Shown here one piece after another: positions 1-64,000 of a stretch of DNA of 64,000 bases. A program made the translations under genes and the position numbers. The DNA lies in NCBI GenBank assembly GCA_026394015.1, contig JAPKZA010000236.1:1-64000 (forward strand), given 5' to 3'. The notes under the pieces were generated by a model. The model was given only the letters and a program-made list of their open reading frames with translations, ran no database searches and had not been told where the DNA came from. The DNA is from Acidobacteriota bacterium. GTDB taxonomy: Bacteria; Acidobacteriota; Terriglobia; Bryobacterales; Bryobacteraceae. Within the stretch, counting starts at the first letter, position 1, and each line of letters opens with the position of its first letter.

Positions 1-77
1 ACGGTGGGAACGAAGGGGCGGAGATCGTCTTGGTAGGGGAGGAGGGAGGGGGCCGGAAGGGGGAGGGCGAGGGACAC
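1..77 (-). CDS. Possible 5' end of a leaderless gene running off the left edge
   Basis: Reading leftward from GTG at 77 the frame stays open to the window edge (25 codons) and gives a Pro/Leu-rich, signal-like N-terminus. A perfect TATAAT lies on the minus strand at 88-83, which would place the transcript start at about the GTG itself. There is no convincing -35. The fragment is too short to identify, and the call rests on the -10 box and the open frame only. Confidence 0.25.
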   Translation of the reverse strand, partial: MSLALPLPAPSLLPYQDDLRPFVPT

Positions 78-284
78 TTCCAATTATAAGCGGTCTCTTT
101 TGCCATTTCTAGTCATTTAAGGCTATTATGATGAAAACACAAAGGAAACCGAGCTCAACGCTACAAGCATGATGGCAATTTCTGGACGGGCTCTAGGTAT
201 TTTGTCTGCCCGGAGCGGGATCTTGGAACTCCGTGACAGCCTCCCCAATATCCGATACTGTTAAGTAGAGAGGGGAAATCGATC

Positions 285-539
285 ATGGAAGTACATTTCA
301 CACCAGAGTTGGAGAGAAGACTGAACGACTTGGCTTCTCTGACTGGACGCGGCGCGGGGGAGTTAGTGCAGGATGCTGTGGCTGGCCTGGTTGATGAACT
401 GGGTGAGGCGGTACAGACGCTGGACAGCCGCTATGACGAAATCAAAAGCGGAAAGGTGAAGCTGATTCCTGGCGAGGAGGTTGAGGCTTATTTTCGAGAG
501 AAAAGCGCCGCGGCTCGTCGGGCACAATTGGGTTCATGA
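285..539 (+). CDS. ParD-like antitoxin of a type II TA module
   Basis: An 84-residue acidic protein. The N-terminus (EVHFTPELERRLNDLA) resembles a short DNA-binding antitoxin head, followed by a charged helical tail that would bind the toxin. It is preceded by a GAGAGGGG ribosome-binding site at 267-274. Its TGA stop overlaps the ATG of the ParE-type toxin (ATGA at 536-539), the usual coupling that keeps antitoxin in excess. Such antitoxins normally neutralise the toxin and repress their own promoter. The TA pairing is well supported by context; the exact antitoxin subfamily is not certain. Confidence 0.75.
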   Translation: MEVHFTPELERRLNDLASLTGRGAGELVQDAVAGLVDELGEAVQTLDSRYDEIKSGKVKLIPGEEVEAYFREKSAAARRAQLGS

Positions 540-850
540 CCGGTTATGATTTCCATCCGGAGGCCCGTCATGACCTCGACGAAATTTGGGAATTCATCCG
601 CATCAAAGATTTAGCCGCTGCGGATCGAGTGATTGGCGAAGTACTCGCCAGAGTCCACGCGTTGACACCGTTTCCGTATCAGGGACATCGACGTGTGGAT
701 CTCCCGAACCGGCCGCTACGCGTCGTCCGGGTGGGGGATTACCCGATTGTCTATGCCTCGGAAGAGAACCCGATCCGGGTGATTGCCGCTCTGCATGGTC
801 ATCGAAACCCTCGCAAAATGGCCGCGATCCTCAGAGGACGAGAAAGCTAG
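536..850 (+). CDS. RelE/ParE-family toxin
   Basis: A 104-residue protein with the ParE fold pattern: an N-terminal helix with HPEARHDLDEIWEFI, a middle segment ending in the family's Pro-x-x-Gly-His stretch, and a C-terminal strand with RVVRVGDYPIVYA followed by IRVIAALHGHRNP. ParE toxins of this kind poison DNA gyrase, while RelE relatives cut mRNA on the ribosome; sequence alone does not decide between them. Length is typical and no disruption is visible. It is translationally coupled to the antitoxin in front of it. Confidence 0.8.
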   Translation: MTGYDFHPEARHDLDEIWEFIRIKDLAAADRVIGEVLARVHALTPFPYQGHRRVDLPNRPLRVVRVGDYPIVYASEENPIRVIAALHGHRNPRKMAAILRGRES

Positions 851-935
851 CTGGACTGGGACGCTTCCGACGATTCAGGAGTTGGAGGCGGAATTGGGAG
901 CGTGTGAGGACGGAACCAGAGAGGCGGAGTTTCTT

Positions 936-976
936 GATGGCCAATTGTGCAAGGACCACTTGCACAACTGGCCATC
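936..976. repeat. Long imperfect palindrome downstream of the TA pair
   Basis: Arms 936-953 and 959-976 pair over 18 bases with one mismatch around a 5-base loop (GACCA). It lies in the otherwise empty 246-base stretch between the toxin stop (850) and the next gene start (1097). No T-run follows, so a simple intrinsic terminator is not obvious. It could be a bidirectional terminator, a mobile palindromic unit, or a protein-binding site. Confidence 0.6.
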
Positions 977-1096
977 TGGAAAGCGGAATAGAAAGAATCA
1001 GGAGCTCGTGATTTGGCCGATTTGAACCCTATTCCGGGTTGGCGTCGCGCTAGCGAGTCCTCCGGACTACTGAGGCAGTCGCGTTATTCTACGCTC

Positions 1097-2713
1097 ATGT
1101 GGCGATACGGGATTGTATTATTTGCCTGGGGGATGATGGCGCAGACACCGACCTTGACGGTGGTCTCGGCGGCGACTTATGAGCGGGGAGGCTTACTCGC
1201 GCCTGGCATGATCGCGACGGCATTTTCGTCGGCAATTACGGAGACGGGCGGGTATTCGATTGTGGTGGGGGAGAACGCGGCGGCGACCGTGGCCGTTTCC
1301 GCGGGGCAGGCCAGTTTCGTGCTGCCGGCGGGGTTGGCGGATGGGCCGGCGACGGTGGCGTTAAGACGCGGCGGGGAGACGGTGGCGACGGCGGGCGTGC
1401 GGATTGGCCAGGTGGCCCCGGGGATCTTCACGGCTAACGCTTCCGGGGAAGGGGCCCCGGCGGGGTTTGCGGTTTATGGGCGTTTCGGAGGCCAGCGGCA
1501 GGTGGATTTGTTCGAGCGCTTCACGGGTTCGGCGCGGTGGGAGCCGACGGCGTTGGACGTGGGGGACGAGACACAGGATGTGCACCTGGTGCTGTTCGGG
1601 ACGGGGTTTCGGAACGCGGCAGCGGGGCGGGTTACCGCCTCGGCCGGGGGCGTTTCGATTCCGGTGCAGGCGGCCCAGGCGCATAGCGTGTTTGCCGGGC
1701 TTGACCAGTTGAACCTGGGGCCACTGCCGCGCGAGCTGGCGGGGAAGAGGGGGCAGTTGGAGTTGGTGATTTCGGTGGAGGGGGTGGCGGCGAACCGGAC
1801 GTTGATCGCGCCGACGTCTCCCGCGTCCGGGGGATGGGGCGGCCGGGCGGGGTTGCCGGAGGCGAACTCGGAGATGGGGGTGGTGGGGCTGAACGGGAAG
1901 ATCTATGTGATTGGGGGGTATCCGTCGACGCGGGTTTCCGTTAATGTCGTGCAGGTTTATGACACGGCGACGAACAGTTGGAGCTTGGCGGCCCCGTTGC
2001 CGGTGGCCTTGAATCATTTGATGCCGGCGGCGTTCAACGGAAAGGTCTACGCGATTGGCGGGCAGACCGATACAAATACGGCGTATGTGAATACGGTGTA
2101 CGAGTATGACCCGGCGACGAATACCTGGCGAACCCGGGCCCCTATGCCGACGGCACGGAGCGCGGGGGCGGCGGCCGTGATCGACGGGAAGATCTACGTG
2201 GCGGGGGGGCGGCCGCCGCGGGGGGCGGACTTTGCCGTTTATGATCCGGCAAGAGATGAATGGACGACATTGCCGAACCTGCCGACGCAGCGGAACCATT
2301 TGATGGCGTTGGGGCACGAGGGGAAGCTCTATGTGGTGGGGGGGCGGTTTGACGGAGGATTCACGAGTTTGGGGGCGGATGCGGTGGAGATTTTTGACCC
2401 GAAGCCGGGGCTGTGGACGAAGGGCGCGGCGATGCCGAAGGCGCGGGGCGGGCTGAACGGGGTTTCGGCGAACGGCTGCATGCATTTCTTCGGGGGAGAG
2501 TTTGCGACCGGGGTTCATCCGGACCATGACGTTTACAACCCGAGGGCGGACCGGTGGACGAGCTTGCCGAACATGCCGCAACCGGTACACGGGGTGACAG
2601 GGTTGCACTTTCAGGATGGGTTGATTTACCTGCCGGGCGGGGGGACGATGCAGGGTGGATCGTCGGGGAGCAGGCTGCATCAGGTGTATCGGCCGAACCT
2701 GAGCTGTCCTTAA
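1097..2713 (+). CDS. Secreted kelch-repeat beta-propeller protein with a Soli_cterm-like domain
   Basis: I start at ATG 1097 rather than an upstream TTG because it gives a clean signal peptide (MWRYGIVLFAWGMMAQ) and a 538-residue product. Residues about 20-240 resemble the domain I remember as TIGR03437, enriched in Solibacter: it begins VVSAATYERGGLLAPG, has APGIFTAN in the middle and ends with FAGLDQLNL and a strand-rich tail. Residues about 250-535 hold five to six kelch repeats with repeated YVIGG/YAIGG, VYEYDPATNTW and PMPTAR motifs, forming a propeller. Likely periplasmic or surface-exposed, probably binding rather than catalytic. The soli-type domain is usually C-terminal, so its position here is unusual. 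Confidence 0.8.
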   Translation: MWRYGIVLFAWGMMAQTPTLTVVSAATYERGGLLAPGMIATAFSSAITETGGYSIVVGENAAATVAVSAGQASFVLPAGLADGPATVALRRGGETVATAGVRIGQVAPGIFTANASGEGAPAGFAVYGRFGGQRQVDLFERFTGSARWEPTALDVGDETQDVHLVLFGTGFRNAAAGRVTASAGGVSIPVQAAQAHSVFAGLDQLNLGPLPRELAGKRGQLELVISVEGVAANRTLIAPTSPASGGWGGRAGLPEANSEMGVVGLNGKIYVIGGYPSTRVSVNVVQVYDTATNSWSLAAPLPVALNHLMPAAFNGKVYAIGGQTDTNTAYVNTVYEYDPATNTWRTRAPMPTARSAGAAAVIDGKIYVAGGRPPRGADFAVYDPARDEWTTLPNLPTQRNHLMALGHEGKLYVVGGRFDGGFTSLGADAVEIFDPKPGLWTKGAAMPKARGGLNGVSANGCMHFFGGEFATGVHPDHDVYNPRADRWTSLPNMPQPVHGVTGLHFQDGLIYLPGGGTMQGGSSGSRLHQVYRPNLSCP

Positions 2714-2728
2714 GGCACGGCGTTCTGT

Positions 2729-2748
2729 TATATTGAACACGGTTCAAT
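2729..2748 (+). promoter_or_regulatory. TetR operator overlapping its own -10 box and start codon
   Basis: Positions 2732-2748 read ATTGAACACGGTTCAAT: two perfect 7-base arms around a 3-base spacer. The -10-like TATATT (2729-2734) overlaps the left arm, and the ATG of the regulator (2747) uses the last two bases of the right arm. Bound repressor would cover the promoter and the start, giving tight autoregulation. The same TTGAAC-N3-GTTCAA core recurs at 3379-3393 before the exporter operon. No SD-like sequence is visible, so the message is probably leaderless or nearly so. Confidence 0.75.
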
Positions 2749-3367
2749 GACAATTCGACGACATCGTGAAGCTTATCGGGAGTCCCTTCGCCGGGAGATC
2801 CTAGATGCCGCTCGTCCGCTGTTTATTCGAGACGGGTTTCAGGCGACCTCGATCCGGGGAATCGCGGAAAAGGCCGGTTGCTCGACGGGAATTCTTTACC
2901 ACTACTTCGCCGACAAGCAGGCCATCGTGGCCGAACTGGTCAGCGAGACGTTTGTGATCCTCCGCGCGAGGCTGACCGCCATTCGGGAAGACCGCTCGCC
3001 AATCCATGACCGCTTGCGGCGGAGCCTGCACGCCTACATTGGGTTTGGGCTCGAGAATCCGCATCATTACGCGCTTTTGTTTATGAACACCGAAAGCTGG
3101 GGCGGCGACGAGCGGATCCTGGGCGCGTTTCGCAAAGACGGTCACCCGACGTTTGCCTGTCTACTGGCGCTGGCCACGGAAGCGATTGCGGCAGGCGAGA
3201 TCCGGCCCGCGATCCAGGATCCGGACGAGTTGGCACAGTCGTTGTTCGTATCGATTCATGGGTTGGTTTCGGCGCAGATTAGCATTTCCAGCTTCCCGTG
3301 GATTGAGCAATCCCGGTTGATCGAACGACAGGTGGACATCCTGCTGGCCGGCATTAGAAACTCTTAA
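2747..3367 (+). CDS. TetR-family transcriptional repressor of the downstream exporter
   Basis: A 206-residue protein. Residues about 10-60 form the TetR DNA-binding domain: the helix-turn-helix runs through TSIRGIAEKAGCSTGILYHYF, followed by the conserved DKQAIVAEL. The rest is a helical ligand-binding domain (TetR_C-like, with YALLFMN and ALATEAIAAGEI stretches). It is immediately upstream of a DevCAB-TolC-like operon on the same strand, and identical-core palindromes sit at both promoters, so it most likely represses itself and the exporter until a substrate binds. ATG 2747 is the only reasonable start in frame. Confidence 0.85.
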   Translation: MTIRRHREAYRESLRREILDAARPLFIRDGFQATSIRGIAEKAGCSTGILYHYFADKQAIVAELVSETFVILRARLTAIREDRSPIHDRLRRSLHAYIGFGLENPHHYALLFMNTESWGGDERILGAFRKDGHPTFACLLALATEAIAAGEIRPAIQDPDELAQSLFVSIHGLVSAQISISSFPWIEQSRLIERQVDILLAGIRNS

Positions 3368-3378
3368 CTATTTTTCTA

Positions 3379-3408
3379 TTGAACGTTGTTCAACCTTTCG
3401 ATTATAGT
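3379..3408 (+). promoter_or_regulatory. Operator/promoter of the exporter operon
   Basis: Positions 3379-3393 carry TTGAACGTTGTTCAA, a perfect 6-base inverted repeat with a 3-base spacer and the same half-sites as the regulator's own operator. The left half-site TTGAAC (3379-3384) also fits a -35 box, with TATAGT (3403-3408) as -10 after an 18-base spacer. The predicted transcript start, about 3415, coincides with the GTG at 3416, so the first gene may be translated from a leaderless message. Confidence 0.7.
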
Positions 3409-3415
3409 TCGAAGC

Positions 3416-4555
3416 GTGAACTATATTGCGTGGCAAATGCTAACCGGCGACAAGGCCAAGTACCTGGGCCTGATTTTCGCGATCGCTTTCTCGACGTTTC
3501 TGATGTCCCATCAGGTGTCGATTTTTTGCGGCCTGATGAACCGGACCGCTTCGCAGATCAACGACGTGCATGACGCTTCGATTTGGGTGATGGACGCGAA
3601 GACCCAATACGTGGATGAGGTGAAGGCGCTGACGGATCAGGATCTTTTCCGGATTCGTGGGGTGGAGGGGGTGGAGTGGGCGGTGCCATTGTTCAAGGGG
3701 ACGTCGCGGGCGAAGGGGGCGGATGGGAAGTTCCGGGGGGTGATTCTGATGGGGTTGGACGATTCGTCGCTAGTGGGTTTGCCGCGGAGCATTCGGATGG
3801 GTGATGCGAAGGCGCTGCGGGACCCGGAGACGATTGCGGTGGACGAGACGGGATATCGGTTCTTCTTTCCGGGGGAGCCGTATGCGGTGGGGCGGACGTT
3901 GGATTTGAACGACCGGACGTTGAAGATCGTGGCGAACGTGAACTCGTCGGCGCCGTTTGTGAACTTGCCGGTGGTTTATACGAAGTACACGCAGTCGGTG
4001 CAGTTAGTGGGGCGGGAGAGGAACCAGCTTTCGTTTGTGCTGGCGCGGTCGGCCAAGGGCTTCAGCGATGAAGAGGTGACGAAGCGGATTGCGGCGGGGA
4101 CGGGGTTGAAAGCGGTGACCGGGGAGGCGTTTGGATGGGAGACGATTTGGTACTACATCAAAAACACGGGCATTCCGATCAATTTCGGGATCACGGTGGT
4201 GATTGCGCTGGTGGTGGGGACGGTGGTGGCGGGGCAGACGTTTTATCTGTTCACGGTGGAGAACTTGAAGCAGTTTGGGGCGTTGAAGGCGATTGGGGTG
4301 AGTGATTGGCGGATTGTGCGGATGATTTTGATGCAGGCGATGATTGTGGGGGCGGTGGGATACGGGTTGGGGATCGCGATGACGGCGACCTTCTTTGCGG
4401 CCACGGCGGATCAACTGGATTTGCGAGGCTTTCGGATGCTGCCGGAGATCATGGTGGGGACGGCGGCGGCGGTGATCTTGATCGTTTTTTTGGCGAGCGC
4501 GATTAGCGTTCGGCGGGTGATTGTGTTGGAACCGGCCGTGGTGTTTCGAGGTTAA
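3416..4555 (+). CDS. DevC-like FtsX-family ABC exporter permease
   Basis: I choose GTG 3416, giving 379 residues. The alternative TTG at 3386 would put the operator inside the coding region, and the family begins close to NYIAWQMLTGDKAKYLG. The architecture is that of MacB/DevC permeases: an N-terminal membrane helix (LIFAIAFSTFLMSHQ), a large periplasmic domain (about residues 45-260), then three C-terminal helices (around FGITVVIALVVG, AMIVGAVGYGLGIAM and VGTAAAVILIVFL). It would work with the ATPase and adaptor encoded next to it, coupling ATP use to export across both membranes. Its TAA overlaps the next ATG (TAATG). Confidence 0.85.
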   Translation: MNYIAWQMLTGDKAKYLGLIFAIAFSTFLMSHQVSIFCGLMNRTASQINDVHDASIWVMDAKTQYVDEVKALTDQDLFRIRGVEGVEWAVPLFKGTSRAKGADGKFRGVILMGLDDSSLVGLPRSIRMGDAKALRDPETIAVDETGYRFFFPGEPYAVGRTLDLNDRTLKIVANVNSSAPFVNLPVVYTKYTQSVQLVGRERNQLSFVLARSAKGFSDEEVTKRIAAGTGLKAVTGEAFGWETIWYYIKNTGIPINFGITVVIALVVGTVVAGQTFYLFTVENLKQFGALKAIGVSDWRIVRMILMQAMIVGAVGYGLGIAMTATFFAATADQLDLRGFRMLPEIMVGTAAAVILIVFLASAISVRRVIVLEPAVVFRG

Positions 4556-5262
4556 TGATGTCGCAATCAGCGGTAGTTTGCCGTCAGGTAGTCAAGACGT
4601 TTGGCGCGGGGGAAGATGCCGTGAAGGTGCTTCGCGGGGTGGATTTTGAGGTCCCGGTGGGCGAGATGACGTTTTTGGTGGGGCCATCGGGGTGCGGCAA
4701 GACGACGCTTTTGAGCGTGATTGCCGGGTTGTTGAACCCGTCGGCCGGCTCGCTTTCGGTGTTGGGGACGGAGATGGCGGAGGTGAAGGGGGCGCGGGCG
4801 GTGGAGTTTCGGCGCAGGAACCTGGGCTTCGTTTTCCAACAGTTCAACTTGCTGCCGGCGTTGACGGCGGCGGAGAACGCCGCGGTGCCGTTATTGGCGG
4901 CGGGTTGGAAGCGGAAGGCGGCGGTGGAAAAAGGCGCGGCGCTATTGGCCGAACTGGGGCTGGGCCATCGGGCGAAGGCGCTGCCGAATACGCTTTCCGG
5001 CGGCCAGCAGCAGCGGGTGGCCTTCGCCCGGGCACTGATTCACGAACCGAAATTGATTGTTTGCGACGAGCCAACGTCGGCGCTGGACGCCGAGACGGGC
5101 CACTACGTGATGGAACTGCTGCGGAAGATCGCGGTGCGTCCGGAGCGGGCAGTGCTGGTCGTTACCCATGACAACCGGATATTCCCTTTTGCCGACCGGA
5201 TCGCTCATATGAACGATGGTCTGGTGGAGAGGGTGGAAAGCTCAACAGGAGGAGTGCACTAA
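4555..5262 (+). CDS. DevA/LolD-type ABC transporter ATPase
   Basis: A 235-residue ATP-binding subunit with all motifs: Walker A GPSGCGKTT (residues 43-51), Q-loop VFQQFNLLPA (about 93-102), signature LSGGQQQR (147-154), Walker B LIVCDEPTSALD (167-178) and the switch histidine in VTHDNR. Belongs to the MacB/LolD/DevA group that powers FtsX-type permeases. It is coupled to the permease upstream (TAATG at 4553-4557) and to the adaptor downstream (TAATG at 5260-5264). Confidence 0.9.
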   Translation: MMSQSAVVCRQVVKTFGAGEDAVKVLRGVDFEVPVGEMTFLVGPSGCGKTTLLSVIAGLLNPSAGSLSVLGTEMAEVKGARAVEFRRRNLGFVFQQFNLLPALTAAENAAVPLLAAGWKRKAAVEKGAALLAELGLGHRAKALPNTLSGGQQQRVAFARALIHEPKLIVCDEPTSALDAETGHYVMELLRKIAVRPERAVLVVTHDNRIFPFADRIAHMNDGLVERVESSTGGVH

Positions 5263-6314
5263 TGCTCGTGCGATTTGGAATGCCCGTTTTGGCTCTATTT
5301 GCTCTTATTTTCGCGATTTATTCAACGAACCAGGCGACGCCGCGGATTGTGCGGGCGGAGCCGACGAGTCCCCCGCCGGTGGCGGCGTTTGAGAATCAGG
5401 TGGGTGCGGTGGGGCTGGTGGAGGCGGCGAGCGAGAACATCGGGGTGAGCCTGCCGGTGCCGGGGTTGGTGACGCGGGTGGCGGTGAAGGCGGGGGATAC
5501 CGTGCAGGCGGGTCAACTGCTGTTTTCGCTGGACGACCGCGACCTGCGGGCTGAACTGGCGCTGCGGCAATCGGCGGTGGCGCTGGCGCAATCGAAGCTG
5601 GCCAAGCTGGAGGCGTCGCCGCGGCCGGAAGAAATTCCACCGGCGCAGAGCCGGATTGACGAGGCGAAGGCCGTGCTGGAAGACGCGAATGTGCAACTGC
5701 GAGCGATGGAGTCGGTGAAGGACCCGAGGGCGATTCGACAGGAGGATCTGCTGCGGCGTCGGCGGGCGGCGGAGTCGGCCGCGGCGCGGGTGCGGCAGGC
5801 GGAATCGAGCATGCGGCTGCTGCTGGCCGGGACGTGGAAGCCGGATTTGGAGGTGGCGCGGGCGGAGCTGCGGCAGGCCGAGGCGCAAGTGGCGCGGACG
5901 CAGACGGACCTAGGGCGGCTGCTGGTGACAGCCCCGATGGCGGGGAAGATTTTGCAATGCAAGGTTCGACCGGGCGAGTATGCCCCGGCGGGGGGATTGG
6001 CGCAGCCGCTGATGCTGTTGGGGCAGGTGGACCAGTTGCACATTCGAGCTGATATTGATGAAAAGGACGCGTGGCGATTTGCGCCGGGTTCGGCGGCGTC
6101 GGCTTCGGTGCGAGGGAATGCGAAGGTGAAGTATCCGTTGACGTTTGTGCGGGTGGAGCCGTTTGTGATTCCGAAGAAGAATCTAACGGGGGAATCGACC
6201 GAGCGGGTGGATACCCGGGTGCTGCAGGTGATCTACGCGCTGCCGAAGGCGACCGAGTTATACCCGGGCCAGCAGATGGATCTTTCGATTCGCGCGAAAG
6301 AGGGGGCTCGCTAA
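5262..6314 (+). CDS. DevB/HlyD-type membrane fusion protein of the exporter
   Basis: A 350-residue periplasmic adaptor. An N-terminal membrane anchor (VLALFALIFAIYST) is followed by the lipoyl-like half motif PGLVTRVAVKAGDTVQAGQ, a long coiled-coil hairpin (about residues 95-215, rich in RQAEAQVA and DEAKAVLEDA heptads), the second lipoyl half (APMAGKILQCKVRPGE) and a beta-barrel domain ending YPGQQMDLSI. It bridges the inner-membrane permease and an outer membrane channel. A good AGGAGG site in the end of the ATPase gene serves the overlapping ATG. The substrate is unknown; DevBCA relatives export lipids or siderophores. Confidence 0.85.
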   Translation: MLVRFGMPVLALFALIFAIYSTNQATPRIVRAEPTSPPPVAAFENQVGAVGLVEAASENIGVSLPVPGLVTRVAVKAGDTVQAGQLLFSLDDRDLRAELALRQSAVALAQSKLAKLEASPRPEEIPPAQSRIDEAKAVLEDANVQLRAMESVKDPRAIRQEDLLRRRRAAESAAARVRQAESSMRLLLAGTWKPDLEVARAELRQAEAQVARTQTDLGRLLVTAPMAGKILQCKVRPGEYAPAGGLAQPLMLLGQVDQLHIRADIDEKDAWRFAPGSAASASVRGNAKVKYPLTFVRVEPFVIPKKNLTGESTERVDTRVLQVIYALPKATELYPGQQMDLSIRAKEGAR

Positions 6315-6315
6315 C

Positions 6316-7614
6316 ATGCTCAGCGCCACACTGCTATTGGCGGCGTCCACCTGGTGGACTGCCTATGGTGATCCGGAACTGAATGCGCTGGTGGAGAAAG
6401 TGATCGCGAAGAACATCGACTTACAGACCGCCGCGCAGCGGATTGCGGAAGCAAGGGCGGTAAGTGGAGAGGCGCGGAGTAAGTTGTTACCGTCTGTGAA
6501 CGCAACCACCTCGGCGCAGACTTTGCGCGGCGGATTTGCGCAAGGGATTGCGCGGATCCCCCAGGGCGGGAACGCGGGAGGGAGCTTCGTTTCTCCGTTT
6601 GAGACGGGGATTTTGCAGGGCGGGATGGATATGAAGTGGGAGTTGGACCTGTTTGGAGCCAACCGGGCAGGGCGCGCGGCGGCGTTGGCGGACGTTTCGG
6701 CGCGGGAGCAAAACCGGGAAGATTTGGCGATCACCCTGGCGGCGGAGGCGGCCCGTTACTATGTCGAGCTGCGAGGGGTGGAAGACCGGCTGGCGATTAC
6801 GCGGCGTAACTTGACGGCCCAGCGGGACTTACTGGCGCTGACGGAAGACAGGACGCGAGCGGGGTTGGCGTCACAGTTAGACGTGGAACGGCAGCAGACG
6901 TTGCTTTCGACGACCGAAGCGACGGTTCCCCCGCTGGAGGCGGACCGCGAGGCGCATCTGCATCGGCTGGCGGTGTTGGTCGACGATCAGGCGTATCGTC
7001 CGAGCGAGCGCCAGAGTTTGACGGCTCCGAGCGTGGAGGGAACGTTTCCGGGGGAGTTACTGCAGCGGCGTCCGGACGTGCGCGAGGCGGAGGCCCGGCT
7101 GACGGCGGCGCTTTCGAGGCTGAAGCAGGCGCGGACGGATCGATACCCGAAGATCACTTTGAACGGTTTGCTGGGGAGGCAGGGAACGTCGCTATCGACG
7201 TTATCTTTTGGTGGCGGGAACTTCTTCAGCTTAGGGCCGCAGGTGCAGCTTCCACTGTTTAACGGCGGGCGGATTGCGGCTAACATTGCGGCTAATGATG
7301 CGCGGGTGGAGCAGGAGCGGCTGGCGTATCGAAAGGAGATCTTATCGGCTTTCGAAGAGTCGGCCAACGCGCTCTCGGCGGCCCGGCGGCAGCGGGAGCG
7401 GGAGGGTAAATTAGCGGCGGCGTTAGCTTCCGCGCGGCGGTCGCTCGAGTTAGCAGCGGACCTGCAGAAGGCGGGGTTGAACGACTTCCTGACGGTGCTG
7501 GATGCGGAGCGGGCCGCGCTGGACGCCGAGTATCAAACGTCGGCGGCACGGACTTTGTACCTGGTCGATACGGTGGCGTTGTATAAGGCGCTGGCAGGCG
7601 GGTGGCCGCAGTAG
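6316..7614 (+). CDS. TolC/NodT-type outer membrane efflux channel
   Basis: A 432-residue outer membrane factor. It shows the internally duplicated family pattern: STWWTAYGDPELNALVEKVIAKNIDLQTA at the start, a central LQRRPDVREAEARLTAA stretch, then FNGGRIAANIAANDARVEQ, and the late QKAGLNDFLTVLDAERAALDAE segment. There is no lipobox cysteine after the short signal-like N-terminus, unlike classic NodT lipoproteins. It starts one base after the adaptor stop, so it is the last gene of the tetR-regulated exporter operon and completes the tripartite pump. Confidence 0.85.
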   Translation: MLSATLLLAASTWWTAYGDPELNALVEKVIAKNIDLQTAAQRIAEARAVSGEARSKLLPSVNATTSAQTLRGGFAQGIARIPQGGNAGGSFVSPFETGILQGGMDMKWELDLFGANRAGRAAALADVSAREQNREDLAITLAAEAARYYVELRGVEDRLAITRRNLTAQRDLLALTEDRTRAGLASQLDVERQQTLLSTTEATVPPLEADREAHLHRLAVLVDDQAYRPSERQSLTAPSVEGTFPGELLQRRPDVREAEARLTAALSRLKQARTDRYPKITLNGLLGRQGTSLSTLSFGGGNFFSLGPQVQLPLFNGGRIAANIAANDARVEQERLAYRKEILSAFEESANALSAARRQREREGKLAAALASARRSLELAADLQKAGLNDFLTVLDAERAALDAEYQTSAARTLYLVDTVALYKALAGGWPQ

Positions 7615-7620
7615 GCGGCT

Positions 7621-8523
7621 TCACTTGCCATCGAGAAACGCGGCGATTTGCGGCGCCAGGGTCTCCTTCTCACAGCGGAACGCGTTGTGGCCGCAACTGC
7701 CTTGTAAGTCGATCAGCTGGGCCTTGAGGAGCTCCGCAAAGGCCCTGGGAGCGGCCGGAGAAACGACTTGGTCCGCCGATGCAATCACGACGAGCACCTT
7801 GGCCTTGACGTCTTTCGCGGCGGTTTCGACAGAGATTGCTTTGCGGCGGCCGATATCGTGCCGGGTGACCGCATCGAACTGGCGCAGGACGTCGGTGGGC
7901 TTGATCCACTTCAGAATTTGCGCGGGGTCGAAGTTCATGACGGTGCGCATCTGCCCCTCGGCGCTGGCGGGATCTCTAGGCTTGCCGATCGGCAGTTGGT
8001 TCACCATGGACGCCCAGAGCTGGGCATCTTTCGCCGACATCCGCGGCGTGCCGACAATCGGAATCGCCTGCTTCATGAAGTTGGGGTAGGCGTACATCCA
8101 TTCGAACGCCTGCATGCCGCCCATGGAGATCCCGATTACGGCGTGCGCCTGGGGCAGGCTTAGTTTCTCGGTCACCAGCACGTACTGCGCTCTGACCATG
8201 TCCCCAATTGTGATGGCCGGGAAGAGTTTGCCCTTTTGGGTTGCGCTGTTCGAAGACGAGGTGGAGACGCCATTGCTGAGCGAGTCCATGGTGACGATGT
8301 ACCATTTCGTGTCATCGAAGAGGTTACCGGCGCCGATGAACGCTTCGAGGTCCGAGGTGCGCCCGTTGAACCAGGCGGGAATCAAGATGACGTTGGACTT
8401 GTCCGCGTTCAACTTTCCATAGGTTCGGTAGCCCATTTTGACGTCGTTGAGCACCTTCCCACTATCGAGCGGGAGGTCTCCAATGTTGGCGAACAGAAGC
8501 GCGGCGGCAAGCAGAGAGCACAT
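7621..8523 (-). CDS. Secreted alpha/beta hydrolase of the MetX-like group
   Basis: A 300-residue protein with an N-terminal signal-like segment (MCSLLAAALLFANIG). The body looks like homoserine O-acetyltransferase relatives: MGYRTYGKLN, a nucleophile elbow GISMGG (Ser133), an acid in ASADQVVSP and the histidine in CGHNAF. True MetX enzymes are cytosolic, about 350-380 residues and sit in methionine loci, so a secreted esterase or hydrolase is more likely. It is divergent from the DUF885 gene with 60 bases between starts, and convergent with the efflux channel with 6 bases between stops. Confidence 0.75.
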   Translation of the reverse strand: MCSLLAAALLFANIGDLPLDSGKVLNDVKMGYRTYGKLNADKSNVILIPAWFNGRTSDLEAFIGAGNLFDDTKWYIVTMDSLSNGVSTSSSNSATQKGKLFPAITIGDMVRAQYVLVTEKLSLPQAHAVIGISMGGMQAFEWMYAYPNFMKQAIPIVGTPRMSAKDAQLWASMVNQLPIGKPRDPASAEGQMRTVMNFDPAQILKWIKPTDVLRQFDAVTRHDIGRRKAISVETAAKDVKAKVLVVIASADQVVSPAAPRAFAELLKAQLIDLQGSCGHNAFRCEKETLAPQIAAFLDGK

Positions 8524-8583
8524 TTCCTACAGTTAACAGAGCGGTGTTTCACGGTTATGAACTCGACCGTCTATGCTGAAGAG

Positions 8584-10347
8584 ATGCTGCGTTCCCTGGT
8601 GGTTTTCTCCCTTCTTTTCGGTTCGATGTCGGTGCTCCCGGCGGCCGATGCCAACTTGACCGAGTTTTTCGATCGGTTCACCAAGGAATGGGTTAGGGCG
8701 GAACCGGAGTTAGCTACCCGCACGCAGTATCTAACGGGCCCGGAGCAGGACCGGCTGGACGGCCAGCTGAGTGAGTTCTCCGCCGCAGCCCGTCGCCAGC
8801 GGACGGAATTGGCCCGCCGCAGCCTCGCTGAACTCCGCCGCTTCGACCAGAAGCAAATGACGCCGTCGCAGCGAGTCTCCGCCCGGGTACTCGACTGGCA
8901 GCTGGATTCCATCGTCCGGGGGGAACGATTTGAAGATTCGAGCTACATCTTCAACCAAGGAATCGCGGGCCAACCGGGCCAGCTCGTCCGGGTCTTCGCC
9001 GATGTCCACCCGGCCCGCTCCGCCCGCGACATTGACACCTATCTGCAGCGCCTGGCGCAGGCCGCTCCGCGACTCGACGCGATGATCGCTGAAGCCCGCC
9101 GCCGCGCCGCCAAAGGCGTCGTGCCGCCACGCTTCATCCTGACGGCGACCATTGGCCAAATCGAACGTCTCCTCGGCGCTGAGCCCTCCAAGGCCGTGCT
9201 GGTCACCGCCTACGACGAGCGGCTGGGGAAAGTGGCGACGATCGCCACACAGGACCGAGAACGCTACCGCGCCGCGGCCACCAAGCTCGTCGCTGAGCAG
9301 GTGAACCCGGCGTTTCGTCGCGCCATCGCGCTGCTGCAGGAACAGTTACGCACCGCCACCGATGCCGCCGGCATCTCAAACGTTCCCGGCGGCCTGGACG
9401 TTTACGCCTGGCGGTTGCGGACGAACACGACCACCGCGCTGACGGCGGATCAGATTCATCGGACCGGCTTGGAGCAAGTCACGCGGCTAGAGGGGCAGAT
9501 GGACCAAGTGCTGCGCCAGATGGGTTATACGCAGGGCTCGTTTCAGGAGCGGTTCGCCAAGGCCGAAGCGGACAACAGCTACCCGGAACGCGAGAACATC
9601 CGCGAGACGATTCTGGCTGATTATGCCGCCATGATCCGCGACGCCGAGAAGCGGGCCGATACCCTGTTCGATATCCGTCCGAAGGCGCCCATCCAGGTTC
9701 GGCGGATCCCCGAGTATCAGGAGCGCAACGCGGCCGCCAACTATCTGACGCCCGCCATTGACGGCACCCGGCCGGGCACCTTCAACGTCCCGTTAGTGGG
9801 GCCTAAGTTTTCCAAGCTGCGTATGCGCAGCCTGGCGAACCACGAGGGGGTTCCGGGGCACCATTTTCAACTGGCGCTGCAGCAGGAAGATCAGGGGCTG
9901 CCGCGCTTCCGGTCCGCCGGGGTGCTGCGCGAGGGGCTGACCGCCTATGTCGAAGGTTGGGCGCTGTACACCGAGGTGCTTGCGATTGAAAGCGGCTGGT
10001 ATGACGACGATCTGCCGAGTAAGTTGGGGGCCTTCGCGTCGCAGTTGTTTCGGGCTAAGCGGTTGGTGGTGGACACGGGGTTGCATACCAAAGGCTGGAC
10101 CCGGCAGCAGGCGATCGACTATGGCATTCCGGTGAGCGAGGTGGAACGCTACGTTGCCGCGCCGGGGCAGGCTTGCGCGTACATGATCGGGCAATTGAAG
10201 ATCATGGAACTGCGCTCCAAGGCCAAGCGCGAGCTAGGCGATAAGTTTTCGATCAAGGAGTTCCACAACGCCCTGCTCCGCGCCGGCTCGGCACCGCTTG
10301 AGGTGATGGAATCTGTGGTCGAGGAGTATATTCGGACCAGCCGTTAG
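8584..10347 (+). CDS. Secreted DUF885 metallopeptidase-like protein
   Basis: ATG 8584 gives a signal peptide (MLRSLVVFSLLFGSMSVLPAADA) and a 587-residue product; an in-frame ATG at 8557 is a weaker alternative. The protein matches the DUF885 family of all-helical, thermolysin-like proteins. The zinc-ligand-like motif HEGVPGHHFQ is at about residue 420, with the downstream glutamate region LREGLTAYVEGWALYTEVL. Likely an exported peptidase or hydrolase. Third-position usage is C-rich up to about 9780 and G-rich afterwards. The stop overlaps the convergent VOC gene by 4 bases. Confidence 0.85.
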   Translation: MLRSLVVFSLLFGSMSVLPAADANLTEFFDRFTKEWVRAEPELATRTQYLTGPEQDRLDGQLSEFSAAARRQRTELARRSLAELRRFDQKQMTPSQRVSARVLDWQLDSIVRGERFEDSSYIFNQGIAGQPGQLVRVFADVHPARSARDIDTYLQRLAQAAPRLDAMIAEARRRAAKGVVPPRFILTATIGQIERLLGAEPSKAVLVTAYDERLGKVATIATQDRERYRAAATKLVAEQVNPAFRRAIALLQEQLRTATDAAGISNVPGGLDVYAWRLRTNTTTALTADQIHRTGLEQVTRLEGQMDQVLRQMGYTQGSFQERFAKAEADNSYPERENIRETILADYAAMIRDAEKRADTLFDIRPKAPIQVRRIPEYQERNAAANYLTPAIDGTRPGTFNVPLVGPKFSKLRMRSLANHEGVPGHHFQLALQQEDQGLPRFRSAGVLREGLTAYVEGWALYTEVLAIESGWYDDDLPSKLGAFASQLFRAKRLVVDTGLHTKGWTRQQAIDYGIPVSEVERYVAAPGQACAYMIGQLKIMELRSKAKRELGDKFSIKEFHNALLRAGSAPLEVMESVVEEYIRTSR

Positions 10348-10682
10348 CGGAGTCCGAAGACGTTGCCTTCGGGGTCCAAAGCATCGAAGCCGCCCCAGGG
10401 GCGGGGGATGATGACGGCTCCGAGGGCGGTGAGGCGCTGGCAGGCGGCGGGGACGTCGGGCACGGAGAAGATCAGCTTGATGGGCGTATCTTCGCGCGGC
10501 TCAGGCGGGGACGTGATTTCGAACTGGCCGGCGATATGGGGCGGGATGGCGTGCAGGGCCAGGTTAGAAAACTCAACATAGGTTTCCTCGGTTGTGACGG
10601 GGACTTCGCCGAGGGCTTGGCGATAGAACGCTGCCATGCGAGGAAGATCCTTGACGAAGATCATGGTTAAGTGGAGCCGCAT
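10344..10682 (-). CDS. VOC-superfamily (glyoxalase-like) protein
   Basis: I start at ATG 10682 (112 residues, MRLHLTMIFVKDLPRMAAFY) because the upstream extension looks non-coding. It is a single-domain member of the vicinal oxygen chelate superfamily: a first beta-alpha-beta unit (MIFVKDLPRMAAFYRQALG), then a second (KLIFSVPDVPAACQRLTALGA) ending DPEGNVFGLR. It probably forms a dimer that binds a metal or small ligand; dioxygenase, glyoxalase and resistance roles are all possible and the sequence does not choose. Confidence 0.75.
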   Translation of the reverse strand: MRLHLTMIFVKDLPRMAAFYRQALGEVPVTTEETYVEFSNLALHAIPPHIAGQFEITSPPEPREDTPIKLIFSVPDVPAACQRLTALGAVIIPRPWGGFDALDPEGNVFGLR

Positions 10683-10780
10683 CCGTCCGATGATAACGGA
10701 GGTGGGACTTTCGGTGCGATGGGATGGGGGTTGCGGCCCTCGCGGCAGAGGACGGGTATAACCTAATAACGGAGTCAACC

Positions 10781-11944
10781 TTGTTTCGTTTGCTGCTTCC
10801 CCTTCTCTTCTTCCACGATTGGCCGCAACTGCTGGGCCCGCATCGTAACGGCGTCTATACCGATTCCGATGTCGCGTGGCCGAGCCGGATGGCCTGGGAA
10901 AAGGAGGTGGGCGCCGGCCTCGCGCCGCCGGTGATCGTCGGCGGTAAGGTGATTCTGTTTCACCGAAAGGGGAACAAGGAGATCGTCGAAGCGTTCGAAG
11001 CCGCCACCGGCAAGACCGTTTGGACGTTCGAGTATCCGACGTCCTATCGGGACGATTTTGGGTTCGACAACGGGCCGCGGTCCGCCCCGACGGTGGCCGG
11101 CGGACGAGTCTTCACGTTTGGTGCCGAGGGGGTGCTGCACGGGCTCGACCTCAACACCGGAGCCAAGATATGGCGGGTGGACGTCAACAAGCAGTACGAC
11201 GTGCCGAAAGGTTGGTTCGGCGCGGGCTGTTCGCCGCTGGTACACGGGGGCAAGCTGTATCTGAACATCGGCTCGAAGAAGGCGGGGGTCGGGGCTTTCG
11301 ATCCGGCGACCGGGGCGCTGCTCTGGAAGGCGTCGAACCAGGAGGCGAGTTACTCCTCACCGACGGCGGCTTCGTTTGGCATCGTGTTCTTTACCCGGGA
11401 GGGGATCCTCGTGACGAATCCAGACACGGGTCGGGTCCTGTTCGAAAAGCGTTGGCGCGCCAGGCCGCAAGCTTCCGCCAACGTGGCGACGCCGCTGGTC
11501 GACGGCAACCTGCTGTTTGTGAGTTCCAACTATGCGGTGGGGGCGATTGTGTTGGACTTTTCTACCATGCCGCCGAAGGAGCTATGGTCCGGCGACGACG
11601 CGATTTCGGCCCATTATGCGACGCCCGTGCTGCTCAACGGCGTTCTGTACGGGCTGCATGGACCGACGCAAACGGGGCAGCAGCTGCGCGCGGTGGAGAT
11701 GAAGACGGGCAAGGTTTTGTGGAAGATGCTGGCCAGTCAGAAGGGGGGATCGGTGACGCTGCTGCAGGATCATCTGATGATGATTCGGGACGACGGTGAG
11801 ATTTTCAAGATCAAACCGGACCCGGAGAAAGTGGACGTCCTGAGTAACTTCAAAGTGCTTGATGGCAAGGTACGGGCGTTCCCCGCTATTGGGAACGGGT
11901 TGGTTTGTTTCCGGAACACCCATACGTTGGCTTGCCTGCGGTAG
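10781..11944 (+). CDS. PQQ-like beta-propeller protein, secreted
   Basis: I choose TTG 10781, since GGAG at 10771-10774 is well placed and the product begins with a hydrophobic leader (FRLLLPLLFF) followed by the common DWPQLLGPHRNGVY opening of these proteins. 387 residues. Propeller blades are visible as repeated G-G-K/R-V-x-x-F and D-x-x-T-G-x-x-x-W units (AATGKTVWTFEY, LNTGAKIWRVDV, PATGALLWKA, MKTGKVLWKML). No dehydrogenase residues or heme motif, so a scaffold or binding role is likelier than PQQ catalysis. Located just upstream of the sulfatase on the same strand. Confidence 0.75.
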   Translation: MFRLLLPLLFFHDWPQLLGPHRNGVYTDSDVAWPSRMAWEKEVGAGLAPPVIVGGKVILFHRKGNKEIVEAFEAATGKTVWTFEYPTSYRDDFGFDNGPRSAPTVAGGRVFTFGAEGVLHGLDLNTGAKIWRVDVNKQYDVPKGWFGAGCSPLVHGGKLYLNIGSKKAGVGAFDPATGALLWKASNQEASYSSPTAASFGIVFFTREGILVTNPDTGRVLFEKRWRARPQASANVATPLVDGNLLFVSSNYAVGAIVLDFSTMPPKELWSGDDAISAHYATPVLLNGVLYGLHGPTQTGQQLRAVEMKTGKVLWKMLASQKGGSVTLLQDHLMMIRDDGEIFKIKPDPEKVDVLSNFKVLDGKVRAFPAIGNGLVCFRNTHTLACLR

Positions 11945-11978
11945 CCGGGACTGCCCGAAATGTGAAAGGCTATGAGCC

Positions 11979-13436
11979 ATGCGGCGACGGGAACTGTTGG
12001 CAGGAATAGCGATGATGGCGGGATGCGGGCGGCAGGCGGAGCCGCGGCCGAACATCTTGCTCGTGATTTCGGATGACCAGTCCTGGCGCGACGCGGGAGC
12101 CTACGGGGCCAAGCACGTCGCCACGCCCGCGTTCGACCGGATCGCGCGGGAAGGGTTGTTGTTCAAGAACTCGTTCTCGGCCAGCCCTTCCTGCACCCCG
12201 GCCCGCAGCGCGGTGTTGATGGGTCGGCACGCCTGGCAGCAGGGGGAAGCGGGGGTGTTGTATGGGGCGATGCCGCCGACCATTCCGCTGTATCCGCATT
12301 TGCTGGAGGATGCGGGGTACGCGACGGGCTACACGGGGAAGGGTTGGGCACCCGGGAATTGGAAGGCGTTGGGCGGGACGCGGAACCCTTGTGGGAAAGA
12401 GTACAACAGCAAGCGCCACGCGGAGGCGGTGCGGCCCGGGATTGAGCCGAGCGACTACTCGGAGAACTTTCGACAGTTTCTGGCGGAACGCTCGAAGGGC
12501 CAGCCGTTCTGCTTCTGGCTGGGGTCGAAGGAACCGCATCGGGTCTACGACGAAGGGAGCGGGCTGCGGCTCGGCAAGAAGCTGGAAGAGGCGCAGGTGC
12601 CGGAATTCTTGCCGGACACCCCGGAGGTGCGGTCGGACCTGCTCGACTACTATCTGGAGATCGAGTGGTACGACGCGCAGTTGGCCAAGACGCTGCGGAT
12701 CCTGGAGGAGGCGGGGGAGCTGGAGAATACGCTCATCGTGGTGACGAGCGACAACGGGATGCCGTTTCCCCATGCCAAGGTGAGCCTGTACGACTGGGGC
12801 ATGCATATGCCGCTGGCGGTGCGCTGGGGGGCGAAGTTGCAGCGGGGAAGGGTGGTGGAGGATCTGGTCAGCCACACGGATTTTGCGCCGACCTTTTTGG
12901 CGGCGGCGGGAGTACCGCAGCCGGCGGGGATGGCGGGGAAGAGTTTGCTGCCGTTGCTGCTGGGCGAGGCGAGTTGGGAGCCGCGGAAGGCGGTGTTCAG
13001 CGGCATGGAGCGGCATACGATGTGCCGGCCGGACGGGGCGGGCTATCCGATGCGTTCCATGCGGACGGCGGAGTTCCTCTATATCAAGAACTACGCGCCC
13101 GATCGGTGGCCGACGGGGGGCGAGTTCTTATCTTCGAACAAGACGCCACACGGGGATATCGACGCCGCCCCGACGAAGGAGGTGCTGATCGGCCCGACGG
13201 CGGCGGCGCGGTTTCCGAAGCAGGTGGCGTGGTGTTTGGCCAAGCGTCCGGCGGAGGAGCTCTACGAAGTGGGGACGTATTTGGAGGAGACGGGGGACCC
13301 GCGCGCGGCGGGCCAGGACCCTTGGCAGGGGTATGTTTATCGCCAGACGGACGGGTATGGGGCAAGCTTCAATACGAGCTTGCCGGAGGCAGCGCGGGAG
13401 GCGGCACGGACGAGGAAGATGCACAAGCCGGAGTAG
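11979..13436 (+). CDS. Lipoprotein-type sulfatase (alkaline phosphatase superfamily)
   Basis: A 485-residue protein. The N-terminus MRRRELLAGIAMMAGCG carries both twin arginines and a lipobox with Cys16, so export with lipid anchoring is likely. NILLVISDDQSW supplies the metal aspartates. The CTPAR motif at residues 72-76 holds the cysteine that would be converted to formylglycine, and VVTSDNG (about 250-256) is the second metal site. Substrate is probably a sulfated polysaccharide or another sulfate ester, but this cannot be read from sequence. No formylglycine-generating enzyme lies in the window. The stop is 2 bases from the convergent VapC stop. Confidence 0.85.
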   Translation: MRRRELLAGIAMMAGCGRQAEPRPNILLVISDDQSWRDAGAYGAKHVATPAFDRIAREGLLFKNSFSASPSCTPARSAVLMGRHAWQQGEAGVLYGAMPPTIPLYPHLLEDAGYATGYTGKGWAPGNWKALGGTRNPCGKEYNSKRHAEAVRPGIEPSDYSENFRQFLAERSKGQPFCFWLGSKEPHRVYDEGSGLRLGKKLEEAQVPEFLPDTPEVRSDLLDYYLEIEWYDAQLAKTLRILEEAGELENTLIVVTSDNGMPFPHAKVSLYDWGMHMPLAVRWGAKLQRGRVVEDLVSHTDFAPTFLAAAGVPQPAGMAGKSLLPLLLGEASWEPRKAVFSGMERHTMCRPDGAGYPMRSMRTAEFLYIKNYAPDRWPTGGEFLSSNKTPHGDIDAAPTKEVLIGPTAAARFPKQVAWCLAKRPAEELYEVGTYLEETGDPRAAGQDPWQGYVYRQTDGYGASFNTSLPEAAREAARTRKMHKPE

Positions 13437-13438
13437 GG

Positions 13439-13840
13439 TTAGTGGGGTTTCGGAGGATGGGCGACCAACGGCACCCCCGCTCGTTGGGCTCGGCGAACCA
13501 GGGCTTTATCGAAGGAGAGGAAGGTCGCGCCGGGGGGGCGGCTCGTGAGGTGCATGGCGTCGGCGATCTGGAGGCCCTGGGAAACCAAGTCGAGAGCGTC
13601 ACGCACGGCGTTTGAGTCTTCTACTACGATGTTCGTGGTGTCAAGAAGCTTCTTGAAAGCGTCACAAACCATTGCCTCGTCAAAACCGTGATCTTTGCGG
13701 AGGTGCCAGGCAGTGTCGAGAAGAACGGTCTCGGCGATCCAGACAGGGCCGACGGCAAGGGCCGCTTGAACCGCTACGAATTGGTCTTGGTCGTCGGCAA
13801 CGAGGAAGCGAACGAGGAGATTAGTATCGACGGCTGTCAT
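13439..13840 (-). CDS. VapC-type PIN-domain ribonuclease toxin
   Basis: A 133-residue PIN domain: the first acid in AVDTNLLVRFLV (Asp5), a middle E in AETVLLDTAW, a third acidic cluster in GLQIADAMHL and the last in FLSFDKALVRRA. Such toxins cut tRNA or rRNA in a metal-dependent way. It overlaps the end of the AbrB-type antitoxin gene by 20 bases, antitoxin first, which is the standard VapBC order. Confidence 0.85.
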   Translation of the reverse strand: MTAVDTNLLVRFLVADDQDQFVAVQAALAVGPVWIAETVLLDTAWHLRKDHGFDEAMVCDAFKKLLDTTNIVVEDSNAVRDALDLVSQGLQIADAMHLTSRPPGATFLSFDKALVRRAQRAGVPLVAHPPKPH

Positions 13841-14090
13841 ACTTGCGCTTCACTTCACGATCCATTGCCGCCTTAATCTGCTTGTCCGTCAAGGGAGCCC
13901 TCCCAGGCCGCTTGAGAATGCCAGCGAGGTCGCTGATAGAGTACTTTTTTGCCTGATCAACCGGACGTAGTAAGACGCCTTCGGGCGTGCCTTCGACGGT
14001 GAACTCCGTACCCGGAACCCACCCCCGGGCGGAGCGGAGTTCCTTGGGCAGTGCGATTTGGCCTTTGGTGGAGAGCTTGGTGGTTTCCAT
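13821..14090 (-). CDS. VapB/AbrB-type antitoxin
   Basis: An 89-residue protein starting at ATG 14090. The N-terminal half is a swapped-hairpin AbrB domain (TTKLSTKGQIALPKELRSA, then GTEFTVEGTPEGVLLRPV). The basic, helical C-terminal half (ILKRPGRAPLTDKQIKAAM) would wrap the PIN toxin. It likely represses the pair's promoter through the AbrB domain. A longer frame continues upstream but looks non-coding there and overlaps another gene. Confidence 0.8.
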   Translation of the reverse strand: METTKLSTKGQIALPKELRSARGWVPGTEFTVEGTPEGVLLRPVDQAKKYSISDLAGILKRPGRAPLTDKQIKAAMDREVKRKYDSRRY

Positions 14091-14100
14091 GGGTAAGACC

Positions 14101-14727
14101 TCAGTAAGATGATGATACCTTCCCCAGACCCGCGGCCACCTTCCGCCAGAACGCGTCGGCTTGGGGCGGGGTTCGGGCGACGTCTTTCCATCGGTCGAAT
14201 CCGGGGTTGGTGCCGTATCTCCAATAGGTGAGATCGGGTATATAGAAGTGCTTAATCCCGGCGAGCAGGTAGTCGAACCAGGTCTCCAGCGAGTATCGGA
14301 GATGCACCTCGGGACGGACGAGAAGCACTCGGTCTCGTTCCTTACGGACTTGGACCAGACGTCCGTCCGGTATGCCTTCGGCGGATAAGAACACGAAGCT
14401 GACGAGGTCTTCGCCCGGGTAGAAAAAGCCGGGGCCAGCGAGCTTGAACTGAAGGCCGTTGAGCCGGGGTTGTGTGAGCGGCTCACCGAGCTCCAGGCGC
14501 GGCTGCGGAGACCGGGAAAAGGCGCTGCGCAGCTCCACAGCGGGAGCGGAGGAAGCGGCGAGATAGCACGGGCGGGAAGGGGTCCAATTGCGAAAGGTGG
14601 TGAGTGAGTAGGGCGGATCCACGAAGCGGTCAAAGTGGTCGGCGATGGGCACAAGGCGTTGCGTGAGATCCCGCTGGACGGCGGGTTTCGCGCAAGTTCC
14701 TTCCCAGCTCACGATGACAGAGGGCAT
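14101..14727 (-). CDS. Conserved-looking protein of unknown function
   Basis: A 208-residue soluble protein that I do not recognise. It has Pro/Trp/Tyr-rich stretches (DRFVDPPYSLTTFRNW, HLRYSLETWFDYLLAGIKHFYIPDLTYWRYG) and no signal peptide, membrane segment or known motif. The reading frame is full length and consistent with local codon use. It ends 10 bases before the vapB start, so it could be co-transcribed with the TA pair, although nothing links them functionally. Confidence 0.5.
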   Translation of the reverse strand: MPSVIVSWEGTCAKPAVQRDLTQRLVPIADHFDRFVDPPYSLTTFRNWTPSRPCYLAASSAPAVELRSAFSRSPQPRLELGEPLTQPRLNGLQFKLAGPGFFYPGEDLVSFVFLSAEGIPDGRLVQVRKERDRVLLVRPEVHLRYSLETWFDYLLAGIKHFYIPDLTYWRYGTNPGFDRWKDVARTPPQADAFWRKVAAGLGKVSSSY

Positions 14728-14796
14728 GATTCCAAGGCTCCGCTTCGATTATCCCGCGCTGGAAGGGCGGTAGGCTGAAGATAGGGAGGTACTACC

Positions 14797-15582
14797 ATGG
14801 CTTCGGTTGCATTCTTCGATCTGGCGGAGTTTGGGTTGCGGCTGTTGACGCCCGGGCACGAGGGCTTTGTGAAGTGGGCAACTTCAATTAGGGAAGGGGC
14901 GGATCTGAGCCGGTCCGCCGTGTTGGTCAATGACAGCGGACAAGCGGTGGTGGCCTTGGGTTACGTTTGGCGCTATACGACCAGGGAGGGCCGAACGCAG
15001 ACTTCGCGGCACGAGAACTTCGGTTCCAGCATGCAGATGGACGTGCTGAGCGGGCGAGCGAAAGTGGTGGCAGATCAAGCGAGCTTTCTTCTGGCGGGGT
15101 CGAAGCGGCTGATTACGGAAGAAGGCATGTTTGGAGACAACACGGATGTGTTGCGGGTGCCGCCACCGGTCGGAGGCTATTGCTGGGTGGGGGGAGGGAT
15201 GCGGGGGCGCGACCGCCAGCGGGAAGACGCGGAGGCGGTGACGCTGCATTTGGACTACGCCTTTCTGGAAGATGGGCTCTGCGTAGGCCCGGACGAAGCG
15301 GGGCGATTTGCCGAGATTACCGATTCGATGGCGGAGCAACGTCGAGTGGCCGGTGAGATTGTGGCGGTGCTGGACCAGGGCGGTACTCGTGGGGCGGCGT
15401 TCGATATCTTGCAGCCCCTGGCACAAGAAGGGCCGGGCTTCCGGGCGTCGCCGATGTTCGCTCACATGGGGATCTCCCAACTGACCCGGAGTGAGCTGGG
15501 TGAGTTGCGGGCTTGGTTTGCGGCGGTGGCCGAGGCTCCGGGTTTGGCATTGCGGCGGCCTACTTCTTCCTCCCCTAGGTGA
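14797..15582 (+). CDS. Unknown 261-residue protein
   Basis: ATG 14797 has a strong GGGAGG site 7-12 bases upstream. The product is a soluble, mixed alpha/beta protein; features are LAEFGLRLLTPGHEGFVKWA near the start and an extended central sheet region (VALGYVWRYTTREG; GGYCWVGGGMRGRDRQ). I do not recognise a family. It is divergent from the unknown protein at 14101-14727 with a 69-base gap, and overlaps the 3' end of the outer membrane protein gene by 8 bases. Confidence 0.5.
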   Translation: MASVAFFDLAEFGLRLLTPGHEGFVKWATSIREGADLSRSAVLVNDSGQAVVALGYVWRYTTREGRTQTSRHENFGSSMQMDVLSGRAKVVADQASFLLAGSKRLITEEGMFGDNTDVLRVPPPVGGYCWVGGGMRGRDRQREDAEAVTLHLDYAFLEDGLCVGPDEAGRFAEITDSMAEQRRVAGEIVAVLDQGGTRGAAFDILQPLAQEGPGFRASPMFAHMGISQLTRSELGELRAWFAAVAEAPGLALRRPTSSSPR

Positions 15583-16210
15583 AACCGACGAGAGCGGTGA
15601 ACCGGTTGGAGATGGGGTATTCGTTGCGGGGGCGATCGAAGCGGACTTCCGGGGCGATAGTGAGGTAGCGAGTTTTGAATTCGAGACCGCCGCCGACCAC
15701 CGGGCTTCCTTTCTGGAATCTCGACGACTCGACTCTGCTATTGCGAGGATCAAAGAACCCTTCGCCTGACGGTAGGCAGGAGCCCTGGGGGCCAGTGCAA
15801 CGATAAACGGCTATTGACTCCGACGAGGAGCGAGACCACGAGTAACCCGCGCTCACGAAAGGTCGCAGCGGACCTACGTTGAAGCGGTACTTCAGGAGCA
15901 ACGGAAAATCCCAGATCCCTGCCCTTTGATAGGTGTTGGCGAGGTACGAGTTGGACCCCGGAGAGAATTGGAAAGAGTAGACATCGTCAGTCCGACTGGT
16001 GCGGTACAAGGCATTGAATTCCAGGGCAAAGCGGGCGGGGAGTCGCAGTTCGACAGAAGGGCCTCCGGTCCACCGGCCTTGGGTGACCGTGGTCTGCTTG
16101 GGGTCGTTCAAAGGCGCTCCGATCTTGGCACCGACAGAGATGGAAAACGGCTTGCCGGACTGAGCCAAGACGGGCAGACTGAGAAACAAGAGAAGTAAGG
16201 CGAATCGCAT
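15575..16210 (-). CDS. Outer membrane beta-barrel protein (OprF/OmpX-like fold)
   Basis: I start at ATG 16210, giving 211 residues and a clear signal peptide (MRFALLLLFLSLPVLAQ). The mature part alternates aromatic and polar residues in short strands, typical of an 8-10-stranded barrel: VGAKIGAPLND, PSVELRLPARFALEFNALYR, FPLLLKYRFNVGPLRPFVSAGYSW, and a final strand ending ALVGFT with a terminal-aromatic pattern. Two cysteines (RCTGPQGSC) could form a surface loop disulfide. Function unknown. Confidence 0.7.
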   Translation of the reverse strand: MRFALLLLFLSLPVLAQSGKPFSISVGAKIGAPLNDPKQTTVTQGRWTGGPSVELRLPARFALEFNALYRTSRTDDVYSFQFSPGSNSYLANTYQRAGIWDFPLLLKYRFNVGPLRPFVSAGYSWSRSSSESIAVYRCTGPQGSCLPSGEGFFDPRNSRVESSRFQKGSPVVGGGLEFKTRYLTIAPEVRFDRPRNEYPISNRFTALVGFT

Positions 16211-16293
16211 AGCGACTGACGGAGCATGTGGATGGCCGTTCGGGTGGCGATGCAAACAAAGGGCCGGTTCTTGCCGAACTGTGCCAGCGCGGG

Positions 16294-18531
16294 TCAGGTG
16301 TCGTGCTGCGTCAACACGGTGCTGATGGAGGCAATCGACCGGCCGAACAACGACATCTGCCCTGGATCAGCGAAGACGGCGGCGAAGTCGTCCGGCTCGA
16401 ACGCCCTGGCCAACCGGGCGGCGAAGGTCTCTCGGAGGAGCCGGGCGTAGTGCTCACCGTCATAGTCCCGGGGATCAAGCCCATCCTCGACGACACCCGC
16501 GGACCCGCCGTTCACGCGGTACACCCGGACTTTGTCCCCGATGCTCCACGCCGTCCGGCCGCTGGCCAACATGGCTTCGTAGGCGAGTTCCCGTCGGCTG
16601 ACGCGGGTCTCCAGATAGCGCTCGGGCGTCTTCGTCAGCCGCACGCGGGAAGAGACGGCGTAGGTGGTCAACTCGCGCCGCCGGAGGGAGTCCACGGTGG
16701 TGAGGTAGGCCTCGCGGACCCCGGCCACATCGCCTACGAGGAGCCGCGCGATGGATACCTTTAGGAACGCTTCGCCGAAGGGTTCGGCGCGGCTGGAACG
16801 AAAGGCCACGCCCCGCAGGAGCAACTTGCCGTCATAAGTCAGAAGGGCGTAGTTCTTCGGCTCGTGGGAGAGCATGGCGGCATAGCGGCCGTCGAATTCC
16901 AACTGCACGAGCGGCGGCAGCAGCGCGTTGACTTCGCTGACGACGCGGCGTTCGTCGACTTCCGTCCAGGACTCGGGGACGGAGAAGTAGACACCGTCGG
17001 TATCGGCTTCGAGTAGCGTAACGCCGCGGGCGGCGAGTTCGGAGCACATCAGGCCGAGGGTCTCGCGGCCGCGGCGGGTGACTTCGTTGGCGGCGTGCAC
17101 GTCGGCGAATCGGGTGAGGCCATCGCCGGCGGCGAGGTAGCCGTAGGCCGAGTTGACGACGAGCTTCATGGCCGCCGACAGCGCCTCGTGCGTGTGTTGT
17201 GCGGACGAGCCGGGCGGGGCCGCGCGGGCCGCCGCCTTGGCCGCCAAACGGCGCTCTACGAGTTGATCGACGATGGCCAGCAGGACGCCCAGATGGTCCC
17301 GCTCCGGGCCGATGCGGTACGCCCGCATCAGCGATGGATAGAGGCTCGCCACGTCCGCCTTCACGATGCGGCGCGCCACGCCGCTGGCGAATAGATGCAG
17401 CGCGGCACCGGTATGGGCGGTGCCATCGCCGGACCGATGCGAGGGCAAAGCCATGCCGGAGCGGAGGTAGGCCCGCACGAGAAGCGGGTCGATCACCCCG
17501 GTGGCGGCCCCGGCATCGGCGAGCCGTTCGTAGCGCCGGGGAGCCATCGTGGCTAAAGCGAACGCGGCACCGCCCATCATCCGGGCCAACTCGGCGACCT
17601 CTTCGACGTCGGACGCTGCATACCGCCGGACGCGGTCGGGATCGGTTTGGTAGACCGTGAAGATGCGGTCGCCGGGGATGTTCTCGCGGTCCGTTTTGGC
17701 GATGCCCAGGTGGCGCGCCACTTCTTTGAGCCCGTGCCCGGGCAGGTCACGAGCGGCGAAGTCGTAGCGGAGGACGGCGTCCAGGGTATCGATCAACTCG
17801 CGGCCCGGGACGACGTAGCGGACGCGTCGACGGCCCGGGCGTTGGCGTAGTCCAGGAGCCCCGATGCGCCCGAGCGCTAGGGGCACGCGCAAGACGCTGG
17901 CGCGATGGTCGAGGAAGGGCAGGTCGAAGCCTTGCAGGTTATGGTTCTCGATGACATCCGGGTCAACGGCTTGCACTTTGGCGACGAGACGGCGGATGAG
18001 GTCCGCTTCGTCGGGGCCTTCGAGAACCTCCGTGTTCCCGTCCGGGTCGCGCACGGCGATCAGGAAGATGCGGCTGTCTTCAGGGGAGAGGCCGGTGGTT
18101 TCGAGGTCGAACTGCATTCGCCGCAGGTGGCTAAACGAGAGGTCGCGAAAGTAGGTGCGACCGGTGGCGACCAGGTACTGCTCTTCAGGAGGAAGCGAGA
18201 GGACGGACTCCTGGCCCAACTCCCGCAGATGACGGACGCCGCGGGCGCGGCAGATGGCCGAAGCGAGGGCGGTGCCGTCCTCTGCCGAGAGGAAGTACCG
18301 CAGAGCGCCGGGGCCATCGAGTTCCCGATGAGCGAGGCCGGGCAGATCATCGATCCGGTCGAGCACGAGCCAGGGCCGGAAGCGAGCTTGCTCTCGAACC
18401 AGCACACCGGTCTGCGGATCGCGCCGCCAAACGACGGCGCGACCGTTTGCTTCGGCCCAGACGGAGACGATCCCCGGCGTCGGATCCCAGCCCCAGAGCC
18501 ACTCTTCGTTCGCGATGATTCGACGGTCCAT
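16294..18531 (-). CDS. Family-B DNA polymerase with 3'-5' exonuclease, compact form
   Basis: A 745-residue polymerase. The exonuclease motifs are complete: FDLETTG (141-147), ENHNLQGFDLPF (195-206) and YAASD (304-308). Polymerase motifs are also complete: DVASLYPS (393-400), KLVVNSAYG (456-464) and DTD (510-512). It ends with QMSLF (725-729), a good match to the beta-clamp binding pentapeptide, so it probably works on the replication clamp in repair or translesion synthesis like E. coli Pol II. It is shorter than a typical Pol II, and no phage-like neighbours are present. It begins 31 bases after the TonB-type receptor gene ends, so it may be co-transcribed or have its own promoter. Confidence 0.9.
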   Translation of the reverse strand: MDRRIIANEEWLWGWDPTPGIVSVWAEANGRAVVWRRDPQTGVLVREQARFRPWLVLDRIDDLPGLAHRELDGPGALRYFLSAEDGTALASAICRARGVRHLRELGQESVLSLPPEEQYLVATGRTYFRDLSFSHLRRMQFDLETTGLSPEDSRIFLIAVRDPDGNTEVLEGPDEADLIRRLVAKVQAVDPDVIENHNLQGFDLPFLDHRASVLRVPLALGRIGAPGLRQRPGRRRVRYVVPGRELIDTLDAVLRYDFAARDLPGHGLKEVARHLGIAKTDRENIPGDRIFTVYQTDPDRVRRYAASDVEEVAELARMMGGAAFALATMAPRRYERLADAGAATGVIDPLLVRAYLRSGMALPSHRSGDGTAHTGAALHLFASGVARRIVKADVASLYPSLMRAYRIGPERDHLGVLLAIVDQLVERRLAAKAAARAAPPGSSAQHTHEALSAAMKLVVNSAYGYLAAGDGLTRFADVHAANEVTRRGRETLGLMCSELAARGVTLLEADTDGVYFSVPESWTEVDERRVVSEVNALLPPLVQLEFDGRYAAMLSHEPKNYALLTYDGKLLLRGVAFRSSRAEPFGEAFLKVSIARLLVGDVAGVREAYLTTVDSLRRRELTTYAVSSRVRLTKTPERYLETRVSRRELAYEAMLASGRTAWSIGDKVRVYRVNGGSAGVVEDGLDPRDYDGEHYARLLRETFAARLARAFEPDDFAAVFADPGQMSLFGRSIASISTVLTQHDT

Positions 18532-18561
18532 GGGCTGATGCCCATTTTAGCCGCGCCTCGC

Positions 18562-21500
18562 CTAGAACGTTACTTTTGCTCCAAGTTGGATGAATCGCGG
18601 CAGGTTCGTGCCCCTCGTGGCCCCGAAGTTCGGGCTCGAAAAGTTCGGCTCGAAGTTGACGAACCGGTGCCGATTCAGAGCGTTGAACATCTGCGCTTGG
18701 ATCTCGAAGCGGAAGGTCTCCCGGAGGGCAAACCGCTTGGTGACGATCAGGTCCTCCTGCATGACCGGGAACTGCCGCAGGTCGCCGCGCGCCGGGCCCA
18801 TCGTGCCGTAGCGGAAGACGCCGCCGACCACCGGCGAGGCAAACGCTTGCGCGTTCGTGATGCGGCTGTTCTTGCCGGGATCGAACTCGCCGTTCGAAAG
18901 CCCGGAGGAGGGGTTCGCTCCGGCGACGAGATCGGGCCGTAGAACCCGGTTGAAGATCGGGAGGAGATTGTTCATCGAGACCTGGATCGGATAGCCGCTT
19001 TGATAGCGGTGGATGCCGGAGAGCGTCCACTCCCCGAGCACCGCCTTTCGCCAGCCGCCGCCCTTGCCAAAGGGCAAGGTGTAGATGTAGTTGGCAACGA
19101 AGGCGTGGGGAACGTCGTAGGACAACAGAGCCCGTTCCGCCCCAAGGTTGAAGTGATCCTGCAGCATGTTGTCCAGGCCGCCGAAGCCCTGGTAGCCCGG
19201 GGCGTTCAGCCCGATCGTCTTGGACCACGTGTAGTTGGCTTCAAAGGAGAAGCCCGACACAAACCGCTTGCGCAGCTTGAACTCGCCGCCGTGATAGGTG
19301 GACGCGCCGATCTTGGCCTGTTGCGAGGTCAACGTCAGATACTGCGGATAGGCGCGCAGCGCCTGGGCGACGGAGCCATTGAAGCCGGTCCAGGGGATGG
19401 GAATGTTGGCCGCCCGGGCCTCCGGCGAGTTAATGTTGCGGGTGAGCAGTTGGCCGAGGGGGAGATAGCGCGGGTCGACCTGATTGATGTTCGACAGCTC
19501 CGGGGCAACCTGACGAGTGGCCCGGTTGCCGGTGTAGTTGGCCTCAATGACCAGATCCCGGCCGAGATCGTGCTGGAAGCCAAAGCTCCACGTTTGGGAG
19601 CGGGGCAAGGCACCGGCGGATTGCTCAAGGAAGGAAGCCGCCTGGTTGTTGAGCAGGGTGGGATCGATCCGCGGCTCTTTGGGGAAGTTTTGGGGGAAGC
19701 CATCGCGGAGACGGAAGGCCGGGGTGATGCCATTGTCGAGGGTTTGGAAGGTGCCTTCAATGTTGAAGCCAGCGCTCGAAATGCTCAGGTAGTTGTCGGC
19801 ATAGTAGAGCCCGTATCCGCCGCGCACGACGGTCTTATTCGAAAGCGCGTAGGCAAATCCGGCGCGGGGGCCCCAGGCCGAAAGGTCGGCATCAATCAAG
19901 CGGCGACTTCCGGTGCGCCCCTGCCCTTCCCCGGCAAAAATCAAAGCGCCGGGACGGTTGCCCGCCGCGGGGTTCGCACGGTTCAGATCGACGACGCTAT
20001 AGCGGTTCTGCTGTTCAAAGGGCGCGCCCATAAACTCCCAGCGCAGGCCGACGTTGAGCGTGAGCTTGCGCGTCGCCTTGAAGTCGTTCTGCAGGAAGAA
20101 GCCGCTGTAGGTGCGCCGGATGCCGACGTTTTGGGGGAAGCGGATGTTGCTCGACGCCACCTCGCCCAGCAGGAAGCTGGCAAACGAGTTGCCCGAGCCC
20201 GCCGGAGAGCCGGGCAGAGCGGTAGCGAGATTAGAGAAGCTGAGCGAGCCCTGGGTGTTGGTCAAAGTGCGGTTGTGCAGATGGTTCCAGCGATACTCCC
20301 CGCCGAACTTCCAGTTGCTGCGACCGTGGGTCCACGACATTGTGTCTTTGAACATGTAGACGTCGTCTTTGTTGTCGGTGATGCCGCCGGCGGCCGCGCC
20401 AGCGTAGCCGTCGCCGAAGCTGAGCACCGGGAAGCGGTCCCCGGTAACGCCCGTCAAGCCAAGGCGGGCGGGCCACCCACGATCAATCGTTACGGGGTCG
20501 ACCGGGTTCCGAAACCGGTTCACCCCGGCGATGAAACTATTGAGCAGACTGGGCCGCAGAATGGCGTCGTAGCCGACCCGGTGGAACTTGCTGGAGATGT
20601 TCTGGATGATGCCGGGCGTGAGCGGATCGGGCAGCGGGCTATCGACGCGGAACCGGGGGACCTTGGTCGAGTTGAAGGAGTAGAAGAGCTTGTGATTGGT
20701 CTGAATCGTGTGATCGCCGCGGACGGTGAAGATGTCTGGATCGAGCTGCTTTTCGCCAATGAACGCACCCAGGTTGAGCGTGCCCGGGGTGTTCGGGGCG
20801 GGATAGAGGGCGGCAATTTTGGCGGACACCGGGTCGATGCGATTCGAGGGAATCCGGTTGCCGGGGAAGGTATCGCGGATGAACCCGCCGGCGGGGTTGG
20901 CGCGCGTGGTGGCGGGATCGTAGATCGGAATCGAGTTGCCGGCGGCGTTGCGCCAATCACTGAAGTCACCGCGGGTATTGAGCGTGGAGGGTATCTGGAT
21001 CCGGTTGAAGTTATCGAGGCCGCGCCGCCGGGCACCGGTCCAGGAGAAGAAGAAGAAGGTCTTGTCTTTTCCGTTGTAGACCTTGGGGATCCAGACGGGG
21101 CCCCCGACGGTGGCGCCGAACTCGTTTTGGCGGGTGATGGCGCGTTCGGAGGCGAACCAGCTTCGAGCGTCGAGCTTGTCGTTGCGGAAGTATTCAAAGG
21201 CCGAGCCATGAATCTGGTTGGTGCCGCTCTTGAGCGCGAAGCTTACGACGGCTTGGCCGGTGTGGCCGAACTCGGCCGCCAGTTGCGAAGTCTGCAGCTT
21301 GAACTCGCGCATGGCTTCGACAGGCGGAGCACTTTCATTGAAATTGCCGATCTGGCCCATCTGGCCGGCGGGCAGGCCGTCGACCCAGAACTCATGCTGA
21401 AAGGTGCCGCTGCCGTGGACCCGGATTTGGTTCGAGGCCGCGAGGTTGTCAGCGCCATCGATGCGGACGTTGCCCTGTACCCCTGCCGTCAGGTAGATGA

Positions 21501-21951
21501 ATGCCGCCGCGACGCGGACGCGGCCGAGTTGGACGAGCGGGAGGTTCTGGACTTGGTCCTGGGTGATCGTGGTGGAGATCTCGGGCGACTCCAGTTGGAG
21601 AACGCTGACGTTTTCGTTGACGCTGACGGACTCGGAGACACCGCCCACTTCAAGCACGACGTCCACGCGGCTCCGCGTATCGACGGTGAGCACGACTCCC
21701 TTGCGCTCCAGGCCTTTGAAGCCCTGTTTTGAGACCCGAATGGTGTACGGACCAGGGGTGAGCGCCGGCGCGGTGTAGAGGCCCTCTTCGTTGGTGACCA
21801 GGTCCCGACGGGTCTGCGTCGCTTCATTGATCACGGCTACGGCCGCGGCCGGAACGGCTTGGCCGGAAGGATCGAGGACGCGACCGCCCACTTGCGCGGA
21901 TTGGCCAAAAAGGCTTAGCGAAACGCCTAACGCCACCAAAAGTAATCTCAT
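18562..21951 (-). CDS. CarboxypepD_reg/TonB-dependent-type outer membrane receptor
   Basis: 1129 residues, the large acidobacterial receptor type. A signal peptide (MRLLLVALGVSLSLFG) is followed by a carboxypeptidase-regulatory-like domain (about 20-105: GGRVLDPSGQAVPAAAVAVI, TNEEGLYTAPALTPGPYTI), a plug domain (about 110-230, with ISTTITQDQVQNLPL), and a long barrel that begins near EFGHTGQAVVSFALKSGTNQIHG and ends VNFEPNFSSPNFGATRG followed by a terminal aromatic strand. Such receptors probably take up polymer fragments using TonB energy, but the ligand is unknown and no TonB box is evident. The serine hydrolase gene lies upstream in the same direction. Confidence 0.85.
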   Translation of the reverse strand: MRLLLVALGVSLSLFGQSAQVGGRVLDPSGQAVPAAAVAVINEATQTRRDLVTNEEGLYTAPALTPGPYTIRVSKQGFKGLERKGVVLTVDTRSRVDVVLEVGGVSESVSVNENVSVLQLESPEISTTITQDQVQNLPLVQLGRVRVAAAFIYLTAGVQGNVRIDGADNLAASNQIRVHGSGTFQHEFWVDGLPAGQMGQIGNFNESAPPVEAMREFKLQTSQLAAEFGHTGQAVVSFALKSGTNQIHGSAFEYFRNDKLDARSWFASERAITRQNEFGATVGGPVWIPKVYNGKDKTFFFFSWTGARRRGLDNFNRIQIPSTLNTRGDFSDWRNAAGNSIPIYDPATTRANPAGGFIRDTFPGNRIPSNRIDPVSAKIAALYPAPNTPGTLNLGAFIGEKQLDPDIFTVRGDHTIQTNHKLFYSFNSTKVPRFRVDSPLPDPLTPGIIQNISSKFHRVGYDAILRPSLLNSFIAGVNRFRNPVDPVTIDRGWPARLGLTGVTGDRFPVLSFGDGYAGAAAGGITDNKDDVYMFKDTMSWTHGRSNWKFGGEYRWNHLHNRTLTNTQGSLSFSNLATALPGSPAGSGNSFASFLLGEVASSNIRFPQNVGIRRTYSGFFLQNDFKATRKLTLNVGLRWEFMGAPFEQQNRYSVVDLNRANPAAGNRPGALIFAGEGQGRTGSRRLIDADLSAWGPRAGFAYALSNKTVVRGGYGLYYADNYLSISSAGFNIEGTFQTLDNGITPAFRLRDGFPQNFPKEPRIDPTLLNNQAASFLEQSAGALPRSQTWSFGFQHDLGRDLVIEANYTGNRATRQVAPELSNINQVDPRYLPLGQLLTRNINSPEARAANIPIPWTGFNGSVAQALRAYPQYLTLTSQQAKIGASTYHGGEFKLRKRFVSGFSFEANYTWSKTIGLNAPGYQGFGGLDNMLQDHFNLGAERALLSYDVPHAFVANYIYTLPFGKGGGWRKAVLGEWTLSGIHRYQSGYPIQVSMNNLLPIFNRVLRPDLVAGANPSSGLSNGEFDPGKNSRITNAQAFASPVVGGVFRYGTMGPARGDLRQFPVMQEDLIVTKRFALRETFRFEIQAQMFNALNRHRFVNFEPNFSSPNFGATRGTNLPRFIQLGAKVTF

Positions 21952-22007
21952 CCCCGCAGGCTACCATCGGGGTGCGACAGACTCGCTTCGGGGAGATGAA
22001 TGTTTGG

Positions 22008-23138
22008 TTAGAAGGAGCGGTAAACCGCCTTTTCGAAGGCGCGGAGGGTGGAGACGGCGGCGGGGTCGAGGAAGGGTTGAAACTGCATGAGCAGAACGGC
22101 GCAGAGTTGGCGGGCGGGGTCGATCCAGTAAAAAGCGTTGTTGGAACCGGCCCAGGCGAGGCTGCCGGCCGAGCGACCTCCGGGATAGGCGACGGGATTC
22201 AGGAGGAAACCGAAGGTGAACTTGTCGCGGGCTTGGGGGTTTGGATTCAGACGGAGGTTGGCGGTGACGGTAGGGTAGGACGTGGGGAGTTCGGGGACGT
22301 CGAGGGCGCCTATCTGGTTGATGGTCATCTGATGGAGCGATTTGGGTTGAAGGATGGACGAGGGTCCCGCTCCGAGGATGAACTGGAGGAACTTGGCGTA
22401 GTCCGGCGCGGTGGAGAACAGGCCGCCTCCACCGCCGAACTCCTTTCGCGGAGGGATGGGGCGGCGGGGGTCTGGCCGGAGGAGGCCGTTGCGCTGACGG
22501 CGTTGGTTTGTGACGAGCCGGGGGAACTTCGAGTTCGGCAGCAGGAAGCTTGTGTCCTTCATGCCGAGGGGCGCGAAGATGTGGCGTTGGAAGTACTCTT
22601 CGAGGTTGAGTCCGCTGACGGTTTCGACGAGGCGGCCGGCCCAATCGAGGCTGGTGCCGTAGGTCCAACCGGTACCGGGGTCAAAGCGCAGCGGGAGAAG
22701 GCCGGTGGGGGCGGGTTTGGCTTGTCTGTACTTGGCCAGCAGCGGATCCCAGGTGGTGTAGGCGAGGCCGGAGGTGTGGGTGAGGAGATGGACGAGGGTG
22801 ATCTTGGTTTGGGCGGGTCGGAGGACGTTGAGCGATTCGAGGACGGGGAGTTGGGCGAGTTCGGGGAAGTGGTTTTCGACGGGTTCGTCGAGGGAGAGCT
22901 TGCCCTGTTCGACGAGTTGGAGGGCGGCGACGGTGGTGACGGCTTTGGTGAGGGAGGCGACGGAGAAGATGGCGTTGAGGGGGACGCCGACGAAGCCGGA
23001 GTAGAGGATCTTCTGGGGGGAGGCGACGATGGCGGTGACGGCGGGGAGTCTGAATTGGCGCAGCGCCTGGGTGATGGCGAGGGGCTGAGCGACGAGAGGG
23101 GCGGCGAGGAGGGATGCGGCGAAGGTACGGCGATGCAT
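22008..23138 (-). CDS. Serine hydrolase, class C beta-lactamase-like
   Basis: A 376-residue exported protein (Tat/Sec-like start MHRRTFAASLLAAPLVAQ). Catalytic motifs: SLTK at 62-65 (SxxK), a Tyr motif around WTYGTSLDW, and the conserved LLTHTSGL loop. Family members act as beta-lactamases, D-aminopeptidases or esterases; this one has the generic S12 pattern. The gene starts 14 bases after the McrC-like gene ends, so it could be carried on the same transcript, but a restriction role is not implied. Confidence 0.8.
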   Translation of the reverse strand: MHRRTFAASLLAAPLVAQPLAITQALRQFRLPAVTAIVASPQKILYSGFVGVPLNAIFSVASLTKAVTTVAALQLVEQGKLSLDEPVENHFPELAQLPVLESLNVLRPAQTKITLVHLLTHTSGLAYTTWDPLLAKYRQAKPAPTGLLPLRFDPGTGWTYGTSLDWAGRLVETVSGLNLEEYFQRHIFAPLGMKDTSFLLPNSKFPRLVTNQRRQRNGLLRPDPRRPIPPRKEFGGGGGLFSTAPDYAKFLQFILGAGPSSILQPKSLHQMTINQIGALDVPELPTSYPTVTANLRLNPNPQARDKFTFGFLLNPVAYPGGRSAGSLAWAGSNNAFYWIDPARQLCAVLLMQFQPFLDPAAVSTLRAFEKAVYRSF

Positions 23139-23152
23139 TCTTGATGGTAGCT

Positions 23153-24619
23153 CTAGCGGAGAAGGCCCTGAATCCGCTGTTCCAGGGCAGCAAGCGTGTC
23201 CCCTTCAACACCCGTCATCGGCAGGGCGGTGAGCCAGATGGAGGTTGGCCGCGACGCACCGGGCACATCGGCGGATTGAATGGCGCGCCCCCGCAGGTGA
23301 AGATCGTTCCAATGCGAGAGTTCGCAGGGATAGACGAGACAGACAACGACTCGACTCGTTTGAGCGAGATTGGCATAGGCCAGAACTTGGAGAAGATCGT
23401 GGCGATGGCTGTCTCGCAGGTCACTGGAAGCATGGCGCCAACCGGTCTCCTGCAGGTCCTCCCAATGCCGCTTGTACTTGGCATCGACGATGAGGGTAAG
23501 GTCCTCCCAAACGATGCACAGATCGGGGATGAGAGCCCGCTGCGAGCCCGCGCTGCTGGGCTGCCAATCCAGGTGCCGAACGGTTTCATGCTTTCGGCCG
23601 GAGCGGAGGGTACCGCCAGTGCGCCGGGCGAGGCGGGCAAATTGCGTTTCGACCCAGGCTTCGAAGAAACGCTCCATCGGCATGACCCAGGGGATGCCTT
23701 CGAGGTCACTGAGACCGGCAAGGCCGCGGTCGTCGACGGTCCAATCGATGGCTTGAATCCCCTCACGGAAAGGCTTTGGCAGGATGGTCCGATGCGTCCA
23801 AGCGTGCCTTTGAGCGGAGCCGGGCGCGACGGCGGCTACCCCTCGGAGTTCGGAGAGCAGATCGCGAGCCAGTTCGATGAGGCTATTGACGAAAGCGCCG
23901 TGGACGCGTTGTCCGTGGAGAGCGTTGTAGTGACGTTCAACGGTGTAGCGAATGGCGGAGAGAAGGGACCGGTCGTCGCGGAGATCGGGGAAGGTACACG
24001 GAAGAGCCATCAGACGACCGTGGGGAATCCGCGTGAGGGCGTAGGCTTCCCAATCGACGCGTCCGCGCGGTGCGGTGCGGTCCTCGTGGGTGTCTTCAAA
24101 TCGCCGGGTAAGGGAACGCAAGAGGGCGTGCATCCGTGTGAGCACCATCGAAGACAGGACCCAGGCGGGAACGCGTCGTTCGGAGCGCCGGAGAAGAGGC
24201 AGGCGCAGCGGCTGCGGAGCGATGCGCCAACCCATCACGGCGAGCATGGGACCGAGGCCGACCCACGGAAAGCGGGGCTGGACGACGAGACCATAGTCGT
24301 AGCGGGCTGTCGTGGGGGACTGCAACGGAATGGCTCCGACCTGGTTGCCGGTCGAGAGCGAGAGATAGACTTGGGACCCGTCAAAACGATGGCCGAGACG
24401 AAGGTCGAAGCGGCTGAGTTGGGCGTGATTGGTGTGAATGAACTGCTCGGAGAGCCGGGCGAGGGTGGGCGCGGAATCCGGGCCGCGCGGGAGTCCAAAC
24501 AAGTCGGCGGCCGGGAAGTCCAGCGACGACTGATCCATGAGTTCGAGGCAGGGATTCCGTTCGCGCGGAGGGGCGCTGAGCGGGGCGACGGCTCGCCTTA
24601 CGCTGTTGCGTTTAGCCAT
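23153..24619 (-). CDS. McrC-like nuclease subunit
   Basis: 488 residues. The C-terminal part holds a PD-(D/E)xK nuclease core typical of McrC: IPDLCIV (Asp366), then IVDAKYK (Asp379, Lys381) and a following HDLLQVLAYA helix. The N-terminal part (about 90-340) resembles the McrC dimerisation/activation region with YDYGLVVQPRF and ERHYNALHG. It would cut DNA after the GTPase/ATPase partner translocates. The start ATG at 24619 overlaps the mcrB-like stop by 22 bases, so the pair is translationally coupled. Confidence 0.8.
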   Translation of the reverse strand: MAKRNSVRRAVAPLSAPPRERNPCLELMDQSSLDFPAADLFGLPRGPDSAPTLARLSEQFIHTNHAQLSRFDLRLGHRFDGSQVYLSLSTGNQVGAIPLQSPTTARYDYGLVVQPRFPWVGLGPMLAVMGWRIAPQPLRLPLLRRSERRVPAWVLSSMVLTRMHALLRSLTRRFEDTHEDRTAPRGRVDWEAYALTRIPHGRLMALPCTFPDLRDDRSLLSAIRYTVERHYNALHGQRVHGAFVNSLIELARDLLSELRGVAAVAPGSAQRHAWTHRTILPKPFREGIQAIDWTVDDRGLAGLSDLEGIPWVMPMERFFEAWVETQFARLARRTGGTLRSGRKHETVRHLDWQPSSAGSQRALIPDLCIVWEDLTLIVDAKYKRHWEDLQETGWRHASSDLRDSHRHDLLQVLAYANLAQTSRVVVCLVYPCELSHWNDLHLRGRAIQSADVPGASRPTSIWLTALPMTGVEGDTLAALEQRIQGLLR

Positions 24620-26076
24620 TGCAAGTAGCTCCGGATGGCTTCGGCGAAGCCGCTAACGTAGCCTTGGGCGAGATACTCTTCGAGGAGGGGAGCCAGGTTC
24701 GTGCGGAGGACGGTGGGGGCTTTTGCCGGATCGGCTTCGAGGAAGTACGAGTGGCCGGGAACGAGGGGAAGGGTATCGTCGCTTGCGTATTCGATGAAGA
24801 GTTGGGTGAGGCGGCGGAAGGCGATTTGCATCAACGGGCAGGCGTTCGCTTCGACGACAGCCATGCTCGGCCAGAGGGAGACGAAGGCGAAGCGGCGGCG
24901 GACGGCGGCATCGACGAGGGCGATGCTGCGGTCCGCCGAGTTCATGGTGCCGAGGAGGTGGAGGTTGGGAGGGAGAGTGAGTTGCCGATGGAAGGGAGGG
25001 CCGAAGTCGTAGGGGAGATTGATGATGCGGGGGGAGTCCGCGTGAGCTTCGAGGAGGAAGAGCCCTTCGCCGAGAACTTTGCCGAGATCGGCCCGGTTGA
25101 TCTCATCAATGTGGAGGAGATACGGTCGAGAAGGGTCAGCCAGAGCAGCGGCGGCGGCTCGCATGAGGGAGCCGGGCTCCGGGGCGAAGCGGAGACCGAG
25201 CGCATCGGCGGCGTGCTGGGGCGAGAGACCACCGAGGAAGGACTCGTAGGTTGTGTTGGGGTGGAACTGGATGGAGATGCCGTGGCCTTGGTAGCGGTCA
25301 CGGAGGAGATTGACGGCGAGGCGAGTCTTGCCGGTGCCGGGCGGGCCTTGGAGGATGACGAAGCGGCGGTGTTGCAGGAGCTCCGTGACGGCGGCCGAGT
25401 CGACGCTGGGCATCAGATGTTCGAACCACGCTGCTTTGAGTTCGGAGGCATGCGGCGAGAGAGCAGCCAGGGGCTCGTAGCCCCGTTCTTCGAAGAGGAG
25501 ATCGAGCATGGCCGCGGCGGCATCCCGAGTAGCGGAGCGATCCTCGGTGGGGCGGAAGAGCAGGTACAGCTCCTTCCCGTATCGATCCAAAGCAGGCTTG
25601 TGGTCCTCCCATTCTTTGAGCAGATCCGAAGGAACGGATTCATCCGTGCGGGTCGGGTCCTGTTTTGCCCAGGCGACGCGTTGGCCACCGCCGTACCGCT
25701 TGTTGAGCCACCGAGCAATGGCTTGCGCTTTGCGGGCGTGGCCCGGACGGCCGAGAATTGCTTCGTCCGGCGAGAGGCCGTCGGTGCCGACGACGAGGCC
25801 GAGCAGGCAGGGGCCAGTTGGTGACGAAGGGAAGATGACGAGACTGGTGCCGCGATAACGGCCTTTCGTGGGGTTTTCCCGATGGATGATCGCGGCGTAG
25901 GAGATACCTTTGTCATCGGCCATCTGCGGAGAGCGAAGTTGGACTTGGTTCTCGGCAGTTTTGGGATAGCGGCCGGAGGGGGCACCGAAGAGCCCGGCGT
26001 ACCACTCGGTGTTAACCTCCTGCCACGGGCGGGTGCTTCCTTCGTGAATCAGGTTGGTGAGTAAGTCGAGGCTCAT
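24598..26076 (-). CDS. McrB-like AAA+ motor with a variable N-terminal recognition domain
   Basis: I start at ATG 26076 (492 residues), since the upstream extension enters the divergent amidase region. The AAA+ core has Walker A GPPGTGKT (244-251), Walker B LLHIDEINRAD (320-330) and the McrB-type sensor GTMNSADRS (376-384). Residues 1-230 are a separate domain (VQLRSPQMADDKGISYAAII, LLGLVVGTDGLSPDEAILGRPGHARKAQAIARWLNKRYG) that I do not match to the classic 5-methylcytosine reader of McrB; it presumably recognises a modified or foreign DNA feature. With the McrC-like partner this forms a type IV restriction-like system. Confidence 0.8.
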   Translation of the reverse strand: MSLDLLTNLIHEGSTRPWQEVNTEWYAGLFGAPSGRYPKTAENQVQLRSPQMADDKGISYAAIIHRENPTKGRYRGTSLVIFPSSPTGPCLLGLVVGTDGLSPDEAILGRPGHARKAQAIARWLNKRYGGGQRVAWAKQDPTRTDESVPSDLLKEWEDHKPALDRYGKELYLLFRPTEDRSATRDAAAAMLDLLFEERGYEPLAALSPHASELKAAWFEHLMPSVDSAAVTELLQHRRFVILQGPPGTGKTRLAVNLLRDRYQGHGISIQFHPNTTYESFLGGLSPQHAADALGLRFAPEPGSLMRAAAAALADPSRPYLLHIDEINRADLGKVLGEGLFLLEAHADSPRIINLPYDFGPPFHRQLTLPPNLHLLGTMNSADRSIALVDAAVRRRFAFVSLWPSMAVVEANACPLMQIAFRRLTQLFIEYASDDTLPLVPGHSYFLEADPAKAPTVLRTNLAPLLEEYLAQGYVSGFAEAIRSYLQWLNATA

Positions 26077-26131
26077 GGATGGGTTGATCACCAGGCTAGC
26101 GGAGTTTGGCGTGCGGTGTAATGATGGGCTG

Positions 26132-27610
26132 ATGAAACTGAATCGGAGAGAGGCGGCGGCGTTAGCGGCGGCGGCATTGGCGGGCCCGGCGGAGGGGGCG
26201 GTGCCGGAGATTTGCGGCTTGAGCGCGGTGGAGATGGCGAAGCGGATTCGGGCGAAGCAGCTTTCGGCCCGGGAGGTTTTGGCGGCGCATCTGGGGCAGA
26301 TTGAACGGGTGAATCCGAAGGTTAACGCCATCGTGACGCTGGTGGCCGAGCGGGCCCAAGCCGCGGCTCTCGCCGCCGATGAGGCGACCGCAAAGGGCGG
26401 TCGATTGGGGCCTCTCCATGGACTTCCCATCGCCCACAAAGACCTGCAGCCGACCAAAGGGGTTCGAACCACGTTCGGCTCGCGGATCTATAAAGACTTT
26501 GTGCCGACCGAGGACTCGCTGCTCGTCGAGCGGGTGCGAGAGGCCGGGGCGATCCTGCTGGGGAAGACGAACACTCCCGAGTTTGGGGCCGGGTCGCAGA
26601 CGTTCAACGCAGTGTTCGGGGCGACGCGGAACCCGTATGGCTTGACGCAGACCTGCGGCGGAAGCAGCGGCGGGGCGGCGGTGTCCCTGGCTTGTCGGAT
26701 GCTGCCGTTGGCCGACGGGAGCGACATGGGCGGGTCGCTGCGGAACCCGGCGAGTTTTTGCAATGTCGTGGGGTTTCGGCCTTCACCGGGACGGGTGCCG
26801 AGTTGGCCCGCTCCGATGAGCATGTCGCCGCTTTCGGTGGAGGGGCCGATGGCGCGGTCAGTGGAGGACGTGGCGTTCTTTTTGTCGGCTTTGGCGGGGC
26901 CGGATGCGCGGGCGCAGATGGCGCTGAGCGAGCCGGGGAGTCGATTCGCGGCACCGTTGGGACGCAGCTTCAAAGGGGTGCGGGTGGCTTGGTGGAAGGA
27001 CTTGGGCGGGCAGCCCGTGGACCCGCGGGTGCGGGCGATCGTGGACGGGCAGCGGAAGGTATTCGAAGCGCTGGGGTGCATCGTGGAAGAGGCGGAGCCG
27101 GACTTTACGGGGGCGGACGAGACGTTCAAGACTCTGCGCGAGTGGGGGTCGGCGTTGAGTCGGGCGGAGCTCGTGAAGCAGCATCGGGGCTTGTTCAAAG
27201 ATACGATTCTGGGCGAGGTGGAGCGGGGGTTGAAGCTGACGGGGGTGGAAGTGGGGCGGGCGGAGATGAAGCGGACGGAGTTGTACCACCGCATGCGGCT
27301 GTTTCTAGAGCGGTACGAGTTCTTCGTGCTGCCGGTGAGCCAGGTGCCGCCGTTTCCGGTGGAGCAGCCGTATGTGATGGAGATCAATGGGACGAAGTTG
27401 GGGACCTACATCGACTGGATGCGGAGCTGCTATTTCATCTCGACGGTGGGGACTCCGGCGTTGTCAGTGCCGGCCGGGTTTACGCCGGAAGGGCTTCCCG
27501 TGGGGATTCAAATTGTGGGGCGGCATCGGGACGACTGGGGAGTGTTGCAGATGGGACATGCGTTTGAGGGGGCGACGGGAGTGGGGAAGCGGGTGCCAAC
27601 TTTTCTTTGA
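26132..27610 (+). CDS. Exported amidase-signature hydrolase
   Basis: A 492-residue amidase starting at ATG 26132. The N-terminus MKLNRREAAALAAAALAG looks like a twin-arginine signal. The amidase-signature catalytic set is present: Lys103 in LPIAHKDL, the cis-Ser loop CGGSSGGAA (about 175-183) and the nucleophile serine in MGGSLRNP (about 199-206). It hydrolyses amides or amide-like bonds; the substrate is unknown. A -10-like TGTAAT at 26117-26122 would put the transcript start only a few bases before the ATG. It is divergent from the McrB-like gene with a 55-base gap. Confidence 0.85.
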   Translation: MKLNRREAAALAAAALAGPAEGAVPEICGLSAVEMAKRIRAKQLSAREVLAAHLGQIERVNPKVNAIVTLVAERAQAAALAADEATAKGGRLGPLHGLPIAHKDLQPTKGVRTTFGSRIYKDFVPTEDSLLVERVREAGAILLGKTNTPEFGAGSQTFNAVFGATRNPYGLTQTCGGSSGGAAVSLACRMLPLADGSDMGGSLRNPASFCNVVGFRPSPGRVPSWPAPMSMSPLSVEGPMARSVEDVAFFLSALAGPDARAQMALSEPGSRFAAPLGRSFKGVRVAWWKDLGGQPVDPRVRAIVDGQRKVFEALGCIVEEAEPDFTGADETFKTLREWGSALSRAELVKQHRGLFKDTILGEVERGLKLTGVEVGRAEMKRTELYHRMRLFLERYEFFVLPVSQVPPFPVEQPYVMEINGTKLGTYIDWMRSCYFISTVGTPALSVPAGFTPEGLPVGIQIVGRHRDDWGVLQMGHAFEGATGVGKRVPTFL

Positions 27611-27665
27611 GGGGCGTGATCGAAAAGGCGAGGTCGATGCGCCCATGTATGCAGAGGAGGACAAC

Positions 27666-27728
27666 ATGAAAATCAAAACGAACGTTAAGGCTGGCAAGTG
27701 CCGCAAGGCCGGCGGCGACCAACAATAG
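27666..27728 (+). CDS. 20-residue basic peptide with a near-perfect ribosome-binding site
   Basis: The ATG at 27666 follows AGAGGAGG (27653-27660) at 5 bases, one of the strongest ribosome-binding sites in the window. The 20-codon frame encodes a Lys/Gly-rich peptide with one cysteine (KTNVKAGKCRKAGG) and stops at TAG, 30 bases before a hairpin. Short peptides opening with a K-x-K-T/S-N-V-K-A-G stretch seem familiar from acidobacterial genomes, but this is from memory and unverified. No maturation enzyme is adjacent. It could be a RiPP-like precursor, a regulatory peptide, or a leader; existence is inferred from the SD and terminator context. Confidence 0.5.
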   Translation: MKIKTNVKAGKCRKAGGDQQ

Positions 27729-27758
27729 TATTAGTCGAGTAGCGACGGGCATTACAGA

Positions 27759-27786
27759 GGCACCGGACAGGAGACTGTCCGGCGCC
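27759..27786. terminator. GNRA-capped hairpin between convergent genes
   Basis: CCGGACAG (27763-27770) and CTGTCCGG (27775-27782) pair perfectly around a GAGA tetraloop. The stem extends outward through GGC/GCC with one A-C mismatch to about 12 pairs. It lies between the 20-residue peptide gene and the stop of the convergent DUF1501 gene at 27800, the right place for a bidirectional terminator, although no strong T-run follows. Confidence 0.6.
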
Positions 27787-27799
27787 CTTCTGCGTTTGG

Positions 27800-29143
27800 T
27801 TAGCTGAGGAAGCCGAGATCGCGGGTCGCGAAGTTCTTCAGGTTCGGGAAGATGCCGTTGAGCGAGGCGTCGGGAACGCCGAACCACTTGGCGAGCGTCG
27901 CTCCGTATTGGTCGAGGCCGGTGGTCGGCAGGAGCGTACCGCGGGTGCCGCTATCGTCGGGGCCGCCGAGAGAGAGATCGGGGAATTGACCGTAGAGGTC
28001 TCCTCCCTTCACCGCTCCGCCGAGGACGAGGAAGTGGCTGCCCCAACCGTGGTCGGAGCCGGAGCCGCTCGGTTGCAGGGAGCGGCCGAACTCGGACTCC
28101 GTGAAGGTGGTGACGTCGCTCGCGACGCCGAGTTCCTGGGTCGAGAGGTAGAAGGCGTTCATCGCGTCTGAGATCTGCTTGAAGAGATCCCATTGCTGCC
28201 AGGCCTGGGCGCCGTGGGTATCGAAGCCGCCCACGGAGCAGAAGAAGACTTGACGGCGCATGCCGGTGGTGGCGCGGAGCTTGATGATCTGGGCGACCTG
28301 CTTCAACTGCTGGCCGATGGAGGTACCGGGGAAGTTGGTCACAAACGGGCTGCCGGCGTTAAGGCCTTTGAGCATGGCCGAAAGATCGAGACCGTCCTGA
28401 CGGACCTTGTTGGCGGCTTGGACGATGGAGAGGCCGCTGTCCATGGTTAGAATCTGCTGGAGGGCCGTTTGGCGGGCGGTGGCGGCGGAGGCGGGCCAGA
28501 GGTTCATGCCGGCGGGCACCATGTCGTAGCCGGGGATGAGGCTGGCGGATTGGACGATGTTGCCGGCGCAGAAGATCTGTTGGCCGGCCATGGAGATGGC
28601 GGCCGGGAAGGTGGCGGCGCCGTTGAGGCCGCTGAGCGAGTCGACGGTGCGGCCGGCCCAACCGGTGCCGCTGCTGGTTCCGCCGGTGGCGGTCTGCATT
28701 TGGACGTATTGATCGGGATGGGAGAACAGGTTGGTCGGCAGGTTGACCGCGGAGTTCAAGTATTGGGCGCGGGTGGTGGGCTGGACGAGGTTGCCGACGT
28801 TGGCGACGACGGCGAGCTTCTGTTGGCCCCAGAGCGCATGGATGAAGGACAGGCCATCGTTGATGGCGTAGGGGGTGCCGTTCTTGGCCTGGATGGGCAG
28901 GAGCTTGGCGTTGTTATCGGGGACCGAGAGGGCTCCTCGGATGGCCTTGTACTGGTTGTATTGGCTGGTGGTCTGGGGGATCACCATGTTGTGGCCGTCG
29001 TTGCCGCCGGAGAAGAAGATGCAGACGAGGGCCTTGTAGTCAGGGGCTTGGGCCAGAGCGTTGCGCTGACCCAAGCTGGCCGCGCCGGCCATGGTGGCGA
29101 GGCGGAGGAGCGAGCGACGGGAGAGAGAGTGGGAGTTCGTCAT
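27800..29143 (-). CDS. DUF1501 protein, Tat-exported
   Basis: 447 residues. A twin-arginine signal (SLSRRSLLRLATMAGAASLG) leads into the DUF1501 domain: KALVCIFFSGGNDGHNMVIP at the start, a middle VFFCSVGGFDTHGAQAWQQWDLFKQ and late VTTFTESEFGRSLQPSGSGSDHG. The family is related to the alkaline phosphatase/sulfatase fold, but its reaction is not established. It starts 10 bases after the DUF1800 gene stop with AAGGAA as ribosome-binding site, so the two are co-transcribed as in many acidobacteria and planctomycetes. Confidence 0.85.
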   Translation of the reverse strand: MTNSHSLSRRSLLRLATMAGAASLGQRNALAQAPDYKALVCIFFSGGNDGHNMVIPQTTSQYNQYKAIRGALSVPDNNAKLLPIQAKNGTPYAINDGLSFIHALWGQQKLAVVANVGNLVQPTTRAQYLNSAVNLPTNLFSHPDQYVQMQTATGGTSSGTGWAGRTVDSLSGLNGAATFPAAISMAGQQIFCAGNIVQSASLIPGYDMVPAGMNLWPASAATARQTALQQILTMDSGLSIVQAANKVRQDGLDLSAMLKGLNAGSPFVTNFPGTSIGQQLKQVAQIIKLRATTGMRRQVFFCSVGGFDTHGAQAWQQWDLFKQISDAMNAFYLSTQELGVASDVTTFTESEFGRSLQPSGSGSDHGWGSHFLVLGGAVKGGDLYGQFPDLSLGGPDDSGTRGTLLPTTGLDQYGATLAKWFGVPDASLNGIFPNLKNFATRDLGFLS

Positions 29144-29153
29144 GATGGGTTCC

Positions 29154-31676
29154 TTAGTATTGGACGGTGTAGTAACCGCTGAGGGCCGTGAGGTAGAGGG
29201 CGGTGAGGACCGCCTGGTTGTTGTCAGAGGCAGCGGCCATGGCCGTGGCGAGGCTGTTCTTCAAAGACTGCGGCATGCGTCCGTAGAGGAGCGTGGCGTT
29301 GACCTGTTCGATGACGGCGCTTTTGTCGGCCGCGAGGGCGAGGAAGGGGCCCAGGTTGATGCTGAGATCCGACTGGTTGGGGTTCGTGAGCAACCCGTAG
29401 ATGAAGTTGCCGCGGAGCATCGACTCGGTGGGGGTATAGATTTGGAACTCGGGGCCGGCGAGGGAGCCGCCGCGGATCCGGTACGTGAGCGAGTAGGCTC
29501 CGAAGACGGAGGCGGGAGCGAGGGGGGCTTGGCCCATTTGAACGAAGTCCCAACCGCGGACGTTGTCCGGGGCGATGTTACCGTTCAAGGCGCGGAGGAA
29601 GGAGGCGATGTGATAGACGGGGTCCTTCAAACGGCCCTGGTTGATGGTGGCTTGGTCCTGGCGGGCTTCGGCGTCCTTCAAGATCGCGATGACGACGGCT
29701 TTGAGATCGCCCTTGCCATTGGGACCGTTCGTGTTCCAGACGTCGACGACGCGCTGCACGTACGCCGGGGAGGGGTTGCTCGTGACGAGGTCTCGGATGA
29801 GGCGGGTGACGATGAAGGGTGCCGTGCTGGGATGGTTGAAGACGCAATCGAGGACGGCGTTGGTTTCGACGGCAACGGTGAGGCCGGCGGGGATGGGGCA
29901 GCCGCCGATGAGGGTTTTGGCGGACTTGTTATGGAACTGTTCACGGGCTTCCATGGCCGGGGCGCTGAAGTTTTCCCAGTTGGAGACGTTGGGTGCTCCG
30001 CCGGGGGCGGTGGGATAGGTCCAGCCGGTGAGAGCGAGCGCCGTTTGGGCGACGGTGGCTTGGTCATAGGTAGGGATGGTCTTGCCCTGGGCATCGAGTT
30101 GGGGGGTGCCGTCGGAGTTGAGCAGGACTAGGCCGGTGGAGAAGAGCTGCATGAGCTCGCGGGGATAGTTCTCGTTGGCGGCAGGAGTCTTCGAGTTGGC
30201 CAGGTCGAGATACTTGCCCATTTGGGGGCTTACCGTGATGTCAGAGAGAAGCTGGCGGTAGCTGCCGAAGGCGTTTTTGCTGAGGATTTGGAGGTAGGGG
30301 ACCACTTCGTCGGAGTAGGGGTTCTTTTGGGCGGAGATGACGATGATCTTGCCGAGGGCGGCGATGACGCGCTGGCGGAGTTGGTCCGGGGCGGTGACGA
30401 TGCGATTAAGGTACTGCGACTGAGCCAGGGTGTTGGTGGCCGGGATGGCGATGGGGCTGGCGGGGAGGTTGAGTTGGTTCGTGAGCCAGGCGTCGATGCC
30501 CATTTGGCCGATGGTTTGGAGTTCGGCGGGGGTGGGGCCGAAGGCGGCTTGATCGAGGAAGCGGGCGTGGCTGAGATTGGGCATGGCGGGGGGAGGGAGT
30601 TTGATCGTGAGGAACGCCTTGCCGAGGGCGGTGGGGGCGGCGACGCTGGTCGCGGTGATGGTGACGCTGGCCGGGTTGGGCAGGGCGGCGGGGGCGGTGT
30701 ACAGGCCGGCGGGGGTGATTGAGCCGGCGGAGGCGGACCAAGATACGGCGGTGTTGGCGTTGCCGACGACGGTGGCCGTGAGCTGCTGGGTGCCGTTGAG
30801 GAAGAGTTGGGCTGCGGCGGGGGAGACGGTGACGGTGACCGCGGGTTGATTCAGGGTGACCAAGGCGGAGACGGCGACGAGGGGATCGGCGACGCTAGTA
30901 GCCGTGACGGTGGCGGTGGGCGGATTGGGGAGAGCGGCGGGGGCGGCGTAAAGGCCGGCGGGGGAGATGGTGCCGACGTTCGTGGACCAGGTGACGGCGG
31001 TGTTGGGACTGCCGGTGACGGTGGCGGTGAAGGCCTGGCTGGCATTAACGGGCAGGTTCAGGGAGGAGGGCGACACCGAGAGGCTGACGGCGGAGGACTT
31101 GACGGTTATGTTGACGGGGTCGCTGATGGTGGAGCCGGGGCCGGGGTTGATGGCTTTCAGCTTGGCGATGCCGAGCATGGCAGCCGGGACGTTGCCGGTG
31201 ACTGTTAGCGACGTCGGGGAGAGGTAGGCGGTGGGGAGGGGTTGATCGTTAATCGTGACGACTGCGCCGGGAACGAAGCCGGCCCCATTGATGCTGAGGG
31301 AGACGGCGCCGGGGGTAACGGTGTTGGGGTAGGAGCTCCAGATATAGACGAGGGGCTGAGTGATGGAGATCTGGGCGGTCGCGAACTTGGCGGCGTCGGC
31401 GGTGCTGGTTACCTTGATGGTGATCTGGTTATCCGGCGGGATGGTGGCCGGGGCGGTGTAATTGCCAGTTTGGGTGACGGTGCCGTAGGTGGCGCTGCCC
31501 CCGACGGTGCCATTGATGGCCCAGGTGACGGTGTTCGGCGAAAGGGGTACGTAGGCCGACATTTGTCGGGTGGTGCCCTTGGGGATCCCGGAGGCTCCGG
31601 GGTAGATGGTGATCTGGGCGAGGGCCAACGGGGCCAGGACCAGGGTAGCGATTATGGAGAGGGTTGTTGTCCGCAC
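29154..31676 (-). CDS. DUF1800 protein with N-terminal Ig-like repeats
   Basis: 840 residues from GTG 31676. A signal peptide (TLSIIATLVLAPLALAQ) is followed by three to four Ig-like (Big/IPT) modules over about residues 20-370. These include a duplicated pair with near-identical strands (SPAGLYAAPAALPNPPTATVTATSVA and TPAGLYTAPAALPNPASVTITATSVA). The DUF1800 domain runs from about 380 to the end, with FLDQAAFGPTPAEL, NYPRELMQLFSTGL and VTRLIRDLVTSNPSPAYV. Likely exported and cell-surface or periplasmic, acting with the DUF1501 protein encoded next. The biochemical role of the pair is unknown. Confidence 0.85.
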   Translation of the reverse strand: MRTTTLSIIATLVLAPLALAQITIYPGASGIPKGTTRQMSAYVPLSPNTVTWAINGTVGGSATYGTVTQTGNYTAPATIPPDNQITIKVTSTADAAKFATAQISITQPLVYIWSSYPNTVTPGAVSLSINGAGFVPGAVVTINDQPLPTAYLSPTSLTVTGNVPAAMLGIAKLKAINPGPGSTISDPVNITVKSSAVSLSVSPSSLNLPVNASQAFTATVTGSPNTAVTWSTNVGTISPAGLYAAPAALPNPPTATVTATSVADPLVAVSALVTLNQPAVTVTVSPAAAQLFLNGTQQLTATVVGNANTAVSWSASAGSITPAGLYTAPAALPNPASVTITATSVAAPTALGKAFLTIKLPPPAMPNLSHARFLDQAAFGPTPAELQTIGQMGIDAWLTNQLNLPASPIAIPATNTLAQSQYLNRIVTAPDQLRQRVIAALGKIIVISAQKNPYSDEVVPYLQILSKNAFGSYRQLLSDITVSPQMGKYLDLANSKTPAANENYPRELMQLFSTGLVLLNSDGTPQLDAQGKTIPTYDQATVAQTALALTGWTYPTAPGGAPNVSNWENFSAPAMEAREQFHNKSAKTLIGGCPIPAGLTVAVETNAVLDCVFNHPSTAPFIVTRLIRDLVTSNPSPAYVQRVVDVWNTNGPNGKGDLKAVVIAILKDAEARQDQATINQGRLKDPVYHIASFLRALNGNIAPDNVRGWDFVQMGQAPLAPASVFGAYSLTYRIRGGSLAGPEFQIYTPTESMLRGNFIYGLLTNPNQSDLSINLGPFLALAADKSAVIEQVNATLLYGRMPQSLKNSLATAMAAASDNNQAVLTALYLTALSGYYTVQY

Positions 31677-31861
31677 ACTTGATCATGCGGAGAATTTGCT
31701 CGAAATTTGTCAAACTAAGGCAAATCAGGGGCGAGCTAAGGGAATTAAGCCAAACGAGGGGTGATCTGACGTATCCTCGTCGACGAGCGGGCACACTTCG
31801 GGTGTACGCTTTGCGCCGTGCTTTTGTTCTCGGGGTTAACTGCTCCGCGGCCTGGGGCCAT
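31677..31861. other. Intergenic stretch upstream of the DUF1800-DUF1501 operon
   Basis: 185 bases between two minus-strand genes. It should carry the promoter of the DUF1800-DUF1501 operon. A perfect minus-strand TTGACA is present at 31713-31708, but I do not find a good -10 at the right spacing. Base composition is lower in GC than its surroundings. No coding frame is convincing here. Confidence 0.4.
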
Positions 31862-32638
31862 TTACGCCGCAATTGGTGGCTTGACCCGACCGAAGCGGAC
31901 CAGCAAATCCTCAACATCGTAATTTGGGGCGACGCGGAGCATAACCTCTTTATCTTCCAAGAAGTTAAGGACATAGGCCGGCGGGACAAAGCTAGGTTCC
32001 TTTTTGGCTTGGTCGGCCAGGGCGAGCAATTCGGCGACGACTTCGGGCGTGGGGCCGGGGTCCTCCAACGTTTTCGTGTCGGCGGAGATATCTACGGGTT
32101 CCGGCGGTTGCAACGGGAACAACTTTCTGGATTGCGCCAGGAGCTTCATTAACTTTTCGTAGGCTTGTAGATGCGCTTTTTTGCTGCGTTCGATGGTTCG
32201 GAAGAGCTCCTTTTGTCCGATGGCCCGTTTGTTGCCGTTGAGAAATTGGGTGTCGACATCGATGTCGGGGTACTCCCGCAGGACGGTATCGAGTTCTTCC
32301 TGCATCGCTCGGGTGTAAAGCGAAGTATTCCGATCGAAGCTGAACATTTCCGAGACCATGCGGCGGACGTAGCCTTGCTCGACTTCGGAGTCCGGCTTGA
32401 ATTTTCGGTAGTGCGCATGGATGCTGCGGACGTAGTCTGCCCGGTCATCCAGAGAGAGCAAATTAAAGAAAGACGGCAGGTCTTCTTTGTGTAACTCGAC
32501 ATGTTGTCCGGTCGTGATCGCATTCATGGAACTGCGGTATTTACCTGCGAGCGAGACGGGCCCTTTTCCTTTGCGACCGTTCTGCCGAGAGGCTTCGGCG
32601 CGACGCTGTTTTTGTTCATCCGTTGGTTGCGTGGACAT
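31862..32638 (-). CDS. Unknown acidobacterial protein with basic N-terminal RQNGRKGKGP motif
   Basis: I start at ATG 32638 (258 residues). The opening STQPTDEQKQRRAEASRQNGRKGKGPVS followed by AGKYRSSMNAITTGQH resembles a family of unnamed proteins that I recall in many copies in acidobacterial genomes, often with a form like ASRQNGKKSKGPKTPEG. The rest is helical and charged, with YVRRMVSEMFSFDRNTSLY in the middle and a Pro-rich linker before the C-terminus. There is no signal peptide. The family's role is unknown; multi-copy distribution would fit a mobile-element association, which is a guess. Confidence 0.6.
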   Translation of the reverse strand: MSTQPTDEQKQRRAEASRQNGRKGKGPVSLAGKYRSSMNAITTGQHVELHKEDLPSFFNLLSLDDRADYVRSIHAHYRKFKPDSEVEQGYVRRMVSEMFSFDRNTSLYTRAMQEELDTVLREYPDIDVDTQFLNGNKRAIGQKELFRTIERSKKAHLQAYEKLMKLLAQSRKLFPLQPPEPVDISADTKTLEDPGPTPEVVAELLALADQAKKEPSFVPPAYVLNFLEDKEVMLRVAPNYDVEDLLVRFGRVKPPIAA

Positions 32639-33188
32639 AGAATTCTTCGTTGGAAATGGAAAAAGGCGCTGCCGCCGAGTTGCTGCCGAGCAGCAGGTTT
32701 GGAAGAGCGCCTTCGCACTCAAAATCTATCATGGCGGTGTCAAGCATTTTGACGCCACGGTTGGCCGGGTGGATTGTTTAGTCTTTGTTCGTCAAAGAGT
32801 TACGATTTAAAAATAAATCTGAACACCTTGTGAAAAGGGTTTGCGGAAGGTTTGAAAAGCTGGAGTTGGTGCCTCTGACGGCTGTAGTGGACTGGGCGTA
32901 TCGGTTCTGCCATCCTGGCTTTTATCGGTACCCGATTCGCACGGGTATGGAACTCCGCGACGCAAGTTTCAGCATGGAGCGCGAGCCCCGATGGGTTGAG
33001 TCCCTCTATGTCCTTGTGTTGATGCCGTCGACCCGATCAGTGCAGATCGAGGGCGCCCTTCAGCCCGGCCTCAACTTTTCGTTAGCGCCGAAGCTGGATT
33101 GGGAGGGCGCCGATTCGGGTGGTGCATTTTGCCCGGACGAGGGTTGTGGCCTGATGTCAGATCGCCACCCTTGCTTTCGACAGACCGG
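32639..33188. other. 550-base stretch without a supported gene
   Basis: Both strands contain open frames here, including about 160 codons on + from 32785, but none has a recognisable motif, a ribosome-binding site or consistent codon use. A lower-GC patch runs from about 32800 to 32860, a contrast with neighbouring DNA that suggests a junction. The region leads directly into a set of broken toxin-antitoxin genes. Confidence 0.4.
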
Positions 33189-33296
33189 CGAGGTCGGCGG
33201 GTACACAAACAACAGTCGGCCCACGTTTGGCTTGGGACGAAGAGGCCAAGCATTGAAGCCGTTATGAGACACGACTACGACAGGACGGCGATCCAT
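33189..33296 (-). pseudogene. Internal fragment of a MazF/PemK-type toxin
   Basis: In one minus-strand frame the segment RRPVVVVSHNGFNAW is followed by a weakly MazF-like stretch. RRPVVVVS matches the conserved strand that follows the N-terminal RGEIWW region in PemK/MazF toxins, but that N-terminal part is missing. What should separate it from the antitoxin stop has been lost, and the frame soon degenerates into low-complexity residues. Read as a toxin remnant paired with the antitoxin gene just upstream. Confidence 0.4.
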
Positions 33297-33529
33297 TTGC
33301 TGCGAGCCGGAGTTCGTTTTCGCGCCTTGCTGGTCTTTACCAGATGTTCGACTCCGGCCGACTCCAACTCATGGTCGAGATCGAGTTCGGAGCCGGCCCA
33401 TTCCGCAGCGTAGTCCGCGATGGCGTTGTGTCTCGCCTTCCGAGTCTGATCTTTGAGCCAGACGTCAATCGCTTCCCGGACTAGAGTGGTATAGGTTCGC
33501 TCTGGCAGAGGCAGGCGGAAGTTTTTCAC
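33275..33529 (-). CDS. Antitoxin-like protein, apparently with an internal deletion
   Basis: An 84-residue protein from GTG 33529. The part TTLVREAIDVWLKD, then HNAIADYAAEWAGSELDLD and ELESAGVEHLV, matches a common ribbon-helix-helix antitoxin type. In those proteins a segment of roughly a dozen residues normally lies between the LPLPERTY opening and TTLVREA; here the two are joined directly, as if a small deletion removed it. The toxin behind it is also incomplete. The pair is therefore probably inactive. Deletion is inferred from memory of the family, not from an alignment. Confidence 0.5.
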   Translation of the reverse strand: MKNFRLPLPERTYTTLVREAIDVWLKDQTRKARHNAIADYAAEWAGSELDLDHELESAGVEHLVKTSKARKRTPARSKWIAVLS

Positions 33530-33607
33530 AATCAGGCCTCAACCTCAATATGCCACACGATGATGGCCGGCTGGGGTGGCAGCCGCTTGTGACGCTCGCG
33601 GGCTTTC

Positions 33608-33817
33608 GTGCCGCGACGCGGGAGGAGGTTCGTTGCCAATGTATTTCGGCGGCGGCGGGCGGAGGATGAGCTCGACGCGGAACTGCGCGCCGTTGTGGCG
33701 GAACAGATTGATCGCAAGATGGCCATGGGCATGTCCGCCGACGAAGCGCGGCGGCAGGCGTTGATCGAGGCGGGCGGCTATAAGGCCAACGTCGTGCGCA
33801 GGGCTAGGTCCAGCTGA
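33608..33817 (+). pseudogene. 5' fragment of an ADOP-type FtsX permease gene
   Basis: The frame encodes an arginine-rich start and RRRRAEDELDAELRAVVAEQIDRKMAMGMSADEARRQALIEAGG in overlapping pieces. This is the characteristic soluble N-terminus of acidobacterial macrolide-exporter-like (ADOP) permeases. It stops after about 69 codons, where the 3' end of a minus-strand toxin gene begins. A C-terminal fragment of the same kind of permease, in the same orientation, lies at 35166-35804, so both may be pieces of one disrupted gene. Confidence 0.6.
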
Positions 33818-34047
33818 GCGATGTGAGGGAAGTGCCCGATGACCTGATCGATCTCGGATTCGTGGATCGTCGCGAGATTGTCCGTCATGATCACGGAGTC
33901 CGTTAACAGCCCCAGCCCGCTCCCAGGGCTGGCTTGCACGAGCAGCCGACTCGGATGTCCGGCGCGGGCCAGGTTGCTCGAGATCATCGCTACAATCACA
34001 CGCCGCTTCGAGGTCCGAAGGTTCGAATCCGGGAACAAGACCAGCAC
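33778..34047 (-). pseudogene. PemK/MazF-like toxin with internal deletion
   Basis: About 89 codons read LVLFPDSNLRTSKRR then VIVAMISSNLARAGHPSRLLV, GLLTDSVIMTDNLATI and a C-terminus ending LDLALRTTLAL. This matches a PemK/MazF subfamily closely, except that the strand-loop normally between the SKxR and VIVAMI segments (about 15-20 residues, ALVVQAD-like) is absent. Codons upstream (RRGDIV) look like the true N-terminus but no ATG/GTG precedes them in frame. It directly follows the antitoxin at 34052-34291, so this was a TA pair whose toxin has decayed. Confidence 0.55.
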
Positions 34048-34051
34048 GATG

Positions 34052-34291
34052 TCACCGCGACGGGAGTTCCTCGTATGCGGCCATTTCGGGGCGATCCCAA
34101 TCTTCGGCGAACGTCGCTAGCCGGTGCCTCAGATCGGCGGCCTGAGACTCGTCGATGCCCCGCTTACTAAGATCCAATGGTTCGGTGGGGTCAACGAGAG
34201 TGACGATAACGCGGGAACCATCCGCTCCGGTCAGCGGCGCCAGTAACTCCACTCTCCCATTTCGATAGATGCCTTCGACAGATTCCACCAT
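34052..34291 (-). CDS. DUF104-like antitoxin
   Basis: A 79-residue protein from ATG 34291. The opening MVESVEGIYRNGRVELLAP is typical of the DUF104/AF2212-like antitoxin domain, followed by VIVTLVDP and an acidic tail (FAEDWDRPEMAAYEEL) of the type that blocks toxin. It appears intact, whereas the PemK-like toxin gene right behind it has a deletion, leaving an orphan antitoxin. It may still repress its own promoter or neutralise a related toxin elsewhere. Confidence 0.65.
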   Translation of the reverse strand: MVESVEGIYRNGRVELLAPLTGADGSRVIVTLVDPTEPLDLSKRGIDESQAADLRHRLATFAEDWDRPEMAAYEELPSR

Positions 34292-34405
34292 AGCTCTCCC
34301 ATTATCACCCGGCCCGGCACCGCATTGGTGCAACCGCAAGGCACGGCGCAGATCTCTTGCTTCTTCGGGCTAGTCGCGTGGCCCGCACCTCGGGTCATTC
34401 TTGCG

Positions 34406-35165
34406 TCAGCCGAGTCCTAGGGTTTGCACGTCATCTTCGTTGTGGTTCTCGAAGACTAGGAGTGCGTTCAGGTCGCCGTCGGCGAGTTCACTTTCTCGTT
34501 GGGAATGGTTCCACCACCTCAGATAGAGGTACAGGAGAATCAGGGGCAGCAGTTTCGCGGGGCTTTCTTCGATCCATGGGTATAGCCTTCCACCAATCCA
34601 AACGTAGATGGCGAAGGCCAGAACCTGCAAGATGCACCGGACCGGCAGGTTCTGCCGAAACGGCACGTGAGGTCGGGTGAAAGGGATGTACCGCCAGCGG
34701 CCGAACACCACCTCCAGATGAGCCCAGTTCATGCATCCGACCAAAACCAGAAGCAAGAGACATTCCCGCCACTCTCTTCCCGATAGGATTAAAAACGCAG
34801 CCGTCGGCAGCAAGACCAGTGCCGCGGCCAAGATCGTCGCGGCTTGCCGGACGCTCGCTCCGATCGGGTAGACAGCCCGGTCGAGCGCAACCCGAAAGAT
34901 CCAGTTGGCCGAGAGCTCCGTGGGTAGTTGAAAAGCAATGCTCAGCGCGAGAACGACAAGGTACGCAGGAATTAGAGGCGTGGTTGGACTTCGATCCGAG
35001 TACTGCGCAGCCGACGCCCATCCGACGCCAAGGGCAACCAGAAGAACCAGCCGGTGCGGATCGTTCCGCAATAAGCCGAAGATCGTGAACTCGCGAACCG
35101 CGCTTTCGAAGGGTGCGGCAGGGAGCAACGAGCGCATCCCCGTTACCAGGGGCTGAATCAACCAC
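34406..35165 (-). pseudogene. C-terminal part of a multi-pass membrane protein
   Basis: About 250 codons of hydrophobic sequence with five or six membrane helices (LVLLVALGVGWASAAQ, AYLVVLALSIAFQ, ILAAALVLLPTAAFLIL, CLLLLVLVGCMNWAH, LAFAIYVWIGG, LLPLILLYLYL) and a short charged tail. The frame is open further upstream, but beyond about 35165 it runs antisense to the permease fragment and looks non-coding. I read this as a truncated gene joined to it. The family is not recognised; a first in-frame methionine is at 35137. Confidence 0.45.
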
Positions 35166-35804
35166 GTGGTGGCCGAGCGCGCTGGCGGGAGCACCGATCC
35201 GCTAAGGTGGCGCACGCTGAGGAGACCGCAAGAGGTGACGGCGGCGGTGCGCGCGACGTGGGTGCGGGATGAGAGTATTCCAGGGTTTCTGATGCCGTCG
35301 ATCGAGACGACGCTGGTGATCAAGAGTCGGGAGACGGCGGAGCGGTTGGGGGCGGGGATCCGGTTGGCGACGCAGGGGGAGGCGTTGGGGATACAGGGGA
35401 TGAGTGAGGCCGTGGCGGATTCGATTGGCGACACGCGGTTTGTGGTGTTTGTGTTGGCGGTGTTCGCGGGGTTAGCGGTGGTGCTCACGGGGGTGGGGCT
35501 TTATGGGACGCTGGCTTATTTGACAGCGCTGCGGACGAAGGAGTTTGGGATTCGGTTGGCGTTGGGGTGCAGCGTGAAGGGAATCGTGGCGATTGTGGTG
35601 AAGGAGAGTGTTTGGTTGGCGGGGGCGGGAGGGGTAGGGGTGGCGCGGATGATTCGGGAGTTGCTTTATGGGGTGGGGCCGCTGGATGGGGCGACGTTGT
35701 TGGGGGTGGTGAGTTTGGTGGGGATCGTGGCTTTGGGAGCGGCGGGGGTGCCGGCTTGGAGGGCGGCGCGGACGGATCCGCAGGGGGCGCTGCGGAGTGA
35801 GTGA
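35166..35804 (+). pseudogene. 3' fragment of an ADOP-type FtsX permease gene
   Basis: The frame encodes the end of a macrolide-exporter-like permease: a periplasmic segment (TTLVIKSRETAERLGAGI), SEAVADSIGDTRF, then membrane helices around FVLAVFAGLAVVLTGVGLYG, the conserved LRTKEFGIRLALGCS loop, a further helix pair and the closing PAWRAARTDPQGALRSE. It has no membrane start of its own, and the first about 30 codons are not homologous-looking. Orientation and family agree with the 5' fragment at 33608-33817; some 1.35 kb of unrelated minus-strand genes lie between them, and the middle of the permease is missing. Confidence 0.65.
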
Positions 35805-35815
35805 GGGTGAGGAAG

Positions 35816-36166
35816 CTAGGAGCGCAGAAATGGCTTCTTCGGTGGTAGGGGAATCTCGACCTCGGCGTAACTACCCGGCGCGGCCTGGTTGATGGCTTCA
35901 ACAACTCGGTGCACGTGGGGCTTCAGCGAAGGCCATTGGGCGTGCCCGATCACGACGATGGCGATGGAACGCTCGGCCAAGTCTTGGTGGTAACGAAGAT
36001 TTTTGTCGGTAGTCAGAAGCAGCTCGAAACCGGATCGCTCGGCAACGGCAAGCAACTCACCGTTTCGCAACTGATCCCATCCTAAGTCGGCCGAGATGCT
36101 GATAACGTGCCCGGTTAAGAAGCCGGAGATGGGGACGGGTGTTCCTTGATCGAAGAGGATGCGCAT
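35816..36166 (-). CDS. DUF5615 PIN-like toxin
   Basis: A 116-residue protein of the DUF5615 family, a PIN-like nuclease fold: opening ILFDQGTPVPI (first acid), ISADLGWDQLRNGELLAVAERSGFELLLTTDKNL (second acidic cluster) and IAIVVIGHAQWPSL. It follows the DUF433 gene with a TAATG overlap at 36168-36164, the established partner order. Likely an RNase toxin or RNA-processing enzyme controlled by the partner. Appears complete. Confidence 0.8.
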   Translation of the reverse strand: MRILFDQGTPVPISGFLTGHVISISADLGWDQLRNGELLAVAERSGFELLLTTDKNLRYHQDLAERSIAIVVIGHAQWPSLKPHVHRVVEAINQAAPGSYAEVEIPLPPKKPFLRS

Positions 36167-36519
36167 TACGGCGCGTAGCTTGGGGGTTTGTCCAGACTCC
36201 GCACGGCAAACTCCATCACTTCTTGGATTTGTGTCCTATCGAGCCCACGAAACCACTCCATGATGTCATCGATACTGGCTCCGGCTTGGAGGTTTTCAAA
36301 GATCGCGGAGACTGGCATGCGTGTATTCTTCAAGACCCACGCACCGCTGACTTTGCCAGGAATGCTTTCAACCGCGGAACATTGGGACCAATCTATCGAA
36401 TTCACTCCAGCGGGCGGATTCGTCGCAAGCTTTTGAATCCAATCTTCCAGTGTAAAACCCTGGGCGGTCGCCTGGGCCGTTAGGGCCGCCGCCTGATCGT
36501 CGGGAATTTGGATTACCAT
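36166..36519 (-). CDS. DUF433 antitoxin
   Basis: 117 residues. The C-terminal DUF433 domain carries WSQCSAVESIPGKVSGAWVLKNTRMPVSAIFENLQAGASIDDIMEWF, with the conserved pattern of a winged-helix antitoxin, preceded by an N-terminal helix (DDQAAALTAQATAQGFTLEDWIQKLA). Paired with the DUF5615 gene behind it. This is one of the few TA pairs in the 33-38 kb zone that shows no damage. Confidence 0.8.
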   Translation of the reverse strand: MVIQIPDDQAAALTAQATAQGFTLEDWIQKLATNPPAGVNSIDWSQCSAVESIPGKVSGAWVLKNTRMPVSAIFENLQAGASIDDIMEWFRGLDRTQIQEVMEFAVRSLDKPPSYAP

Positions 36520-36649
36520 CGCTTCGCACTCCTACGCTTCCAACAATATCGAATAGAGAAGCGCTTGTCACAGTTTTGAGCAGACACACAACCTGTTTCC
36601 GCGTTTGCGTGCTGGTTTATGACCAGATGCTGTACCGCGACCATTAAAC

Positions 36650-37090
36650 CAGCGCTCGGTGCTTACGGTCGGATATAGTCGGGGATCGGGGACTTGTCTT
36701 TCCTACTTTGGCTTGGATCTGGACACTCAATTCGGTCTTTCGGTCGGTGGGGGAGAAGAGCGACTGGCCGTCTTCGACGTTGTTGGGGAAGGCGAGCCAG
36801 AAGATCTCGTAGGCACGATCTCGCGGCGCTAATGGGGCGAGCGGCGGGCGGCCCCCAGCGAAGCCGCCCCGCCGCTGGGGATGATGCCGGACCCTTCGCG
36901 CGGATCGATCGCGGTTTTGGATGATGATCTCACCCGCTGCCTTGCCGTCGGCGGTGAGGCTTTTGGAGATCTGCTCCAAGCGGGCGAGTGCCTGGATGAT
37001 CTGCGGCGTCAGCCACGTCGCCCGCACTTTGAAGTTGTAGCTGCGGTCAGTGGACTTTATCCGGAGGTCGAACGTCTTTTCGACTTAGCC
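36650..37090 (-). pseudogene. Degraded duplicate of the secreted-protein gene at 37849-38466
   Basis: The stretch reproduces most of the gene at 37849-38466 in the same orientation: RATWLTPQII, ALARLEQISKSLTA, AAGEIII, LAPLAPRD, YEIFWLAFPN, RKTELSVQIQAKVGK. Internal deletions and frameshifts are visible; for example the ETQKLVADAQ stretch and the region around RGTSTPKLQN are missing. The duplicate begins near 36650 (shared with about 37838) and stops matching near 37090 (about 38345 in the intact copy), so the signal-peptide end is gone. The intervening 700 bases contain a MazEF-like module. Confidence 0.7.
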
Positions 37091-37228
37091 CGTGATCCCT
37101 TTCAGGTAGCTGTCCTGCGGGCGAGATTCCCGCACCTCTGGGGACTTGACGGCGACGGTACAGCCGAGGACGGTGGGGAGACAGTGGCCGGTGCCGTCCA
37201 TATCGTTCGATGATATCGTCGTGGTTGT

Positions 37229-37447
37229 ATGCCGTCCATATGGATCCAGATCGACGAGCCGCTCTTGCAGTCCTTGAACAAGGTGGCACCCGCCGCCAAG
37301 CGCCAGCGAGCGGAGTTCATCCGGCAGGCCGTCAAAGAGGCGATCCGGAAACGGGAATATGAGGTGATCCGCGAGGCGTATCTCCACCAGCCAGACTCAG
37401 CCGGCGATGCCGATGAGTGGGCGAACGCGGAGGAGTGGAAGGGGTGA
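37229..37447 (+). CDS. MazE-like / ribbon-helix-helix antitoxin
   Basis: A 72-residue protein: SIWIQIDEPLLQSLNKVAPAAKRQRAEFIRQAVKEAIRKREYE is a ribbon-helix-helix head of the kind that binds DNA as a dimer, followed by an acidic tail ending DADEWANAEEWKG that would sit in the toxin. The stop overlaps the toxin start (GTGA at 37444-37447). Appears intact. Confidence 0.8.
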   Translation: MPSIWIQIDEPLLQSLNKVAPAAKRQRAEFIRQAVKEAIRKREYEVIREAYLHQPDSAGDADEWANAEEWKG

Positions 37448-37779
37448 AGCAGTATGAAATCTGGTGGGCGGACCTGCCCAAACCCGCTGGCCGCCGACCC
37501 GTGCTGCTGCTGAGCCGTGACGGTGCCTATAGCGTGCTGAACAAGTTCGTGGCCGCCGAGATCACGGCCACCATCCGGCACATTCCTATCGAGGTTCCGT
37601 TGGGTGAGACGGAGGGAATATCGAAGCCCTGTATAGTGAATTGCGACAACCTGCGGACCATCTCGAAGGTTCATCTGGTGGAGAGGATCTCGCAGATTCC
37701 GGCCGGGCGGATCGGGGAAGTGAAGCGGGCGGTGGGATATGCCCTGGCTTGGGAAGAATTGATCGAAACGAACGGCTAG
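37444..37779 (+). CDS. MazF/PemK-type endoribonuclease toxin
   Basis: GTG 37444 gives 111 residues starting KQYEIWWADLPKPAGRRPVLLLSRD, the N-terminal MazF strand pair with the conserved RRPV. It is followed by FVAAEITATIRHIPIEVPLG, the loop CIVNCDNLRTISKVHL and the closing GEVKRAVGYALAW helix. MazF toxins cut mRNA at short motifs. Complete and coupled to its antitoxin. It lies between two copies of an unrelated secreted-protein gene, so the module may have arrived with the duplication or been trapped by it. Confidence 0.85.
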   Translation: MKQYEIWWADLPKPAGRRPVLLLSRDGAYSVLNKFVAAEITATIRHIPIEVPLGETEGISKPCIVNCDNLRTISKVHLVERISQIPAGRIGEVKRAVGYALAWEELIETNG

Positions 37780-37817
37780 CATTCTCAGGCGCTTCCTGTC
37801 TCATTAACGATCCGATC

Positions 37818-37838
37818 CAGCGGCTCTCGGAGCCGCTG
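37818..37838. terminator. Perfect hairpin between convergent genes
   Basis: CAGCGGCTC (37818-37826) and GAGCCGCTG (37830-37838) pair perfectly around a TCG loop. It sits between the stop of the MazF-like gene (37779) and the stop of the convergent gene (37849), as expected for a bidirectional terminator. The right arm also coincides with the edge of the sequence duplicated at about 36650. Confidence 0.6.
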
Positions 37839-37848
37839 CGCTCGGTGG

Positions 37849-38466
37849 TTACGGTCGGAGATAGTCAGGGATCGGGAACTTGATCTTTCCGACTTTGCCT
37901 TGGATCTGGACGCTCAATTCGGTCTCGCGGTCGGCGGGGGAGAAGAGCGGCTGGCCGTCTTCGGCTTTGTTGGGGAAGACAAGCCAGAAGATCTCGTAGG
38001 CAAAGTCTCGCGGCGCTAGCGGGGCTAGGGCCGCGAGATTTTGGAGTTTGGGGGTGCTGGTACCTCGGACGAAGCGCGGGGAGTTCCCCAACAGCGCCAC
38101 CCAGCCGCTGGGGATAATGCCTGAACCCTCGCGGGGGTCGATCTCGACCTGGATGATGATCTCGCCAGCGGCCTGCGCATCGGCTACCAGCTTTTGGGTT
38201 TCGGTAGCGGTGAGGCTCTTGGAGATCTGCTCCAGGCGGGCGAGAGCTTTGATGATCTGGGGCGTCAGCCAGGTCGCCCGCACCTTGAAGTTGTAGCTGC
38301 GGTCAGTGGACTTTATTCGGAGGTCGAACGTCTTTCCGACTTGGCCATAGACCCTTCCCGCCAGGACGAGCTTCTTGGCTAGTTTTGCGTCCCAGGTGAG
38401 ATAGCTTTCTTGGGCGCGGAGAACGCTGGGGAAACCGATAGCGGCGAGGAGGAAGCGGCGGGTCAT
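37849..38466 (-). CDS. Unknown exported protein (intact copy of the duplicated gene)
   Basis: 205 residues. A Tat/Sec-like leader (MTRRFLLAAIGFPSVLRAQ) precedes a soluble beta-rich domain with YLTWDAKLAKKLVLAGRVYGQVGKTFDLRI, KVRATWLTPQIIKALARLEQISKSL and YEIFWLVFPNKAEDGQPLF. I do not recognise a family. The same sequence occurs in degraded form at 36650-37090. It is divergent from the FAD oxidoreductase with 24 bases between start codons, so the two promoters must overlap. Confidence 0.6.
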   Translation of the reverse strand: MTRRFLLAAIGFPSVLRAQESYLTWDAKLAKKLVLAGRVYGQVGKTFDLRIKSTDRSYNFKVRATWLTPQIIKALARLEQISKSLTATETQKLVADAQAAGEIIIQVEIDPREGSGIIPSGWVALLGNSPRFVRGTSTPKLQNLAALAPLAPRDFAYEIFWLVFPNKAEDGQPLFSPADRETELSVQIQGKVGKIKFPIPDYLRP

Positions 38467-38490
38467 TCCTTATAGAGTATAGGAGTCACT

Positions 38491-40137
38491 ATGAAAACGA
38501 TTCTTCTCCTTTCGATCTGGGCGGTGGGTGGCTTGGCCGCTCCGCGGTCGTTTGATGTCGTCGTATACGGCTGTACTTCGGGGGCCGTGACGGCGGCCAT
38601 ACAGACGAAAAAGATGGGCAAGACGGTCGTGATGGTTTGCCCGGAACGGCACTTGGGCGGGTTGACGGCCGGGGGATTGGGCTGGACCGACTCCGGGAAT
38701 AAGGCCGTGATTGGGGGGCTTTCGCGGGAGTTTTACCATCGCGTCTGGCAACACTACGCGAAACCGGAAGCGTGGAAATGGCAGAAACAGGCCGAGTTTG
38801 GCAATAAGGGCCAAGGGACCGTCGCGCTCGACCAGGAAGCTCGGACGATGTGGATCTTCGAGCCGCATGTGGCCGAGCAGGTCTATGAGGCTTGGGTGAA
38901 AGAGCTGAAAATTCCGATGATTCGTAACGCTTGGCTTGACCGGGAGAAGGGCGTGAAGAAGCAGGGGGAGCGGATTGTTTCGATCACGATGCTCGACGGG
39001 AAGAGCTACGCGGGGAAGATGTTTTTGGACGCGAGCTACGAAGGCGATTTGATGGCGGCGGCGGGGGTGAGCTACCACGTCGGGCGGGAGGCGGTGAGCA
39101 CGTATGGCGAGAAGTGGGCGGGAGTGCAAACGGGCGTGTTGCACCATCGGCACCATTTTGGGGCCGTAAATACGCCTATTTCCCCTTATGTCGTGCCGGG
39201 CGACCTGCAGAGCGGGGTGCTGCCGCGGATCAGCACCGAGGCACCGGGGAAGTTCGGGGAGGCGGATGGGAAGATTCAAGCGTACTGCTTTCGGATGTGC
39301 CTGACGAAGGTTCCGGAGAATCGGGTTCCCTTCGCGAAGCCCGCCGGGTATGACCCGAAAGAGTATGAGTTGCTGGCGCGGGTGTTCGAGGCGGGATGGC
39401 GGGAGACGTTCCAGAAGTTCGATGCGATTCCGAATGGGAAGACGGATACGAACAACCATGGGCCGTTCAGTACCGACAACATCGGGCGGAACTGGGACTA
39501 TCCGGAGGCGAGCTATGCGCGGCGGAAGGCGATTGAACAGGAACACGTGCAGTATCAGCAGGGCTGGCTGTACTTCATTGCGAATGACCCGCGGGTACCG
39601 GCGGATGTGAGAACGGAGATGGCGCAATGGGGCCTGGCGAAAGATGAGTTCAAGGGGACGGGTAACTGGCCGCACCAGATGTACATTCGGGAGGCTCGGC
39701 GGATGACCGGGCAATACGTGATGACCGAGAACGAACTGCTGAAGAAGCGGGCGACGCCGGAATCGGTGGGGATGGGTTCGTACGGGATGGATTCGCACAA
39801 TATTCAGCGGTACATCACGCCGGAAGGCTATGTACAGAACGAGGGGGATATCGGCGTGAGCACGAATGGACCGTACCAGATTTCGTATGGGTCGATTGTG
39901 CCGAAGCGGGGGCAGGTGGCGAATTTGCTGGTGCCGGTTTGCCTATCGAGTTCGCATATCGCGTATGGGTCGATCCGGATGGAGCCGGTGTTTATGATTC
40001 TGGGCCAATCGGCGGCGACGGCGGCGGTGATGGCGATCGATAAGGGCCTCGCGGTGCAGGATGTGTCGTACGCGGAGTTGAAGGGGCGGTTGGAGAAGGA
40101 CGGGCAGGTTTTGGATTACCGGGCGGCGGCCAAGTAG
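38491..40137 (+). CDS. FAD-dependent oxidoreductase, exported (PF12831-like)
   Basis: 548 residues with a signal peptide (MKTILLLSIWAVGGLAA). The FAD-binding start is DVVVYGCTSGAVTAAIQTKKMGKTVVMVCPERHLGGLTAGGLGWTD, and the family's C-terminal FAD loop is LVPVCLSSSHIAYGSIRMEPVFMILGQSAATAA. It belongs to the secreted FAD_oxidored group common in bacteria that degrade glycans; the substrate is probably a sugar or related compound. Close neighbours are a DUF1080 hydrolase and esterases, which fits polysaccharide use. Confidence 0.85.
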   Translation: MKTILLLSIWAVGGLAAPRSFDVVVYGCTSGAVTAAIQTKKMGKTVVMVCPERHLGGLTAGGLGWTDSGNKAVIGGLSREFYHRVWQHYAKPEAWKWQKQAEFGNKGQGTVALDQEARTMWIFEPHVAEQVYEAWVKELKIPMIRNAWLDREKGVKKQGERIVSITMLDGKSYAGKMFLDASYEGDLMAAAGVSYHVGREAVSTYGEKWAGVQTGVLHHRHHFGAVNTPISPYVVPGDLQSGVLPRISTEAPGKFGEADGKIQAYCFRMCLTKVPENRVPFAKPAGYDPKEYELLARVFEAGWRETFQKFDAIPNGKTDTNNHGPFSTDNIGRNWDYPEASYARRKAIEQEHVQYQQGWLYFIANDPRVPADVRTEMAQWGLAKDEFKGTGNWPHQMYIREARRMTGQYVMTENELLKKRATPESVGMGSYGMDSHNIQRYITPEGYVQNEGDIGVSTNGPYQISYGSIVPKRGQVANLLVPVCLSSSHIAYGSIRMEPVFMILGQSAATAAVMAIDKGLAVQDVSYAELKGRLEKDGQVLDYRAAAK

Positions 40138-40961
40138 CCGAGGCCGGTGAGGAAGGCGAGCATGCGGGTGGTGGTTTTGTCGTAGTATTCGTTGTTGCCG
40201 CGGCCGTGGTTGAAGAAGCCGTGGGTTTGGCCGGGATAGGCGACGAGCTCGCATTTTGCGCCGAGGGAGACGGCTTTGTCGCAGTAGGATTTGATGGGGC
40301 CGATGGGGACGGTGGTATCGGCTTCGCCATGGAAAATGATGGTGGGTGGGGCTCCTCGTTTGAGGTGGTGGAAGGGGGAGAGGTCGTCGGCGGGGACGCC
40401 CATGCGTTCTGCCGTGATACTGGCGGGGAAGACGAGGGCGGGGTTAAAGAGAACGAGGGCGTTGGGGCGGGAGCTGGCTCTTTCGATCTCGCTGGGTTCT
40501 TCGAAGCCGGGGACGGTGGCGGTGGCGGCAGCGAGGTGGCCCCCGGCGGAGCCTCCACCGGCGGCGAGGCGGTTCGGGTCAATGCCGAGGCGCTTCGCGT
40601 TGAGGCGGACGTAGCGGAGGGCGGATTTGGCGTCGCGGACGCAGGAATCGACTTTGACTTGGTGACGGGAGGCGACGCGGTAGTCGGCGGTGATGGCGAC
40701 CATGCCGCGGGCGGCGAGGAGCTTGGCTTGGTTTTCGAACTGGGCGGGGGAGCCGTTGGCCCAGCCGCCGCCGAAGAAGAAGACGATGGCGGGGCGGGAG
40801 TCGGTGGGGGCGTGGCCGGGGGGATTGTAGATCCAGAGGCGGAGTTCGACGGTGCCGATGGTTTTATAGACCTCTTCGTGAGCGCCTTCGAGGACGGGCG
40901 GGTACTTCAACTGGGCGAAGGCCGGGAGGGCAAGGGCGGCGAGGAGGAGGGCGAAGCGCAT
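40116..40961 (-). CDS. Secreted esterase/lipase of the hormone-sensitive-lipase type
   Basis: I start at ATG 40961 (281 residues) for its signal peptide (MRFALLLAALALPAFAQ). The oxyanion motif is FFFGGGWANG (a variant of HGGG), the nucleophile elbow GGGSAGGHLAA, the acid HGEADTTVP and the histidine GQTHGFFN. Likely deacetylates or de-esterifies a carbohydrate. The 3' end overlaps the convergent FAD oxidoreductase gene by 22 bases, and the start is divergent from the DUF1080 gene. Confidence 0.85.
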   Translation of the reverse strand: MRFALLLAALALPAFAQLKYPPVLEGAHEEVYKTIGTVELRLWIYNPPGHAPTDSRPAIVFFFGGGWANGSPAQFENQAKLLAARGMVAITADYRVASRHQVKVDSCVRDAKSALRYVRLNAKRLGIDPNRLAAGGGSAGGHLAAATATVPGFEEPSEIERASSRPNALVLFNPALVFPASITAERMGVPADDLSPFHHLKRGAPPTIIFHGEADTTVPIGPIKSYCDKAVSLGAKCELVAYPGQTHGFFNHGRGNNEYYDKTTTRMLAFLTGLGYLAAAR

Positions 40962-41004
40962 GGAGAGATTATGTCGCAAGACGAGCTTTGGTAGTTTAGA
41001 GGCT

Positions 41005-41814
41005 ATGCGTATTTGTTTGTCCCTCCTTGTGATGATGGCCGCGGCGTTGAGCGCGGCGGAGCCTAATAAGCTAAGTGCTGAAGAGAAAGCGGCGGGGTGG
41101 AAGCTGCTCTTCGATGGCAAGTCGATGAAGGGCTGGGAGGACGTGCGGAAGGCGACGCCGGCGGGCGATGCGTGGGTGATTGAAGACGGTTGCTTGAAAT
41201 CGGTGCCGGAGCCGAAGTTGCGGGAGGACCTATTTACGGCGGCGAAGTATGGGGATTTTGAGTTGGCGTTTGAGTGGAAGATTTCGGCGGGCGGGAACAG
41301 TGGGGTGAAGTATCGGGTGCAGGATCGGTTCTGGATCGATGAACGGCGGATGAAGGAGTTCAAGAAATTTGAGGACCTGGCCAACGACGCGGTGCGGCAG
41401 CGGAAGGGGACGCGGAAGGACGGGACGCAGGAGTACATTGTGGGGTTTGAGTATCAGGTGATCGACAACGCGAAGCACAAGGACGCGCAGCGGGGGCCGT
41501 ATTATCAGGCCGGGGCGCTGTACGGGATGGTGCCGGCGGCGCAGGCGGCTTCGAAGCCGGTGGGCGAGTTTAACCAGGCCCGGGTGATGGTGAAGGGGAA
41601 GCACTTCGAGCACTGGCTGAACGGGGTGAAGGTGGCGGAGGGGGAGATGGATGCTGCGCCGGGGTTGGCGAAGACGGCGGACCGGTGGACGAAGGAGTCG
41701 TTGATCTATCAGGCCCTGGCGAATCAGCCGGTGAAGCAGTGCCCGATTACGTTGCAGAACCACGGCGACGCGGCGTGGTTCCGGAGCATTAAGATTCGGC
41801 CGATTACGAACTAG
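41005..41814 (+). CDS. DUF1080 (3-keto-disaccharide hydrolase-like) secreted protein
   Basis: 269 residues from ATG 41005 with signal peptide MRICLSLLVMMAAALSAA. The DUF1080 lectin-like fold shows GWKLLFDGKSMKGWEDV at the start, DFELAFEWKISAGGNSGVKYRV in the middle, GFEYQVIDNAKH, and a closing ITLQNHGDAAWFRSIKIRPI. Members act on keto-glycosides or bind carbohydrates. Its stop overlaps the convergent esterase gene by 4 bases. Confidence 0.85.
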   Translation: MRICLSLLVMMAAALSAAEPNKLSAEEKAAGWKLLFDGKSMKGWEDVRKATPAGDAWVIEDGCLKSVPEPKLREDLFTAAKYGDFELAFEWKISAGGNSGVKYRVQDRFWIDERRMKEFKKFEDLANDAVRQRKGTRKDGTQEYIVGFEYQVIDNAKHKDAQRGPYYQAGALYGMVPAAQAASKPVGEFNQARVMVKGKHFEHWLNGVKVAEGEMDAAPGLAKTADRWTKESLIYQALANQPVKQCPITLQNHGDAAWFRSIKIRPITN

Positions 41815-42893
41815 CGGAAGAGTTGGGGAGCAAGCGTCGAGAGGGAGCGCCGCCAGACGAGCCAGGTGTGCGCCCCTTCGGTGACGACGTACTCATGCTT
41901 CACGTTGCGTTCTTTCAGGAAGGCGACGAACTTGTTGTTGGCATCGATGAGGCGGTCGTCCTTGCCGCAGGCGATCCAGAGGAGCTTCAGTTGGTCGTTG
42001 GCCTTGGCGGTGAGGTTGGGGAAGGTTTGGGGGAAGTCGGCGGGGACGCCGCCGGAGCTGAAGGCGCCGAGTTGGGAGAAGGTTTCGAGATGGTTGAGGC
42101 CGACGACGAGAGTTTCGGCTCCGCCCATGGAGAGGCCGGCGAGGGCGCGCTGGGCTCGGTTGGTGGATGCTCGGTAGGTTTTCTCGACGGTCGGGATAAC
42201 TTCTTTCAGCAGCGACTCGCCGAAGAGGTCGAAGCTCTTTTTGCCCATGGTGCGGTTCTGGAGGACCTCCATTGTTCCGTAGCCTAGGGTCATGACGACG
42301 AGCATGGGTTTGGCCTTGCCCTGGGCGATGAGGTTATCGAGGATGACGTGGGCTTGGCCGACGGAGGTCCAGCCGCTGGCATCGTCAGAGAAGCCGTGGA
42401 GGAGATAGAGAACGGGGTATTTCGTTTTGGCTTTGGGGTCGTAGCCGGGCGGGGTGTAGACGAAAAAGTCGCGCTGGTCCTGACAGATCGCCGAGCGGAA
42501 GAAGTGATGGTGAACGGTGCCGCGGGGGACGTCGCGGGTTTCCCAGGGCAGAGAGGCGTCGGCGGATGGGACATGGAACATGCTGGTGGTGCTGAGCAGG
42601 TTCGGCTTCATGGAGGGGTTGCCGGGGTCGATGAGACTCACGCCGTCAGCGTTGAAGGAGTAGCCGTACATGTCGGGGGCGAGGGCTTCGGTGGTGATGG
42701 ACCAGATGCCTTTGTCGTCTTTGACCATGTCCGCGGGGCGGCCGCCTTCGCGGTTCAGGGTGACCTTGGCGGCGTTGGGGGCGCGGAAGCGGAGGGTGAC
42801 TCGGCGGTCGGGATGGACCTCGGGAGAGACGATTCGGGCGGGAGGGCCTTGGGCGAGCAAGGCGAAGGGGAGGAGGAAGAGGAGTGCACGCAT
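41811..42893 (-). CDS. Secreted CE1-type esterase (feruloyl/acetyl-xylan esterase-like) with N-terminal E-set
   Basis: 360 residues with a signal peptide (MRALLFLLPFALLAQ). Residues about 20-95 form a CBM48-like E-set module (TLRFRAPNAAKVTLNREGG, MYGYSFNADG). The esterase domain follows: RDFFVYTPPGYDPKAKTKYPVLYLLHGFSDD, the nucleophile elbow AGLSMGGAETL, an acid in LLWIACGKDDRLI and the histidine in VVTEGAHTWLVWRRSL. The module pair is typical of hemicellulose-side-chain esterases in polysaccharide-degrading bacteria. Confidence 0.85.
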   Translation of the reverse strand: MRALLFLLPFALLAQGPPARIVSPEVHPDRRVTLRFRAPNAAKVTLNREGGRPADMVKDDKGIWSITTEALAPDMYGYSFNADGVSLIDPGNPSMKPNLLSTTSMFHVPSADASLPWETRDVPRGTVHHHFFRSAICQDQRDFFVYTPPGYDPKAKTKYPVLYLLHGFSDDASGWTSVGQAHVILDNLIAQGKAKPMLVVMTLGYGTMEVLQNRTMGKKSFDLFGESLLKEVIPTVEKTYRASTNRAQRALAGLSMGGAETLVVGLNHLETFSQLGAFSSGGVPADFPQTFPNLTAKANDQLKLLWIACGKDDRLIDANNKFVAFLKERNVKHEYVVTEGAHTWLVWRRSLSTLAPQLFR

Positions 42894-42921
42894 GACGTAA
42901 GGATTCTATCCTAGAAAGCGC

Positions 42922-43800
42922 ATGGAACGAATTGCTTTAGGTAGACTCTGCTACGAGTTCAATCGGTTGGATGAGCCGCGGTTGCGGGTGGAACCGGGTG
43001 CGCGGTTGGTGGTGGAGAGTGAAGACGCCTTTTCGGGGCAGATCCGGACGGAGGCGGATCGGCGGGATAAGGCCGCGATGCCGTATTCGAATCCGACGAC
43101 GGGGCCGATCTACGTGAACGGGGCCGAGAAGGGCGATGCTTTGGCGGTGACGATCCACGCGATTCGGCCGACGCGGGGGGAGTGCTACACGCGGACTTCG
43201 GATCCGAAGATGCTGGCGGAATGGCTGGGGACGGATTGCCCGCATGGGACGCATGTTTGCGCGATTACGGAGGCCGGGATTCATTGGAGCGATACGGTGA
43301 CGATTCCGTATCGGCCGATGTTGGGGTGTATCGGTACGGCGCCGGATTGGGGGGTGCCGACGACGAACCCGGCGGGGCCGCACGGGGGGAATATGGACAT
43401 TGTGGAAGTGGGGCCGGGGAGCACGCTGTATCTGCCAGTGTCCGTGCCGGGGGCGCTGCTTTACTTGGGCGATGCGCATGCGGCGATGGGCCATGGGGAG
43501 CTGTCGGCATCGGGGTTGGAGATGCCGGCGGAGACGGAGATTACGGTGGCCGTGAAGAAGGGCTGGACGATTCCGGGGCCGCGAATTGAGACGGAGACGG
43601 AGCTGGTTTGTGTGTCGTCGGCGACGCCGCTGGAACGGGGGATTGCGCAGGCGTATGCGTGGCTGATTCTTTGGATGGAGGCCGAGTATGGGTGGGACCG
43701 GTGGAAGGCGTATGATTTGCTGACGCATGCGGGGCAGATTTCGGTGGGGTACTACAGCGGGGGGGCGGTGGCGGTGAAGATTGCAAAGAGGTACGTATGA
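42922..43800 (+). CDS. Acetamidase/formamidase-family amidohydrolase
   Basis: 292 residues, PF03069 type: YSNPTTGPIYVNGAEKGDALAVTI, then GCIGTAPDWGVPTTNPAGPHGGNMDI (the conserved central segment) and VSVPGALLYLGDAHAAMGHGE. The fold releases ammonia from short-chain amides such as formamide or acetamide; the real substrate may be a larger amide. First gene of a three-gene operon: its stop overlaps the enolase-superfamily gene (ATGA at 43797-43800). Confidence 0.85.
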   Translation: MERIALGRLCYEFNRLDEPRLRVEPGARLVVESEDAFSGQIRTEADRRDKAAMPYSNPTTGPIYVNGAEKGDALAVTIHAIRPTRGECYTRTSDPKMLAEWLGTDCPHGTHVCAITEAGIHWSDTVTIPYRPMLGCIGTAPDWGVPTTNPAGPHGGNMDIVEVGPGSTLYLPVSVPGALLYLGDAHAAMGHGELSASGLEMPAETEITVAVKKGWTIPGPRIETETELVCVSSATPLERGIAQAYAWLILWMEAEYGWDRWKAYDLLTHAGQISVGYYSGGAVAVKIAKRYV

Positions 43801-44918
43801 GCGGGACGCGGATTCGACAGGTGGAGGTGATCCCGATTCGGGCGCCACGGAAGGAGGCGGTGCGGTCGGGGCTGAATTTGGCGGATCCGGTGACGGCTTC
43901 GGAGTTTGGGATTGTGCGGATTTTGACCGAAGCCGGGGTGGAGGGGTTGGGGGAGATTTCGATTACGTTTCCGCGGATTGGGTTTTCGCTGTGCCATGCG
44001 GCGAAGCGGATGTTGGGGCCGGCGGTGGAGGGGATGGACGCGTTGGCGACGCCGCTGGTGCTGGCGGAGATTGACCGGGTGATGGGTGGGGAGTTGAGCG
44101 CGCCGTACTTGCGGGCGGCGTTTGAGATGGCGTTGTTGGACATTACGGGGAAGCATTTCGGGGTGCCGGTGTGGGCGCTGCTGGGGGGGCGGATGCGGGA
44201 GCGGGCGGGGTTGGCGTGGGGGATTTATCAAAAGTCACCGGAGGAGATGGCGGCGGATGCGGCGGCGGGATGGGCGGCGGGGTTTCAGGCGATCAAGCTG
44301 AAGGTGGGGCGGCGGTTGGAGGAGGATTTATTGGCGGTGACGGCGGTGGCGCGGGCGGTGGAGGTTCCGTTGCGGTTGGACGCGAATATGGCGTGGCCGA
44401 GTACGGCGGAGGCGGCGCGGGCGATGCGGGAGTTGGCGGGGGTGGCCAGGGTGGCATGGTTTGAGCAGCCTTTGGGGAAGAGAAACCTGGAGGGGTTGCG
44501 GGCGTTGCGGCAGCAGACGGGGTTGCCGGTGATGGCGGACGAGAGTTGCCAGAGTTTGCGGGACGCTTACGAGTTGGCGCGGGGGGAGGCGGCGGACGTT
44601 TGGAACGTGTATGTGGCCGAGGCGGGGGGGGTGCGGGCGGCGGCGGAGATCTTCGCGTTAGGGGCGGCGGTGGGGGTGCCTTGCATTCTGGGGAGCCAGG
44701 CGGAGATGGGGATTGCGACGGCGGCGTGCGCGCATTTGGCGGTGGCGCTGCCGTGGTTGCCGTATGCGATTGAGACGTTTGGGCCGTTGCGGTACGAACG
44801 GGATATCGTCGCGGGGCCGGGGATGATTGCGGGGGGGTGGTTGACGCCGCCGACGGGGCCGGGGTTGGGGGTGGAGTTGGATTGGGACGCGGTGAAATCT
44901 ATGATGGTGGAACTATGA
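43797..44918 (+). CDS. Mandelate racemase/muconate lactonizing enzyme-type enolase-superfamily protein
   Basis: 373 residues. The N-terminal capping domain leads to the barrel: AIKLKVG carries the Lys-x-Lys catalytic base pair, LDANMAW the first metal aspartate, FEQPLG the next metal glutamate, and MADESC the third metal ligand with nearby lysine/serine positions. This is the MLE/MR layout, which abstracts a proton next to a carboxylate (racemase, cycloisomerase or dehydratase). Its exact reaction cannot be read. It is translationally coupled on both sides (ATGA overlaps at 43797 and 44915). Confidence 0.85.
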   Translation: MSGTRIRQVEVIPIRAPRKEAVRSGLNLADPVTASEFGIVRILTEAGVEGLGEISITFPRIGFSLCHAAKRMLGPAVEGMDALATPLVLAEIDRVMGGELSAPYLRAAFEMALLDITGKHFGVPVWALLGGRMRERAGLAWGIYQKSPEEMAADAAAGWAAGFQAIKLKVGRRLEEDLLAVTAVARAVEVPLRLDANMAWPSTAEAARAMRELAGVARVAWFEQPLGKRNLEGLRALRQQTGLPVMADESCQSLRDAYELARGEAADVWNVYVAEAGGVRAAAEIFALGAAVGVPCILGSQAEMGIATAACAHLAVALPWLPYAIETFGPLRYERDIVAGPGMIAGGWLTPPTGPGLGVELDWDAVKSMMVEL

Positions 44919-45775
44919 GCGAGCGGAAGATTATTGACTGCCATACCCATTTGATGTGGTATCCGGACCATATCAGCGAGCAGTATGCCGAGGAGGCGCT
45001 GGCTTCGAAGCTGGTGAAGTTGAAGCGGAGCGGGGGGTTGGCTTATGCGGCCAACCTGGATAAGCATGTTTATGATTCGACGCCGGAGACGCACTTGAAG
45101 GCGTCGGAGGGGATGGCGCACGTGGTGGTGTTTGGGTTGCAGGCGAAGGCTTGCGGGCTGGATATTCCGAACGAGATTATTGCGGAGTATGTGGCGCAGC
45201 ATCCGGGGCGGATGGAGGGGTGGGCGTCGGTGGACCCGAACCGACCGGACTGCATTGAGCATTTGGATTATTGCGTGAACACGCTGAAGCTGAAGGGACT
45301 GAAACTGGGGCCGGTGTACCAGCATTTTGACCCGCAGGACCGGAAGCATTGGCCGTTTTTCAAGCGGGTGCAGCACTATGGGTTGCCGATTATGTGGCAC
45401 CAGGGGACGACGTTTCCTTCGGCGGCGAAGTTGAAATGGGGGCTGCCGTTGCAACTGGAAGACCTGGCGATGGACTTCCCGGATTTGAAGATGATCATTG
45501 CGCACATGGGGCACCCGTGGGAGACGGATTTGATCGTGCTGATTCGCAAGTGCCCGAATTTATACACGGACATTAGCGCGGTGCACTATCGGCCGTGGCG
45601 CTATTGGCAGGCGATGGTGACGGCGATGGAGTATGGGGTGGAGCACAAGATTCTGCCGGGGTCCGACTTCCCATCGGGCACGATGGCGAACATTGTGGCG
45701 GGGTTGCGGAACGTGAACAAAGTGGTGGAGGGGACGAAGTTGCCTACGATTCCGGAGGAGGGCGTGAGGAAGTAA
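44915..45775 (+). CDS. Amidohydrolase-2 family metal-dependent hydrolase
   Basis: 286 residues from ATG 44915. Metal ligands are visible in DCHTHL near the start, a central histidine in MWHQGTTFP, HMGHPWE and the late Asp in GSDFP. PF04909 members hydrolyse or decarboxylate ring acids and related substrates. As the third gene of the coupled operon it probably acts after the enolase-superfamily enzyme. The last 175 bases are overlapped antisense by an open frame belonging to a membrane protein. Confidence 0.85.
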   Translation: MSERKIIDCHTHLMWYPDHISEQYAEEALASKLVKLKRSGGLAYAANLDKHVYDSTPETHLKASEGMAHVVVFGLQAKACGLDIPNEIIAEYVAQHPGRMEGWASVDPNRPDCIEHLDYCVNTLKLKGLKLGPVYQHFDPQDRKHWPFFKRVQHYGLPIMWHQGTTFPSAAKLKWGLPLQLEDLAMDFPDLKMIIAHMGHPWETDLIVLIRKCPNLYTDISAVHYRPWRYWQAMVTAMEYGVEHKILPGSDFPSGTMANIVAGLRNVNKVVEGTKLPTIPEEGVRK

Positions 45776-46131
45776 GGGAGGAAGGTGAAGACGAGGAGGG
45801 CCGCGTAGTAAACGAGGCGGGGGAGAAGGGGGTGGGGGAACGCTATTTCGGGCAGGGTGAGATGGCGGAGAAAGACGCCGACGGCGACTTCAGCGACGAG
45901 AGTGAACCCGAGGGCGATGAGGCCGGTGGGTAGGGCGGCGCCCGGGGCCAGACGCGGGACGAGCCAGCGGGCGGCGAGCCAGATGGCGACGAGCATGAAG
46001 GGGGTTTCGAGAAGTTCGGCGGTGGGAGCGCCCAGGACGGGGACGACGAGGAGGGTGCGGATGGTGCCCAGCACGAAGCCGGTGCCGAATACGAGGAGAA
46101 AGTAGACGGCACCGGCGCGAACGGGGGGCAT
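45601..46131 (-). CDS. Small integral membrane protein with antisense-overlapping tail
   Basis: 176 residues from ATG 46131. Four hydrophobic helices are visible (AVYFLLVFGTGFVLGTI, PFMLVAIWLAARWL, GLIALGFTLVAEVAVGVFL and LVYYAALLVFTFLPYFL). The usual form of this small family, as I recall it, ends soon after the fourth helix (about 120-145 residues); here about the last 58 codons run antisense to the amidohydrolase gene and look unlike protein. The stop seems to have been lost, so the tail is probably an accidental extension. Confidence 0.6.
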   Translation of the reverse strand: MPPVRAGAVYFLLVFGTGFVLGTIRTLLVVPVLGAPTAELLETPFMLVAIWLAARWLVPRLAPGAALPTGLIALGFTLVAEVAVGVFLRHLTLPEIAFPHPLLPRLVYYAALLVFTFLPYFLTPSSGIVGNFVPSTTLFTFRNPATMFAIVPDGKSDPGRILCSTPYSIAVTIACQ

Positions 46132-46931
46132 TAGAAGCCGATGGTGATGATGGCTTCGATTTGGTTGCGTTTGCTGACGGTGGAGAAAGAGTTGAAGCTT
46201 TCGCCGAGCCAGCGGGTATAGCGGACGCTGGGCATGACGCGAATGCCGAACTGGTCGATGAGTTGGCCGCCGAAGCCGCCGACGAGTCCGCGGACATTCT
46301 GTTTCGGAACGGTGGGCTTGCAGCAGGTCGGTTCCTCGGAGCCGAGGGTGGTGATGACGCTCGACTTGACGTTGGAGACTTTGCGCATGACGGCTCCGCC
46401 TTCGACGAACCAGCGGCCGCCGGCTTTCTGGCGGTCTTTGCCGAAGAAGCGGACGGTGACGGGGATGTCGTAGAAGCGGGCGCGGGTGTCTTCAAACACG
46501 GTGGCGAAGCGGCGTTCGTCGGCGGCGGTGAGGGGGCTGTCGACTCCGGAGAAGACTTCTCCTTCGCGGGTGTAGGCGACGCGACGCATGAAAAAGCCGA
46601 TGGTGGCCGCGAAGCGGTTGGTGATCAGCACTTGGCCGATGCCGCCGTAGCCGACGCGATAGCGCTGGACGGTGGTGGCATAGTTGCCGACGGTTGGAGG
46701 GGAGGTGACGCTGCGGGAGAGCGTTCCGTTGTTCAAGGTGTCGAGCACCATGACCGATAGGCCGGCACCGAGCGAGAAGCGGCGCACGTAATTGACGCGC
46801 TTTTCCATCGGCTGGGCGTTGGCGGAAGGGGCGGGCGCCGGGGTGGAGGCCGGGGCTTGGGCCTGGAGTCCGGTGACACCCAGACAGAACATCGCCATGA
46901 GGGTGGCGGACCATTTCGAAATATTCAACAT
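46131..46931 (-). CDS. Outer membrane beta-barrel protein
   Basis: I start at ATG 46931 (266 residues): signal peptide LNISKWSATLMAMFCLGVTGLQAQ, a Pro/Ala linker (APASTPAPAPSA), then barrel strands (RFSLGAGLSVMVLD, RYRVGYGGIGQVLITNRFAATIGFFMRRVAY, FYDIPVTVRFFG, GVRVMPSVRYTRWL-like segments) ending in IITIGF with a terminal phenylalanine. A CC pair is in PTCCKPT. Its stop overlaps the next start (TAATG), so it is co-transcribed with the small membrane protein. Confidence 0.65.
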   Translation of the reverse strand: MLNISKWSATLMAMFCLGVTGLQAQAPASTPAPAPSANAQPMEKRVNYVRRFSLGAGLSVMVLDTLNNGTLSRSVTSPPTVGNYATTVQRYRVGYGGIGQVLITNRFAATIGFFMRRVAYTREGEVFSGVDSPLTAADERRFATVFEDTRARFYDIPVTVRFFGKDRQKAGGRWFVEGGAVMRKVSNVKSSVITTLGSEEPTCCKPTVPKQNVRGLVGGFGGQLIDQFGIRVMPSVRYTRWLGESFNSFSTVSKRNQIEAIITIGF

Positions 46932-46977
46932 TCGCGTACCAACAATTTTAGCGTACCCGTGATACAACCTCTAGACG

Positions 46978-48228
46978 ATGATTGCTAGCCGCGTTCGATA
47001 CAAAGTCCTCGCTTTCGGGGTGGCCCTGGGTGCCATTACGTATATGGATCGCATCGCGATTTCGATTACGTCGAAGCAGATTACCCACGATTTGGGATTG
47101 ACGGATCAGCAAATGGGCTATGTTTTTAGCGCATTTACGCTGGCTTATGGGCTGTTTGAGATTCCGACGGGGTGGTGGGGGGACAAGGTGGGGACGCGCA
47201 GCGTGCTGATGCGGATTGTGTCGTGGTGGTCGATGTTCACGATGCTGACGGCCGGCGCGTGGAACTTCGTAAGTTTACTTGTGGTGCGGTTTTTATTTGG
47301 AATCGGGGAGGCCGGGGCGTGGCCGAATTCGGCGAAGACGTTTTCGCGCTGGTTTCCGAAGTCGGAGCGGGGGCGAGCGCAGGGGATATTTTTCATGGGC
47401 GCGCACGGGGGCGGGGCGTATTCGCCGCTGTTGATTGCGTGGATGTTGACGTTTCTTCCGTGGCGGATGGTGTTCGTGGTGCTGGGTTCGGTGGGGTTCG
47501 TTTGGGCCATCGCGTGGTACCGCTGGTTTCGGAGTGAACCGGCTGATCATCCGGCCGTGAACGCGGCGGAACTCGCGTTGATTATGGAGGGCCGAGAGGA
47601 GCACGCCGACCACGGCAACGTGCCGTGGGGCAATATTTTGAAGGATCGAAACGTGCATTTGCTGTGCATCATGTATTTCGTGCAGACGTACGGTTTTTAC
47701 TTTTATCTGACGTGGATGCCGACTTACCTGGAGCGGATCCGGGGGTTCAAGGCGACGGATTTGGGGCTGTTTGCCGGGGCACCGATGGTGGCTTGCATGG
47801 TGGCGGATCTGACGGGCGGCATCGCGACCGATGCGATGACGAAACGATTTGGGTTGCGGCTGGGACGGACGATCGCGGGGGGTAGTGGGTTTGTTTTTGC
47901 AGGATTGTTCACGATTTTGGGGGCGGGCGCGGCGGATCCGACGACGGCGGCGCTGTACCTGGCGCTGGGCGCGGGGTGGGGGGCGTTTTGCTTGGGAGCG
48001 GCTTGGGGAACGTGCTTGGACATTTCGGGCCCGCATGCGGGGGTGGTGGGCGCGGTGATGAATACGGCCGGGCAGATCGGCGGATTCCTGAGTCCGATTG
48101 TGCTGGCGTATTTGATCCGGGAGACGGGCGATTGGAATACGCCGTTGAACTTGACCGGGGTGTTGCTGTTGATTGGCGCGGTTTGTTGGATCTTCATAAA
48201 TCCGACGCGAAAGATCGCTTTACACTAG
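46978..48228 (+). CDS. MFS transporter, ACS (anion:cation symporter) type
   Basis: 416 residues with 12 predicted membrane helices. The ACS signature is clear: YMDRIAISI in helix 1, GYVFSAFTLAYGLFEIPTGWWGDKVGTR with the conserved helix 2-3 loop, FLFGIGEAGAWPNSAKTFSRWFPKSERGRAQGIFFMG, and the late GPHAGVVGAVMNTAGQIGGFLSPI. Such porters import hexuronates, glucarate or other organic anions with protons. It starts 5 bases before an S10-like peptidase gene on the same strand. Confidence 0.85.
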   Translation: MIASRVRYKVLAFGVALGAITYMDRIAISITSKQITHDLGLTDQQMGYVFSAFTLAYGLFEIPTGWWGDKVGTRSVLMRIVSWWSMFTMLTAGAWNFVSLLVVRFLFGIGEAGAWPNSAKTFSRWFPKSERGRAQGIFFMGAHGGGAYSPLLIAWMLTFLPWRMVFVVLGSVGFVWAIAWYRWFRSEPADHPAVNAAELALIMEGREEHADHGNVPWGNILKDRNVHLLCIMYFVQTYGFYFYLTWMPTYLERIRGFKATDLGLFAGAPMVACMVADLTGGIATDAMTKRFGLRLGRTIAGGSGFVFAGLFTILGAGAADPTTAALYLALGAGWGAFCLGAAWGTCLDISGPHAGVVGAVMNTAGQIGGFLSPIVLAYLIRETGDWNTPLNLTGVLLLIGAVCWIFINPTRKIALH

Positions 48229-48233
48229 TCGGT

Positions 48234-49703
48234 ATGCGTTTTCTCCTTGCGGCTTTGTTCTCTTTCTCGTTGCTGGCCCAGCCGGCGAAACCGGTGGGGG
48301 AGCCGCCGCCGGTGCAGAAGAAGAGTTCGATTGTGATCGGCGGCAAGACGCTGCAGTACACGACGACGACCGGGCGGATGCCGCTGCTGAACGAGGCGGG
48401 CGAGCCGGAGGCGCATGTTTTTTATGTGGCGTATACGCTGGACACGCCGACGCCGGTGAACAAGCGACCGCTGATGGTGGCCTTCAACGGAGGCCCGGGG
48501 TCGGCGACGGTGTGGCTGCACCTAGGGGTGTTGGGACCGCGCTACATTCCGATGCAGGATGATGGATCGTATCCGCCGCCGCCGTACCAGGTGAAGGACA
48601 ACCCGCAGACGTTTTTGCCGTTTACGGATATGGTTTTCGTGGATCCGGTGGGTACGGGATATTCGCGGGCGGCGAAGCCGGAGTTGGGCAAGAAGTTCTG
48701 GGGGGTGCAGGGGGACATTGCGAGCGTGGGCGAGTTCATTCGACTGTACTTGGGGCGGTATAACCGGTGGTCGTCGCCGCTGTATTTGATTGGGGAGAGT
48801 TATGGGACTTTCCGGGCGGCGGGTTTGTCTGGTTGGCTGGTGGACCGGGGGATGGCGTGCAACGGGATCGTGCTGGTTTCTTCGATTTTGCAGTATCAGA
48901 CGGCGCGGTTTTCGAAGGGCAACGATCTGCCGTATCCGCTGTTTCTGCCGACGTATACGGCCATCGCGTGGTACCACAAGAAGCTGCCGGCTTCGCTGCA
49001 GCAGGCGGGGTTGAAAGAGGCGACGGCGGAGGCGGAGAAGTTTGCGTTGAATGAGTACTCGGTGGCGTTGATGAAGGGCGATCGGCTGACGCCGGGGGAG
49101 CGGCAGGCGACGGTGGAGAAGTTGAGCCGGTTGACGGGCTTGAGCAAGGAGTATTTGGAGCGGAATGACTTACGGCCGGAGATCATGCACTTCATCAAGG
49201 AGCTGCGGCGGAGCGAAGGGAAGGTGGTGGGGCGTTTGGATGGGCGGTTGACGGCGGTGGAAGGGAACAACGGGGACGAGGTGGCGGGGTTTGATCCGTC
49301 GATGACGGCGATTCGGGCGCCGTATACGGCGGCGTTTAACGACTACGCGCGGCGGGAGTTGGGCTATGAGTCAGACTTGCAATATTACATTTTGGGCGGG
49401 GGCATTGGGCCGTGGGACTACGGTGCGGGTGGGCAGAACAAGTACGTGGAGACGGCGGATATTCTGCGGGACGCGTTTGCGAAGAACCCGTACATGAAGG
49501 TGTATATCGGATCGGGTTACTACGATTTGGCGACGCCGTATTTTGCGACGGAGTATACGTTTAGCCATATGGGTTTGCCGGCGGAATACAAGAAGAACAT
49601 CACGACGCGGATGTACGAGGCGGGGCATATGTTTTATAGCGTGAAGCCGGCGTTGGCGCAGTTGAGCAAGGACGTGGAGGCGATGGTGACGGGGGTACGA
49701 TAA
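48234..49703 (+). CDS. Secreted S10-like serine carboxypeptidase
   Basis: 489 residues from ATG 48234 with signal peptide MRFLLAALFSFSLLAQ. Catalytic elements: the oxyanion segment NGGPGSAT, nucleophile LIGESYGTFRAAG, an acid in SGYYDLATP and the histidine in MYEAGHMFY. It also has the conserved MVFVDPVGTGYS. This is the peptidase S10 pattern common in acidobacteria; likely degrades peptides in the periplasm or outside. The gene begins 5 bases after the MFS gene. Confidence 0.85.
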   Translation: MRFLLAALFSFSLLAQPAKPVGEPPPVQKKSSIVIGGKTLQYTTTTGRMPLLNEAGEPEAHVFYVAYTLDTPTPVNKRPLMVAFNGGPGSATVWLHLGVLGPRYIPMQDDGSYPPPPYQVKDNPQTFLPFTDMVFVDPVGTGYSRAAKPELGKKFWGVQGDIASVGEFIRLYLGRYNRWSSPLYLIGESYGTFRAAGLSGWLVDRGMACNGIVLVSSILQYQTARFSKGNDLPYPLFLPTYTAIAWYHKKLPASLQQAGLKEATAEAEKFALNEYSVALMKGDRLTPGERQATVEKLSRLTGLSKEYLERNDLRPEIMHFIKELRRSEGKVVGRLDGRLTAVEGNNGDEVAGFDPSMTAIRAPYTAAFNDYARRELGYESDLQYYILGGGIGPWDYGAGGQNKYVETADILRDAFAKNPYMKVYIGSGYYDLATPYFATEYTFSHMGLPAEYKKNITTRMYEAGHMFYSVKPALAQLSKDVEAMVTGVR

Positions 49704-49707
49704 GAGT

Positions 49708-50295
49708 ATGGCGACGGCACCAATTCCGCGAATTAGCCCAGCTGAGTATTTGAAGCTCGAAGAAGAGACGGGCCAGCGGTTTGAGTATTTGAACGGGGAA
49801 GTGTTTGCGATGAGCGGGGGGACTTATCCGCATAATCTGATATCGACGAATTTGATTCAACGGATTGGCGGGTTGGTGCGAGAGAAGGGCTGCAAGACGA
49901 TGACTTCCGACCAGCGGATTGTGGTGATGGAGACGGGGCTAGAGACCTATCCGGATGTCTCCGTGATCTGTGGGAAAGTTCAGTTGGCGGGGGTTCATGG
50001 GATGGCGATCGCAAATCCGGTGGTGCTGGTTGAGGTGTTGTCGAAGTCGACGGAGGCCTATGATCGGGGGGAGAAATCGGCACATTACCGGCGCATCGAA
50101 TCCTTGCAGGAGTATTTGTTGATCGCGCAGGGGACGGTGCGGGTGGAGCGGTATCGACGGGCGGGGAACAACGAGTGGGTGCTTTCCGAGTTCACCGATG
50201 TAGGTGGGGTACTGGAGTTGGCGAGTTTAGGGATCGAGATTCCGATTGCCGCGATCTACGACGGTGTTGAGTTTGGGGCGGGGGGCGGGCAATAG
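49708..50295 (+). CDS. Uma2-family PD-(D/E)xK endonuclease-like protein, copy 1
   Basis: 195 residues of the Uma2 (DUF820) family: ISPAEYLKLEEETGQRFEYLNGEVFAMSGGT at the start, the catalytic acids in YPDVSVICG and the E-x-L motif in NPVVLVEVLSKSTEAYDRGEKSAHYRRIESLQEYLLI. The fold is that of restriction-like nucleases. The exact function is unknown, though the family is multi-copy in cyanobacteria and acidobacteria. It is followed 4 bases later by a second copy, and preceded by a peptidase stop 4 bases upstream. Confidence 0.85.
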   Translation: MATAPIPRISPAEYLKLEEETGQRFEYLNGEVFAMSGGTYPHNLISTNLIQRIGGLVREKGCKTMTSDQRIVVMETGLETYPDVSVICGKVQLAGVHGMAIANPVVLVEVLSKSTEAYDRGEKSAHYRRIESLQEYLLIAQGTVRVERYRRAGNNEWVLSEFTDVGGVLELASLGIEIPIAAIYDGVEFGAGGGQ

Positions 50296-50299
50296 GCTC

Positions 50300-50854
50300 A
50301 TGATCAGCCCGGCTGAGTACATCAAGCTCGAGGAAGACACGGGCGAGCGGTTTGAGTATTTGAACGGGGAAGTTTTTGCGATGAGCGTGGGGGCGTTTCC
50401 GCACAATCAGATTACGGCGCGCTTAGTTCAGCGGATTTGGTTTCCTGGCTGCGAGACGCTTGGATCCAGCCAGCGGATTGTGGTGCTGGAAACGGGTCTG
50501 GAGACCTATCCGGACGTTTCCGTGTTTCGCGGCGAGGCCCTGTTGGCCGGGACTCTCGGGATGGCGTTGGCGAACCCGGTGGTGCTGATTGAAGTTTTTT
50601 CGAGGTCGACTGAGGCGTACGACCGAGGGCAGAAATTCGCCCATTACCGGCGGATTGCGTCGTTGCAGGAGTATGTCCTGGTGGCGCAGGACGAGGTTCG
50701 CGTTGAGTGCTTTCGTCGTGGAGAAAAAGGGACGTGGGTGCTGACCGAATGCACGGAAGCGAGTGCGGCATTGAGCCTCGAGAGTTTATCGATTTCGATC
50801 CCGGTCTCCGCGATCTACGACGGGGTTAAGCTCGAAGCCGGCGGCGCGCGCTAG
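50300..50854 (+). CDS. Uma2-family PD-(D/E)xK endonuclease-like protein, copy 2
   Basis: 184 residues from ATG 50300, closely similar to copy 1 throughout: RFEYLNGEVFAMSVGAF, YPDVSVFRG, NPVVLIEVFSRSTEAYDRGQKFAHYRRIASLQEYVLVAQ. It arose by tandem duplication and has since diverged (a FSRS for LSKS change and a shorter insert before the active site). The last 69 bases overlap antisense with the DUF429 gene. Confidence 0.85.
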   Translation: MISPAEYIKLEEDTGERFEYLNGEVFAMSVGAFPHNQITARLVQRIWFPGCETLGSSQRIVVLETGLETYPDVSVFRGEALLAGTLGMALANPVVLIEVFSRSTEAYDRGQKFAHYRRIASLQEYVLVAQDEVRVECFRRGEKGTWVLTECTEASAALSLESLSISIPVSAIYDGVKLEAGGAR

Positions 50855-51568
50855 GTCGTCGAGGGCGGCGAAGAAGGCTTTGTTCGTCTTGGCGGGAACC
50901 GGCTTCATGGGCACGCCCGAGGGATGGTTCCGGAGACCCCAGCGGAACGCCAGGTAGTTTTCGGCCATGCGGCTGTAGGGCTCCAGGTGCACTTGGCCGC
51001 GAGTTCGGCACGGGGTGATGATCGGCCCTTCTTCGTCGTTACCGAAGGCGTGATAGTCGCCGGAGAGCCAAAATTGGCCGACGAGCGCCGCGGTGATCGC
51101 GTCGAGTTCGTCGTGTTTCAACGTTCGATTGGGCAATTCGAGCCCGTAGTCAATCAAACCCTGGTGGAGACCGGCGAGATCGGTTTTCTTGCGGGGGATG
51201 CCGAGCGAATCCTGGGCCGAGCCGGGAAAGCCTTCGATGACGGGGATCCCGTGGCTCTTGATGATCTTTTTTAGAGCGATGCCGCGATGGGTGAGCCGGA
51301 CCATCGACGGTAGTAGGCACGGATAGACGCCGATGCGGAGCGCCATCAACTCGCGTTCGGCATCGCGGAGAATCGAGCCGGGCTCCCGGGGCAGGCCGAG
51401 GGGAGAATCGAGCGATACGACCGCGGGATGGGTCGCGAGGGTGGCGGCGAGCAGTTCGGCGTCGGTGCGCAGGAGGGCTGTCGTGGCCCGGGAGCCGTCG
51501 AGAAGCGCCCAACCACTCGGTTTAATCTGACTGCCTGTAAGGTCAATTCCGACCGATCGCTGTGCCAT
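50786..51568 (-). CDS. DUF429 protein
   Basis: 260 residues of the DUF429 family, which has an RNase H-like fold: opening VGIDLTGSQIKPSGWALLDG, SLDSPLGLP (second acid), then IEGFPGSAQDSLGIPRKK and HDELDAITAALVGQFWL. It looks like a nuclease-type or nucleotide-sugar fold but the reaction is not established. Some 23 C-terminal codons overlap the second Uma2 gene antisense. Confidence 0.75.
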   Translation of the reverse strand: MAQRSVGIDLTGSQIKPSGWALLDGSRATTALLRTDAELLAATLATHPAVVSLDSPLGLPREPGSILRDAERELMALRIGVYPCLLPSMVRLTHRGIALKKIIKSHGIPVIEGFPGSAQDSLGIPRKKTDLAGLHQGLIDYGLELPNRTLKHDELDAITAALVGQFWLSGDYHAFGNDEEGPIITPCRTRGQVHLEPYSRMAENYLAFRWGLRNHPSGVPMKPVPAKTNKAFFAALDDLARAAGFELNPVVDRGDRDRNR

Positions 51569-51679
51569 ACTCTGATTACCGCGCCCACCTAATCATTTCT
51601 TTCGGATTGGGAAAATTCGTCCACAACTTCTTTTTATTAGCCGGGTTCGCAGAACCAATCTGTTCGTAACGAGGTGCCT

Positions 51680-53536
51680 ATGCGGCCCATTGGGATTGTT
51701 TTCTACATTTCCACTTTAAGTGGAATGTTTGCGCAGTCAGGAGAAAACTGCACGTTTCAAAGGGATCCGGAGGAGTTTCTGCTGCAGCAGGAGCGAGCTT
51801 TCCGGTCTGTGAACAATCGGACGATGGCTCTGGGGAAGCTGCGCGCCGCTTCCGGAGCCCGGACGGTCAACGCTTGGGACTTGCCCTGGCGGAACATGGT
51901 GGACGAGGAGATTCTGGGCCGACTGGAGAAGGATCGGATCCCGGTGGCCCCGTTGACGACGGATGAAGAGTTTGTCCGGAGAATTTACCTCGATCTCATT
52001 GGGCGGTTGCCGCGTCCGGAAGAGATCACCGCGTTCGTAAAGGATGGGAACGAGGGCAAGCGGGACGGGTTGATTGACCGGCTGCTGTATACCCCCGAGT
52101 TCAGCTACCGATGGGCGGCGTGGCTGGGGGATTTGGTAGGAAACCAGCGGACGGCGACGAATGTGAATCAGCAGAATGATGGCCGGACCGCGCTGCATAA
52201 CTACCTTTTGCAGGCGGTGGCCAAGGAGAAGAGCCTGCGCGAGGTGGCGTGGGATCTGGTGGCCGGATCGGGGAACAACTACGAGAGCGGGCCGGCGAAC
52301 TGGGGCGTACGAACGATTACCCCGGGGGGCCCGGTACAGGACCGTTATGATTCGGCGAATGTTCGGGCGGCGTCGGTGTTTTTGGGGTTGGGGCATTACG
52401 ACTGTTTAACCTGCCACGATGGCCGCCGGCATTTGGACGAACTGAGCCTGTGGGGGAAATCGGTGACGCGGATGGACACGTTCCGCATGGCGGCGCATTT
52501 TTCGCGTCAGAACGTGGCGGGGCGGCCGAACATCGCGGGAGATTTCTTCACTAATAGCTTCGACGTCACAGACCGGGCGACGGGAACCTACGACCTGAAC
52601 ACGAATTTCGGCAATCGGCCGAATCGGGTGCGGGTGGGAACTATTTTGAATGTGACGCCGGAGTTTCGGAACGGGAAGGTGCCGGCGAATGGACAGGGCT
52701 GGCGGGAGGCTTACGCGACGGAGATGGTGAGCGACCCGATGTTTGCGAAGAATTTGGCGAACCGCCTTTTCAAGCAAATTTTTAATCTGGGGTTGGTGGA
52801 GCCGGTGGACCAGTTGGACCCGGCGCGGCTGGATCCGGACCAGGCGCCGCCGGAGCCGTGGAGCTTCCAAACGAAGCATGTCAGGCTGCTCTCGCGACTG
52901 GCAGGGCAATTGGCGGGGACCGATTACAACCTACGGGAGGCGCTGCGGGTGCTGGTTTCTTCGACCAGCTACCAGCTCAGCTCCCGGTACGAGGGCGAAT
53001 GGAAGCCGGACTATGTTCCGCTCTACGCCCGGCACTACGCCCGTAGGCTGGAAGCCGAAGAGCTGCACGATGCGCTGGCGCAGGCCAGCGGGAATCTGCC
53101 GTCCTATACAATCGCCGGGTTTAGTGAACCGGTGAGGAGCGCCTGGGGGCTGCCGGATACGAGCGAGCCGCAGAACAACGCCGGCAATGGGCGCAACTTC
53201 ATGGACGTGTTTCTGCGCGGGAACCGGGATACGCAGGTGAGGCGGCAGGAGGGGTCGATTTTGCAGCAGTTGGCGCTGATGAACGATCAGTTTGTCCGCG
53301 ACCGAATGCGGGTGGCGAGTTCGGCGAACCTGCTGGCGGCATCGCGGATGACGGATGCGAACGCGATTGTGAGCCACCTGTTCCCGCTGTATTTGGGTCG
53401 GGACGCCAATGCGAGCGAGCGCCAGAAGGCGGTGGTTTTTCTTTCGCGGGCGACGACGGCAGCGGCGAAAAACACGGCGATTGAAGATCTGGCGTGGACG
53501 CTGATCAACAAGATCGATTTTCTTTACAGCTATTGA
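51680..53536 (+). CDS. DUF1549/DUF1553-type secreted protein with a CxxCH site
   Basis: I start at ATG 51680 (618 residues, GAGG at 51671-51674 as ribosome-binding site). After a signal (MRPIGIVFYISTLSGMFAQ) comes the DUF1549 region (VDEEILGRLEKDRIPVAPLTTDEEFVRRIYLDLIGRLP) with one CLTCH motif (C242, C245, H246), where a c-type heme could attach. The DUF1553 region follows (FAKNLANRLFKQIFNLGLVEPVDQLDPA, LVSSTSYQLSSRY). It ends 12 bases before a DUF1501 gene, its usual partner. Function unknown; the pair is typical of planctomycetes and acidobacteria. Confidence 0.85.
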   Translation: MRPIGIVFYISTLSGMFAQSGENCTFQRDPEEFLLQQERAFRSVNNRTMALGKLRAASGARTVNAWDLPWRNMVDEEILGRLEKDRIPVAPLTTDEEFVRRIYLDLIGRLPRPEEITAFVKDGNEGKRDGLIDRLLYTPEFSYRWAAWLGDLVGNQRTATNVNQQNDGRTALHNYLLQAVAKEKSLREVAWDLVAGSGNNYESGPANWGVRTITPGGPVQDRYDSANVRAASVFLGLGHYDCLTCHDGRRHLDELSLWGKSVTRMDTFRMAAHFSRQNVAGRPNIAGDFFTNSFDVTDRATGTYDLNTNFGNRPNRVRVGTILNVTPEFRNGKVPANGQGWREAYATEMVSDPMFAKNLANRLFKQIFNLGLVEPVDQLDPARLDPDQAPPEPWSFQTKHVRLLSRLAGQLAGTDYNLREALRVLVSSTSYQLSSRYEGEWKPDYVPLYARHYARRLEAEELHDALAQASGNLPSYTIAGFSEPVRSAWGLPDTSEPQNNAGNGRNFMDVFLRGNRDTQVRRQEGSILQQLALMNDQFVRDRMRVASSANLLAASRMTDANAIVSHLFPLYLGRDANASERQKAVVFLSRATTAAAKNTAIEDLAWTLINKIDFLYSY

Positions 53537-53548
53537 GGAGCGACGACC

Positions 53549-54931
53549 ATGGCGAAAGATAAATTTGGATTGGATTGGACGGGCGTCACGGGGCGGCATT
53601 TCTGGAAGGGGCCGCAGTTGGGACGGCGGATGTTTTTCCGCCATCTAGGGGCCGGGCTGGGCGGATATTTCTTGATGCCCGGACGGCCCATGGAGACGGT
53701 GGCGAAGGCGGCGGTACGGACGCAGGGCAAGGCGAAGAACTGCATTTTTATTCTGATGAACGGGGGGCCGAGCCACACCGACACTTTCGATTTGAAAGTC
53801 GGGGCGTGGACGCCGGCGGCGTTTAACGCGACGAGTTACGACGGGGTGATGTGGCCGCAGGGGCTGTTCCCGAAGCTGGCGGAGCAGATCGACAATTTCG
53901 CGCTGGTGCGGTCGATTAAGAGCTGGAACGCGGCGCATGGGTTGGCGCAATCGTGGTTGCAGATTGGGCGGAATCCGCTTTCGGGGTTGTCGAAGATCGC
54001 GCCGCATATCGGTTCGATCGTGGCGCTGGAGTTGGGGGCGCAGTCGGCCAATCGAACGATGCCGGCGTTTGTCTCGCTGAACACGGGTAACGGGCCGGCG
54101 CAGGGCTACCTGCCACCGGAGCACGCTCCGTTTTACGTGAATCCGGGTGGGGCGGGGCTGGCGAATACGACGCACTTTGACGGGCAACCGGCTTATGATC
54201 GGCGGGTGAATCTGCTCGTCGATATGGACACGGAGTTGCGGAGTTCCGGGGAGTTGGGAGCGTCGGCGATTGAGAACGCCAAGTGGGGCGAGGCGGCGCG
54301 GAAGCTGATGTACAACCCGGAGGTGGCGCGGACGTTTACCTTCGACAACACGGAGCGGCTGCGCTACGGGAACTCCGGGTTCGGCAGCGCTTGCATCACG
54401 GCCAAGAATTTGTTGAAAGCGAATATGGGGACGCGCTTTGTGCAGATCACGGTGGGCGGCTGGGATATGCATACGAACATCTACACGGGAGGCTTGAACC
54501 CGGGCAATGTAAATTCGGTGGGGCGGCAGTTTGACACCGCTCTGGGGACGCTGCTGGGGGATTTGAAGCAGGACGGGATGCTGGATCAGACGCTGGTGGT
54601 GGCGATGGGCGAGTTTGGCCGAACGTTGAGCACACCGAACCAGACCGCCGGACGGGACCATTTTCTGCAGCAGGCCGCGCTGGTGGCCGGGGCGGGGATC
54701 CAAGGGCGCCGCGCGATTGGGTCGACGGACGAGCGCGGCGGAGCGACGATTGAGCCTGGTTGGGCGAGGGAGCGGGACATTCGGGCCGAAGACCTGGAAG
54801 CGACGATCTACTCCGCGCTCGGCATCGACTGGACGACCATACGGCGAGATGACCCACTGGGACGTGGGTTCGAATACGTGCCGTTTTCGAGCCAGGACCT
54901 GTATGGACCGATCGACTCGCTTTGGGGTTAA
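53549..54931 (+). CDS. DUF1501 protein, second copy in the window
   Basis: 460 residues. It begins in the cytosol-like KFGLDWTGVTGRHFWKGPQLGRRMFFRHLGAGLGGYFL, with paired arginines before a hydrophobic stretch (Tat-like), then the DUF1501 core: NCIFILMNGGPSHTDTFDLKVG, FVQITVGGWDMHTNIYTGGLNPGN, LVVAMGEFGRTLSTPNQTAGRDH and a closing YVPFSSQDL. It is paired with the DUF1549/1553 gene, unlike the other DUF1501 gene at 27800-29143, which is paired with DUF1800. Confidence 0.85.
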   Translation: MAKDKFGLDWTGVTGRHFWKGPQLGRRMFFRHLGAGLGGYFLMPGRPMETVAKAAVRTQGKAKNCIFILMNGGPSHTDTFDLKVGAWTPAAFNATSYDGVMWPQGLFPKLAEQIDNFALVRSIKSWNAAHGLAQSWLQIGRNPLSGLSKIAPHIGSIVALELGAQSANRTMPAFVSLNTGNGPAQGYLPPEHAPFYVNPGGAGLANTTHFDGQPAYDRRVNLLVDMDTELRSSGELGASAIENAKWGEAARKLMYNPEVARTFTFDNTERLRYGNSGFGSACITAKNLLKANMGTRFVQITVGGWDMHTNIYTGGLNPGNVNSVGRQFDTALGTLLGDLKQDGMLDQTLVVAMGEFGRTLSTPNQTAGRDHFLQQAALVAGAGIQGRRAIGSTDERGGATIEPGWARERDIRAEDLEATIYSALGIDWTTIRRDDPLGRGFEYVPFSSQDLYGPIDSLWG

Positions 54932-54947
54932 CGGGACTCTTGATGAG

Positions 54948-55343
54948 CTAGCGGCGCTTGGGGGCGGGCTTGCGGAGGATGCTGATGGCCCCGAGAACGG
55001 TGGCCATCGCGCCGAGCAGTAGGAAGAGGGACGCCTTTAGATCATCCGGGCCATCGTAGTAGCGGGTGGCCCAGAGGCCGCGGCCGATGAGGCCAACGAC
55101 AGCGAGGGTCCAGGCTAAAAACATCAATCCCATTCTGCCAGTCGCCGCGAGGCCTGTTGCAATCAGTCCAAAAGCCGATAATAGAAAGAGCGACCATTGC
55201 AGCTCCCAGCCACTCCAGGGGAGCACATCAATCGACATCGAAGTACTGCCCACGAGCCATCCCACAAACGCCATGGCGAAGCAGAACAGACAAAGGACCC
55301 CATGAAAGAGCACACTATAACCGCGCAAGAGAGCTTGAACCAT
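54948..55343 (-). CDS. Small four-helix membrane protein
   Basis: 131 residues from ATG 55343. Four hydrophobic helices (VLFHGVLCLFCFAMAFVGWLVG, LQWSLFLLSAFGLIATGLAA, LMFLAWTLAVVGLIGRGLWA, LFLLLGAMATVLGAISIL) and a basic C-terminal end. I recognise no family. It is divergent from the S41 peptidase gene, whose likely start overlaps it by 42 bases. Confidence 0.55.
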   Translation of the reverse strand: MVQALLRGYSVLFHGVLCLFCFAMAFVGWLVGSTSMSIDVLPWSGWELQWSLFLLSAFGLIATGLAATGRMGLMFLAWTLAVVGLIGRGLWATRYYDGPDDLKASLFLLLGAMATVLGAISILRKPAPKRR

Positions 55344-57104
55344 CAATTTATTCCTTCGAGCAAAGGGTTATTGTACCAGCGCTTGGGCCATTTGGTGCGC
55401 TCTTGTCTGCTGATGGCCGCGGCCTGCGGGCCGGCGGCGGCGCAATTGACGGTGGAGCAGAAGTTGGCGGACTTCCAGACGGTGGTCGCGTTGTATGCCA
55501 AGCAGTATGCGCCCTACGAGTGGAAGCTCGAGACGGAGAAGTTCGACCTGTACAACGTCGCGCCGTGGGTGGACCGGATCCGGAAGACGACCGACGATTT
55601 GGAGTATTTGCAGACGCTTTCCGAGTACGTCGCGGGGTTGAACGATATTCATTCCTCGTACGTGACGAAGTCGACGTTTATCGCCGATCTGCACATCTAC
55701 ACGGACATCTACGACGGCAAAGTTTTGATCGAGCAGATTGACCGGGCCTACCTGCCGGTATCGCGGTTTCCGTTTGAGGTGGGGGACGAGGTTGTTTTGT
55801 TCGATGGTCGGCCGGTGATGGAGGTGGTGCGGGAGATTGCGCGGGGCGTGAAGTTTGCCAATGAGCGCTCGACGTTGCGCTACGCCACCGATCTCCTGGT
55901 GTATCGGGATCAGTCACAACTGCCGCTGGCGAGCCGTGTGGCCGACACGGCGACGATCGTGGTTCGGAAGGTGGACGGTAGCGAGTCCAGCCATACGATT
56001 CGGTGGGACAAGTCCGGGTATCCGGTGACGAAGTTAGGGCCGGTGCCGAACGTCCGCTTCGCGGCGGCGGCGAGGCCGAGCGCCGATGAAACCGAAGATC
56101 GGCCGTTAGAAATGAATGCGGCGCGGCGGCTGCGGGCCCGGTTGCAGCAGAACGTGGTACCGGCGGCGGGGCGGCATCTGACCGGGTTTGGAGCGCGGGC
56201 CCCGATCTTCCGGCTACCGGCGAATTTTGTCCAACGGTTGGGCCGGAACCGGGCGGACTACTTTTACTCTGGGACCTACGTGGCGGAGGGAAAACGGATC
56301 GGCTACATCCGCATTTCCGATTTCCAGCCGACGGACTTTAGCCTTCTGTTCCTGCCGCTACGGCAATGGGCGACGGAGATCGCGTTTTTGAAGGCGAACA
56401 CCGATGGGCTTGTCGTCGACGTGATGCGGAACCCGGGCGGTTATGGTTGCTACGGCGCCGACCTGATGGGATATTTGACGACCAAGCGGTATTTCACGTT
56501 TGGGAACGAGATCCGGTCGACGCTCGATTGGGTGCAGGCGTTCTACGATTCGGCGCAATTGACCGTCGACGATGGTCTGGAGCCCTGGGAGGTGATCATG
56601 CTGGGGAATGCGTACAAGGACGTTGTGACCGCGTATGGAGAGAATCGGGGGCGGACGGGTCCGGTGGCGATTTGCGGAGCGTCCTTAGAGGCGGACCCGG
56701 TGGTGGATCGACTCTTCCAGCCGATCGGCTACGACAAACCGATGTTGCTGTTGACGGACGAGTTCACCACCTCGGCGGGCGATATTTTTGCTTCGATGGC
56801 GCAGGACAATGGCATCGCGACGCTCTACGGATATCGGACAGCGGGGGCGGGAGGCGCGACAACCGAGAACGTGGCGGGCTTTTACTCCGAGGGCAGCGCG
56901 CGGACGACCGTTGCGATGTTGACCCGGGCGAAAGCGTACACCGCGCCGGGCTATCCGACCTCGATTTATATGGAAAATATTGGGATTCAACCGGAGATGC
57001 CGGTCGATTATATGACGCGGGAAAACCTTCTGAATCGGGGGGCTGGCTACGTCGACGGGTTCAGCAAGGCCATTGTGGGGCTCATTATCCAAACGGGCCT
57101 ATAG
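55302..57104 (+). CDS. Secreted S41-family (C-terminal processing) peptidase
   Basis: I give ATG 55302 (AAAGGA at 55292-55297 as ribosome-binding site), with a GTG at 55395 as an alternative that would make a shorter signal (VRSCLLMAAACGPAAA). About 600 residues: an N-terminal S41-associated region, a PDZ-like segment around FPFEVGDEVVLFDGRPVMEVV, and the tail-specific protease core with VDVMRNPGGYGCYGADLM and LLTDEFTTSAGDIFASM, where the Ser of TSAGD is the nucleophile. The hydrophobic leader suggests an exported peptidase. Confidence 0.75.
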   Translation: MKEHTITAQESLNHQFIPSSKGLLYQRLGHLVRSCLLMAAACGPAAAQLTVEQKLADFQTVVALYAKQYAPYEWKLETEKFDLYNVAPWVDRIRKTTDDLEYLQTLSEYVAGLNDIHSSYVTKSTFIADLHIYTDIYDGKVLIEQIDRAYLPVSRFPFEVGDEVVLFDGRPVMEVVREIARGVKFANERSTLRYATDLLVYRDQSQLPLASRVADTATIVVRKVDGSESSHTIRWDKSGYPVTKLGPVPNVRFAAAARPSADETEDRPLEMNAARRLRARLQQNVVPAAGRHLTGFGARAPIFRLPANFVQRLGRNRADYFYSGTYVAEGKRIGYIRISDFQPTDFSLLFLPLRQWATEIAFLKANTDGLVVDVMRNPGGYGCYGADLMGYLTTKRYFTFGNEIRSTLDWVQAFYDSAQLTVDDGLEPWEVIMLGNAYKDVVTAYGENRGRTGPVAICGASLEADPVVDRLFQPIGYDKPMLLLTDEFTTSAGDIFASMAQDNGIATLYGYRTAGAGGATTENVAGFYSEGSARTTVAMLTRAKAYTAPGYPTSIYMENIGIQPEMPVDYMTRENLLNRGAGYVDGFSKAIVGLIIQTGL

Positions 57105-57124
57105 GCTAGGGTAGGATAGGGTAG

Positions 57125-57163
57125 TTGCGCTAAGGTTTCAGGTCTCTTACAATCGTTCGAACG
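57125..57163 (+). promoter_or_regulatory. Promoter of hrcA with a palindrome at the start site
   Basis: TTGCGC (57125-57130) and TACAAT (57148-57153) are separated by 17 bases, a good sigma-70-type promoter. CGTTCGAACG (57154-57163) is a perfect 10-base palindrome that spans the predicted start at about 57160. The ATG at 57168 would then have only about 8 leader bases and no SD. No CIRCE element is visible. Confidence 0.6.
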
Positions 57164-57167
57164 CACT

Positions 57168-58202
57168 ATGGTGAATCGGTCGCAATATGTGGAGCGGTCT
57201 CGCTCGATACTGCACTCGATTGTGGAATCCTACATCGAGACCGGTGAACCTGTGGCTTCACGGACGATTGCCAAACTAGGGGGGCATTTGAGCCCGGCGA
57301 GCATCCGCAACGTGATGGCGGATCTGTTCGATGAGGGGTATCTGGCGCAGCCGCATACTTCGGCGGGACGCATTCCCACCGTGAAGGCGTTTCGAAGCTA
57401 CGTGCAGACCTTGGCCACCCGTCGGCTTTCGCTGGTGGATGTGCAGCGGATGCGGGCTGAGTTAGGCCGGGCCGAGGGCATGGAAGGGCGAATGGAGATG
57501 TCGAGCCATCTGCTGACGGAGATGACCAACAACGTGGGGATTACGGCCTCCATTCCATCGCAGTCGCAGACGCTGGCGCAGATTGAACTGTTGCTGCTGG
57601 CGGATCGGCGGGTGTTGATGGTGGTGGAGACGCGGGATTACCGGGTGAGCAACCGGGTGGTGGGTCTGGATCGTTCAACGACGCAGGACGAACTGAACAC
57701 GGTTCGGAACTACTTCAACGAGAACTTCGCCGGTTGGACGCTTTCCCGGATTCACGTCGAACTCCGCCAACGGTTGGCCGAAGAGCGGGCGATGTACGAC
57801 GCGATGCTGCAGCGGTTGGAGATGCTGTATCAGAAGGGACTGCTGGATGTAGGTTTGAAGCCGCAGGTCCATTTGGAGGGCACTTCGAATCTTTTCCTGA
57901 TCGATCTTTCGCTCGACAAGGAAAAGCTGCGGGATTTGTTTCGGACGCTCGAAGAGAAGCAGCGGTTGCTGGCTCTGCTGGATCGTTTTCTGGAAGCGGC
58001 GCCGGGCGAGGTGGGCGTGCAGGTGGGGTTGGGCGAGGTGCATTCGAGCATGGAAGAGTTGAGCTTGATCGGCCTGACGGTGACGCTGCCCACGGGGCTG
58101 TCGACCAAGTTCGCCGTCCTGGGGCCGATGCGGATGGACTACAGCCAGGTGATCGCGGCGGTGTCCGAAGTCGGCGCGACGGTGGAAGCGCTTTCGGCCT
58201 AA
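57168..58202 (+). CDS. hrcA: HrcA heat-inducible transcription repressor
   Basis: 344 residues. The N-terminal winged helix shows SILHSIVESYIETGEPVASRTIAK and LSPASIRNVMADLFDEGYLAQPHTSAGRIPT, the HrcA hallmark. The rest is the GAF-like HrcA domain ending VTLPTGLSTKFAVLGPMRMDYSQVI. It is first in an hrcA-grpE-dnaJ operon. HrcA normally represses groE and dnaK operons through a CIRCE palindrome; none is seen in front of this gene, so autoregulation is not supported here. Confidence 0.95.
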   Translation: MVNRSQYVERSRSILHSIVESYIETGEPVASRTIAKLGGHLSPASIRNVMADLFDEGYLAQPHTSAGRIPTVKAFRSYVQTLATRRLSLVDVQRMRAELGRAEGMEGRMEMSSHLLTEMTNNVGITASIPSQSQTLAQIELLLLADRRVLMVVETRDYRVSNRVVGLDRSTTQDELNTVRNYFNENFAGWTLSRIHVELRQRLAEERAMYDAMLQRLEMLYQKGLLDVGLKPQVHLEGTSNLFLIDLSLDKEKLRDLFRTLEEKQRLLALLDRFLEAAPGEVGVQVGLGEVHSSMEELSLIGLTVTLPTGLSTKFAVLGPMRMDYSQVIAAVSEVGATVEALSA

Positions 58203-58242
58203 CAGGCGAAAGCCGAGATACACTGAAAGGGTGAGTGTTGAA

Positions 58243-58746
58243 ATGGATAATGAAGAGGTCATGTCCGGCGAGCCTGTGTCGTCGGAAGCGAGCGCGAGTC
58301 TGATCGCCGAGCGCGACGCGTTGTTGGCGGAGAAGAGTGAGTTGCAGAATCAGATGCTCCGTCAGCGAGCCGATTTTGAAAACTCGCGCCGCCGGGCGGA
58401 GCGGGAGAGGATGGAATCGAGCGAGTATTCGGCGATGGAGGCGGTTCGCGCCATCGTGCCGGTGCTTGATGATTTTGAACGGGCGTTAGGGGTGCCGTGC
58501 ACCGACGCCGAATATGTCCGCGGGATGGAGCTGATCTATCAACGGACGCTGGATACGTTGAAGAAGCTAGGCCTGGAGCCGCTCGAAGCGGTGGGTGCCA
58601 AGTTTGACCCGCACTTGCACCATGCGATCGACATGGTGACGACCGAAGAAGCGGAAGATCAGACGATTTTGAGCGTGTTTCAGCGCGGGTATAACTTTAA
58701 GGGTCGTTCGCTGCGGCCGGCCATGGTGAGGGTTGCTGTCCGGTGA
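58243..58746 (+). CDS. grpE: GrpE nucleotide exchange factor
   Basis: 167 residues from ATG 58243; a GTG at 58231 is possible but has its SD-like AAAGG directly against it. A long N-terminal coiled coil (ERDALLAEKSELQNQMLRQRADFENSRRRAERERMESSEY) leads to the GrpE four-helix bundle and beta domain (VPVLDDFERALG, LGLEPLEAVGAKFDPHLHHAIDMV). It releases ADP from DnaK. The stop overlaps the dnaJ start (GTGA at 58743-58746). Confidence 0.9.
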   Translation: MDNEEVMSGEPVSSEASASLIAERDALLAEKSELQNQMLRQRADFENSRRRAERERMESSEYSAMEAVRAIVPVLDDFERALGVPCTDAEYVRGMELIYQRTLDTLKKLGLEPLEAVGAKFDPHLHHAIDMVTTEEAEDQTILSVFQRGYNFKGRSLRPAMVRVAVR

Positions 58747-59870
58747 GTAAGCGCGACTATTACGAAGTTCTGGGGCTGGCGAAGGGTGCCGATGAGGCAT
58801 CGTTGAAGGCGTCCTATCGGAAGTTGGCGATGCAGCACCATCCAGACCGGAATCCGGGTGACAAGGCGGCCGAGGAGAAGTTCAAGGAAGCGGCAGAAGC
58901 CTACGGCGTACTGGCCGATGCGCAGAAGAGGGCGGCGTACGATCGTTTCGGCCACCAAGGCGTGGCGGGAGCAGCGGGCGGCGGACAGGGCTTCGACCCG
59001 GAGACCTTCGGGGATTTCAGCGACATTCTGGGCGACTTCTTTGGCTTCGGCGATTTGTTTGGCGGAGGGAAGCGGGGCGGTGGGCGGACGCGGGCGCGGC
59101 AAGGCGAGCACCTTCGGTACGACCTGGAGATCACGCTCGAAGATACGATTCGCGGCATGAGCGCGGAAATTCAGGTGCCGCGCGCCGAGCAGTGTGGGCT
59201 GTGTAAAGGGACCGGAGCGGATGCCAACGACGGTCTGACGCAGTGCGCGACGTGTAAAGGCAAGGGCGAAGTACTGCTGCAGCAGGGCTTCCTGACGATT
59301 CGGCAGAATTGCCGGACGTGTTCCGGCCGGGGGCAACTGATTCGCAAGGCTTGTCCGAAGTGCGCCGGCGAAGGGTTTCAGCGAGTGGACCGGAAGTTGC
59401 GGGTGACGATTCCGCCGGGCGTTGACAACGGTACGCGGCTCAGGCTGGCCAACGAAGGGCAGTCCGGTTCGAACGGTGGTCCGTCGGGCGATTTGTTTGT
59501 GGTGCTGCTGATCAAGGAGCATGCCGTTTTTGAGCGTCGGGAGAACGACCTGCATTGCACGGTGTCTATCAACGTGGCGCAGGCGGCGTTGGGGACGGAG
59601 TTGGACGTTTTGACCTTCGACGGCCTGGAGCGGGTGAAGATTCCCGAGGGCGCTCAGCATGGCGAGCAGGTTCGGGTACGCGGTAAAGGTGTGCCGTATT
59701 TGAATTCGGGCGGCCGTGGCGACGTGATTGTGAACGTGAGCGTGAAGGTTCCCGGCAAGCTGTCGCGGGAGCAGCGGAAGCTGTTTGAGCAGTTGCGGGA
59801 GATTCTGCCGACGGATACGGAACCGCAGGAACGGGGCTTGTTCGACAAAGTGAAAGACTACTTCATGTAG
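58743..59870 (+). CDS. dnaJ: DnaJ chaperone
   Basis: 375 residues from GTG 58743. J domain at 1-70 with HPD at 33-35; Gly/Phe-rich linker at about 75-115; four CxxCxGxG zinc motifs starting at Cys151, Cys168, Cys190 and Cys204; a C-terminal peptide-binding region (PPGVDNGTRLRLANEGQSG, VRGKGVPYLNSGGRGDVIV). The full type I architecture delivers substrate to DnaK and stimulates its ATPase. dnaK is not in the window, which is a split arrangement. Confidence 0.95.
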   Translation: MSKRDYYEVLGLAKGADEASLKASYRKLAMQHHPDRNPGDKAAEEKFKEAAEAYGVLADAQKRAAYDRFGHQGVAGAAGGGQGFDPETFGDFSDILGDFFGFGDLFGGGKRGGGRTRARQGEHLRYDLEITLEDTIRGMSAEIQVPRAEQCGLCKGTGADANDGLTQCATCKGKGEVLLQQGFLTIRQNCRTCSGRGQLIRKACPKCAGEGFQRVDRKLRVTIPPGVDNGTRLRLANEGQSGSNGGPSGDLFVVLLIKEHAVFERRENDLHCTVSINVAQAALGTELDVLTFDGLERVKIPEGAQHGEQVRVRGKGVPYLNSGGRGDVIVNVSVKVPGKLSREQRKLFEQLREILPTDTEPQERGLFDKVKDYFM

Positions 59871-59907
59871 AGCGCCGTGAGGTTTGGTAGACTGGTATTC
59901 GTCATGC

Positions 59908-59997
59908 GGTGAGGTGCGAGAGTGGTTGAATCGAGCAGTCTCGAAAACTGCCGTACCTTTACGGGTACCGTGGGTTCAAATCCCACCCTCACCGCCA
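59908..59997 (+). tRNA. tRNA-Ser (anticodon CGA)
   Basis: A 7-pair acceptor stem GGTGAGG/CCTCACC (59908-59914 with 59987-59993), G discriminator and encoded CCA (59995-59997). The anticodon stem GCAGT/ACTGC holds loop CTCGAAA, giving CGA for TCG codons. The long variable arm (CCGTACC...GGTACCG) is a class II serine feature, and the T loop GGTTCAAATCC is canonical. The adjacent downstream DNA holds a degraded integrase, so this tRNA is the likely attachment site of an old island. Confidence 0.95.
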
Positions 59998-60063
59998 TAA
60001 CAGTTTAGGCAGAAGGACCTGACCCAGGGTGCAGTGGCGTGCTGGCTTGTTGAAAGTGTGGGC

Positions 60064-60340
60064 ACCCATGCGCGGCTCACCCTCTACCGTAGGCATCGCA
60101 AGGAATGCGAAGGCGACTACGCGGAAGACTCGAGCTCCAGCGAGTTTGAGGAAGCGGGGAGTTGGGACGGGAAGCCCTTCCGGACGCCCGTGCCGGAGCC
60201 GACCGTAACGTCGCAGTCCCGCGTGACGATCTCAGGACGCCGTCAACGTGGACCTGACTTTGGGGGAGACGGAGAAGATTGAGGCTTCCACGCTCCGCAA
60301 GTACACTCACGACGGTCCCGGAACATCGTGGGTATGTAAT
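60064..60340 (+). pseudogene. N-terminal remnant of a tyrosine recombinase
   Basis: The frame around 60064-60250 reads LTLYRRHRKECEGDYAEDSSSSEFEE, then AGSWDGKPF and VTSQSRVTIS. After a one-base frameshift near 60240 it reads AVNVDLTLGETEKIEASTLRKYTHDG. These pieces follow the order of the N-terminal region of acidobacterial tyrosine recombinases: the RRHR-x-x-C motif, a deleted CxCP-type segment, then the core-binding helices. The C-terminal catalytic half is absent. It lies 67 bases from the tRNA-Ser 3' end, as expected for an integrated element. Confidence 0.6.
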
Positions 60341-60416
60341 GCTCGACCAGCCCAAGGCCTGCGGAGGTTGATGCGTTCTATGGTGGCATCAAGCGCAGCG
60401 TGCGCGCGGACAGTTT

Positions 60417-60668
60417 TTGCAGGCCACGCTGACGGCTGTGGCGGCTGCGGCGACGATTGCGCGGGACGGGACCACGACGCTGTCGGCGACGGGTGGGTCG
60501 GGTGGTGGGGCGGTGACGTATGCGGTAACGGCGGGCGGGGCGAACTGCACCCTCAGCGGTTCTAAGCTGACGGGCAAAGCGGTTGGCACCTGCACGGTGA
60601 CAGCAACCAAGGTGGCCAATAGCAACTACAATGCAGCCACCGCGGGGGTGACGATTACGGTCCAGTAG
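60417..60668 (+). pseudogene. C-terminal Ig-like repeat fragment of a large surface protein
   Basis: The frame starts inside a domain and encodes one complete bacterial Ig-like module: TIARDGTTTLSATGGSGGGAVTYAVTAGGANCTLSG, then GKAVGTCTVTATKVANSNYNAATAGVTITVQ and a stop. This strand pattern, with the CTVTATK stretch, is a repeat unit of large adhesin-like or calcium-dependent proteins, where it is usually the last unit. No signal or earlier repeats survive. Read as a rearranged tail joined to the integrase relic. Confidence 0.55.
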
Positions 60669-60692
60669 CCCTTTCCAGCGGCCTGAGAACAG

Positions 60693-60739
60693 CGGCTCTC
60701 TTCGTTCCGACCGACCGTGGATCGGAACGGAGAGAGCCG
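60693..60739. repeat. Long hairpin, left copy of a twin
   Basis: Arms CGGCTCTCTTCGTTCCGA (60693-60710) and 60722-60739 pair over 18 positions with a single mismatch around an 11-base loop. Nearly the same 45-base element recurs at 63298-63342. It lies 54 bases outside the left inverted repeat of the first IS6-family relic. It could be an intrinsic terminator or a separately mobile palindromic unit. Confidence 0.7.
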
Positions 60740-60792
60740 TCTTCTTTGGGGGAGCGGGCTCGCCCCCACTGGGGGCGCGAAATTGCTGGATT

Positions 60793-61525
60793 GCTCTGGC
60801 GCAAATTCCGGGTTGAGACAATTTCGGCCCCTACGGACGTATCGATGGATCCCAACCCTGATCAGGCGGCCAACGAGGCTTCCCATTTCGAACTGCTCCT
60901 TGTCGATCTTCTCCACCAGACCGATGCCACTGATTACCGCCTTGGCCGTCTCAAAGTTCTTCAGCGCCTGCATCGGAGGGAACCCCGGCTTGATCCGTCG
61001 ATGATCTGGCTCGATCCAATTTTCCACGTACTTGCTGCTGCGAAGGATCGCCCGCTGCGGCAACCCGCCACTTTCCATCAGATAGGCCTTCCGATACGCC
61101 ACCTCACGAAAGGACAGCGCAGACGCGACCAGCGTTACCTTGGCCGGTACCCGTTGTCCCTTCATCGCTCTGCACAGAAACGCTTTGGCCGCGCTGACAT
61201 CCCCTGGTCGGCTCAAAATGGAGTCTACTGTTTTGCCCACTCTGTGGACCGCTCGGTAGGGAGGCGCCCCTTCACGTAGGTCTCCTCCATCCGCGACGAG
61301 GCACCAACCGGCCGGACATAGCGTTACCAGTGCTACTCGAACTCCGGCGAATGCTGCTGTCGCAGAATCTTCGTGCGCACCCGATTTATGCCCCGCTCGC
61401 TCATCATGCTGTCGCAGTCTCGGTAGCTCGGCTTGCAGTTTGAGCACCGGCGAACCTCCCTTCGAGCGAAGAGAATGGTAGCATCCCCGCATCGTCGCCC
61501 ACGCTGCCGGGCTTGCACCAGAGCC
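60793..61525 (-). mobile_element. Degraded IS6-family insertion sequence, copy 1
   Basis: About 733 bases bounded by GCTCTGGCGCAAA (60793-60805) and TTGCACCAGAGCC (61513-61525), inverted copies matching the IS6-family end consensus (GGCTCTG-TGCAAA type). On the minus strand the transposase is recognisable: PSYRDCDSMMSERG, PEFE, RPVGASSRMEETYVKG, then after a frameshift YRAVHRVGKTVDSILSRPGDVSAAKAF and RSSKYVENWIEPDHRRIKPGFPPMQALKNF. Frameshifts, an internal stop after the zinc-finger/HTH-like start and a replaced catalytic context make it inactive. No flanking target duplication is visible. Confidence 0.75.
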
Positions 61526-61682
61526 GAAATGAACAAAACCTCACAATATCCTGCCGGTTCTAAAGCCGGAACCGGAGACGTCGCATCTAGCACCTTAAGA
61601 GCGAGTTCGACCACCTCGTTTCCGGCCAAGCCAGAGCTTGATTGACAGAAGCCGCGGGCCATGGGAGAGTTCGAAGGCAAGT

Positions 61683-62519
61683 ATGTCCACTTCTGTAGTT
61701 TCTTTTCTGCGAGAGATGCCGAGCCTAAAGCTGCTTCGGGGGAGAATCAACGACCATCCGGTATACGCGGCCGTCCAACGCCAGTCCGCCCTCGGCGTCT
61801 TCGCGGCCCGGCACGTATTTGCGGTGTGGGATTTCATGAGCCTGCTCAAACGGCTACAGCAAGAACTCACTTGCGTAATCGTCCCGTGGACGGCACCTGC
61901 CAATCCGGCGGCGGCACGACTGATCAACGAAATCGTACTTGGAGAAGAGTCCGATGAAACGCCCACGGGTTTCCTCAGCCACTACGAACTGTACCGCAGA
62001 GCCATGGATGAGATTGGGGCGCCGACAGTTTGGATTGACGACTTTCTGCGAAGGCTCCAACGAGGGGAGCCGGTCTCGACGGCTCTTGGCAACTGCGGCG
62101 CGCCTGAGGCGGTCGTTCAGTTTGTAGAGACGACGTTCTCGATCCTTACCGAGGGATCTGTTCACGAAATAGCGGCGGTATTTACCCTATCGAGGGAGGA
62201 TCTCGTGCCCGATATGTTCGTTCGGGTAACCACGGAATGCGCCATGTTCCGCGGTGACTACCCCCATTTTTTCTACTACCTGGATCGGCACATCGAAATC
62301 GATTCCGGGTCTCATGGCCCGCTGGCGCACCGCTTACTGGCTGACCTTTGTGGAGACAACGCTGAACGATGGCAGCAGGCTGAATCCGCCGCCTGCCGCG
62401 CTCTCACGGCGCGTCTCCGCCTATGGGACGGGGTCCTGGCTGCGATTCAGGACCCGACGACTGAACTGGCGCGTCCCGGGCAGGAAGCCGGTCGTGCTCC
62501 GGTGCTAGTTCCGATTTGA
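61683..62519 (+). CDS. DUF3050 protein, intact, between two IS6 relics
   Basis: 278 residues from ATG 61683 (AAGG 7-10 bases upstream). It matches the DUF3050 family closely: LRGRINDHPVYAAVQ, VFAARHVFAVWDFMSLLKRLQQELTCV, RLINEIVLGEESDETPTGFLSHYELYRRAMDE and ECAMFRGDYPHFFYYLDRHIEID, HRLLADLCGDNAERW. The conserved His and Glu helices resemble heme-oxygenase-like folds, possibly with a metal site (from memory of the family, not checked). The last 20 or so residues (after RLWDGVLAAIQ) look unlike the family and read through the left end of IS copy 2. This is the only well-preserved gene in the 60-64 kb island. Confidence 0.75.
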   Translation: MSTSVVSFLREMPSLKLLRGRINDHPVYAAVQRQSALGVFAARHVFAVWDFMSLLKRLQQELTCVIVPWTAPANPAAARLINEIVLGEESDETPTGFLSHYELYRRAMDEIGAPTVWIDDFLRRLQRGEPVSTALGNCGAPEAVVQFVETTFSILTEGSVHEIAAVFTLSREDLVPDMFVRVTTECAMFRGDYPHFFYYLDRHIEIDSGSHGPLAHRLLADLCGDNAERWQQAESAACRALTARLRLWDGVLAAIQDPTTELARPGQEAGRAPVLVPI

Positions 62520-63293
62520 GACAAATTTGGACACTCCTCCGACGTATCCATGGGATCAGGCGGCGCATGCGGCTTGCCAAGGCTCCGGCATCGTCGCCTT
62601 GGACCAACAGAGCGTACCCGTTTTGAACTGCTCCGTCTTGATCTATTCCGTCCGGTCGAGGCCATTGATTAGCCCTTTGGCCACCGCAACGCCCTTCCAT
62701 TCCAGCATCGGACGAGACTGCTGCTTGATCCCTTGATGGTCTTGCTCGTTCCAATTGGTTCGGTATTCGCTACGGCGAAGGATCAGCCGCTGCGGCAACT
62801 CGCCACTTTCCTTCAGATCCGCCACCGCCTAACGGGAGGCCGCCTCGGGTCCATCGTCATATTGATCGGTACCCGGCGTCCCTTCATCGATTTGTGCAGA
62901 AGCGCTTTGGTTGCGTTGAAATGTCCTCGCAGGCTCAACAAGAGGTCCTCTGTCTTGGCCGCCGCGTCGACCATTCGGTAGAAATGCACCGACTCTCCGC
63001 GCACCTTAGGGGGGTTTATCGATCCGCCCGGCGCCACCAACCGGCCCCGGGGTACCGGTTCCTGGGCTTCTCGAACTCCGGCGTGTGATGCTGCAACCAT
63101 CTCAAAATCATCGTGTGCGCCATCGCGCTGCCGCGCTCGCTGATCCTACTGACAAAATCTGGATAGCGCAGCTTGCGCCTCAGGCACCACCGAGCGCACA
63201 ACCAGACAAACTCGTCATCGAAATGGCGACCTGCGCATACGAATCTGGGCAGTGCCTCAGCTTCCCCCGCGCCGCTGGGTTTGCACCAGAGCC
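62496..63293 (-). mobile_element. Degraded IS6-family insertion sequence, copy 2
   Basis: About 798 bases bounded by the decayed end GCTCCGGTGC (62496-62505) and an intact-looking TTGCACCAGAGCC (63281-63293), the same end sequence as copy 1 in the same orientation. Minus-strand transposase pieces: FVWLCARWCLRRKLRYPDFVSRISERGSAMAHTMILRWLQHHTPEFEK and GAGWWR, then, in other frames, TQPKRF, SEYRTNWNEQDHQGIKQQSRPMLEWKG. Several frames and stops interrupt it. The two copies share the region just inside their left ends (TTGAGACAA...CGACGTATC). Confidence 0.75.
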
Positions 63294-63297
63294 CACG

Positions 63298-63342
63298 GGC
63301 TCTCTTCGTTCTGGTCGACCGGGGATCGGAACGAAGAGAGCC
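63298..63342. repeat. Long hairpin, right copy of the twin
   Basis: GGCTCTCTTCGTTC (63298-63311) and GAACGAAGAGAGCC (63329-63342) pair perfectly, and a TTTTCT run follows, so this copy resembles an intrinsic terminator for left-to-right transcription. It starts 4 bases beyond the right end of IS copy 2. Both arms and part of the loop match the hairpin at 60693-60739. Confidence 0.7.
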
Positions 63343-63509
63343 GTTTTCTATTCCCATCCCGTCAAACAGGGGCGATCGATTGCGGCATTTACCCCTCTGT
63401 TTCAGAGAAATCCCGCGATCGGATCGGTCAGGGCCTGTCGTATGTTCGTTAGATGGACGTTCTTCCGAACGTTTCGCCGTGGCACTCTTCCTGTGGCCGC
63501 ATCAGCGGG

Positions 63510-64000
63510 ATGCTCTTGGCAGCCACTGCCCTGCTGCCGGGGCCGACGGCGGCCCGCTCGCCCAACGCCTCGGCATGAACCCCGTTCTGCGCCACACGGC
63601 CCCGGCCAAAGAAGGCCCGGCAGGGCTGAATCTGGTCGACTGGAAACAGATCGCCGCCGAGTACGAACGGCATCGGCACGGGGTATTTCCGGACGGCAAA
63701 GGGGGCTATCCGTCTAGAAGCCACTAGCATGGGTGGCTGGCCCGGTTCGACGGGAAGGGTTTGCTGTACAGCCCGATAGCGCGCCTTGGAGCTGGGGGTT
63801 GGAGCTGGCGAGTTGGGGGCCAGAGGGGCAGGAGGTGGCGGTCTCCGGCGCGGCGTCGATGCATGCCAAGGTGAACCGGATGGAGTACCGGCGGCCGGCC
63901 GGGAACGGGGAGAACCTGATGCTGCGGGTGCGCGGTGGCTTGGTGGCCGGCGGGTGCCGGCGCGGATGACGGCGCGCGATGGGATGGTTCAGATTGCGGT
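63510..64000 (+). pseudogene. Frameshifted 5' remnant of a large exported protein
   Basis: Recognisable coding pieces follow one another in different frames: a leader MLLAATALLPGPTAARS near 63510, LAQRLGMNPVLRHTAPAKEGPAGLNLVDWKQIAAEYERHRHGVFPDGKGGY up to a stop near 63727, then a shifted frame with WSWGLELASWGPEGQEVAVSGAAS and KVNRMEYRR. The order and style resemble the N-terminus of large FG-GAP or repeat-type surface proteins, but I cannot name a family. At least two frameshifts make it non-functional, unless the reading is wrong. Confidence 0.4.

Follow-up and report, generated by a model that had tools for sequence, protein, structure and literature searches.

The window (the whole 64,000-nucleotide stretch of DNA that was analysed) comes from an acidobacterial genome and closes with a region of few genes that follows hrcA-grpE-dnaJ and tRNA-Ser(CGA). 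Across positions 60693–63342, the features are arranged in the order hairpin, IS6 relic, DUF3050 gene, IS6 relic and second hairpin (Table 1). The preliminary description had drawn the outer limits of a supposed IS6 unit at these two positions, which proved to mark two copies of a 45-nt hairpin outside the relics, not the ends of insertion sequences.

Table 1. Features at the end of the window
Feature	Position	Strand	Basis
tRNA-Ser(CGA)	59908..59997	+	ARAGORN
Hairpin A, 45 nt, terminator-like, 25 nt past the end of ORF 60417-60668	60694..60738	+	
IS6-family relic, copy 1, 734 of ~821 bp	60792..61525	-	Alignment to intact genus IS6
DUF3050 gene (PF11251), 278 aa, intact; putative heme-oxygenase-like diiron enzyme	61683..62519	+	Pfam, relatives, structure model
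Non-family C-terminal extension of the DUF3050 frame: DPTTELARPGQEAGR, then IS-derived APVLVPI-stop	62450..62519	+	
IS6-family relic, copy 2, 799 of ~821 bp	62495..63293	-	Alignment to intact genus IS6
Hairpin B, 45 nt, T-rich tail, intrinsic-terminator-like, 4 bp beyond copy 2	63298..63342	+	

IS6 relics and flanking hairpins

Copy 1 matched the DDE_Tnp_IS240 and transpos_IS6 profiles with an E value of 2e-15, and copy 2 matched them weakly (E 0.004); both scores fall under the NCBIfam transpos_IS6 cut-off because the transposases have decayed. With an intact transposase from the genus as the query, both relics were found by tblastn at E 5e-47 or better. Open transposase frames of 237–243 residues survive in the IS6 copies of three same-genus genomes. 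Full-length copies in two genus genomes (G009 and G013) read GGCTCTGGTGCAAA/T ... TTTGCACCAGAGCC over 821–825 bp, with both ends, GGCTCTGGTGCAA and TTTGCACCAGAGCC, present; the copy in G014 has an altered left tip. In alignments with the full-length copies, left and right ends can be recognised in both relics, and terminal inverted repeats of ~14 bp (GGCTCTGGTGCAAA / TTTGCACCAGAGCC) are common to the relics and the genus copies, the left ends being degenerate. The transposases of both relics lie on the minus strand, so the two elements form a direct repeat around the DUF3050 gene. The proposal of two IS6-family relics in the same orientation was thus borne out by the profile and tblastn matches and by the ends, which match those of intact genus elements. 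The relics are 71% identical to one another and mostly 69–76% identical to the longer IS6 copies elsewhere in the genus. Full length (~820 bp), 14-bp inverted repeats (GGCTCTGGTGCAAA), a single DDE transposase and direct orientation of the paired copies are all as in the IS6 family (IS26 group); by contrast, both copies here are dead, with indels and frameshifts, and are without 8-bp target repeats.

To describe the decay, substitutions were counted by codon position against a reference of three agreeing intact copies. Values for positions 1, 2 and 3 were 0.13, 0.22 and 0.21 in copy 1 and 0.23, 0.20 and 0.22 in copy 2, compared with 0.06, 0.03 and 0.19 in an intact IS6 copy. Copy 1 carries eight indels and copy 2 seven. 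Because the changes do not spare codon positions 1 and 2, and because of the seven to eight indels in each, both relics have decayed without selection, to 0.18–0.24 substitutions per site (~0.2).

IS6 insertion produces an 8-bp target duplication. No such duplication was found at copy 1 (TGCTGGAT/GAAATGAA), at copy 2 (GCCGGTCG/CACGGGCT) or around the whole IS6-DUF3050-IS6 unit (TGCTGGAT / CACGGGCT). The duplication is also missing at intact IS6 copies of the genus, and in the relics target repeats are erodible at 0.2 substitutions per site.

The two hairpins are 88% identical over 52 nt and, on the plus strand, fold with −41.9 kcal/mol (A, z −4.3) and −36.6 kcal/mol (B, z −4.9). No further copy was found at useful similarity in the window's genome or in 18 genus genomes, no known RNA family was matched in Rfam, and an exact-pattern search of viral contigs returned none. 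The pair is possibly a set of duplicated terminators or an insertion scar. Its uniqueness in genome and genus, and its placement just outside the IS copies on both sides, would suit an event in which a cassette carrying DUF3050 entered a terminator and left direct repeats of ~50 bp, with IS6 arriving later. We regard this as improbable: no recombinase gene was recognised nearby, short of a systematic search, the hairpin was not found in viral contigs, and B, with its T-rich tail, may simply terminate the DUF3050 gene, and A the upstream ORF.

Frame, tail and constraint of the DUF3050 gene

The preliminary description had reported one intact DUF3050 gene between the relics, and this holds: the protein matches Pfam PF11251 completely (294 bits, E 9e-88, model positions 1–233 of 233), and its frame stays open, free of stops and frameshifts, for 256 codons. 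The start, placed by comparing five relatives from the genus, is ATG 61683 and not TTG 61638. The long N-terminal extensions seen in relatives, whose open frames reach 749 aa, appear to be read-through of open sequence that precedes the real start. No sigma-70-like promoter site was found for the gene.

At the other end, the frame had been said to run about eight codons past the left end of copy 2 and to take its C-terminus and stop from the insertion. The last seven codons (APVLVPI) and the TGA do lie inside the IS. The protein has 29 residues after the LWD motif, as against 7–13 in genus relatives and a median of 12 in 83 proteins, so the tail is not native to the family. It is predicted to be disordered, its 20-odd residues having pLDDT values of 53–58 in a model that is otherwise above 90 almost throughout. 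Since the conserved domain ends ~16 codons before the IS and the tail is of low confidence, the insertion supplied the stop but no working C-terminus.

A codon model was fitted to six genus sequences to estimate the constraint on the gene. Omega was 0.077 on the branch to the window's copy and 0.081 elsewhere (2ΔlnL 0.014), omega = 1 was rejected on that branch (2ΔlnL 39.7), and no relaxation of constraint was detected. The branch is long, with dS near 2 and close to saturation, and its omega therefore speaks largely for the period that preceded the insertions. For recent selection, the intact frame is the main and the sharper evidence. If the relics lay next to the gene while they decayed, a gene at their level of divergence would have escaped every nonsense change with a probability of 0.01–0.02, and ~7–8 indels would be expected in it at their indel density, where none is seen. 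As the preliminary description had suspected, the gene is probably still under selection next to relics that have changed at all codon positions.

GC3 is 65% in the gene, compared with 78–80% in its relatives and 75% in dnaJ of the same genome, which could reflect weak constraint or low expression. Together with the acquired junk tail and the decayed surroundings, the lower GC3 would also fit a gene already turning into a pseudogene, whose open frame is a matter of chance or recency. This we consider very improbable, given a frame without lesions, the retention of all invariant residues, and an omega of ~0.08 that shows no relaxation.

Family and putative function

Across 60 sequences, E88/E89, H100, E172, Y199, H203, D207 and H211 are invariant, and the set of three histidine and three carboxylate ligands is complete (E88 or E89, H100, E172, H203, D207 and H211). 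Six DUF3050 ligands have been described by homology to CADD, with a spacing that agrees with that of the window's protein (PMC4520260). The structure model (pLDDT 93) is a heme-oxygenase-like helical bundle whose best PDB match is HamA (9vwb; Z 32.5, 44% identity in the structural alignment), the one solved DUF3050 structure that was found; HrmI (Z 22.1), CADD (21.4) and UndA (21.0) follow. These last three heme-oxygenase-like dimetal oxidases have the fold (Z ~20–22) and the 3 His/3 carboxylate ligands in common with the window's protein but are only 12–18% identical to it and belong to other families with other substrates. The protein is thus a putative O2-activating enzyme, probably with a diiron centre, its metal content and activity being read from these resemblances.

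HamA, PvfA and MgoB belong to the same Pfam family and have all the metal ligands, but genes for fragin, pvf or mgo biosynthesis were not recognised next to the gene here or in the relatives examined. MgoB is encoded in the mgo operon, and mangotoxin was made without it, though the yield fell (PMC3298696). HamA and its counterpart PvfA are reported to be dispensable for forming the hydroxylamine intermediates that lead to valdiazen, and both fragin and valdiazen were still produced by a hamA mutant supplied with the dihydrosydnone N-oxide (PMC11659414). In the literature, no description was found of a substrate for stand-alone members, nor for any member apart from those in a few biosynthetic clusters. 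Across phyla, DUF3050 loci have no single gene neighbour in common. In Micromonospora and Kribbella (loci L038, L044, L059, L070, L072 and L084), DUF3050 lies near genes that resemble those for dehydrogenase E1 subunits, a dioxygenase and other metabolic enzymes, as judged by eye from their sequences, and these surroundings are possibly a biosynthetic cluster.

Origin of the arrangement

The genus DUF3050 proteins form one clade (100/100) in which the window's copy branches first. Because the dnaJ tree places the window's genome and its closest sequenced relative, G011, outside the five other DUF3050 carriers, the DUF3050 tree agrees with descent within the genus. The single clade gives no support to a recent import from a distant phylum. 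Among named records, the best match to the window's DUF3050 is an unclassified Acidobacteriota MAG.

In the five relatives, DUF3050 lies on contigs other than that of the dnaJ-tRNA-Ser locus. In four of them (G008, G009, G015 and G016) it follows a common flank block, downstream of a secretin-like gene; in G008 this gene ends the block and lysC lies on the other side, a side that G001 has in common with G008. The names secretin-like and lysC were assigned by us from the sequences. The variable secretin-like/lysC segment of G008 (L094 5830–12807) holds DUF3050 among other genes, and its counterpart in the window's genome is at ~49465–49470 of another contig (C54). In both the window's genome and G011, the secretin-like gene and lysC abut, with ~5 bp between them. 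With that position empty in G011 as well, relocation of the gene from it was not shown.

The tRNA-Ser locus was compared with seven relatives by blastn. In six of the seven, similarity stops at the tRNA or directly beyond it, and in G017 it reaches ~155 bp past the tRNA; this loss of synteny at or soon after the tRNA 3′ end suggests a variable spot in the genus. Site-specific integration at the tRNA was considered and rejected: its 3′ end is not repeated in the window, and its last 23 bases do not recur in the remainder of the contig, as far as 76.6 kb. Just past the window, at ~64933–75794 of the contig (C131; L099:1934–12795), an H-NOX (haem-NO-binding) protein is followed by a hybrid histidine kinase of 1578 aa that carries HNOBA/PAS domains, by two ORFs resembling response regulators and by another hybrid kinase, likely an NO- or O2-sensing signalling cluster. 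For timing, dnaJ dS to G011 is 0.72; relic decay (0.18–0.24) is less than half of this value (0.36), and the IS6 insertions are therefore probably younger than the split from G011.

The preliminary description had suggested that the arrangement may have been a mobile pseudo-compound unit. In such a fossil transposon, a single IS6 would have been duplicated around DUF3050, through a cointegrate or translocatable unit, and would have carried the gene to the tRNA-Ser locus. The direct-repeat arrangement stood, with both relics near full length. In a maximum-likelihood tree the two copies are sisters and each other's closest known relatives (98.2/98), and alternatives grouping copy 1 with G013 (AU 0.027) or copy 2 with G009/G014 (AU 0.006) were rejected; the relics also have 16 derived bases in common, where 6.5–9.7 are expected by chance. 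DUF3050 is found elsewhere in relatives and is missing from that place in the window's genome, and the missing target repeats are compatible with a transposon, as intramolecular IS6 events lose them (PMC7986276). Against movement as a unit, there is neither an 8-bp duplication outside the pair nor a second occurrence, no IS6 having been found beside the gene at any of 92 other DUF3050 loci (most covering ~5 kb either side, some less). Both relic branches are long, so that sisterhood could be partly long-branch attraction, the copies have no indels in common, and sisterhood would follow just as readily from the independent arrival of two members of a single resident subfamily. A transposon of this kind is a possibility that we hold with low confidence, and the arrangement is explained no less well by two IS6 insertions that happened separately.

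Known IS6 pseudo-compound transposons (for example Tn610, Tn4003 and Tn2680) likewise consist of a passenger flanked by a direct repeat of IS6; here, by contrast, the passenger is a chromosomal oxygenase-like gene, the copies are 29% diverged and no second occurrence was found. Plasmid copies of DUF3050 do exist (33 records, under 60% identity), and in the two such records inspected (H2 and H5, for which the gene table is incomplete) no IS was annotated beside the gene. The fuller version, in which the transposon moved a genus-native diiron oxygenase-like gene to the variable tRNA-Ser locus, an IS end became its stop and tail, and the gene stayed functional while its carrier decayed, is similarly tentative.

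The account that we favour, with moderate confidence, starts from a DUF3050 gene that belongs to the heme-oxygenase-like dimetal oxidase superfamily, is an ordinary part of the chromosome and lies in the variable stretch that follows tRNA-Ser(CGA). Elements from a single IS6 subfamily would have inserted on either side of it, probably more recently than the divergence from G011, and both copies would then have died and decayed in place. Copy 2 would have landed beyond the conserved domain, leaving a gene that stops at a TGA in the IS end after a short, presumably disordered tail. Selection probably still maintains this gene for an O2-activating enzyme, likely with a diiron centre. What the tool results show directly is that the relics exist and have decayed neutrally, that the gene is intact and constrained, that its tail is foreign to the family and that relatives carry the gene at a different location; we infer the order and number of the IS6 insertions, as well as the metal content and activity of the protein.

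The observation is real and its parts are ordinary, with nothing outside known kinds: the family and the IS type are both known, and the locus does not represent a new kind of system. What it offers is a small, roughly dated case of a single gene kept intact amid decay, with a stop codon supplied by an IS. Stand-alone, selected copies of DUF3050 such as this one are reasonable targets for learning what the family does.
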